Positions 1-32,069 of a stretch of DNA of 32,069 nucleotides are shown one piece after another. Location: positions 1 through 32,069 of the forward strand of contig BNXH01000019.1 in the NCBI GenBank assembly GCA_025999435.1. The letters are read 5' to 3'. Positions within the stretch are counted from its first letter, which is position 1, and every line of letters begins with the position of its first letter. The notes under the pieces are model-generated. The model saw nothing but the letters and a program-made list of their open reading frames with translations. It was not told where the DNA came from and ran no database searches. A program made the translations under genes and the position numbers. The DNA comes from Bacteroidia bacterium (GTDB lineage Bacteria > Bacteroidota > Bacteroidia > Bacteroidales > Dysgonomonadaceae).

Positions 1-15
1 CTGTTGACTGTCGCA

Positions 16-92
16 CGTCATTGCGAGGGTTCGCCCGAAGCAATCCATTAATAATCAATACTCTGGATTGCTTCACTCCGTTCGCAATGACG
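16..92. repeat. Imperfect palindromic intergenic element
   Basis: The left arm (about 16-47, beginning cgtcattgcgag and ending gaagcaatcca) is the imperfect inverse of the right arm (64-92, tggattgcttc to cgcaatgacg), with a short AT-rich loop between them. A transcript would fold into a long hairpin. Elements of this type, built on a cattgcgag/aagcaatcc core, are dispersed intergenic repeats in many bacterial genomes. There is no ORF inside it. Confidence 0.7.
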
Positions 93-130
93 AAAAGGCC
101 TTGCTTACTGATAACTGTTGACTACTGACT

Positions 131-400
131 GTGGAGTTTGTTACTTTTTAGTTAAATTCTGGTTTGTCATGCTGACGACAGGAAGCATCTTTTGTCTCTC
201 GGGGATCGGGATCCTTCCCTGCTATCAGGATGATAAAGAGGGTAGCCGCACGAGCAAGGGGCTAAGGGCTAAAAAATAACTGTAGAAGTTTGTTACATTT
301 TAGTTAAAAAGTTACGAGTAGACGAGATACGAGGTACAAGTTGTTTACTGATGACTGATAACTGTTTATTGTAGAGGTTTGTTACTTTTTAGTTAAAAAA
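131..400. repeat. Three spaced direct repeats, GTRGARGTTTGTTAC type
   Basis: Three near-identical units occur at 131-156, 282-310 and 371-400. Each reads roughly gtRgaR-tttgttacWttttagttaaa. Units one and three follow stretches built from gttgactactgactg/ctgataactg words, and a partial fourth (gtagtttgttgactg) lies at about 404-430. The unit spacing is uneven (about 150 and 90 bases), so this is not a CRISPR array. No coding potential is visible between 1 and 490. Confidence 0.65.
165..234. repeat. Second imperfect palindromic intergenic element
   Basis: The segment starts tgtcatgctgacgacaggaagcatc and, after a short centre, ends ggatccttccctgctatcagg-atga. The two ends are imperfect inverse complements (catgctga/tcaggatg and aggaagcatc/ggatccttcc). 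It is a different family from the element at 16-92 but has the same hairpin architecture, and looks like another dispersed intergenic repeat. It is non-coding. Confidence 0.55.
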
Positions 401-484
401 ATAGTAGTTTGTTGACTGTTGACTGTTTACTGATAAAGGAGATACGATTTTGATGCGTTTGCCCCAATTATTTTTAGCAGAATA

Positions 485-515
485 TTGGAGTTAATTAAAA
501 ATTAGCAGACCTTTG
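485..515 (+). promoter_or_regulatory. Putative nspC promoter
   Basis: A TTG at 485-487 is followed after 20 bases by GACCTTTG at 508-515, one base off the Bacteroidota -7 consensus TAnnTTTG. The -7 box lies inside a small inverted repeat (gcagac 505-510, gtctgc 518-523). Transcription would start near 522, which argues against translation from the upstream TTG at 513 and for the ATG at 561. Confidence 0.4.
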
Positions 516-560
516 CAGTCTGCAAATTCATTCTGTTTTTGCAGTATAAAAAGAAAAAAA

Positions 561-1703
561 ATGATAGAAATAGATAAAGTACCGTCACCGTGTTTTGTGA
601 TGGAAGAAGAATTGCTTAGGAGGAATCTTTCCCTTATAAAATCGGTAAAAGTGAGAGCCGGTGTAAATATTATACTAGCTTTCAAAGCGTTCGCCATGTG
701 GAAATCTTTCCCTATTATCAGGGAATATGTACCTTATTCTACAGCCAGTTCTGTATATGAGGCACAATTGGCATACGAAGAAATGGGAAGTCTGGCACAC
801 ACTTTCTCACCCGCTTATACATTTCAGAACTTTCCCCTTTTCATGCGATATAGCAGTCATATCACATTTAACTCCTTGTCTCAATATGAGCGATTTTATC
901 CGGAAACGTTGAAATATAGAAAAAAAGTATCTTGCGGATTGCGGATCAATCCGGAATATTCGGTAGTAGAGACGGATTTGTATAACCCTGCTACTCCCGG
1001 TTCACGTTTGGGTATTTCGGCAGATCAATTGGGAGAAAAGCTGCCTGATGGAGTTGAAGGATTACATTTCCATACACTTTGTGAATCTTCTTCGTACGAT
1101 CTGGAAAAAACACTGGGAGTGATAGAGCAAAAGTTTGGTCATCTTTTGCCCCAAGTAAAGTGGTTTAATATGGGGGGAGGGCATTTGATGACTCGTAGCG
1201 ATTATGATATAGAGCACCTGGTCGGTTTATTACAAAACTTTAAGGCCAAGTACCCTAATCTGGAGATAATAATGGAGCCGGGAAGCGCATTTGCCTGGGA
1301 TACCGGCGTGTTGGTCTCTTCTGTGGTTGATATTGTCGAAAATCGTGGAATAAAAACAGCAATACTGGATGTCTCTTTTGCTTGCCATATGCCCGATTGT
1401 TTGGAAATGCCATATAAACCCCGTATACGGGGAGCTTATTTTGATCCGGTAGAAGGCTTACCTACCTACCGGATGGGAGGAAGCAGCTGTTTGAGTGGTG
1501 ATTTTATCGGTGAATGGTCTTTCGATAAACCTTTATCAATAGGAGATAAGATTATATTCGAAGACATGATACATTATACTATTGTAAAGACTACTATGTT
1601 TAACGGTATATCGCATCCTGCTATCGCTCTATGGAATAAATATAACCAGCTGGAGGTTTATAAAGAATTCAGCTACGAAGATTACAAAGACCGTATGAGT
1701 TGA
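561..1703 (+). CDS. nspC: Carboxynorspermidine decarboxylase
   Basis: This is a PLP-dependent fold-III (alanine racemase/ornithine decarboxylase-like) enzyme that decarboxylates carboxynorspermidine or carboxyspermidine, the last step of the aspartate-semialdehyde-dependent route to norspermidine or spermidine. From the ATG at 561 it is 380 aa, the usual family length. Visible motifs are the PLP lysine in LAFKAFA (about K42), HFHTLCES, the phosphate-binding GGGHLMT, EPGSAFAWDTG, and the C-terminal CHMPDCLEMPY and GGSSCLSGD blocks that contribute the second half of the dimeric active site. The frame stays open back to a TTG at 513, but that start would precede the predicted transcription start; the ATG has the typical family N-terminus (MIEIDKVPSPCFV). 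The partner dehydrogenase is not in this window. Function is assigned from family motifs; the substrate (norspermidine or spermidine branch) is not resolvable here. Confidence 0.93.
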   Translation: MIEIDKVPSPCFVMEEELLRRNLSLIKSVKVRAGVNIILAFKAFAMWKSFPIIREYVPYSTASSVYEAQLAYEEMGSLAHTFSPAYTFQNFPLFMRYSSHITFNSLSQYERFYPETLKYRKKVSCGLRINPEYSVVETDLYNPATPGSRLGISADQLGEKLPDGVEGLHFHTLCESSSYDLEKTLGVIEQKFGHLLPQVKWFNMGGGHLMTRSDYDIEHLVGLLQNFKAKYPNLEIIMEPGSAFAWDTGVLVSSVVDIVENRGIKTAILDVSFACHMPDCLEMPYKPRIRGAYFDPVEGLPTYRMGGSSCLSGDFIGEWSFDKPLSIGDKIIFEDMIHYTIVKTTMFNGISHPAIALWNKYNQLEVYKEFSYEDYKDRMS

Positions 1704-1783
1704 ATGTTAAAACTTAACAGGTAAACAATAAGGCTTTCGTTCCGGCGTTTCTTATATAGAACTAATTATAAAGGGAATCGCCT

Positions 1784-1933
1784 ATGAAAAAAGACTTTAC
1801 ACAGAAGAAGTGTCAAGAGGAGAAGGTTGTCGTACCTTCTAAAAGAACAATTGATTATTTAAAGCAATTTGCCCGTTCTTATTATGTGGAGAATGCTCTT
1901 CCAAACAAATTGAATGGGTTCTGTCTGAATTAA
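1784..1933 (+). CDS. Small conserved-looking protein, 49 aa
   Basis: A 49-codon ORF starting ATG AAA AAA. The N-terminal half is charged (lysine and glutamate rich). The C-terminal half reads VVPSKRTIDYLKQFARSYY, then VENALPNKLNGFCLN. The pattern PSKRTIDYLKQFAR-YxVE-LP is an amphipathic helix followed by a short tail, and I associate it with small uncharacterised Bacteroidales proteins; that association is from memory, not from a search. It sits 80 bases after nspC and before a bidirectional hairpin terminator, so it may share the nspC transcript or have its own promoter. No signal peptide, metal motif or membrane segment is visible. Function unknown. The ORF could be fortuitous, but codon use and the composition of the peptide look real. 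Confidence 0.6.
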   Translation: MKKDFTQKKCQEEKVVVPSKRTIDYLKQFARSYYVENALPNKLNGFCLN

Positions 1934-1973
1934 TTTAAATTGGTTATTGGGTTATACCCATAGAAATAAATAA

Positions 1974-1994
1974 AGCAGTTCATTAGGAACTGCT
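1974..1994. terminator. Bidirectional terminator hairpin
   Basis: AGCAGTTC (1974-1981) pairs perfectly with GAACTGCT (1987-1994) over a 5-base loop. It lies between the plus-strand small ORF (ends 1933) and the minus-strand glmM stop (2004). T-rich sequence flanks both sides, so it can end both converging transcripts. Confidence 0.7.
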
Positions 1995-2003
1995 CTATCT
2001 GTT

Positions 2004-3389
2004 TTATTTGGCCAATTGTTTTATAACGGCCATTACTTCACCACCTATATCTTCGGCTTCTTTCATTGTATGAGCCTCCGAATAAACACGGATGATAGGT
2101 TCTGTATTCGATTTACGAAGGTGTACCCATTTGTCAGGGAAATCTATTTTTACACCATCTATATCAGTTATATCGTATTGACTATATTTTTCCTTTACGG
2201 CGCTAAGAATAGCATCAACATCTATGTTCGGTGTTAATTCTACTTTTTGCTTAGCAATAAAATACTGAGGATATGAAGCCCGTATCTCACTTACCTTTTT
2301 TCTTTCAAAAGCTAAATGAGAAAGGAATAAGGCAATACCGACCAAAGCATCGCGACCATAATGGCTGGCCGGATAGATGATACCCCCGTTACCTTCCCCG
2401 CCTATAACAGCGCCTACGGCTTTCATCTTTGTTGTCACATTTACCTCTCCGACAGCCGATGCATAATATTCGCATCCGTATTTGCGGGTTATATCGCGTA
2501 AGGCGCGACTCGAACTCAAGTTAGAAACCGTATTGCCCGGGGTATGTTTCAGTATATAGTCGGCAACAGCTACAAGAGTATATTCTTCTCCGAACATTTC
2601 TCCGTTTTCACAGATGATAGCCAAACGGTCGACATCCGGGTCTACTACAAAACCGACATTAGCTGTCGTGGTTTTCATCATTGTAGAGATATCTAGCAAA
2701 TGTTCGGGAAGTGGTTCCGGATTGTGAGGAAATTCTCCGTTAGGAGTGCAATAAAGTTCATTGATTTTGTTTACACCCAAAGCTTTCAATAACTTAGGTA
2801 TAACAATTCCTCCCACAGAGTTTACACAATCGATAGATACTTCAAAATCGGCGGCTTTTATGGCATCTACATCTACCAGAGAGAGATCAAGAACAGCTTG
2901 TATATGAGCATCTGTATAATCTTTTTCAGAAACTTTTCCTATATGATCTACATGTGCAAAGTTGAATTTCTCGGACTCTGCTATCTGCAATACAATCTCT
3001 CCTTCTTTTGCATTCAGAAACTCTCCATTCTCGTTGAGTAGCTTCAAGGCATTCCACTGTTTTGGGTTGTGGCTTGCTGTAAGTATGATGCCTCCACAAG
3101 CTTGTTCCATAGTAACGGCTAATTCGGTAGTAGGAGTAGTCGCCAAGCCAATATTGACCACATCAAAACCCATTCCCATAAGGGTGCCAATGACTACTTG
3201 TTCCATCATTTTACCGGAAATACGCGCATCACGTCCCACTACAATAGCGTTTGATCCGTTTTTTACTGTTTCTCTGATAAAGGTTGCATAGGCCGATACA
3301 AATTTTACTGTATCCAAGGGGTTTAACCCTTCTCCAATCTTCCCTCCAATAGTCCCTCTAATACCTGATATTGATTTAATTAAGGCCAT
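2004..3389 (-). CDS. glmM: Phosphoglucosamine mutase
   Basis: An alpha-D-phosphohexomutase that converts glucosamine-6-phosphate to glucosamine-1-phosphate on the way to UDP-GlcNAc, the precursor of peptidoglycan and lipid A. It has 461 aa and all four family signatures: the phosphoserine loop TASHNP (Ser106), the Mg-binding DPDVDR (250-255), the sugar-binding GEGNGG (331-336) and the phosphate-binding RKSNTEPIIRV (425-435). The start MALIKSISGIRGTIGG matches the family N-terminus. It is the last gene of the rpe-comEC-nrnA-DUF4827-glmM operon, 17 bases after the DUF4827 gene, and is followed by a terminator hairpin. A phosphomannomutase/phosphoglucomutase specificity is the main alternative, since sequence signatures overlap; Bacteroidales homologues are normally annotated glmM. 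Confidence 0.88.
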   Translation of the reverse strand: MALIKSISGIRGTIGGKIGEGLNPLDTVKFVSAYATFIRETVKNGSNAIVVGRDARISGKMMEQVVIGTLMGMGFDVVNIGLATTPTTELAVTMEQACGGIILTASHNPKQWNALKLLNENGEFLNAKEGEIVLQIAESEKFNFAHVDHIGKVSEKDYTDAHIQAVLDLSLVDVDAIKAADFEVSIDCVNSVGGIVIPKLLKALGVNKINELYCTPNGEFPHNPEPLPEHLLDISTMMKTTTANVGFVVDPDVDRLAIICENGEMFGEEYTLVAVADYILKHTPGNTVSNLSSSRALRDITRKYGCEYYASAVGEVNVTTKMKAVGAVIGGEGNGGIIYPASHYGRDALVGIALFLSHLAFERKKVSEIRASYPQYFIAKQKVELTPNIDVDAILSAVKEKYSQYDITDIDGVKIDFPDKWVHLRKSNTEPIIRVYSEAHTMKEAEDIGGEVMAVIKQLAK

Positions 3390-3406
3390 TTATTTGTATT
3401 TTTAGT

Positions 3407-4000
3407 TTATTTCGCATATTTCAGACGTCCGTAAAATATTGGCTCATAGTTGCTGTATTGTTGATAGTATGAGCCATTTGCAAATGGGATTAGCAAGCTG
3501 ACTTCCGCTTTATCTCCAAGATTAAAATCGAGAGGACGCGCGCAACCGGGAGACAGAAACATATACATGTAGTAGCTTCCAAGACTACTGCTATAATCTG
3601 ACGAAATATATGATCCTGAATTTCCATATGTGAAATTCATAGCTGCAAATTCATCATAATTTGGTTTGTCGTTAGAGTATACAGAATCTGGTGCTGACAT
3701 CAAAAAACGTGTATCATAATATCGCATATACACCATATCTCCCTTTTTTATCTTGTCTGTGTTTCCTGAGTCTATAACATGTATATATATCCCGGTACTA
3801 GGATCTTTAAAATATTGTTTATCGCCAAAAACGCGGCTGGCAGGATATTCGTCAATTATATTAAAGCCTTGTTCTTTAATGTATTGCTTAATTGCATTTT
3901 CTTCTTTTTCTAACTTGTCAGCATACGAATCTTTACTGCAAGCAGCGAATATGATAGCTAAACCCATAAAGGCAGATATAACGCCTATAATTTTTCTCAT
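3407..4000 (-). CDS. DUF4827 family lipoprotein
   Basis: A 197-aa predicted lipoprotein. The signal peptide (MRKIIGVISAFMGLAIIFA) ends in a lipobox with Cys21, followed by SKDSYADKLEKEENAIKQYI. The remainder matches the pattern of DUF4827, a Bacteroidota family with an FKBP-like fold: YIKEQGFNI, then a KKGDMVYMRYYDTRF strand block, and a C-terminal LGDKAEVSLLIPFANG block reminiscent of an FKBP-type peptidyl-prolyl isomerase core. No catalytic activity has been established for the family to my knowledge, so isomerase function is only an inference from fold. The stop of nrnA is 5 bases upstream, so the two are almost certainly co-transcribed. Likely anchored in the outer or inner membrane facing the periplasm. 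Confidence 0.85.
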   Translation of the reverse strand: MRKIIGVISAFMGLAIIFAACSKDSYADKLEKEENAIKQYIKEQGFNIIDEYPASRVFGDKQYFKDPSTGIYIHVIDSGNTDKIKKGDMVYMRYYDTRFLMSAPDSVYSNDKPNYDEFAAMNFTYGNSGSYISSDYSSSLGSYYMYMFLSPGCARPLDFNLGDKAEVSLLIPFANGSYYQQYSNYEPIFYGRLKYAK

Positions 4001-4005
4001 TATTC

Positions 4006-5061
4006 TTAATTGTTTAGTATTTTGTTATTCTTCTTTAGTAATTCTGAAAATTCAGGCATCGCCAAGCCTTTTTCAAATATGGCTATAGCTTCTTCCATTG
4101 TACCGTAAAATTCACCACCGGCTGCATTTAAATGCCCTCCGCCATTATAGCATTGTGATGCGAATTTATTGCTGGGGAAACTCCCTTGTGAACGAAACGA
4201 AATTTTTATAAAATCATTGTCCTCTCGAATAAAAACAGCAAAAATAATTCCCTTTATATTCAACGGGAGGTTTGCAAAGCCCTCGGTGTCACCCTTTTTT
4301 ACATTATATTTACTTTGTTCCTCATTAGTGAGCCAGACCAGCGCTGCATTGTATTCGTGATATATCTTCATCTTTTCAGACAATGTATATCCCAACATCC
4401 GGTATCGGTCTTCTGTATAGTTGTGGTATACATTCGAATATATCTGATCTTTGTTTATTCCCTTTTTAAGCAGTTCTCCTATGATATAATATATTTCGAT
4501 GTTGTTCGAATTATAAGTAAATCCGCCGGTGTCGGTCATCATACCTGTATACAGTGCAGTGGCAGTTTCGTAACTCATTATTTCGAAATCACCCATACGG
4601 CATATCAGACGGAAAATTAATTCACTTGTCGATGAGATTTCAGGATGAGAAATTGTTATATCGCAAAAATCGGATGGGTCCGGATGATGATCTACCAATA
4701 TCTTTTTCCCTTTGGCGGTTTCAACCAGTGTTCCTAAGTGTAAAGCCCGCTTCGGAATATTGAAGTCAAGACAAAATATTAACTCAGCCTCATCAATTAG
4801 TTTTTGAGCAAATTCGGGATGTCTTTCATAATTCAGGATGTTTTTAGAACCCGGTATCCATTTCAGAAAATCAGGGAACGAATTGGGTACGATTATATTT
4901 ACATCATTGCCTAATCCCATTAAGTAATGATATAAGCCTAAGGACGAACCTATGGCATCTCCATCAGGGGAAACATGAGTTATAATTACAATTTTATCAT
5001 ACTTGTCGAGTAGTTCTTCTACTTCCGTTATTTTTTGGCTTGCTATTATTTTAGATATCAT
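4006..5061 (-). CDS. nrnA: DHH/DHHA1 phosphoesterase, NrnA-like oligoribonuclease/pAp phosphatase
   Basis: A 351-aa cytosolic DHH-family enzyme. The N-terminal DHH domain carries THVSPDGDAIGSS (D33 and D35), CLDFN (D99), the namesake VDHHPD (124-127) and MTDTGGF (D177), which together bind the Mn ions. The C-terminal DHHA1 domain carries the substrate-binding GGGHLNAAGG (307-316). Characterised NrnA proteins degrade 2-5 nt RNAs and dephosphorylate 3'-phosphoadenosine 5'-phosphate, finishing RNA turnover and sulfur assimilation. It lies between comEC (50-base gap) and the DUF4827 gene (5 bases), and a TAnnTTTG box sits directly after the comEC stop, so the nrnA-DUF4827-glmM part may also be expressed on its own. 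A cyclic-di-nucleotide phosphodiesterase role (GdpP-like core) is less likely because the GGDEF-like and PAS parts are absent. Confidence 0.9.
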   Translation of the reverse strand: MISKIIASQKITEVEELLDKYDKIVIITHVSPDGDAIGSSLGLYHYLMGLGNDVNIIVPNSFPDFLKWIPGSKNILNYERHPEFAQKLIDEAELIFCLDFNIPKRALHLGTLVETAKGKKILVDHHPDPSDFCDITISHPEISSTSELIFRLICRMGDFEIMSYETATALYTGMMTDTGGFTYNSNNIEIYYIIGELLKKGINKDQIYSNVYHNYTEDRYRMLGYTLSEKMKIYHEYNAALVWLTNEEQSKYNVKKGDTEGFANLPLNIKGIIFAVFIREDNDFIKISFRSQGSFPSNKFASQCYNGGGHLNAAGGEFYGTMEEAIAIFEKGLAMPEFSELLKKNNKILNN

Positions 5062-5103
5062 TTAATTTACTTACCCTGTTTTTAATGCTGATCTATGCAG
5101 CGA

Positions 5104-5111
5104 CAAAAATA
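5104..5111 (-). promoter_or_regulatory. Putative internal promoter -7 box before nrnA
   Basis: On the minus strand TATTTTTG (consensus TAnnTTTG) begins one base after the comEC stop codon and 43 bases before the nrnA start. No good -33 TTG at the usual 17-20 base spacing is visible, so support is limited. Confidence 0.35.
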
Positions 5112-7070
5112 CTAAAATTTCAAACTATATGCACCATTTTCAACTACATCATGACAAGGAATATCTAATTTTTGACATTCTTTAGATATTCTTTTTCTTG
5201 TATTAGCTGATAAAGATCCGTCTATAATAACGTTTTTAATAGTCAAATGTTGATTTAAGTTATACAAAGATAAGCTATTATCCTTTGTCAGGATCAGATG
5301 ACTTATATTTAGTTTTATATCTGAATCTTTATTATACCATAGGTTGGCGGATAGAATAAGTATTTTTTTATCATTGAAGGTAATCGCTTTATATTTATCA
5401 ATATCTTCGGATTTAACAATTTCTTTGTAATATTTTACTTCAGAGGTTTGTCTTCGATTATATACAATCAGGTCATCCGGTTTCTCGTTCAGATTCATGT
5501 AAATATGAGATACGAATAGTAACAGTATAAAAATTAATGAAATTGGTAACGCCTTTGTTTTTTTATAAATCATAAAAATCAGAATACTAACAATAATTGT
5601 GAATATTAAGGTCAGATCGGAAAGAGATATTTTTACATTTTCTATCAAGGCAAAGGGCAGATTCTCGAAAAAACGGATAATAGAAGTCATCGTATGGACC
5701 AGTATTTGCAAAGCCTTGACCGGCAGATAGAAGAGATAGTCGCTCCAACCGGGTATAATCATACTTAGTATTTTGGCTAAAATGACGCCTCCAACGGAAT
5801 AGGTTATAAATGTAACTAACGGGACAATAAGGAGATTAGTAATGAAAAAATAAGTAGGGAACGTGCCGAAATAATACAGGCAGATGGGAAATGTCGCTAA
5901 TTGTGCCACAAGGGATAAAGTAAACATCTGCCAAATATATTTTATATACTTGTTTTCTGTTTTTAATAATGGGAGTGTTTTTGGATGTAGATAAAGTATT
6001 GCCAGAACAGAAATAAAACTCAGTTGAAATCCGATATCAAACAAGGAGAACGGGCTTATCAGCAACATAAAGAATGCAGCTATAAATAAGGCATGCATGG
6101 AATAGCTCCTTTTCCCGCATATTTCCGCCATACAAAAGACTGTGAGCATACCACTGGCTCTTAGTACCGATGAAGGCAAGCCTGTTATGAAGGCATAAGA
6201 CCAAAGTAGTATAAGAATTATGACAGGCTTTAGCCGGTAATACCTGGAGCTTTTGCGAATGAAGCCAAGCAAAAAGCTTATCATCAAGTAGATAATTCCC
6301 ACGTGTAATCCACTCACAGAAAGCACATGCACTGTTCCGGTAGTTCTGAATCCCTGTTTCAGTTCATCAGTCAGTTCGTCCTGATAACCTAAAGTAAGCG
6401 CTGAGAGTATTGTATATTCAGTTTCGTTGAATCCCAATGATTTGTAAAAATTCATAATTTGTTGCCGGCACCGTAGGGCTTTGTACTTAAGTGAGGAAGA
6501 AGTATTGCCTGTTGCTTTCCACGAACCGGAAGTTACATAGGCAGAACCCGAAAATCCTTGATTATACATGTAACGGACATAATCGAAATCATCGGGATTT
6601 CCCATATTCCGGAATGGTTGTATTTTGGCTTGAAATATAAATTCCTCACCCGGCTGTAATCTGTCTTTGTATAAAGAATCCCGCTGAAAATAGCACACTA
6701 TTTGTTTCTCCTCTTGTGGAAGGTAAACACGGTAGGCAATGCTTCGCGGCTTTTCTTGCGGGGTATCGGAAATTACTCCAAGATATATTTTTGTGTCTTC
6801 TGTAAATGTATATTCAGATTTACCTTGTTTAATAAATGTCGTTACCATACTTATTCCCGATATGCAGAGGATAACCCCTGCGCCGAAAAGCCAACGCCAG
6901 TTGAACTGTTTGTCTTTAGGTATCAGATATGAAATAAGCATAGCTATTGTCCCTGTCAGTAGGAGAGCTATGCTTAAATATTGTAATTTAAAGAAATATT
7001 GCAATAAAATTCCGGCTATAAGCGGAATAAGCAGGAATAAAAATGGTACTTTGGATAACGGATTTTTCAT
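5112..7070 (-). CDS. comEC: ComEC/Rec2-family DNA uptake channel protein
   Basis: A 652-aa polytopic inner-membrane protein of the ComEC/Rec2 family, which translocates single-stranded DNA during natural transformation. It has about three N-terminal membrane helices (4-80), a soluble DUF4131/OB-like domain (about 90-185), and the Competence domain from about 220 to 525, with the family hallmarks VLSVSGLHVGII (249-260) and LPSSVLRASGM (298-308), followed by many hydrophobic helices. The last 125 residues are soluble but show no HxHxDH metallo-beta-lactamase motif, so the nuclease-like C-terminal domain of Bacillus ComEC is absent or degenerate, as commonly seen in Bacteroidota copies. It is 15 bases downstream of rpe and heads the rest of the operon. 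Transformation competence of this organism is an inference only. Confidence 0.9.
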   Translation of the reverse strand: MKNPLSKVPFLFLLIPLIAGILLQYFFKLQYLSIALLLTGTIAMLISYLIPKDKQFNWRWLFGAGVILCISGISMVTTFIKQGKSEYTFTEDTKIYLGVISDTPQEKPRSIAYRVYLPQEEKQIVCYFQRDSLYKDRLQPGEEFIFQAKIQPFRNMGNPDDFDYVRYMYNQGFSGSAYVTSGSWKATGNTSSSLKYKALRCRQQIMNFYKSLGFNETEYTILSALTLGYQDELTDELKQGFRTTGTVHVLSVSGLHVGIIYLMISFLLGFIRKSSRYYRLKPVIILILLWSYAFITGLPSSVLRASGMLTVFCMAEICGKRSYSMHALFIAAFFMLLISPFSLFDIGFQLSFISVLAILYLHPKTLPLLKTENKYIKYIWQMFTLSLVAQLATFPICLYYFGTFPTYFFITNLLIVPLVTFITYSVGGVILAKILSMIIPGWSDYLFYLPVKALQILVHTMTSIIRFFENLPFALIENVKISLSDLTLIFTIIVSILIFMIYKKTKALPISLIFILLLFVSHIYMNLNEKPDDLIVYNRRQTSEVKYYKEIVKSEDIDKYKAITFNDKKILILSANLWYNKDSDIKLNISHLILTKDNSLSLYNLNQHLTIKNVIIDGSLSANTRKRISKECQKLDIPCHDVVENGAYSLKF

Positions 7071-7085
7071 TCCATATAGTTCCGT

Positions 7086-7739
7086 TTACACGATACTTTT
7101 CAGTTTATGTATCATTTCTGCCGGATTAGGGTCTGCAAACACGGCATTGCCTGCTACCAGGACATCTGCTCCGGCATCGATCAATTGTTTTCCTGTTTCA
7201 AGATTAACGCCCCCATCTACTTCTATAAGCGTGTTCAGGTTGCGTTTTAATATCATTTCTTTCAGTTTTGAAACTTTAGAAAGGGAATGCTCAATAAATT
7301 TTTGCCCTCCAAATCCCGGGTTGACGGACATCAGCAGTACCATATCCACGTCTTGCAGGATATCTTCCAACAACGATACCGGAGTGTGCGGATTAAGTGT
7401 CACCCCTGCTTTCATGCCGGCGTCATGTATTGCGGCGACGGTGCGGTGTAAGTGTACGCAGGCCTCATAATGGACATTCATCATATATGCACCTGCATCT
7501 TTAACCTGAGAGATGTATTTATCCGGATTGACAATCATCAGATGTACATCCAGTGGCTTTTTAGCCATTTTACTTATCTGTTTTATTATCGGAAATCCAA
7601 AAGATATATTGGGGACGAAACTTCCGTCCATAACATCGCAATGAAACCAGTCGGCTTCGCTATTATTTACCATCTCTATATCTCTCTTAAGATTTAAGAA
7701 ATCGGCAGATAGTAATGATGGCGCTATTTTATGTCGCAT
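7086..7739 (-). CDS. rpe: Ribulose-phosphate 3-epimerase
   Basis: A 217-aa TIM-barrel enzyme interconverting D-ribulose-5-phosphate and D-xylulose-5-phosphate in the pentose phosphate pathway. All signatures are present: the APSLLSADF start (Ser8), HCDVMDGSFVPNISFG with metal ligands H33 and D35, HLMIVNP (H66), MSVNPGFGGQKF (137-148) and EVDGGVN with catalytic D175. Length is normal. It is the first gene of the five-gene minus-strand operon; its upstream region, shared with the divergent DUF2461 gene, holds a variant -7 box TACTTTTA about 25 bases before the ATG. Confidence 0.96.
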   Translation of the reverse strand: MRHKIAPSLLSADFLNLKRDIEMVNNSEADWFHCDVMDGSFVPNISFGFPIIKQISKMAKKPLDVHLMIVNPDKYISQVKDAGAYMMNVHYEACVHLHRTVAAIHDAGMKAGVTLNPHTPVSLLEDILQDVDMVLLMSVNPGFGGQKFIEHSLSKVSKLKEMILKRNLNTLIEVDGGVNLETGKQLIDAGADVLVAGNAVFADPNPAEMIHKLKSIV

Positions 7740-7807
7740 TGTCGTTCTATTTTGATTTTATATGCGTAAAAGTACTAAAAGGGAAAGGTTTAAAAAAATT
7801 TTTTTGC

Positions 7808-7827
7808 CATCTTTGTAGAGCTACAAA
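7808..7827 (+). promoter_or_regulatory. Putative promoter and overlapping palindrome before the DUF2461 gene
   Basis: CATCTTTG (7808-7815) resembles the -7 box TAnnTTTG. It overlaps the inverted repeat TTTGTAG-ag-CTACAAA (7812-7827), whose arms are perfect 7-mers. The expected transcription start falls inside the right arm, so the palindrome could be an operator or form a 5' hairpin. No clear -33 box. Confidence 0.4.
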
Positions 7828-7856
7828 TACTCAAAAATGGATAAAATTGAGAACCA

Positions 7857-8549
7857 ATGGCTAAAAAAGACAGTTTGTTTAAAGGTTTTACGCCGGATAC
7901 ATTCCGGTTTTTTAATGATCTGAAAGAAAATAACTATAAAGAATGGTTCGATGCGCATAAGCATATATATGAGAAGGAGTTATTAGAACCATTGAAAGCC
8001 CTGGTTACTACACTATCACCTGTTATGTATAATATAGATCCGGCTTTTGAGTTGCGCCCTCATCGCTGTTTGTCCAGAATTTACCGTGACATCCGTTTTT
8101 CGAAGAATAAAGATCCATATAAAAATTTCATGTGGTTGGCTTTTCAGATCCCGGTGACGAATGAAGTATGGAAAGATTACCCCGGATACTTTTTGGAGAT
8201 AAATGGAGAAGAGTATACGCTAGGATTGGGGCTTTTTCAACCGAAGAAAAAAGTAATGGATACGTACAGGGATGAGATTGCATTCGATGCCGAAGAATTT
8301 CAAAGAGTTACACAAGAGACCGTTTTAAACAGAGGTTATATTGTTAATGGGGAAGAATATAAACGTCCCATACCGAATGAATTACCTGACTATTTTCAGC
8401 AATGGATACATCGCAAAGGTGTTTGGGTAAGTAAAACAAGGCCGGTAGGCGACGAATTATTTTCCGCCGGTTTTGCCGATATAATGAAAGAAGATTTTAC
8501 GGCTATGGAATGGTTGTATAACTTTTTGAAAGAGTGTGCTATAAACTAA
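7857..8549 (+). CDS. DUF2461 domain-containing protein
   Basis: A 230-aa soluble protein that fits DUF2461 (TIGR02453) over its whole length. The features are FTPDTFRFFNDLKENNYKEWF (residues 11-31), a HRCLSRIYRDIRFSKNKDPYKNF block (69-91), a GYFLEI strand and an LGLGLFQPKKKVMDTYR helix, then a PIPNELPDYF-WIHRKGVWVSK segment. The family is widespread in bacteria and fungi and has no established biochemical function to my knowledge. The gene is divergent from rpe. Its stop codon TAA overlaps the first base of a decayed ddh fragment, so what lies downstream appears to be a deletion junction rather than a native neighbour; the protein itself ends at a normal family length. Confidence 0.9.
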   Translation: MAKKDSLFKGFTPDTFRFFNDLKENNYKEWFDAHKHIYEKELLEPLKALVTTLSPVMYNIDPAFELRPHRCLSRIYRDIRFSKNKDPYKNFMWLAFQIPVTNEVWKDYPGYFLEINGEEYTLGLGLFQPKKKVMDTYRDEIAFDAEEFQRVTQETVLNRGYIVNGEEYKRPIPNELPDYFQQWIHRKGVWVSKTRPVGDELFSAGFADIMKEDFTAMEWLYNFLKECAIN

Positions 8550-8798
8550 TGGATGTAGTGGCGAAGGCTAATAATACAGTTGCTATTATTTCTGCCGGAT
8601 GGGATCCGGGAACCAATTCTATCGTTCGTTCTATGATGGAGTTTATGACTCCCCGGGGGGTGACTTATACCGCTCAGGTACTTGTTGCGTCTGCACGGGC
8701 TACATTGAAGCAAAGGCCGGGGGCATACGATGATAGAGATTCCTGTGATAGATTCTATCTACGGTGAGAAGGAAGCTTTGATTAAAAAGTTGGTATGA
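8549..8798 (+). pseudogene. ddh: Remnant of meso-diaminopimelate D-dehydrogenase (ddh)
   Basis: This is a broken relic of the NADPH-dependent enzyme that makes meso-diaminopimelate directly from tetrahydrodipicolinate. The first block (8549 to about 8671) encodes VVAKANNTVAIISAGWDPG followed by TNSIVRSMMEFMTPRGVTYT, the family's mid-protein region including the GWDPG signature. It then jumps in frame at an ACC codon to TAQVLVASARATLKQRPGAY, which belongs near the C-terminus. Roughly 110 residues are missing between them, and the N-terminal NADP-binding domain is gone. After GAY (8728) a 2-base loss shifts the frame; the true end (IEIPVIDSIYGEKEALIKKLV) is read in another frame to the TGA at 8796-8798. 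Three lesions make a functional product impossible. The family match is from recalled Bacteroidales Ddh sequences. Confidence 0.85.
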
Positions 8799-8841
8799 TC
8801 TTAATCTGCCAACTTATCCCTAAATAAGATTTGTTGAAATA

Positions 8842-8880
8842 AAAAGAGGAAATTGTTTTGATTATACAACTTCCTCTTTT
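8842..8880. terminator. Bidirectional terminator between ddh remnant and gyrB
   Basis: AAAAGAGGAAATTG (8842-8855) pairs with CAACTTCCTCTTTT (8867-8880), 13 of 14 positions, over an 11-base loop. A-rich sequence lies before it and T-rich after it, so it can terminate transcripts from both sides, including gyrB, which stops at 8901 on the minus strand. Confidence 0.8.
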
Positions 8881-8900
8881 ACTTTTAATATTGTAAGCCT

Positions 8901-10868
<1,968 letters not shown>

Positions 10869-10917
10869 TTATTAATGAGGAAAATATCCCCTAGCATTTT
10901 TGTGTAATAAAACCTAG

Positions 10918-10948
10918 CAAATATAGTGAAATTTATCCATATAAGCAA
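10918..10948 (-). promoter_or_regulatory. Putative gyrB promoter
   Basis: On the minus strand TTG (10948-10946) is followed after 20 bases by TATATTTG (10925-10918), a perfect TAnnTTTG -7 box. The predicted leader is about 55 nt. The rest of the 258-base gap up to the WYL gene is AT-rich with no other feature I can support. Confidence 0.6.
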
Positions 10949-11114
10949 CTATTGCAGCTATGTCTATCCTGTATATTTCATTTTTTTATTATCTGGAATA
11001 ATTGTATAAAAAACATTCCTAATAATTGATTCCTTTGAATTCTTTTTATTTTCTTTGAACCGATAATGCTAAATCAAGATATATCTGAGATACATATTTT
11101 ATTTTCTATACTAC

Positions 11115-12062
11115 TCATATTACATTTTCTTTGTTAGAATACATATTTTCCATTTCTTGTATTATTGCCTTTACTTCATTTCTAAACCATTCAGGTTCTA
11201 TCACTTCTATTTCGGATCCCATAGAAAGAAGTTCTTTTCTGAAATCAAATGTCGGTTGTATATAATATTGGAATACAACAAATTCGTCCCCGATATTTAT
11301 TTCTTCCTGCGAATGATGTAATGGTAGGCTCCTTAGATATTTTGCCTGACTCTCATTTGTCTTGATTCTGACATGAAAAGGTTTTGAATCATCATTATTT
11401 ATGATCCCAAAACAAGATGTATAATACTCACGCGGATCGAATGATTTAGGATATTCAAACTTATCACTTGTAGTTCTTAAATATTGCATACGGTCAAGTG
11501 CATAGATTATCATTTTGTCCATTCCCGGGCTGAATGCTATTACATACCAACGTTGCTTAAATACTTTTACAAAATAAGGTTCGATAATAAATGTAGAAGG
11601 AGTATCTTTCCAATAACTCTGATAAGTTATTTCTATGGATAAATTATCGCGCATAGCTTCTATTATAGCCGTCAAATATTCTTGTCCTGATGGAATCTGT
11701 TCAAACTGAATCCTGTTCTTCAACTTGTGGCTTTCATTTATCAGATTGTTAACGGAAAATGTATTGAGTAACCAGCTCCGCACTCCGCCCTGCTCCATAT
11801 CGTCGCTATTTTCGATATAATATTTATAGCCACCTCGTTTGTCGCATTCAATAATCACATCAAACATTTGCTCTATGGCTTTGCGATGATTATGGAATGT
11901 TCTCAGTGGGATATCTTCACCGTCGATATTGAGAGATGAGCGTTGCCAATGTTCGTTTATTTCCTCAAAAGTGATTCGTCCTCTGCGGTAAATTATATCG
12001 ACTAACCATACATAGCGGTTGAAAAGGTTAGAGGTAGAGTCTTTAGATGTTTTCTTTCCCAT
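11115..12062 (-). CDS. WYL domain-containing transcriptional regulator
   Basis: A 315-aa regulator. The N-terminal about 90 residues contain a DeoR/HTH_11-like winged helix (LFNRYVWLVDIIYRRGRITFEEINEHWQRS, then RTFHNHRKAIEQMFDVIIECD). The WYL domain follows (about 130-225: LSIEITYQSYWKDTPSTFIIEPYFVKVFKQRWYVIAFS, then IYALDRMQYL), and the C-terminal WCX extension ends the protein (RIKTNESQAKYLRSLPLHHSQ, then the FDFRKELLSMGSEIEVIEPE tail). WYL proteins bind nucleic acids or nucleotide ligands and often regulate DNA-damage or defence genes. Here it has its own TAnnTTTG box and lies just downstream of a terminator that closes the zinc-knuckle/UDG-like pair, so its target may be that neighbouring pair or something elsewhere; the sequence does not say which. 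Confidence 0.9.
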   Translation of the reverse strand: MGKKTSKDSTSNLFNRYVWLVDIIYRRGRITFEEINEHWQRSSLNIDGEDIPLRTFHNHRKAIEQMFDVIIECDKRGGYKYYIENSDDMEQGGVRSWLLNTFSVNNLINESHKLKNRIQFEQIPSGQEYLTAIIEAMRDNLSIEITYQSYWKDTPSTFIIEPYFVKVFKQRWYVIAFSPGMDKMIIYALDRMQYLRTTSDKFEYPKSFDPREYYTSCFGIINNDDSKPFHVRIKTNESQAKYLRSLPLHHSQEEINIGDEFVVFQYYIQPTFDFRKELLSMGSEIEVIEPEWFRNEVKAIIQEMENMYSNKENVI

Positions 12063-12093
12063 ATTGATTCATCTATTTTTGCATAGCGAGGTA

Positions 12094-12101
12094 CAAATAT
12101 A
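12094..12101 (-). promoter_or_regulatory. Putative promoter of the WYL gene
   Basis: On the minus strand TATATTTG is a perfect TAnnTTTG -7 box 31 bases before the ATG. A TTTG occurs upstream (12119-12116), but the spacing is only 14 bases, shorter than usual. Confidence 0.45.
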
Positions 12102-12149
12102 TAGATTGCATATGCCAAATAATAGCGTATGCATTGTGAATAGATAAAA

Positions 12150-12172
12150 AAACTGCCCAATACGAGCAGTTT
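12150..12172 (-). terminator. Intrinsic terminator of the zinc-knuckle gene
   Basis: On the minus strand AAACTGC (12172-12166) and GCAGTTT (12156-12150) form a perfect 7-bp stem, followed immediately by further T residues (12149-12145). It begins 19 bases after the stop of the gene at 12191-12442. Confidence 0.8.
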
Positions 12173-12190
12173 ATTTTATATTTACGGATT

Positions 12191-12442
12191 TTATAATGCA
12201 GGGGCATGCTTTCCCTTACTTCCACCTTTTGGATGTCGAGGACAAGAAGAACCGGTTAAAGTGCTAATACTATTTGCCTTCCAACCGCAATACTTGCATG
12301 TGTATTGGGATTTTTCCGAACCTTCATAAAGTTTGTGTTTTCCGTTACTGGCTCCATCAGGATGCCTTTGACAATTAGCTCCTGTTAAAAGCTTGACACT
12401 TGTTGTTTTCCAACCACAATATTCACAATAAAAATCTGCCAT
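12191..12442 (-). CDS. Tandem zinc-knuckle small protein
   Basis: An 83-aa protein made of two copies of one about 40-residue unit with a 43-residue period. Each unit reads YxCxYCGWK, then a serine/threonine-rich LTG segment, then CxRHPxG and GKH. The candidate metal ligands are C6, C9, C24 and H27 or H36 in unit one, and C49, C52, C67 and H70 or H79 in unit two, so each unit could hold one Zn ion. Conservation of every ligand between the units points to selection for metal binding. The linker YEGSEKSQ joins the units. It is 36 bases downstream of the UDG-like gene and ends at a terminator, so the two probably form one transcript. I recall similar short Cys/His repeats in Bacteroidota hypothetical proteins, but no function. 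A nucleic-acid or protein-binding role is inference. Confidence 0.85.
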   Translation of the reverse strand: MADFYCEYCGWKTTSVKLLTGANCQRHPDGASNGKHKLYEGSEKSQYTCKYCGWKANSISTLTGSSCPRHPKGGSKGKHAPAL

Positions 12443-12478
12443 AATCTCTTAAATTTATGTATTGTTATTTAGCTCTTT

Positions 12479-13192
12479 TCAAATACCCAACTGCTGCATT
12501 TCTTTTTGTAGATACAGAACAATTGCACCTAGATCATCGTTACTGATTCTCATAGAGGGATGAATCATTCCATATACAGGAATGTTATTCCACATACCTT
12601 TTTTTACACCATATTTTGCATCCTTTTCAGAGTTGTATATTTTGAACGTTTGTTCCTTAACATCAGTAAATTTGTATTTATTATTCAAAGGGTCAAAACA
12701 CTGTTTAATTGAAAAGCAAACAATGCACTTGGGTTTAAAAACTTCCTGAATTACTTCTCCTGTTAAATCGAGGCATTTTTGCGTTGCCTCTTTGCTGCCT
12801 GGAATGGTATTGAACTGTTTCATGTCTTTAGAGCCGAAATAAATGGCATTCATGAAAATAAAATTACCATCAGTCATAGGATTCAAATAATCAGCCCATT
12901 TAAACATTCCGTACGGTTTACTCCAAACTTTCCAATCATTATTCCATTTCTTGGTATACTGCTCTTTATAAAAAAATGGATTCCCTTCATAGAATCGCTC
13001 ACGATTTACTCCCGCAAAAGGATAGTCTTCATGTGCATTATAACCTAAAAACAGGGCATCTACCTGCTTTTCAAGAATAGGTTTTGACTGAAATGCTGAT
13101 GCACACTTACCTAATCGCGGACCTACTTCTTCAATAAAATCACAAACACGATCTACCCATGCATCATACCGTTCTTTCTTATTCATAATCAA
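12479..13192 (-). CDS. Putative uracil-DNA-glycosylase-fold protein
   Basis: A 237-aa soluble protein (or 235 if translation starts at the second ATG, 13186). I do not recognise it with certainty. Its motif order recalls the uracil-DNA glycosylase superfamily: a hydrophobic strand plus GYNAHE (VDALFLGYNAHED, residues 44-56) in the place of the catalytic water-activating loop; FIFMNAIYFGSKD (111-123) in the place of the asparagine-bearing specificity strand; a VFKPKCIVCFS strand (151-161); and IPVYGMIHPSM (204-214), resembling the HPS DNA-intercalation loop near the C-terminus. The central aromatic-rich stretch (57-105) is unusual. It precedes the zinc-knuckle gene by 36 bases. The role could be base-excision repair or an enzymatically altered relative; the fold assignment is inference from motif order only. 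Confidence 0.55.
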   Translation of the reverse strand: MIMNKKERYDAWVDRVCDFIEEVGPRLGKCASAFQSKPILEKQVDALFLGYNAHEDYPFAGVNRERFYEGNPFFYKEQYTKKWNNDWKVWSKPYGMFKWADYLNPMTDGNFIFMNAIYFGSKDMKQFNTIPGSKEATQKCLDLTGEVIQEVFKPKCIVCFSIKQCFDPLNNKYKFTDVKEQTFKIYNSEKDAKYGVKKGMWNNIPVYGMIHPSMRISNDDLGAIVLYLQKEMQQLGI

Positions 13193-13224
13193 ATTTTAAA
13201 TATACAAATATCTTTGTCTTATTA

Positions 13225-13356
13225 TTACTCTAAATAACTTAATCTATACTCTGTTGTTTCATATTCGTCTGTTAAATACATTTTTCCATCGCAAAGGCGG
13301 AATTTTGTACGTTGGCCTATTTTAAATGTACAGGTTTGGCCAAATCCTGTCGTCAC
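13225..13356 (-). pseudogene. Probable C-terminal fragment of an unidentified gene
   Basis: On the minus strand an open stretch of 43 codons runs from a GTG at 13356 to a TAA at 13225 and encodes FGQTCTFKIGQRTKFRL, then CDGKMYLTDEYETTEYRLSYLE. It looks like the natural tail of a longer protein: it ends 32 bases before the UDG-like gene, has no convincing start, and its frame is closed upstream by TAG as soon as the foreign cotH-like tail begins. The parent gene is not recognisable. A genuine 43-aa miniprotein started at GTG cannot be excluded. Confidence 0.35.
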
Positions 13357-13438
13357 CGGTAGCTATAACGGTGAAGTGAATTATTTGAAAAACTGGCTAA
13401 GAGACAGGCTGGCATGGATGGATCAACAATTGAAATGA
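13349..13438 (+). pseudogene. C-terminal remnant resembling a CotH-kinase-type protein
   Basis: The plus strand encodes VVTGSYNGEVNYLKNWLRDR, then LAWMDQQLK and a TGA at 13436-13438. The pattern YxxEVxYLKxWLxxRxxWMDxQ is the typical last helix of CotH-kinase and related secreted Bacteroidota proteins. Nothing upstream continues the family, and the sequence immediately to the left belongs to the opposite strand's gene tail. Only about 30 codons survive, so this is a relic of a deleted gene. Confidence 0.6.
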
Positions 13439-13460
13439 TTCTTGTCATTGGAATAAAAGA

Positions 13461-14219
13461 TCACCATCTTCTTTTTACTTTGTTTATCAGTTTTTTTAGT
13501 TTCAGAAGGTATTTATATTCCCTGTATTTCTTGTCGGAAATGAAACCGTATTTATGCTGTATCTTGTAATAGTCTTCATAAAAATCGAAGTAGGAAGACG
13601 ATATACCTCCTAAACGGAAGTTAGAAATGACCACATCTACTTCTTCAAGTTTCACGCCCTTGCTTACACACCGGCAGATAAAATCGTAATCTGCCAATAT
13701 TTTCACTGAAAGATCGAAAGCTCCATGTTTCTCGTACACTTGCTTTGCTACAAAAAAAGTGGAGTGGGGCAATACGCTTTCAGAGATGAAAGAAGCTCCC
13801 CGGCGTTGTACATTAAATATTTTGCCGTCCTTCCATACACGCTCAATACCGTATATCATCGAGTTCGTCTTGTCTGTTTTACCATCTGTATACTTAGTCC
13901 ATACTGCTTCTAAGGCATTGTCTTCGTACCAATCATCGGAATTAGTGATTCCGATCAATTCTCCCCGGGCGTAAGATATACCTTTGTTCATGGCGTCGTA
14001 TACACCTTTGTCGGGTTCACTGACAATTCTGACCGTAACACCTTTTGCTTCAAAAGCAGGGATATAGCTTTCTATTTTTTCTATTGTTTTGTCCTTCGAG
14101 ACTCCATCAATAATTATGTATTCAAAATCTGAAAAAGTTTGTTTGAGCAGCGCCCCTATTGTTCCGTCTAATGTGTTTTCGGAATTGTAAGTCGGTGTAA
14201 TAACAGTTATTTTTGGCAT
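13461..14219 (-). CDS. Family 2 glycosyltransferase (GT-A)
   Basis: A 252-aa cytosolic or membrane-associated glycosyltransferase. It starts with the classic MPKITVITPTYNSENTLDGTIGALLKQ strand-helix, then FEYIIIDGVSKDKTIE (sugar-nucleotide binding), DKGVYDAMNKGISYARGELIGITNSDDWY with the DxD-type NSDDW metal site (about residues 92-96), and a C-terminal LADYDFICR block that supplies the acceptor-side base. The length matches short family-2 enzymes such as WcaA and related polysaccharide transferases. The donor and acceptor cannot be read from sequence. It stands alone, oriented away from the YegP-like gene, with a TAnnTTTG box 20 bases before the ATG. Its 3' end abuts the recombination scar at 13349-13438. 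Confidence 0.92.
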   Translation of the reverse strand: MPKITVITPTYNSENTLDGTIGALLKQTFSDFEYIIIDGVSKDKTIEKIESYIPAFEAKGVTVRIVSEPDKGVYDAMNKGISYARGELIGITNSDDWYEDNALEAVWTKYTDGKTDKTNSMIYGIERVWKDGKIFNVQRRGASFISESVLPHSTFFVAKQVYEKHGAFDLSVKILADYDFICRCVSKGVKLEEVDVVISNFRLGGISSSYFDFYEDYYKIQHKYGFISDKKYREYKYLLKLKKLINKVKRRW

Positions 14220-14238
14220 AAATATTTATTTATTTTGG

Positions 14239-14246
14239 CAAAGATA
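14239..14246 (-). promoter_or_regulatory. Putative promoter of the GT2 gene
   Basis: On the minus strand TATCTTTG is a perfect TAnnTTTG -7 box, 19 bases before the start codon at 14219. No clear -33 TTG is seen. Confidence 0.45.
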
Positions 14247-14311
14247 CGTTGTTTTTACAGAATTTGTCGGTGTGCTGCTATTTTTCTGTGAGAATGTGCT
14301 TTAACTTTGGG

Positions 14312-14361
14312 AAAACAGAAAGGCGAAGATAATTCTCCGCCCTTCGCTTATTTTCTGTTTT
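14312..14361. terminator. Terminator after the YegP-like gene
   Basis: A nested inverted repeat: the outer arms AAAACAGAAA and TTTTCTGTTTT, the inner arms GCGAAG and CTTCGC, with a loop near 14329-14341. It starts 3 bases beyond the YegP stop (minus strand) and is flanked by T-rich sequence on both sides. Confidence 0.75.
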
Positions 14362-14364
14362 TAT

Positions 14365-14697
14365 TTAAACGGTCAGATCCACTACCTCTGCGTCAGGAGC
14401 ATTCTTTTTTACAGAAGCAATACCGTTGTCTCTACTAGCTACGCTTTCATACATCTCGCTAGTTCCGATTACTTGCCCGTTCGATGCTTTCAGGTTAAAG
14501 TATGGTTTACCATTCTTTGCTTCGAGTTTTTCGTAGCGAGCGTCTATCTGGCTGTTTTTCCTAACGGATTCAATTCCGTTTTTGCAGTTTTCTTTTGTTG
14601 TGTAGCCTTCACTAGTAAGGATTACCTGTCCGTTACTTGCTTTAAGATCGAATTGAAATTCGTTGTTCTTTCTTTTTTTAATTTCAAATTTTCCCAT
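14365..14697 (-). CDS. YegP family protein, two DUF1508 repeats
   Basis: A 110-aa protein containing two tandem DUF1508 units. Unit one is KFEIKKRKNNEFQFDLKASNGQVILTSEGY, then TTKENCKNGIESVRKNS. Unit two is RYEKLEAKNGKPYFNLKASNGQVIGTSEMY, then ESVASRDNGIASVKKNAP. The core FxLKASNGQVIxxSExY plus xxNGIxSVKKN is the family hallmark; two units form one compact beta-rich fold in E. coli YegP. The biochemical role is unknown; some members are stress-induced. It has its own terminator. No clear -7 box is seen in the 82-base upstream gap. Confidence 0.93.
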   Translation of the reverse strand: MGKFEIKKRKNNEFQFDLKASNGQVILTSEGYTTKENCKNGIESVRKNSQIDARYEKLEAKNGKPYFNLKASNGQVIGTSEMYESVASRDNGIASVKKNAPDAEVVDLTV

Positions 14698-14779
14698 TTT
14701 GTTTGTTTTGTTTTAAGTAGTTCGTATTTAGATTAAACACATCTCGTTAATAAAATGTTTATCTGAGATCATATAATAT

Positions 14780-15484
14780 TTATTTATATAAGAGGAATAT
14801 ACATAGCTGTTTATCCATGTTGGGCAATTGTTTTTGCCATTGCTTTACCGGTAAGGTTTTTATATACTCATCTTCACAGGTTATATTCATCGCGATACAG
14901 AGCTTAGTAGCCGGGGCACAGTGTTTTAATATGTCCTCTGCGAGTTTCAGATTGCGATAGGGAGTCTCTATAAATATCTGTGTCTGATGTTCGTGATGTA
15001 TATAATGTTCCATCTGTTTGATTTTTTTTATTCTTTCGGAACCATCTACCGGTAAATAGCCTTGGAAAGCAAAACTTTGCCCGTTGAATCCCGAAGCCAT
15101 CAATGATAACAAAATAGATGAGGGGCCAACGAGCGGGACTATTTTATAGTTTTTACGTTGAGCAATAGCAACAACATCACTTCCGGGATCGGCAACAGCA
15201 GGGCAACCTGCTTCTGAAATAATACCTATATGAAACCCGTTAGTGATAGGATTTAGATAACTTTCTATTTGTTCGGGTTTGGTGTGTTTGTTTAGTTCGT
15301 AAAATGTAAGATCATCGATATTTATGGAACTGTCTACTTTTTTCAGGAAACGGCGTGCGGAACGGATATTTTCTACAATAAAATATTTTATCTCCAGGAT
15401 AATCTCTTTGTTATGCGGCGGAAGAACACTTTCGATACTGGTTTCGCCCAGAGTGACAGGTATGAGGTATAGTAATGGTTGCAT
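14780..15484 (-). CDS. Tetrapyrrole-methylase-family SAM methyltransferase, RsmI-like
   Basis: A 234-aa methyltransferase of the tetrapyrrole (corrin/porphyrin) methylase fold. The diagnostic segments are LYLIPVTLG at the N-terminus, GFHIGIISEAGCPAVADPGSDVV (about 84-106, SAM-binding glycine region), VPLVGPSSILLSLMASGFNGQSFAFQGYLP and a FIETPYRNLKLAEDILKHCAP block. The C-terminal half matches RsmI, which 2'-O-methylates C1402 of 16S rRNA. However, the usual N-terminal AEDTR element of RsmI is replaced by a VENIRSARRFLKK stretch, and the helix-turn-helix-like C-terminus is missing. It may therefore be the Bacteroidota paralogue rather than RsmI itself. It begins 3 bases after the GT-C gene and is co-transcribed with it. 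Confidence 0.85.
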   Translation of the reverse strand: MQPLLYLIPVTLGETSIESVLPPHNKEIILEIKYFIVENIRSARRFLKKVDSSINIDDLTFYELNKHTKPEQIESYLNPITNGFHIGIISEAGCPAVADPGSDVVAIAQRKNYKIVPLVGPSSILLSLMASGFNGQSFAFQGYLPVDGSERIKKIKQMEHYIHHEHQTQIFIETPYRNLKLAEDILKHCAPATKLCIAMNITCEDEYIKTLPVKQWQKQLPNMDKQLCIFLLYK

Positions 15485-15487
15485 ATT

Positions 15488-16999
15488 CTAATCTTTTCTT
15501 TTGTATAAATAATAAACCTGATGGTCGTTTGCCGGATATGAATCGACGATTGCATAATTTTCGTTCAGAGCCGGCAGCTTGTGAAAATAGCTGTAATTCA
15601 TTGCTCCTTCGGCCAGAATAACGAATTGTACTTCTCTGTTCTCTATATACTTGGTCTGTTCGTCTCTCATTTGACGATATGAGTCGTATGGCAAATTGGG
15701 CGATATAAAGTATCTGACTGCAGGCGTTATGTTTGCAACGGTGAAAACAGCGTTTCCCTCGTCTAATCCGAGGTTTAACAGTGTGGGGGCTTGCTCTTTT
15801 TTTACTATTTCTCCGAATTGAAAAGCGACCCCTGTTGGCTTTTCCGACCTTATAAGTTCGCTTATTTGCATACCGAAGAAGTCTCGTTGTTTTACTCCTA
15901 AAGCCAATATTAGTATAAATAATATAGCGTAAGCTGTCTTGGTAGCGGGGATTCTGATGAAACGGCATAAGGCAATACAGCCCGGTAAGGCATAAACGTA
16001 ATATGGAATGGAATAGTAATAGACATATTTGGGTGAACTGAATATCGCTGCAAATAAAATAAAGAAAGACAGGATGAGCCCTGTACGTCCCCATTTATTT
16101 CCAATGTACCGGATGGGAAAATAGATGGCTCCCACAAGTATAATTAAGAATTCGAAAGTCTCGAAGCGAATCCACATGTAGAAGCGGACAGCAATGTTTT
16201 CCATCGTTTGGCCGAGGCTTCCTATCACAGCATAATTTTTATTCAATACGATATATATATTCCAGGCTTCGGATAGGGCGCCGTTTGCCATAAAATAGAT
16301 ACAAATTGGAAGTGTAATGATTAAGACACCGGCAATGTATGCGATAACATTTTGAACTAAATTCCTGTATTCTTTCTTTAATGCCAGACTGACAAAAACA
16401 GCTAATAGGGGAAAAAACCAGAAAATAACTAAATTTATTTTTATAAGCAATGCTATGGCGCTCATCAGTCCGTGTATCAGCATATGCTTTGGCTTGTGAA
16501 CCGAAGTGTCGTCTTTGAAGTATCTGATAAAGAAATAAAGACTGACTACCTGTGCAATAGCGATAAATTCTTCTGCCGAGCCACCTTGTGATGTGTGGGA
16601 CAGCATCAGCACGGGAAAAAGCAGTGCCACTATGAATGCGTATATTTTGTCTATATATAATCTTGCAGTGAAATATCCAAAGAGAATCATAATAGCCCAG
16701 CTGACAGACTCTATAAGATACATTCCAAAGAATGATGAATCTGATATAAAAGCTCCGACGGCGTAAATAAAGAAAATAAGAGGGCCTTTATGATCGAATG
16801 CTTCTGTGTAAGGTACTTTTCCTGCATTTATCATCTTCCCGATGTTGAAATAAAGATTTATATCCGACCACTCGTTTATCGGATACAGAGGAGACATCTT
16901 GGAGCAAAAGAATATAAGCAGGAAAGCATAAATAAACAGCACGATAAGAATATTCTTTTCTTGCGCTATTGTTTTCTTTATCATAAGCTTGTTGTTCAT
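15488..16999 (-). CDS. GT-C fold (GT39/ArnT-like) membrane glycosyltransferase
   Basis: A 503-aa polytopic membrane protein with about 11-12 hydrophobic helices and a soluble C-terminal part of about 110 residues. The first extracytoplasmic loop carries INEWSDINLYFNIGKMINAG and DHKGPLIFFIYAVGAF (69-84). The acidic residues in WSD (Asp46) and DHKGP (Asp69) are the placement expected for the metal or lipid-phosphate site of the PMT/ArnT-type GT-C transferases, which use polyprenyl-phosphate sugars in the periplasm. The specific substrate is unknown. A TAnnTTTG box lies only 7 bases before the ATG at 16999, so translation may start at the second Met (codon 6) or the mRNA may be nearly leaderless. 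It shares a transcript with the downstream methyltransferase. Confidence 0.8.
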   Translation of the reverse strand: MNNKLMIKKTIAQEKNILIVLFIYAFLLIFFCSKMSPLYPINEWSDINLYFNIGKMINAGKVPYTEAFDHKGPLIFFIYAVGAFISDSSFFGMYLIESVSWAIMILFGYFTARLYIDKIYAFIVALLFPVLMLSHTSQGGSAEEFIAIAQVVSLYFFIRYFKDDTSVHKPKHMLIHGLMSAIALLIKINLVIFWFFPLLAVFVSLALKKEYRNLVQNVIAYIAGVLIITLPICIYFMANGALSEAWNIYIVLNKNYAVIGSLGQTMENIAVRFYMWIRFETFEFLIILVGAIYFPIRYIGNKWGRTGLILSFFILFAAIFSSPKYVYYYSIPYYVYALPGCIALCRFIRIPATKTAYAILFILILALGVKQRDFFGMQISELIRSEKPTGVAFQFGEIVKKEQAPTLLNLGLDEGNAVFTVANITPAVRYFISPNLPYDSYRQMRDEQTKYIENREVQFVILAEGAMNYSYFHKLPALNENYAIVDSYPANDHQVYYLYKRKD

Positions 17000-17006
17000 T
17001 ACTGCC

Positions 17007-17014
17007 CAAAATTA
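17007..17014 (-). promoter_or_regulatory. Putative promoter of the GT-C gene
   Basis: On the minus strand TAATTTTG matches TAnnTTTG and ends 7 bases before the annotated ATG. It lies back to back with the plus-strand box at 17037-17044 inside a 64-base divergent gap. Confidence 0.4.
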
Positions 17015-17036
17015 TGAAAAATAATGATGATTTGAT

Positions 17037-17044
17037 TAACTTTG
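17037..17044 (+). promoter_or_regulatory. Putative promoter of the RsmF-like gene
   Basis: TAACTTTG is a perfect TAnnTTTG -7 box 19 bases before the ATG at 17064, predicting a leader of about 14 nt. The -33 region is not distinct. Confidence 0.5.
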
Positions 17045-17063
17045 CGTTCCTAAAACGATAAAA

Positions 17064-18434
17064 ATGAATCTTCCTGTCGATTTTGTCACATATACTAAGC
17101 CCCTGCTAGGCGAACAGTGGGCTGGCTTCGTTGAGGCTTTGGATGGCGAATCGCCCACAAGTATACGTATAAATAAATCTAAAATTACGTCCGGTAAATC
17201 ATTAACTCAGGTTCCTTGGTGTGATAGTGGATTTTATTTAGATAAAAGACCTCAATTTACATTCGACCCTTTATTTCACGCCGGAGGTTATTATGTGCAG
17301 GAAGCTTCCTCTATGTTTATAGCGCAGGTTTTGAAACAATACGCCTCTCCGTCGATGAGAGTATTAGACCTTTGCGCTGCCCCGGGAGGAAAGTCGACAT
17401 TAATAGCTGATTTTTTAGATGAGCATAGTTTCCTTGTATCTAATGAAGTGATACGTTCGCGGGCAAATATTCTATCTGAAAATATCACCAAGTGGGGTAA
17501 TCCTAATACGGTAGTCACGAATAATGATCCGTCCCGGATTGGCAAATTAAAAGGATTTTTTGATATTGTGCTTGTGGATGCACCGTGTTCGGGCGAAGGC
17601 ATGTTTCGGAAAGATGAAGGAGCTGTCGCTGAATGGTCTTTAGAGAATGTGAAGTTGTGCAAAGAGCGCCAGCAGCGAATATTGGCGGATATATGGCCGG
17701 CTCTGAAAAGTGACGGAGTGTTGATATACAGCACATGCACTTATAATCTCGAAGAAAACGAACTGAATGTTCGATGGATACGCGATGAATTGAATGCCGA
17801 TATCTTATCGGTAGATGTATCAGAGGAGTGGGGTATAAGTCCTTCATTTCTGGAAGATGTTACTGCGTATCGATTTTTTCCTGACAAAACGAATGGCGAA
17901 GGATTTTTTTGTGCAGTGCTAAGGAAAAAAGGAGATGAGGAAAATAGTGTGAGTAAAATAAAAGAGAAGGATAATAGAAGTAAAATAAATCTGGAAACAG
18001 AATATAAAAATCTGATATTAAATTCTGACCGATTTACCTTTTATCTTCGGAATGATAAATGGTTTGCTTTCCCGTCCTGTCTTTATAGCCAATTACAAAT
18101 TATAAGGTCAGAACTGAATCTTGTGTCGGAAGGTATTTGTTTAGGCGAATTTAAGGGGAAGGATTTTGTTCCTGATCAATCGCTGGCTTTGAGTAACTTT
18201 CTTAATAAAGATGCTTTTGTTACATTGGATTTAGATTGGAAAACGACAATATCATATCTTCGTAAAGAGGCTTTAGTTTTCACCGATCAACCCAAAGGAT
18301 ATATATTACTTACTTATCAGAATATACCATTGGGCTTTGTGAAAAATATTGGTAACAGAGCTAATAACTTGTATCCTCAAGAATGGAGAATCCGGTCAGC
18401 ATATGTTCCGGATACTGTTGAGAGTATAATATAA
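17064..18434 (+). CDS. RsmF/NOL1-NOP2-Sun family rRNA m5C methyltransferase
   Basis: A 456-aa RNA (cytosine-5) methyltransferase. An N-terminal about 70-residue region is followed by the Rossmann core with the SAM motif VLDLCAAPGGKST (100-112), VSNEVIRSRA (adenosine-binding acidic motif), VDAPCSGEGMFRKD (171-184, Cys175 of motif IV) and IYSTCTYNLEENE (Cys225 of motif VI). The two cysteines are the release and nucleophile pair of the family. The C-terminal about 150 residues (FPDKTNGEGFFCAVLRKK onward, then a PUA-like tail with ITTYQNIPLGFVK-type elements) match the RsmF/YebU architecture, which methylates C1407 of 16S rRNA in E. coli. A lysine-, glutamate- and serine-rich linker (about 290-312) joins the two parts. 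It starts divergently from the GT-C gene. Exact target base is inferred only. Confidence 0.9.
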   Translation: MNLPVDFVTYTKPLLGEQWAGFVEALDGESPTSIRINKSKITSGKSLTQVPWCDSGFYLDKRPQFTFDPLFHAGGYYVQEASSMFIAQVLKQYASPSMRVLDLCAAPGGKSTLIADFLDEHSFLVSNEVIRSRANILSENITKWGNPNTVVTNNDPSRIGKLKGFFDIVLVDAPCSGEGMFRKDEGAVAEWSLENVKLCKERQQRILADIWPALKSDGVLIYSTCTYNLEENELNVRWIRDELNADILSVDVSEEWGISPSFLEDVTAYRFFPDKTNGEGFFCAVLRKKGDEENSVSKIKEKDNRSKINLETEYKNLILNSDRFTFYLRNDKWFAFPSCLYSQLQIIRSELNLVSEGICLGEFKGKDFVPDQSLALSNFLNKDAFVTLDLDWKTTISYLRKEALVFTDQPKGYILLTYQNIPLGFVKNIGNRANNLYPQEWRIRSAYVPDTVESII

Positions 18435-18448
18435 AAACAGACAGATAT

Positions 18449-18484
18449 AAGTTCCTAAAAAATGTAATTAGGAAACAGGAACTT
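18449..18484 (+). terminator. Putative terminator with two alternative stems
   Basis: AAGTTCCT (18449-18456) is perfectly complementary to AGGAACTT (18477-18484). The overlapping TTCCTAA (18452-18458) can instead pair with TTAGGAA (18468-18474). The T-tract after it is weak (aattttta). It lies 15 bases after the RsmF-like stop and just before the next promoter. Confidence 0.45.
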
Positions 18485-18496
18485 CTAACTAATTTT

Positions 18497-18504
18497 TATC
18501 TTTG
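18497..18504 (+). promoter_or_regulatory. Putative promoter of the M28/QC gene; fixes its start
   Basis: TATCTTTG is a perfect TAnnTTTG -7 box. Transcription would begin near 18511, downstream of the in-frame TTG at 18502, which therefore cannot be the start codon; the ATG at 18532 is the first one available. Confidence 0.55.
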
Positions 18505-18531
18505 TATCCAGTATCAAAATTTATAAATAAG

Positions 18532-19521
18532 ATGACATTAAAAAATGTAATTACTGCCGGTATAATACTTCCCTTATTCGCTTTTTCTTGTGGTAAAACA
18601 CCTCAGAAAACAGCATCTGTGGAATCGTATCAAAAAGTATCGCCTGATTTCAACCCGGATAGTGCATATGCCTATGTAGATAAGCAGGTTTCGTTTGGTC
18701 CGCGTGTGCCGAATACACCGGAACATGTGGCGTGTGGAGACTATCTGGTCAGTTCGTTGAAACGTTTTGGTGCGGAAGTTCAAGAGCAAAAAATGACTGT
18801 AACTACATATAATGGAATAAAGCTTAATGCCCGTAATGTTATCGGTTCGTATGGGACAGATAAGAAGACTCGAGTGCTGCTTTTCGCACACTGGGATACC
18901 CGTCCATATTCGGATCAAGACCCTGATCCGGCAAATCATTATAAGCCTATACTTGGGGCTAATGACGGAGCTAGTGGTGTCGGCGTTTTACTTGAAGTGG
19001 CGCGAGTGTTGCAAACTCAATCGCCCAATATAGGGGTGGATATTATCTTTTTCGATGCCGAAGACTACGGGCCTCCTGCTTTTGATAGATCAGAACCTGC
19101 TGGTGATTGGTGGTGCTTGGGAACTCAATATTGGGCAAAGAATCCGCATGTGCCTAATTACAAAGCTAAGTATGGTATTTTATTAGACATGGTGGGCGCA
19201 CCTAATGCGGTTTTTGCGAAAGAGTATACGTCTAAACAATTTGCGAATGATGTTGTAGAAAAGGTTTGGAGTACGGCTAGTCGTCTGAATTATAGTAATT
19301 ACTTTGTAGGAAGAGACGGAGGCGGGGTAACTGATGACCACACTTATGTAAATCAGTTGAGAAAGATCCCAAGTATCGATATTATCCATTTTGATGCCGA
19401 TACAGAACATAATTTTGGTTCGTACTGGCATACTCAGAAAGATGATATGAGTAGTATCAGTAAAGAAACATTGAAAGCTGTTGGTCAAACAATACTGGAA
19501 GTTCTATATAAGGAAAAATAA
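18532..19521 (+). CDS. M28-family lipoprotein, type II glutaminyl-peptide cyclotransferase-like
   Basis: A 329-aa zinc-dependent protein. The N-terminus is a lipoprotein signal (MTLKNVITAGIILPLFAFSC) with Cys20 as lipid anchor, placing it in the cell envelope. The M28 core shows LLFAHWDTRP (117-125), ILGANDGASGVGVLLE with Asp145, FFDAEDYG with Glu177, LLDMVGAPN (217-225) and SYWHTQKDD with His300. The Asp/Glu/His set and the WHTxxDD ending resemble animal glutaminyl cyclases and the Porphyromonas gingivalis QC, which form N-terminal pyroglutamate on exported proteins. An aminopeptidase role is the alternative, but the single-zinc ligand pattern favours a cyclase. It is separated by only 2 bases from sufE, so the two share a transcript. 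Confidence 0.82.
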   Translation: MTLKNVITAGIILPLFAFSCGKTPQKTASVESYQKVSPDFNPDSAYAYVDKQVSFGPRVPNTPEHVACGDYLVSSLKRFGAEVQEQKMTVTTYNGIKLNARNVIGSYGTDKKTRVLLFAHWDTRPYSDQDPDPANHYKPILGANDGASGVGVLLEVARVLQTQSPNIGVDIIFFDAEDYGPPAFDRSEPAGDWWCLGTQYWAKNPHVPNYKAKYGILLDMVGAPNAVFAKEYTSKQFANDVVEKVWSTASRLNYSNYFVGRDGGGVTDDHTYVNQLRKIPSIDIIHFDADTEHNFGSYWHTQKDDMSSISKETLKAVGQTILEVLYKEK

Positions 19522-19523
19522 GA

Positions 19524-19949
19524 ATGGCTACAATTAACGAAGTGCAGGACGAAATAATAGAAGAGTTTTCGATGTTCGATGATTGGATGGATCGATACGG
19601 TTTACTGATCGAGCTGGGAAATTCACTCGAAAAACTTGACGAGAAACATAAAGTGGAAAGCAATCTTATAGAGGGTTGTCAAAGCCGTGTATGGCTGCAA
19701 GCCGATTATGTAGACGGGAAAATTATTTTTAAAGCGGAAAGTGATGCTGTTATTGTGAAAGGAATAATAGCTTTGCTTATTAAGGTATTATCAAACAGAA
19801 CTCCCGATGAAATAATAAATACAGACCTTTATTTTATTGAACGTATAGGTTTGCGGGATCATTTGTCTCCAACCCGTTCTAATGGATTAGTATCAATGAT
19901 AAAGGAGATACGATTTTATGCTATGGCGTATAAGGCTAAATATCAGTAA
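19524..19949 (+). CDS. sufE: SufE family Fe-S cluster assembly sulfur acceptor
   Basis: A 141-aa protein of the SufE/CsdE family, which accepts persulfide sulfur from the cysteine desulfurase SufS and passes it to the SufBCD scaffold. The signature EGCQSRVWL (50-58) contains the acceptor Cys52, and the rest fits the family: KVESNLIEGC, FKAESDAVIVKGIIALLIKVLSN, and an IGLRDHLSPTRSNGLVSMIKEI C-terminus. Length is standard. It sits 2 bases downstream of the M28/QC gene; the coupling is unlikely to reflect a shared pathway. A strong intrinsic terminator follows 22 bases after the stop. Confidence 0.94.
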   Translation: MATINEVQDEIIEEFSMFDDWMDRYGLLIELGNSLEKLDEKHKVESNLIEGCQSRVWLQADYVDGKIIFKAESDAVIVKGIIALLIKVLSNRTPDEIINTDLYFIERIGLRDHLSPTRSNGLVSMIKEIRFYAMAYKAKYQ

Positions 19950-19971
19950 TTCTTCTTTCTGTACAATATAA

Positions 19972-20000
19972 AAAAATAGCCGGAATTTCCGGCTATTTTT
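19972..20000 (+). terminator. Strong intrinsic terminator after sufE
   Basis: AAAAATAGCCGGA (19972-19984) pairs perfectly with TCCGGCTATTTTT (19988-20000) over a tight loop, and a T-rich stretch follows. It can act in both directions, so it would also back up termination of the minus-strand RNA at 20016-20249. Confidence 0.9.
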
Positions 20001-20015
20001 CTTTATTTGTTTTAT

Positions 20016-20249
20016 CTATAAAACAGAAAGCCCGCGAATTCCCTTCGCAGACTTCCCAACCTTAACACAAACTTTACAAAACTACACAATAGAGTTGATT
20101 GCAGCCTGATTTGGTTCAGAACGTAATTTCAGGAACCAACTCTGTGTTCTATAATATCTTAATGATAAGAGTAGATTTTATCAAAAAACATCTATACTTA
20201 TCCTTTTATTTACTTAAATAACACTGTAATAAACACTGTTTTTTATTAC
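20016..20249 (-). ncRNA. Candidate structured small RNA with own promoter and terminator
   Basis: On the minus strand a near-ideal promoter (20282-20254) predicts a start at about 20249. The RNA would open with a perfect 8-bp hairpin (GTAATAAA/TTTATTAC, 20249-20226). A long central stem-loop follows: TGTGT's complement ACACA plus GAGTTGGTT (20147-20134) pair with AATCAACTC and TGTGT (20100-20084), continued by CCTGA/TCAGG. It ends in an 11-bp terminator stem (20054-20028) and a T-rich tail. Both long stems contain G-U pairs that become A-C mismatches if read on the plus strand, so the structure is specific to the minus strand. A 10-codon ORF lies in the middle but overlaps no known leader peptide. 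It is downstream of uvrA and convergent with sufE. I cannot assign a family; 6S-like or a Bacteroidales-specific RNA are possibilities. Confidence 0.6.
20028..20054 (-). terminator. Terminator stem of the candidate small RNA
   Basis: On the minus strand AAGTCTGCGAA (20054-20044), a 5-base loop, and TTCGCGGGCTT (20038-20028) pair at all 11 positions when G-U is allowed, followed by TTCTGTTTTATAG. On the plus strand three of those positions are mismatched. Confidence 0.65.
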
Positions 20250-20253
20250 GAAA

Positions 20254-20282
20254 CAAAGATAGTAAATTTTACACATTGACAA
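20254..20282 (-). promoter_or_regulatory. Promoter of the candidate small RNA
   Basis: On the minus strand TTG (20282-20280), 18 bases, then TATCTTTG (20261-20254): the best match in this window to the Bacteroidota -33/-7 promoter. The -33 region overlaps the perfect palindrome AATAGAT-ttt-ATCTATT (20281-20297). Confidence 0.65.
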
Positions 20283-20326
20283 TAGATTTTATCTATTTTT
20301 TTTGTAAAAATATTCTTTTTTGTGAT

Positions 20327-23164
20327 TTAATCCAGTAATTCTTTCCTTAAATACTCGGCTGTGAAGCTATTACCTTCTTTTATAATATTTTCCGGTTTAC
20401 CAAAAGTTACTACAGTTCCGCCACCTATGCCACCTTCAGGTCCCATGTCAATAACATAATCGGCGCTCTTTATAATGTCTTGGTTATGCTCTATAACAAT
20501 GATGGTATTCCCCCGGTTGACCAATTTATTCAACACTTCGAGCAGAACACGGATATCCTCAAAGTGAAGGCCTGTTGTAGGCTCATCTAGTATGTATATA
20601 GTGTTACCTGTATCTATACGGGCCAATTCAGTCGCGAGCTTTACACGTTGCGATTCGCCACCCGAAAGTGTTGTGGATGGCTGTCCGAGCTTTAAATAGC
20701 CAAGCCCTACTTCTTGCAATACTTTTATTTTGTGTAAAATATTAGGTACATTCTCAAAGAACTCAACTGCCATGTTGATTGTCATATCCAGTACATCGGC
20801 AATCGATTTTCCCTTAAATCTTACCTCTAAGGTTTCTCTGTTGTATCTCTTGCCATGACATTCTTCGCATGAAACGTATACGTCCGGCAAAAAGTTCATG
20901 GCAATTGTTTTATATCCATTTCCTCCACATACTTCACATCTTCCGCCTTTCACATTAAAAGAGAACCTGCCGGGTTTATATCCTCTGATTTTTGATTCGG
21001 GAAGATTCACAAAGAGATTCCGTATATCAGAAAAAACACCTGTATATGTTGCCGGATTAGAACGAGGGGTTCGACCGATAGGCGATTGATCTACACTGAT
21101 AACTTTGTCAACTAAATCTATGCCTTCAAAAGATTTATATGGCAGTGGGTCTGTTAAAGACCGGTATAAATGTTGGCTAAGTATGGGTTGTAATGTCCCA
21201 TTTATTAAACTGGATTTGCCACTTCCTGAAACTCCTGTAACGCATATAAAAGTGTTTAGCGGAAATGTGACGGATACATTTTTTAGATTATGGCCTGTGG
21301 CACCTTTCAGAGTTATCTTTTTTCCATTTCCCTCGCGTCGTTTTTTTGGTACTTCTATTTTGAGTTTGCCATTCAGATAGTCGGCGGTTAATGTGCGTGC
21401 TTCCAGCATTCTTTGTGGAGTTCCGGCGAATACAACTTTCCCGCCTCGTCTTCCGGCATAAGGGCCTAAGTCCACTACATAGTCGGCATCTAACATTATA
21501 TCTTTGTCATGCTCTACTACAATTACAGAGTTACCCGAATCCCGTAGTTTTTTCAAAGAGTCTATCAACCTGTTATTATCCCTTTGGTGAAGACCTATGC
21601 TTGGCTCGTCCAAAATGTATAAAACATTTACTAATTGCGATCCTATCTGTGTTGCCAGACGAATGCGTTGGCTTTCACCACCGGATAGAGTGACAGAGCC
21701 CCTGTTTAATGATAGATAATTGAGTCCCACATCCAGCAGAAAAGACAGGCGGGATACGATCTCTTTCTTTATCTCCATTGCTATTGTCTTTTGCCTGTCA
21801 GATATATGGTCGTCCATGTCCTGTATCCAGTCATGCAAACGTTGAATGTCCATTTCCGCGAGTTCCGCGATATTTTTTCCGTTTATTTTATAATGAAGAG
21901 CTTCTTTATTCAGGCGTTGTCCGTTACAATCCAGGCAAACATCTGTTTTAATGAATTGCTCCGCCCATTTTTGGGCTGAGGCCGAGGATTCGCTATCTTG
22001 CTGCATTTCTATGTATTTGGTTACCCCTTCGAATGCCACAACATAGTTTGAAGCTCCTAACGACTCATTTTTTATCTGAAGCCTTTCTTCTGTCCCGAAC
22101 ATTATTTCGTCCAATGCTTCTTCCGGAATATCTTTGATCGGTGTTTTTATAGTAACTCCATGCTTTTCACAAATAGCTTCTATTTGCCAGAAAAATAATG
22201 AGTTCTTGTATTTGCCTAAAGGGGCTATTCCTCCTGCGTAAATGCTAAGTTGAGGTTTGGGTACAATCTTATCCATATCTATCCGGTTTACGATACCTAA
22301 GCCTTTGCAGCGCGGGCAAGCTCCATGCGGAGAATTGAACGAGAATGTATGCGGAGCGGGCTCACTGTAAGATAACCCGGTAGTAGGGCACATTAGCCGG
22401 CGGCTAAAATGGCGGACATCACCGGAGTCTACATCCTGAATCATTATAAGTCCGTCTCCTTGTTTCATTGCAGTCCGCAAACTTGTTTTTAGGTTGTCGG
22501 CGAATTTGTTGGATACTACTAGCTTGTCTATCAGGACTTCGATGCTATGCATCTTGTATCTATCGACACGCATACCCGGAATGATTTCCCTGATTGTTCC
22601 GTCTATACGAACTGAAATATATCCTTTTTTACTTATTTGTTCGAATAATTCTTTGTAGTGCCCTTTGCGGTTGCGAACTACAGGCGCCAGCAGGTATATT
22701 TTTTTACCTACATAGCGTTCCATAATAAGCTCTAATATTTGTTCCTCGGTGTATTTCACCATCTTTTCTCCGGTGAGGTAAGAATACGCATCTCCGGCAC
22801 GTGCATAAAGCAGACGCAGAAAGTCGTATATCTCGGTAGTGGTTCCTACTGTGGATCGGGGATTTCGGTTTGTTGTCTTTTGTTCGATAGAAATAACAGG
22901 GCTTAATCCGGTTATTTTATCTACATCAGGCCGTTCCATGCCGCCAAGAAAATTACGGGCATAGGCTGAAAATGTTTCTATGTAGCGGCGTTGTCCTTCT
23001 GCAAAGATAGTATCAAATGCCAATGACGATTTTCCGCTACCGCTCAATCCTGTAATAACAACGAGTGAATCCCTGGGGATTTCTACATCAATATTTTTAA
23101 GATTATGAACGCGTGCTCCATACACGCTGATAGTCTCCTTTTCTTCCAGTATATTTGTTTCCAT
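20327..23164 (-). CDS. uvrA: Excinuclease ABC subunit A
   Basis: A 945-aa damage-recognition ATPase of nucleotide excision repair. The first ABC ATPase has Walker [10 protein letters not shown] (39-47), a UvrB-binding and insertion domain, and the first zinc module (CPTTGLSY to CPRCKGLG). Its signature [19 protein letters not shown] is followed by Walker [11 protein letters not shown]. The second ABC unit has Walker [10 protein letters not shown], the second zinc finger CEVCGGNG to [25 protein letters not shown] and [10 protein letters not shown]. The length and order are complete. It is 28 bases downstream of the lytic transglycosylase gene, so they share a transcript starting at about 24190. 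Bacteroidales often carry more than one UvrA; this one is the full canonical type. Its only downstream element is the candidate small RNA. Confidence 0.97.
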
Positions 23165-23192
23165 TTATTATTATGAAGAACTTTTTTCTAAA

Positions 23193-24173
23193 TTAATCTT
23201 CAGCTATCCAAGCCTTATTGTGCACCTTAATTTTTTCTCCTTTTTTATAGTACATAGATTCCCGGGTTGGAATAAGTAAGGTGTACGAATTTTTACTCTT
23301 GGGTGAGATCGTAAGTTTACGGTCTCTCAACCAACTATTGAAATCTTTAAGTTGGGCATAAGTTATTCCTTTTTCCTTTGCGAAAGTTGCCAGATCGGAG
23401 ATTGACTGTGTAACTTCAACTTTGGTAAATTCTATCGGCTTATATAGATCTTTTGCAGTAAGGATAAATCCGTATTTAGATGGATTTTCGAAAATCTGTT
23501 TAATAGCCAGCATACGATAATAGTAGCGTACTGTTTCTTCTACCAGCCACAAATCGAGAGAGTCTTCAGCCTGTTGTTTTTTCAGCTCGCCACTAATGCG
23601 TCCCTGCCCTCCATTATAAGAAAGGGCCACGTCCGACCAGCTCCCGTATTTGTTATAAGCCTCTTTCAGATAACGGCAGGCAGCTTGTGTTGATTTTTCA
23701 ATTGAATATCGCTCATCTACTTCCGAAGATACTTCAAGTCCATAGCTAGGAGCCGTTGTAGTCATAAATTGCCATAAACCCGCAGCGCCCACCGGAGATA
23801 TAGCTCTATGATTCAGGCTACTTTCTATCACAGCCAGATATTTAAAGTCGTCGGGGATTCCGTTTTCTTTCAGGATGGGCTCTATAATAGGGAAATATCT
23901 GTTTGCTTTTTTTATCAGTAATAGGGTGGTCGAATGAAGGTAAGTGAAACCGTTGATTTCTCTATCGTAACGTTCATATATATCGTATCTGTCCAAAATA
24001 ACTTCTTCTCCGGCAAAAATAACTTTAGATGGAACTTCAACGGATTTGGTCATAGCCAGTACATAAGGCGTTTTAGATTCCACGGTTTCCTGACTGTTGT
24101 TGGAAAGAAAAATACATGCGATCAGGCAAATAAGTATAACAGGGATAGTATATATCAGTATTTTTTTCATCAA
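23193..24173 (-). CDS. Membrane-anchored SLT-type lytic transglycosylase (MltD-like)
   Basis: A 326-aa peptidoglycan-cleaving enzyme that produces 1,6-anhydro-muropeptides in the periplasm. An N-terminal hydrophobic segment (4-24) is either an anchor or a lipoprotein signal (LIAC, Cys20). The SLT domain has the catalytic glutamate in AVIESSLNHRAISPVGAAGLWQFM (E117), GLEVSSEVDERYSIEKSTQAACRYL and ALSYNGGQGRI, the standard motif series of family 1. The C-terminal about 90 residues (YKPIEFTKVEVTQSISDLATFAKEKGITYAQLKDFN, then the LRDRKLTISPKSKNSYTLLIP end) look like a divergent LysM-type wall-binding module. The alternative second Met (24170) changes nothing. Its promoter overlaps a perfect palindrome; uvrA follows after 28 bases. 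Confidence 0.9.
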   Translation of the reverse strand: MMKKILIYTIPVILICLIACIFLSNNSQETVESKTPYVLAMTKSVEVPSKVIFAGEEVILDRYDIYERYDREINGFTYLHSTTLLLIKKANRYFPIIEPILKENGIPDDFKYLAVIESSLNHRAISPVGAAGLWQFMTTTAPSYGLEVSSEVDERYSIEKSTQAACRYLKEAYNKYGSWSDVALSYNGGQGRISGELKKQQAEDSLDLWLVEETVRYYYRMLAIKQIFENPSKYGFILTAKDLYKPIEFTKVEVTQSISDLATFAKEKGITYAQLKDFNSWLRDRKLTISPKSKNSYTLLIPTRESMYYKKGEKIKVHNKAWIAED

Positions 24174-24182
24174 GGAGTATTA

Positions 24183-24204
24183 TTGATAGTAACTATCAAA
24201 GGTA
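24183..24204 (-). promoter_or_regulatory. Promoter and palindromic operator candidate for the transglycosylase-uvrA operon
   Basis: On the minus strand TACCTTTG (24204-24197) matches the -7 box. It overlaps the perfect palindrome TTGATAGT-A-ACTATCAA (24183-24199), where transcription would begin. No well-spaced -33 box is visible. A regulator bound there would block initiation. Confidence 0.5.
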
Positions 24205-24251
24205 CTACATTATTTCCAAAAATGAAATTATGGAATCACTTCATAACCTAT

Positions 24252-24289
24252 AAAAAAGCTAAAATTTAAACAGGCTCTAAAGCTTTTTT
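24252..24289. terminator. Terminator after ispE
   Basis: AAAAAAGCT (24252-24260) and AGCTTTTTT (24281-24289) are inverse complements. The minus-strand T-run lies at 24257-24252. It separates ispE (stop 24289) from the next minus-strand promoter. Confidence 0.6.
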
Positions 24290-25113
24290 TAGATATCTAA
24301 TATTCCTTTCCAGATAAAGCATCCCTCATATTCAATGTCGTTTATTTTGGGATGTTTGTCAAAAATCCCAAAAACGGAAGATCCGGAACCGGTCATCGAT
24401 GCATACAGAGCACCATTATCATAAAGCTTGTTTTTAATTTCACCTATTGCAGGATATTTCTCGAATACGCTCACTTCAAAATCGTTTATCATGATGTCTT
24501 TCCACTCTTGTACAGGTTTCTTAATTATCTCTTTTAGTGAAATGTCAGGTGATGTTGGTTTTATTAAAGAGAATGCGTCTTTGGTCGAAACATGTATATC
24601 CGGTTTGATCAATACGAAAGAATATCCTTTTAAGGAAAAATCAACGGGTTCAAATATTTCACCTATACCTGAAGCAAACATGGGACGGTTATATATAAAG
24701 AACGGACAATCAGCTCCTAGCTTTACCGCAAGTGAAGCGAGTTCTTCATCTGTCGCACCTGATCCGAAAGTCTTATTTATAAGTTTAAGCATAAAGGATG
24801 CGTCTGCTGAGCCTCCGCCTAAACCAGCGCCAAAAGGGATTTTTTTTAATAGGTGGACTTCTACGAAAGGGAAGTCATAATTCTCTCTCATCAGCTTTAG
24901 TGCTTTCATTACCAAATTCGATTCCGGAGACGAATCTACTTTGATGCCTGCTTCGATGAAAGTGTCAGTATCCTGTTCCTTTTTTACTATAATTTCTAAA
25001 GCGTCTTTTATCGGAATAGGATAAAATATTGTTTCCAGATTGTGGTATCCATCATTTCGCTTGGAAACGATGTTCAGCCCTAAATTTATTTTTGCGTTAG
25101 GAAAGCAAATCAT
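24289..25113 (-). CDS. ispE: 4-diphosphocytidyl-2-C-methyl-D-erythritol kinase
   Basis: A 274-aa GHMP-superfamily kinase of the MEP isoprenoid pathway, phosphorylating the 2-hydroxyl of CDP-methylerythritol. The visible motifs are PNAKINLGLNI (5-15, Lys8), the ATP loop PFGAGLGGGSADASF (93-107), KLGADCPFF with the catalytic-type Asp135, and the MTGSGSSVFGIF GHMP C-motif (about 240-251). The start MICFPNAKINLGL is the standard family N-terminus and length is normal. It is first in its transcription unit and divergent from thiN across 109 bases. It confirms that this organism makes isoprenoids by the MEP route. Confidence 0.96.
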   Translation of the reverse strand: MICFPNAKINLGLNIVSKRNDGYHNLETIFYPIPIKDALEIIVKKEQDTDTFIEAGIKVDSSPESNLVMKALKLMRENYDFPFVEVHLLKKIPFGAGLGGGSADASFMLKLINKTFGSGATDEELASLAVKLGADCPFFIYNRPMFASGIGEIFEPVDFSLKGYSFVLIKPDIHVSTKDAFSLIKPTSPDISLKEIIKKPVQEWKDIMINDFEVSVFEKYPAIGEIKNKLYDNGALYASMTGSGSSVFGIFDKHPKINDIEYEGCFIWKGILDI

Positions 25114-25222
25114 ATTTTGTATATTAAAGTAACTGTAAAGATAAGAATCATCTGCAATATATCGCTTCTTAGAAATATATAAGAAACTATTTTACTACTT
25201 TTACACCCTTATTTAGCCGAAA

Positions 25223-25864
25223 ATGAAAGCTTATAAATTACCAAATATAGATGAAGAGTTAGAGACAGTTATTCTTGCCAATGGAGAGTTTCCCTCAAAT
25301 AGTATACCTCTTTCTATATTCAATAAGAGTAAATACCTTGTTTGTTGTGACGGGGCAATAAATCATCTGTCCAATACTGAAAAACAGCCCAATGCGATTA
25401 TTGGGGACTGTGATTCTTTATCAGAAGAAAATCTATTGAAATACGCGGATATTATCCATCGTATATCCGAGCAGGAGACAAATGATTTAACTAAGGCTGT
25501 ACATTTTTGTGCTAGGCAGAATAGGCGAAAGATTACGATTTTGGGAGCGACAGGAAAGCGGGAAGACCATACCATAGCTAATGTAAGCTTACTTTGTGAA
25601 TATATGATGGTTGCCGATGTGGAAATGATTACCGATCATGGTGTCTTTGTCGCGATAGATAAGCCCTCTGTATTCAGTTGCTTTCCTAAACAGCAAGTGT
25701 CATTGTTTTGTATCGATAGATGTTCCATTACATCTCACGGTTTGGTATATCCTATAATCGATCAGATATTTACAAACTGGTGGCAGGCTACATTAAACGA
25801 GGCTATAGAAGATGAATTTACAATAGAAACTACAGGGCGGACAATCGTATATAGGGCGTTTTGA
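25223..25864 (+). CDS. thiN: Thiamine pyrophosphokinase
   Basis: A 213-aa enzyme that transfers pyrophosphate from ATP to thiamine, forming thiamine diphosphate. It has the TPK catalytic-domain motifs CCDGAINHL (37-45), AIIGDCDSLSEENL (54-67) with its acidic metal ligands, QETNDLTKAVHFC and the glycine-rich ILGATGKREDHTIANVSLL (about 102-120), then the TPK vitamin-B1-binding C-terminal domain (SITSHGLVYPI onward). Length is usual. It is divergent from ispE. A -7-like TACTTTTA at 25196-25203 lies 19 bases before the ATG, the same variant seen before rpe. No TPP riboswitch is visible upstream. Confidence 0.92.
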   Translation: MKAYKLPNIDEELETVILANGEFPSNSIPLSIFNKSKYLVCCDGAINHLSNTEKQPNAIIGDCDSLSEENLLKYADIIHRISEQETNDLTKAVHFCARQNRRKITILGATGKREDHTIANVSLLCEYMMVADVEMITDHGVFVAIDKPSVFSCFPKQQVSLFCIDRCSITSHGLVYPIIDQIFTNWWQATLNEAIEDEFTIETTGRTIVYRAF

Positions 25865-26000
25865 ATAGTAGTAGGTAGTCAGTAGTCAGTAGAAAAGTGT
25901 ATTCCCTGCTAACTGCCTTCTACTAACTACTATTTAACATTGAACTTAAAATAGAATATTTAGCATTTTCCCCGTCTTACTTTTTTAGTACCTTTGCATT
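25865..26000. repeat. Intergenic imperfect inverted repeat of TAGTAG/CAGTAG words
   Basis: Between thiN and prfA the sequence atagtagtaggtagtcagtag (25864-25884) is roughly complementary to ctgccttctactaactacta (25912-25931), making a long imperfect hairpin of repetitive words. The same gtcagtagtcag-type words occur at 100-130 and 400-430. It may act as a terminator for thiN. The prfA promoter follows. Confidence 0.5.
25989..25996 (+). promoter_or_regulatory. Putative prfA-pyrF promoter
   Basis: TACCTTTG is a perfect TAnnTTTG -7 box 32 bases before the prfA ATG. The -33 region is indistinct. Confidence 0.55.
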
Positions 26001-26028
26001 CTAAATTTCATAGAGAACATTAAAAAAT

Positions 26029-27114
26029 ATGGCTCAAAACTCCTTATTGGAAAAATTAGAAGCGCTTGTTATCCGTTTCGAGGAAATAGGAAAAATGATA
26101 ACGGATCCGGCTGTGATCGCAGATATGAAACGATATGTGAAACTTAACAAAGAATATCGCGATCTGGAAAAGATAACTAATGCACGAAACGAATATAAAC
26201 AATTGGTTGCAACAATTGACGAAGCCAAAGATATTTTGGACTCGGAAAATGATGCTGAACTTCGTGAAATAGCAAAAGAAGAACTCGATATAGCGAATGA
26301 ACGCTTACCTCGACTGGAAGAAGAAATAAAACTTTTACTTATTCCTTCCGATCCGCAGGATAACAAGAATGTTATTATGGAAATCAGAGGAGGTACAGGA
26401 GGTGATGAAGCTGCTATTTTTGCAGGAGACCTTTATCGCATGTATATAAAGTACTGTGAGCTGAAAGGTTGGAAAACAGAGATTACAAGCTTGACAGAAG
26501 GTACATCCGGTGGATATAAGGAAATTATCTTTACGGTAACAGGCGAGGGTGTATACGGTATTCTGAAATATGAATCGGGTGTGCACCGTGTACAACGTGT
26601 ACCGGCAACAGAGACTCAAGGACGTGTACATACTTCCGCTGCAACGGTGGCTGTGCTTCCTGAGGCTGAAGAAGTAGACGTAGAGATAAATCCTGCGGAT
26701 ATAGATATGCAAACGGCTCGTTCGAGTGGGGCAGGTGGGCAGAATGTAAATAAGGTGGAAACTAAAGTGCAATTGACCCATAGACCTTCGGGCTTGGTCG
26801 TTGTCTGCCAACAGGCACGTTCGCAGTTAGCTAACAGGGAGTTGGCTATGCAGATGTTGAGAACCAAGTTATATGATATAGAATTGTCGAAATATCAGGC
26901 TGAAATAGCTTCAAAGAGAAAGACAATGGTATCTACCGGTGACCGTTCTGCCAAGATCAGGACGTATAACTATCCGCAAGGCAGGGTTACAGATCATCGC
27001 ATAAACCTGACTCTGTATAACTTATCGGCCATTATGGATGGAGAAATACAAAATATAATAGACCAATTGATAATTGCAGAAAACGCAGAACGATTAAAAG
27101 AGAGTGAGTTATGA
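26029..27114 (+). CDS. prfA: Peptide chain release factor 1
   Basis: A 361-aa class-I release factor that reads UAA and UAG and triggers peptidyl-tRNA hydrolysis. The decoding motif PAT ([15 protein letters not shown], 192-194) is the RF1-type PxT tripeptide, distinguishing it from RF2 (SPF). The catalytic GGQ is in [15 protein letters not shown] (236-238), whose Gln is normally methylated by PrmC. The N-terminal helical domain and the C-terminal tail ([13 protein letters not shown]) are complete. Its last codon overlaps the pyrF start by 4 bases (ATGA), so the two are translationally coupled. Confidence 0.97.
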
Positions 27115-27938
27115 CAAAACAAGAGTTGTTTAATAATATTAAAAAGAAAAAATCCTTCCTGTGTATAGGATTAGATACTGATATAAAAAAGATTCCGGTT
27201 CATTTTCTTGAGGAAGAAGATCCAATCTACGCATTTAATGTGAAAATTATAGATGCTACTGCAAAATATTGCGTTGCTTATAAACCTAATGCCGCTTTTT
27301 ATGAGAGCATGGGTATTAAAGGTGTCATCGCATTGGAAAAGACTATCGAATATATCCGTACAAAATATCCCGATCAGTTTATTATATTGGATGCCAAGCG
27401 CGGAGATATTGGTAACACCTCGGAAATGTATGCCGCTTCGGCATTCGAACATCTGAAGGCTAATGCTGTAACTGTCGCTCCTTATATGGGAGAAGACAGT
27501 GTGACGCCATTCCTTAAATATCCGAATAAATGGGTTATTCTTCTGGCTCTTACATCCAATAAGGGTTCAAACGATTTCCAGTTAACCGCTGATGCCAATG
27601 GCGAACGTCTGTTTGAAAAGGTTTTGAAAAAATCACAGGAGTGGGCTACAGACGAACAACTTATGTTTGTGGTGGGAGCAACGCAAGGCGAAATGTTTGC
27701 CGATATACGTAAATATGCTCCTAGTCATTTTCTGCTTGTTCCCGGTGTTGGTGCGCAAGGAGGTAGTTTGGAGGAGGTTGTGAAGTATGGAATGAACGAT
27801 CAATGCGGACTTTTAGTGAATTCCTCACGCGCGATTATTTATGCAGACGACTCCCTCGACTTTGCCTTTGCGGCAGCAGAGGAAGCAAAGAAAGTACAGC
27901 AGGAGATGGCTGTATATCTGAATAGATTGATCGATTAA
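27111..27938 (+). CDS. pyrF: Orotidine 5'-phosphate decarboxylase, type 2
   Basis: A 275-aa TIM-barrel enzyme catalysing the last step of UMP synthesis. It belongs to the longer type-2 class (about 270 aa) rather than the 230-aa E. coli type. FLCIGLDTD (17-24) and [10 protein letters not shown] (56-65) start the barrel, [12 protein letters not shown] (93-104) bears the catalytic Lys96 and Asp99 pair, and GATQGEMF and [11 protein letters not shown] complete the phosphate-binding end. The ATG overlaps the prfA stop. The stop itself overlaps the stop of the convergent radical SAM gene, so no room exists for a dedicated terminator between them. Confidence 0.96.
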
Positions 27939-29617
27939 ATATCAGAAAAGGTATAACGGATAAACAGAGGACTTACCCTGTTATTTTCAAAGTTAAAGAC
28001 AGTCAATAAGTATCCACTATTACCGAGTGGGTCTATTGCTGTCTGTTTTTCTATTATCTTCCGGGTTAGTTTATATTCTTTCAGGAAAGGTTTGTCATTT
28101 CCAATCTGATATAGCAATTGCTTCCGTTCTTTTTTATCCATTTTATCTTTCCAAAAACCATGAGGACGGATTTTGAAATTATAATAATAATCAGTCCGTA
28201 GTTCTTCAAATAAATCAATGCCTTTTGACAGAAGGAAGTTATGAAGATTAAAAAAGATGTCTTCCAGTTGATATCCATGATGAGGCAGCCCGTTTTGATT
28301 GTAGTATTGCCCGATTTCATCGAATAATTCAAAATATCGTCCTTTATAATATGTATCGGTGAGAATCTTCATTGTTCGTGAAAACTTTCCGCTATTCCAG
28401 TATTTTTCCAGAGCATGCTCTGCGTCATGTATTCTTTCAAGTTCGTCTTTCGATATATCGTTGTTACTCTCTATCTCGTAAGGAGCTTGTTGGCTGTATA
28501 TGTAGCCATATTTAACGGCATCGCGGCGTAAGGCTGTACCCCGAAGCATTTTCAGGAAGCCGAGTTGTACTTCCTTGCCTTTCAGGTCGAATACATCATT
28601 GAATGATTTTGTAAATCTTTCCAGTGTCTCATAAGGTAATCCGGCGATCAGATCAAGGTGTAAATCTATTTTTCCTCCGCTCATCAATTTCCTGATATTT
28701 CCGGCTAACAGGGAGAAATCCTGTTTCCGTTTTACAGCGTTGTTTGTCGGTTCATAGGTCGATTGAATGCCGATTTCGAACCGGAAATAACCGGCCGGAA
28801 GTTTACTATTCAGATAATCTATTGTTTCATCAGTCAACAGATCGGCATATATCTCAAATTGCAGGCTAAGATTCGGGCGATAATTGTCTGTCAGAAAATC
28901 AAAAACTGCTTTGGTATGTTCTTTATTCAGGTTGAAAGTACGGTCAAGAAACTTTACTTGTTTTGCTCCATTTTCTATCAGGTAGCGGAGATTGCCGAAA
29001 ATGTGCTCCTGAGGGAAGTAACGAACGCCTTTTTCGAGAGATGATAAACAATATTGACACTGATAAGGGCATCCTCTCGATGTTTCGAAATATACCAAAC
29101 GGTTTTTTATATCGGTTTTGTCTTCTTCTAAAGTATAAGGAGAGGGCAGGGATGCCAGTTTGTTCAGATCAGCTTTAATTACAGATCTGCTGATATTTCG
29201 GATTGATGATACCCCTTCTATTTCTGTAGATTGGTTGTTCTCAATTGCTGTTAGCAGATCGCCTAATACAAATTCACCTTCTCCGCCGACAACATAATCT
29301 ATATTCCAATCTTTCAGAAAGAATTCCGGTTCGTAAGTAACTTCCGGCCCGCCCAATATAATCGTGAGACCGGGTTTCCTTTCCTTTAGTATAGCGGCAA
29401 GTCTTTTTGCCTTATCTACATTCCAGATATAAACACTGATACCTATTATATCGGGACCGGATGCGAGTAGCTCATCGGCTATCTGCTCCACATCTTCTTT
29501 TATCACATATTCCCTGAATGAGATATCGAACCTGTCTTTGTTGGCTACGTAGAGCCAGCGTAAGGCAAGTGACGTATGGATATACTTTGCATTCAGTGTT
29601 GTCAGGATGGTTTTCAT
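27935..29617 (-). CDS. B12-binding radical SAM protein with DUF4080
   Basis: A 560-aa enzyme. The N-terminal B12-binding-like Rossmann domain (1-140) shows [32 protein letters not shown] and [17 protein letters not shown] plus [12 protein letters not shown]. The radical SAM core carries the 4Fe-4S ligands in [13 protein letters not shown] (Cys183, Cys187, Cys190) and [16 protein letters not shown]. The C-terminal about 180 residues fit DUF4080. The domain order (cobalamin fold, radical SAM, DUF4080) is standard for this Bacteroidota/Firmicutes family, whose substrate is unknown; relatives carry out methylations or C-C rearrangements. The N-terminus lacks an obvious DxHxxG B12-ligand motif, so cobalamin binding is uncertain. 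A perfect -7 box sits only 4 bases before the ATG. The stop overlaps pyrF by 4 bases. Confidence 0.9.
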
Positions 29618-29621
29618 GATG

Positions 29622-29629
29622 CAAAGATA
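29622..29629 (-). promoter_or_regulatory. Putative -7 box directly before the radical SAM start codon
   Basis: On the minus strand TATCTTTG (perfect TAnnTTTG) is followed by CATC and then the ATG at 29617. Initiation would occur at or beside the ATG, giving a leaderless mRNA. No -33 TTG is seen, so chance cannot be excluded. Confidence 0.4.
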
Positions 29630-29653
29630 TACCCGGAAAGGCTGAAATTATAA

Positions 29654-30472
29654 TTATTCTTTTACAAAACCGAAAATCCGTCCTATTTTGCAAAAAGCAC
29701 GGAATCCGTTATATATCCATTTTTTTGATTTCATAATATCTGTAACAAATCCGTTTTGATCGAGATAATAGAGGCGTATCAGTTTTTGAGTCAATTGCTC
29801 GGAAAGCAGTTCCCGGCAAACTTGTAGTTTTTCTTTGTAAATAGTCTCGCCCCCTATCTGTGTACTGAAACCCTCCATATTATAAATAACAACGAAGGTA
29901 TCCACATAATGCACAGGCAACCGATCGATAGCAATTCCCTGATAAAATAGCTTCCAATCGGAGATAACTTTCAGATCTTCACTATACAATCCGTATTTCT
30001 CAAAATTGGAGCGATGAATGAAAAATGCCTGGTGACATAGAAATCCTGCGAATAAATCGTACAAAGACAATCGCCAGTCGCGTCCCCGATAAGAAGTGTC
30101 GGGCGTTAGTTCCCCTTTTTGCTCCATGTAGAAGTTGCCGCAAATAAAAGGTTCATGTGGATCGCCGGCAAAAATATTTTCTAAAGTAGTTTTTTCATAT
30201 AAAGCATCGCCGGCATTCAAGAAATATAGATATTCGCCTTTTGCCTGACGGATGCCTTTATTCATGGCATTGTATATACCACTGTCTTTCTCGCTTACCC
30301 AATAGCTTATTTTCTCACGGTATTGCCGGATAAGTTCAACGCTTCCATCGGTAGATTTACCATCTATGATAATAAATTCATAATCAGTAAAGGTTTGGGA
30401 TAATACGCTTTCGATAGTTTTCCGCAAACCTTCTTTGTCATTCAGATTGATTGTTATGATGGAGAGTTTCAT
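29654..30472 (-). CDS. Family 2 glycosyltransferase (WcaA-like)
   Basis: A 272-aa GT-A fold transferase. It has the sugar-nucleotide strand LSIITINLNDKEGLRKTIESVLSQ, YEFIIIDGKSTDGSVE (33-48), the metal-site region KDSGIYNAMNKGIRQAKGEYLYFLNAGDAL (82-112, NAGD in the DxD position) and a conserved acceptor-side DLKVISDWKLFYQGI. The C-terminal 90 residues are helical and basic. It overlaps the upstream glycosyltransferase by 4 bases (ATGA) and ends 36 bases before the radical SAM start. Donor and acceptor cannot be inferred. Together with the next gene it probably works on one glycan. Confidence 0.92.
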   Translation of the reverse strand: MKLSIITINLNDKEGLRKTIESVLSQTFTDYEFIIIDGKSTDGSVELIRQYREKISYWVSEKDSGIYNAMNKGIRQAKGEYLYFLNAGDALYEKTTLENIFAGDPHEPFICGNFYMEQKGELTPDTSYRGRDWRLSLYDLFAGFLCHQAFFIHRSNFEKYGLYSEDLKVISDWKLFYQGIAIDRLPVHYVDTFVVIYNMEGFSTQIGGETIYKEKLQVCRELLSEQLTQKLIRLYYLDQNGFVTDIMKSKKWIYNGFRAFCKIGRIFGFVKE

Positions 30473-31347
30473 TTTCGTCTTGATTGAATTAGAAAAGGAT
30501 TCAATACCGTTAGCTTTTGATAGACAGTTAATATGGCAGCGGCTTTGCGTAGGCTATAGCCTTTGGCGTAGTAAATCTGAACTTTATACATTCGTTTTAT
30601 CCGTTCTTTGATTGCATCTTTAAATTTTCGGGTGGTATATTTATCAAATTTATTGAGCAAATACACCATCCATGCCATTTGGTTAAGCGGTTTCAGAGTG
30701 GAAGACATTCCACCCAAATGTTGCCGGTAAACAGCCATGTATTCGGGTAAAAACTTGATTTTTCCCGATAGTGATACTATTAGTTGCAGGGCATAATCTC
30801 CGTTTTTAACAGTGTAATACCAATCCGGCGTTTTGTGTGCATCCTTCCGAAAGAAGATAGAAGCCGTGAGCAAGCCCCAGTCTTTGAGTATAATATCTTC
30901 TGTGGTAAGGACATTCCGTTCCATCTCGATATTCTCGTCCAACTGTTCGCACATCAGCGTATATACAGAATGGGAACAGAGGGCGAAGTCTGTGTTTGCT
31001 TCCATAAAATCGACCTGTTTTTGCAACTTATACGGGTCAGTCCAATAATCGTCTCCATCGCAAAGGGCAATATATTTTCCTTGTCCGCTTTCGATATTAT
31101 TTATCCAGTTGAGCATCATGCCCTGATTTTTTTCGGGCAGTCTCAGTCGGATAATGTCAGGGTATTTCTTCTGATATTCTACGCAAATAGCCCTGGTGCT
31201 ATCGGTACTGCAATCTTCACCAATTACCAATTCGAAAGGGAAGCTTGTTTTCTGCATAACAACCCCCTCGATGGCTTCGGCAATAAATTTCTCATGATTG
31301 TATGTAATCATGGAAACGGAGACAAGTATGTTGCTTTGTTTTGGCAC
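30469..31347 (-). CDS. Family 2 glycosyltransferase, GTG start
   Basis: A 292-aa GT-A fold transferase. It reads VSVSMITYNHEKFIAEAIEGVVMQ (9-32), FELVIGEDCSTDSTRAI (38-54), MMLNWINNIESGQGKYIALCDGDDYWTDPYKLQKQVDFME with the DGDDYW metal site (about 95-100), and the typical ASIFFRKDAHK and GDYALQLIVSLSGKIKFL blocks. The start codon is GTG (31347-31345), which overlaps the thioredoxin-fold gene's stop by one base (TAGTG); there is no ATG nearby upstream, so this start is well supported. The C-terminus (LRKAAAILTVYQKL) is an amphipathic helix that may touch the membrane. It is translationally coupled at both ends. Confidence 0.92.
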   Translation of the reverse strand: MPKQSNILVSVSMITYNHEKFIAEAIEGVVMQKTSFPFELVIGEDCSTDSTRAICVEYQKKYPDIIRLRLPEKNQGMMLNWINNIESGQGKYIALCDGDDYWTDPYKLQKQVDFMEANTDFALCSHSVYTLMCEQLDENIEMERNVLTTEDIILKDWGLLTASIFFRKDAHKTPDWYYTVKNGDYALQLIVSLSGKIKFLPEYMAVYRQHLGGMSSTLKPLNQMAWMVYLLNKFDKYTTRKFKDAIKERIKRMYKVQIYYAKGYSLRKAAAILTVYQKLTVLNPFLIQSRRK

Positions 31348-32069
31348 TATAATAGTTTTTCTATTTCTTCTTTCAGTTTTTCTGTTCCGGGGTAGCCGAC
31401 AGATTTATATTTTTGTGCACCACTTTTATCATAAAGTAGATATGTTGGGATACTACTTGATTCTATTTTGTCCAAAATATGATCCCATTCTTCACCTGTC
31501 AGATAGTAATGCTCTCCGCCTATTCCTTTAACTCTTTCCATCCATAGTTTTATAGGAGACGAAGTATTTGTTATATATACAAAGGCAATATCTTTACCTT
31601 TCATTTCATTCTTTATCGGCAATATTTTGCTCATTCCCTCTATACATGGTCCACACCATGTTGCCCAAAAATCGACTAAGACAACTTTACCTTCATATTT
31701 TTCAATAATAGTTTCCAAAAGCTTTTCTTTAGGAACAGCAGGCGTTACGTTCATATTCGTTTTCTCTTTATTTGCCGCTAGCTTAGTCACTTCTTCGTTT
31801 TTACGAAGAAGGACCTTTGCTATATCTGCATCGTCGAAATAATCTTTTATATTCTGTATTTGTTTTTCAGAAAATGGTTCCAATTGATAGCTTAGCTGGC
31901 GCATATACGCCTGACTGATAATCATATCATAGAATAATCCTTTGTCTGTACCAATTAGATTGGACATTGTGTTTTTAACCCCGGTGAGCCATTCATTTAC
32001 AGGAACTTCTTTTATTTCGGGAATATTGAAGGTTTTATTTCTGAGTATAGTTTGGAATATTTGTCCGTA
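31347..32069 (-). CDS. Thioredoxin-fold (TlpA/ResA-like) protein, 5' end beyond window
   Basis: The reading frame is open from the window edge (32069, codon TAC) through the internal Met at 31967 to the TAG at 31347, 240 visible residues, so the true start lies outside. The C-terminal 125 residues are a TlpA/AhpC-TSA-type thioredoxin domain: KVVLVDFWATWCGPCIEGM with a CGPC redox pair (visible residues 139 and 142), VYITNTSSPIKLW, and the cis-proline site SSIPTYLLYDKSG. The preceding about 110 residues are helical and Lys-, Glu- and Asn-rich, resembling the N-terminal extensions of the secreted Bacteroidota thioredoxin-like proteins. It probably reduces or isomerises disulfides in the envelope, but the signal peptide is not visible here. 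It heads the overlapping glycosyltransferase pair. Confidence 0.85.
   Translation of the reverse strand, partial: YGQIFQTILRNKTFNIPEIKEVPVNEWLTGVKNTMSNLIGTDKGLFYDMIISQAYMRQLSYQLEPFSEKQIQNIKDYFDDADIAKVLLRKNEEVTKLAANKEKTNMNVTPAVPKEKLLETIIEKYEGKVVLVDFWATWCGPCIEGMSKILPIKNEMKGKDIAFVYITNTSSPIKLWMERVKGIGGEHYYLTGEEWDHILDKIESSSIPTYLLYDKSGAQKYKSVGYPGTEKLKEEIEKLL

Follow-up and report, generated by a model that had tools for sequence, protein, structure and literature searches.

Results

The gap beside uvrA

How stand-alone bacterial sRNA genes originate is an open question, and it is raised by a gap of 377 bases (19950-20326, from the ORF ends) between sufE and uvrA in the window, as we call the whole analysed DNA stretch of 32,069 nucleotides: does this gap encode an RNA, and from what could such a gene have arisen? 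The genome that contains the window (G000) is placed with Dysgonomonas and is 51% complete. A preliminary description of the window had given the same gap size and proposed that it holds a free-standing minus-strand RNA of about 230 nt. The parts recognized in our analysis are as follows.

20016..20249, minus strand: predicted sRNA of ~223-233 nt with a start near 20249, based on the promoter-to-terminator distance and the fold (z -3.85)
20282..20296, minus strand: predicted OxyR-type operator, inverted repeat ATAGATAAAATCTAT (ATAG-N7-CTAT), exact in 15 of 18 sRNA loci
20254..20282, minus strand: promoter of Bacteroidota type, TTG at 20282-20280, an 18-base spacer and TATCTTTG at 20261-20254, with TAnnTTTG at the matching place in 18 of 18 sRNA loci
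20226..20249, minus strand: 8-bp 5' hairpin GTAATAAA/TTTATTAC, 20249-20242 with 20233-20226, read from the sequence
20082..20147, minus strand: frameshifted tpx remnant, last ~20 codons, old stop TAG at 20084-20082, from comparison with intact tpx (L012, L017, L021, L022, L024, L025)
20091..20143, minus strand: central stem, 20143-20137 with 20097-20091, and inner stem 20132-20129 with 20109-20106, with both-side changes in 3 pairs
20060..20086, minus strand: linear seed-like stretch TGTAGTTTTGTAAAGTTTGTGTTAAGG, common to dispersed copies that were found through it, so that its constancy is partly a matter of selection
20017..20054, minus strand: intrinsic terminator, stem 20054-20044 with 20038-20028, then a T-rich tail, from a terminator scan; the stem covaries in dispersed copies

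The minus-strand promoter lies where it had been described (20282-20254) and is one of three matches to TTG-N17-20-TAnnTTTG in the window, two of which are on the minus strand. Both the central stem-loop and the 11-bp terminator stem with its T-rich tail were found again; the terminator scan agreed, and the terminator stem includes two G-U pairs. The 8-bp 5' hairpin is present in the window, but by eye it recurred only in the nearest relative (L002). Conservation at the locus is instead found in the promoter and the central stem, and at the 3' end in the terminator and the linear stretch ahead of it. The predicted RNA, folded as 237 nt, had an energy of -59.4 kcal/mol (z -3.85), which one of 200 shuffles equalled.

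The RNA had not been matched to a known family, and this was borne out: a Rfam scan of the whole window gave no family at gathering score, 6S RNA included, and listed no OxyS and no FopS model. Known Rfam families were ruled out on this basis. Permissive searches returned scores far below the cutoffs (MicC, 27.3 bits vs. 90; GibS, 20.3 bits vs. 115, E 2.6; rteR, 21.4 bits vs. 72). A second terminator-like inverted repeat, at 19972-20000, separates the sRNA from sufE; sufE could terminate there on the plus strand, and on the minus strand the repeat could serve as a backup for the sRNA terminator.

Loss of tpx at the uvrA locus

A DNA search of 61 genomes (the host genome and 60 relatives) matched 49, and matches outside the family were weak (best 3.9e-4). 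An exact search of named genomes for a 43-base core gave 14 stretches, carried by Dysgonomonas (D. mossii, D. hofstadii and other species) and by four records labelled Prevotella; this count may not include the window's own record. Across the genus, the uvrA locus has two conserved blocks: one is the promoter, immediately past the uvrA stop, and the other comprises the final ~145 bases, with a variable middle. Comparison with intact loci identified the 3' block as the end of tpx.

Nine loci carried uvrA and an intact tpx together (L012, L017, L021, L022, L024, L025, L027, L028, and L030), and the L017 product was recognized as a thiol peroxidase (NCBIfam NF001808, 236.3 bits, cutoff 123). Intact tpx was found with uvrA unmatched in L029, and neither gene was matched in L023 and L026. 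Eighteen loci were decayed (L001-L011, L013-L016, and L018-L020): uvrA was present, tpx was unmatched with no intact frame in any of the 18, the last ~20 tpx codons were out of frame, and the old stop TAG and the entire 3' UTR were kept. The Dysgonomonas set comprised 25 genomes (G000-G024), of which 22, all except G003, G007, and G020, could be judged. Eighteen of these, the host genome included, were decayed and the other four (G005, G016, G021, and G023) had tpx after uvrA, the same order as in the sister genera read. The predicted RNA is ~190-420 nt long across the decayed loci and ~223 nt in the window. A coding remnant was ruled out; the longest start-to-stop ORFs were 10-46 amino acids, differed between genomes and were not conserved, and the longest within the window's predicted RNA was 11 amino acids, in line with the earlier reading that the RNA has no significant ORF.

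A Tpx search of 29 genomes showed that 16 of the 18 decayed genomes have a Tpx gene at another place; the exceptions, with none detected, were the 51% complete host genome and G013. The dispersed module described below was absent from the 400 bases downstream of the second tpx in all 18 readable loci (19 loci in all). A second tpx without the module in most decayed genomes suggests that the enzyme was replaced and that the old locus retained only the RNA part.

The uvrA tree needs two state changes because G021, in which tpx is intact, groups with the sRNA-type G022, a placement that speaks against an mRNA-to-sRNA explanation. Holding the 18 sRNA-type genomes together was not rejected (p-AU 0.315), so a single loss of tpx is possible; the idea of several independent losses was set aside on this ground.

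Structure and covariation

Sixteen of the 18 sRNA loci were used in the structure alignment. A structure of central stem, nested inner stem, possible pseudoknot and terminator had 98.1% of its cells paired, with three pairs changed on both sides. None of 500 shuffles reached its percentage of pairing or its covariation score, three reached the number of both-side pairs and 62 the number of pair types. Compensatory changes were absent from the pseudoknot helix in the 16 loci, and also from the alternative fold that RNAalifold alone favours, where part of the seed is masked by the tpx remnant. The central stem has moderate support in the aligned sequences.

The preliminary description had pointed to the uvrA-side gaps of relatives, where the central stem and the terminator are indeed conserved; both stems also vary with compensation, that of the terminator being counted in the dispersed copies described below. 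A free-standing minus-strand RNA gene is supported by the promoter and 3' domain kept at uvrA in 18 Dysgonomonas genomes, by these compensatory changes and by the lack of a conserved ORF. Sequence comparison indicates that the window locus is very probably a real sRNA gene.

Predicted OxyR control

In 15 of the 18 sRNA loci, the -7 box is preceded at 34-36 bp by an exact ATAG-N7-CTAT motif, which agrees with the Escherichia coli OxyR consensus. Among the sRNA-type genomes, G024 and G006 lack the motif and G013 has a degenerate form of it. The motif was found in none of the nine uvrA-linked tpx loci; in the second-tpx promoters, exact matches numbered 0/18 and one-mismatch matches 2/18. The background in 400 kb of G002 was 0.0091 exact and 0.19 one-mismatch matches per 260 bp.

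Other peroxiredoxin promoters also carried the motif. All eight readable ahpC promoters had it at one position, five exactly and three with one mismatch. For a second, AhpC-like peroxiredoxin, all 17 loci had it with no more than one mismatch, and in 16 of them its distance to the -7 box was exactly 38 bp; these counts are not independent because the promoters compared are homologous. Against a role for OxyR stand the lost or degenerate operators of G024, G006 and G013, the exact motif in only three of the 17 AhpC-like promoters and the one-mismatch background. A longer palindrome, AATAGATNNNATCTATT, also counts against it, as it showed no genome-wide enrichment: with one mismatch allowed, three genomes together had 16 sites vs. 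18 for its reversed control. The host genome encodes an OxyR (L251; best PDB match 4x6g, OxyR, 2.7e-47). The motif in 15 of 18 sRNA promoters and before peroxiredoxin genes makes it likely that the sRNA is under OxyR control, as predicted from these sites. Absence of the operator from the tpx-bearing loci and from G024, the first-branching sRNA-type genome, fits a gain of the operator after the loss of tpx, which is the order that we infer.

A dispersed module of seed and terminator

The 3' end of the sRNA belongs to a multicopy module that consists of TGTAGTTTTGTAAAGTTTGTGTTAAGG followed by a hairpin and a U-run. A covariance model (R1), built from 19 sequences and counted at E up to 0.01, matched 95 of the 101 genomes of the family, mostly once. 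Each matched genome of g10 and g11, both large genera, had a single copy; most others had 1-3, five of the six g6 genomes had 3-8 and the 25 Dysgonomonas genomes had 1-14, with three matches in the 51% complete host genome. Four copies with a divergent seed were read (L027-L030, from genera g8, g3, g2, and g5), and each of the four was a tpx 3' UTR.

Of 51 non-redundant copies, 26 entered the first alignment and 19 were used, the seven with another terminator type being dropped as unalignable. Five pairs of the terminator stem, with 18 cells, were changed on both sides, and no shuffle of 500 reached this number of cells or the covariation score. The linear stretch was nearly invariant in the same 19 copies, a constancy that is partly due to selection because the copies were collected through that stretch.

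Rough rules divided 69 distinct copies into tpx-type (17, six of them with intact tpx), TAnnTTTG-promoter type (17, a loosely defined class), short (19) and others (16). The short copies start at the seed and have GAAC and usually GTTATA boxes ahead (L036-L043, L128-L146, and others); these boxes, unlike the TTG/TAnnTTTG promoter, are perhaps read by another sigma factor. Four of the 16 other copies (L041, L046, L054, and L148) have another terminator type and lie 11-71 bases past genes that end, as judged by eye, like AraC-type regulators.

Three arrangements were seen in passing. At L046, two module copies converge within ~160 bases (G002:568126-568182 and 568208-568280). At L104 (G002:C1:511202), a degenerate copy overlaps, in antisense orientation, the start of a short and, judging from its look, presumably phage-like gene. 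In G015, TTAACTAAAACCTTACAAAA, which resembles the complement of the seed, is identical at nine listed places, and no common surroundings were recognized at six of the nine (L095-L100).

Predicted targets

The module seed was compared with a FopS-type seed taken from GibS-model matches rather than from a published FopS alignment. The susC test used 30 of the 56 SusC matches of one genome, G002, with starts guessed from ORFs and duplex energy as the only measure. For the module seed, the mean was -10.30 vs. -10.31 for shuffled seeds, and 144 of 300 shuffles were as low; for the FopS-type seed, it was -14.82 vs. -10.44 (0/300). With 105 secreted-like genes among 305, 46 of 100 shuffles were as low as the module seed and none of 100 as low as the FopS-type seed. 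The clear signal of the FopS-type seed indicates that the test has power and that the two families differ in predicted targets. Targeting of susC and of secreted proteins by the module was therefore rejected, in tests whose positive control, the FopS-type seed, worked.

Long seed-complementary sites in eight genomes included the copies themselves and scattered others, with no common target among those inspected. In the host genome, a surface protein with an N-terminal VTIGSG...LLDLK sequence has, shortly ahead of its start, one site (L045, G000:C13:13022) that would pair with most of the seed at -21.3 kcal/mol; a second such protein (L237) gave -21.9 at its best start codon and -18.6 at its first. 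The L045 surface protein is a candidate target by predicted pairing. L045 and L044 were fetched for seed similarity and so left out of the shuffle test of this family; for the remaining 12 rows, one of which is a spurious frame (L274) and among which L277 has no row, 39 of 500 shuffled seeds were equally good. The family is only a lead, because L045 and L044 were preselected and 39/500 shuffles match the remaining rows.

Discussion

Origin of the sRNA gene

The explanation that we favour, and regard as probable, is that the sRNA gene was born from an mRNA: tpx was lost, a promoter and the tpx 3' end were kept, and the resulting RNA would be induced by OxyR and pair in trans through its seed. 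In the ancestor, tpx would have come after uvrA, and the tpx 3' UTR, made up of a linear seed and a terminator, would already have been an sRNA-like module. Most Dysgonomonas would then have deleted the tpx frame but kept a promoter and the 3' end, so that only a free-standing noncoding RNA was left, with a second tpx elsewhere, lacking the module, presumably supplying the enzyme. The ATAG-N7-CTAT operator would most likely make the RNA inducible under peroxide stress, and the seed common to the dispersed copies would most likely pair with mRNAs. The sequences themselves show that tpx was lost in place, that the promoter, 3' end and operator are conserved, that the stems covary and that the module was amplified; transcription, control by OxyR and pairing in trans are predicted from them. 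The lack of a target class for the seed in both tests counts against this explanation. We are more tentative about the fuller history, to which we give slightly less than an even chance: that the tpx 3' UTR founded an sRNA family that spread, and that the founding copy then shed its coding part and came under OxyR.

The locus is a gene remnant, its seed has no detected target class and the module always ends in a terminator, all of which would suit a decaying pseudogene with a promoter and a terminator still left, the dispersed module being a terminator-like repeat without regulatory function. We consider this unlikely, as the tail is well conserved over 18 genomes and the RNA middle is not, compensatory changes followed the loss of the frame, and the operator is conserved at a fixed spacing. 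The linear stretch, which termination does not need, is moreover nearly invariant while the stems vary, with the caveat on selection given above. Less likely again is a sponge that mainly binds a protein, such as an RbpB-type RRM protein, rather than pairing with mRNAs. Its long, nearly invariant linear sequence in many copies, the failure to find a target class and the presence of RRM proteins, detected in 31 of the 37 genomes examined for them, among these the host genome, agree with such a role; the isolated long complementarity before a surface-protein start in the host genome does not. A true FopS/GibS member that represses SusC-like transporters is quite improbable, for although layout and copy number are alike and a likeness to the FopS-type seed is seen in the sister-genus tpx 3' UTR, the Dysgonomonas seed itself is unlike it (392/2000 shuffles as similar), has no susC preference (144/300 vs. 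0/300), scores 20.3 bits vs. 115 with the GibS model and coexists with a separate FopS-type gene in the host genome (L285, G000:C48:10332-10424; 40.4 bits to the GibS model, below the cutoff of 115), the seed of which, when tested in G002, strongly prefers susC starts.

Under the mRNA-to-sRNA explanation, a piece of the mRNA of tpx, a gene for defence against peroxide, seems to have survived its protein and turned regulator. The coding gene with a conserved 3' UTR, the amplified module and the frame-lost locus are all present in related genomes, so this route is directly testable. If the explanation is true, the locus would be an OxyR-responsive sRNA in Bacteroidota, whose birth can be traced stepwise in living species, and a link would be predicted from peroxide sensing to the module sRNA family. 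A literature search on Dysgonomonas sRNAs, remnant-derived sRNAs, OxyR in Bacteroides and OxyS, and tpx with FopS, with subscription papers mostly outside its scope, returned no report of this RNA.

Comparison with known systems

OxyS is an OxyR-induced sRNA of E. coli. The window RNA would likewise be an sRNA under OxyR; it differs in having no OxyS match in Rfam, a different origin and an OxyR control that is only predicted.

FopS is a 14-member sRNA family of Bacteroides thetaiotaomicron; it prevents the translation of SusC, and RbpB acts as its antagonist. Its members have a single-stranded stretch followed by an intrinsic terminator, one is derived from a 3' UTR, and FopS is also reported in a phage (PMC11697453). 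GibS is an sRNA of the same species (PMC7366714; Rfam RF04182). The module, too, is multicopy and as predicted has a linear stretch before an intrinsic terminator; the aligned copies have this layout, and one alternative fold covers the seed of the window RNA. It differs in its seed, which lacks a susC preference in the test used, and in its founding copy, which is the 3' end of tpx; the window RNA is also predicted to be longer and to have a structured 5' part. That the Dysgonomonas seed is directly homologous to the FopS type is unsupported, the sole chain running through the sister-genus tpx 3' UTR. The FopS-type seed and the Dysgonomonas module are each similar to this UTR (5/2000 shuffles in either case, for stretches chosen by eye after inspection), which makes a common origin possible. 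These genomes would thus contain two multicopy sRNA families, the FopS type and the module, that differ in their predicted target range.

A further likeness is to sRNAs derived from 3' UTRs (reviewed in PMC9438474). The module lies at the end of the tpx mRNA and has the terminator in common with it; this arrangement was found in L012, L017, L021, L022, L024, and L025 and, with a divergent seed, in L027-L030, and the frame is lost in the window. What sets the window locus apart from these sRNAs is the loss of the reading frame, a promoter that serves the RNA itself and the spread of the module to other loci.
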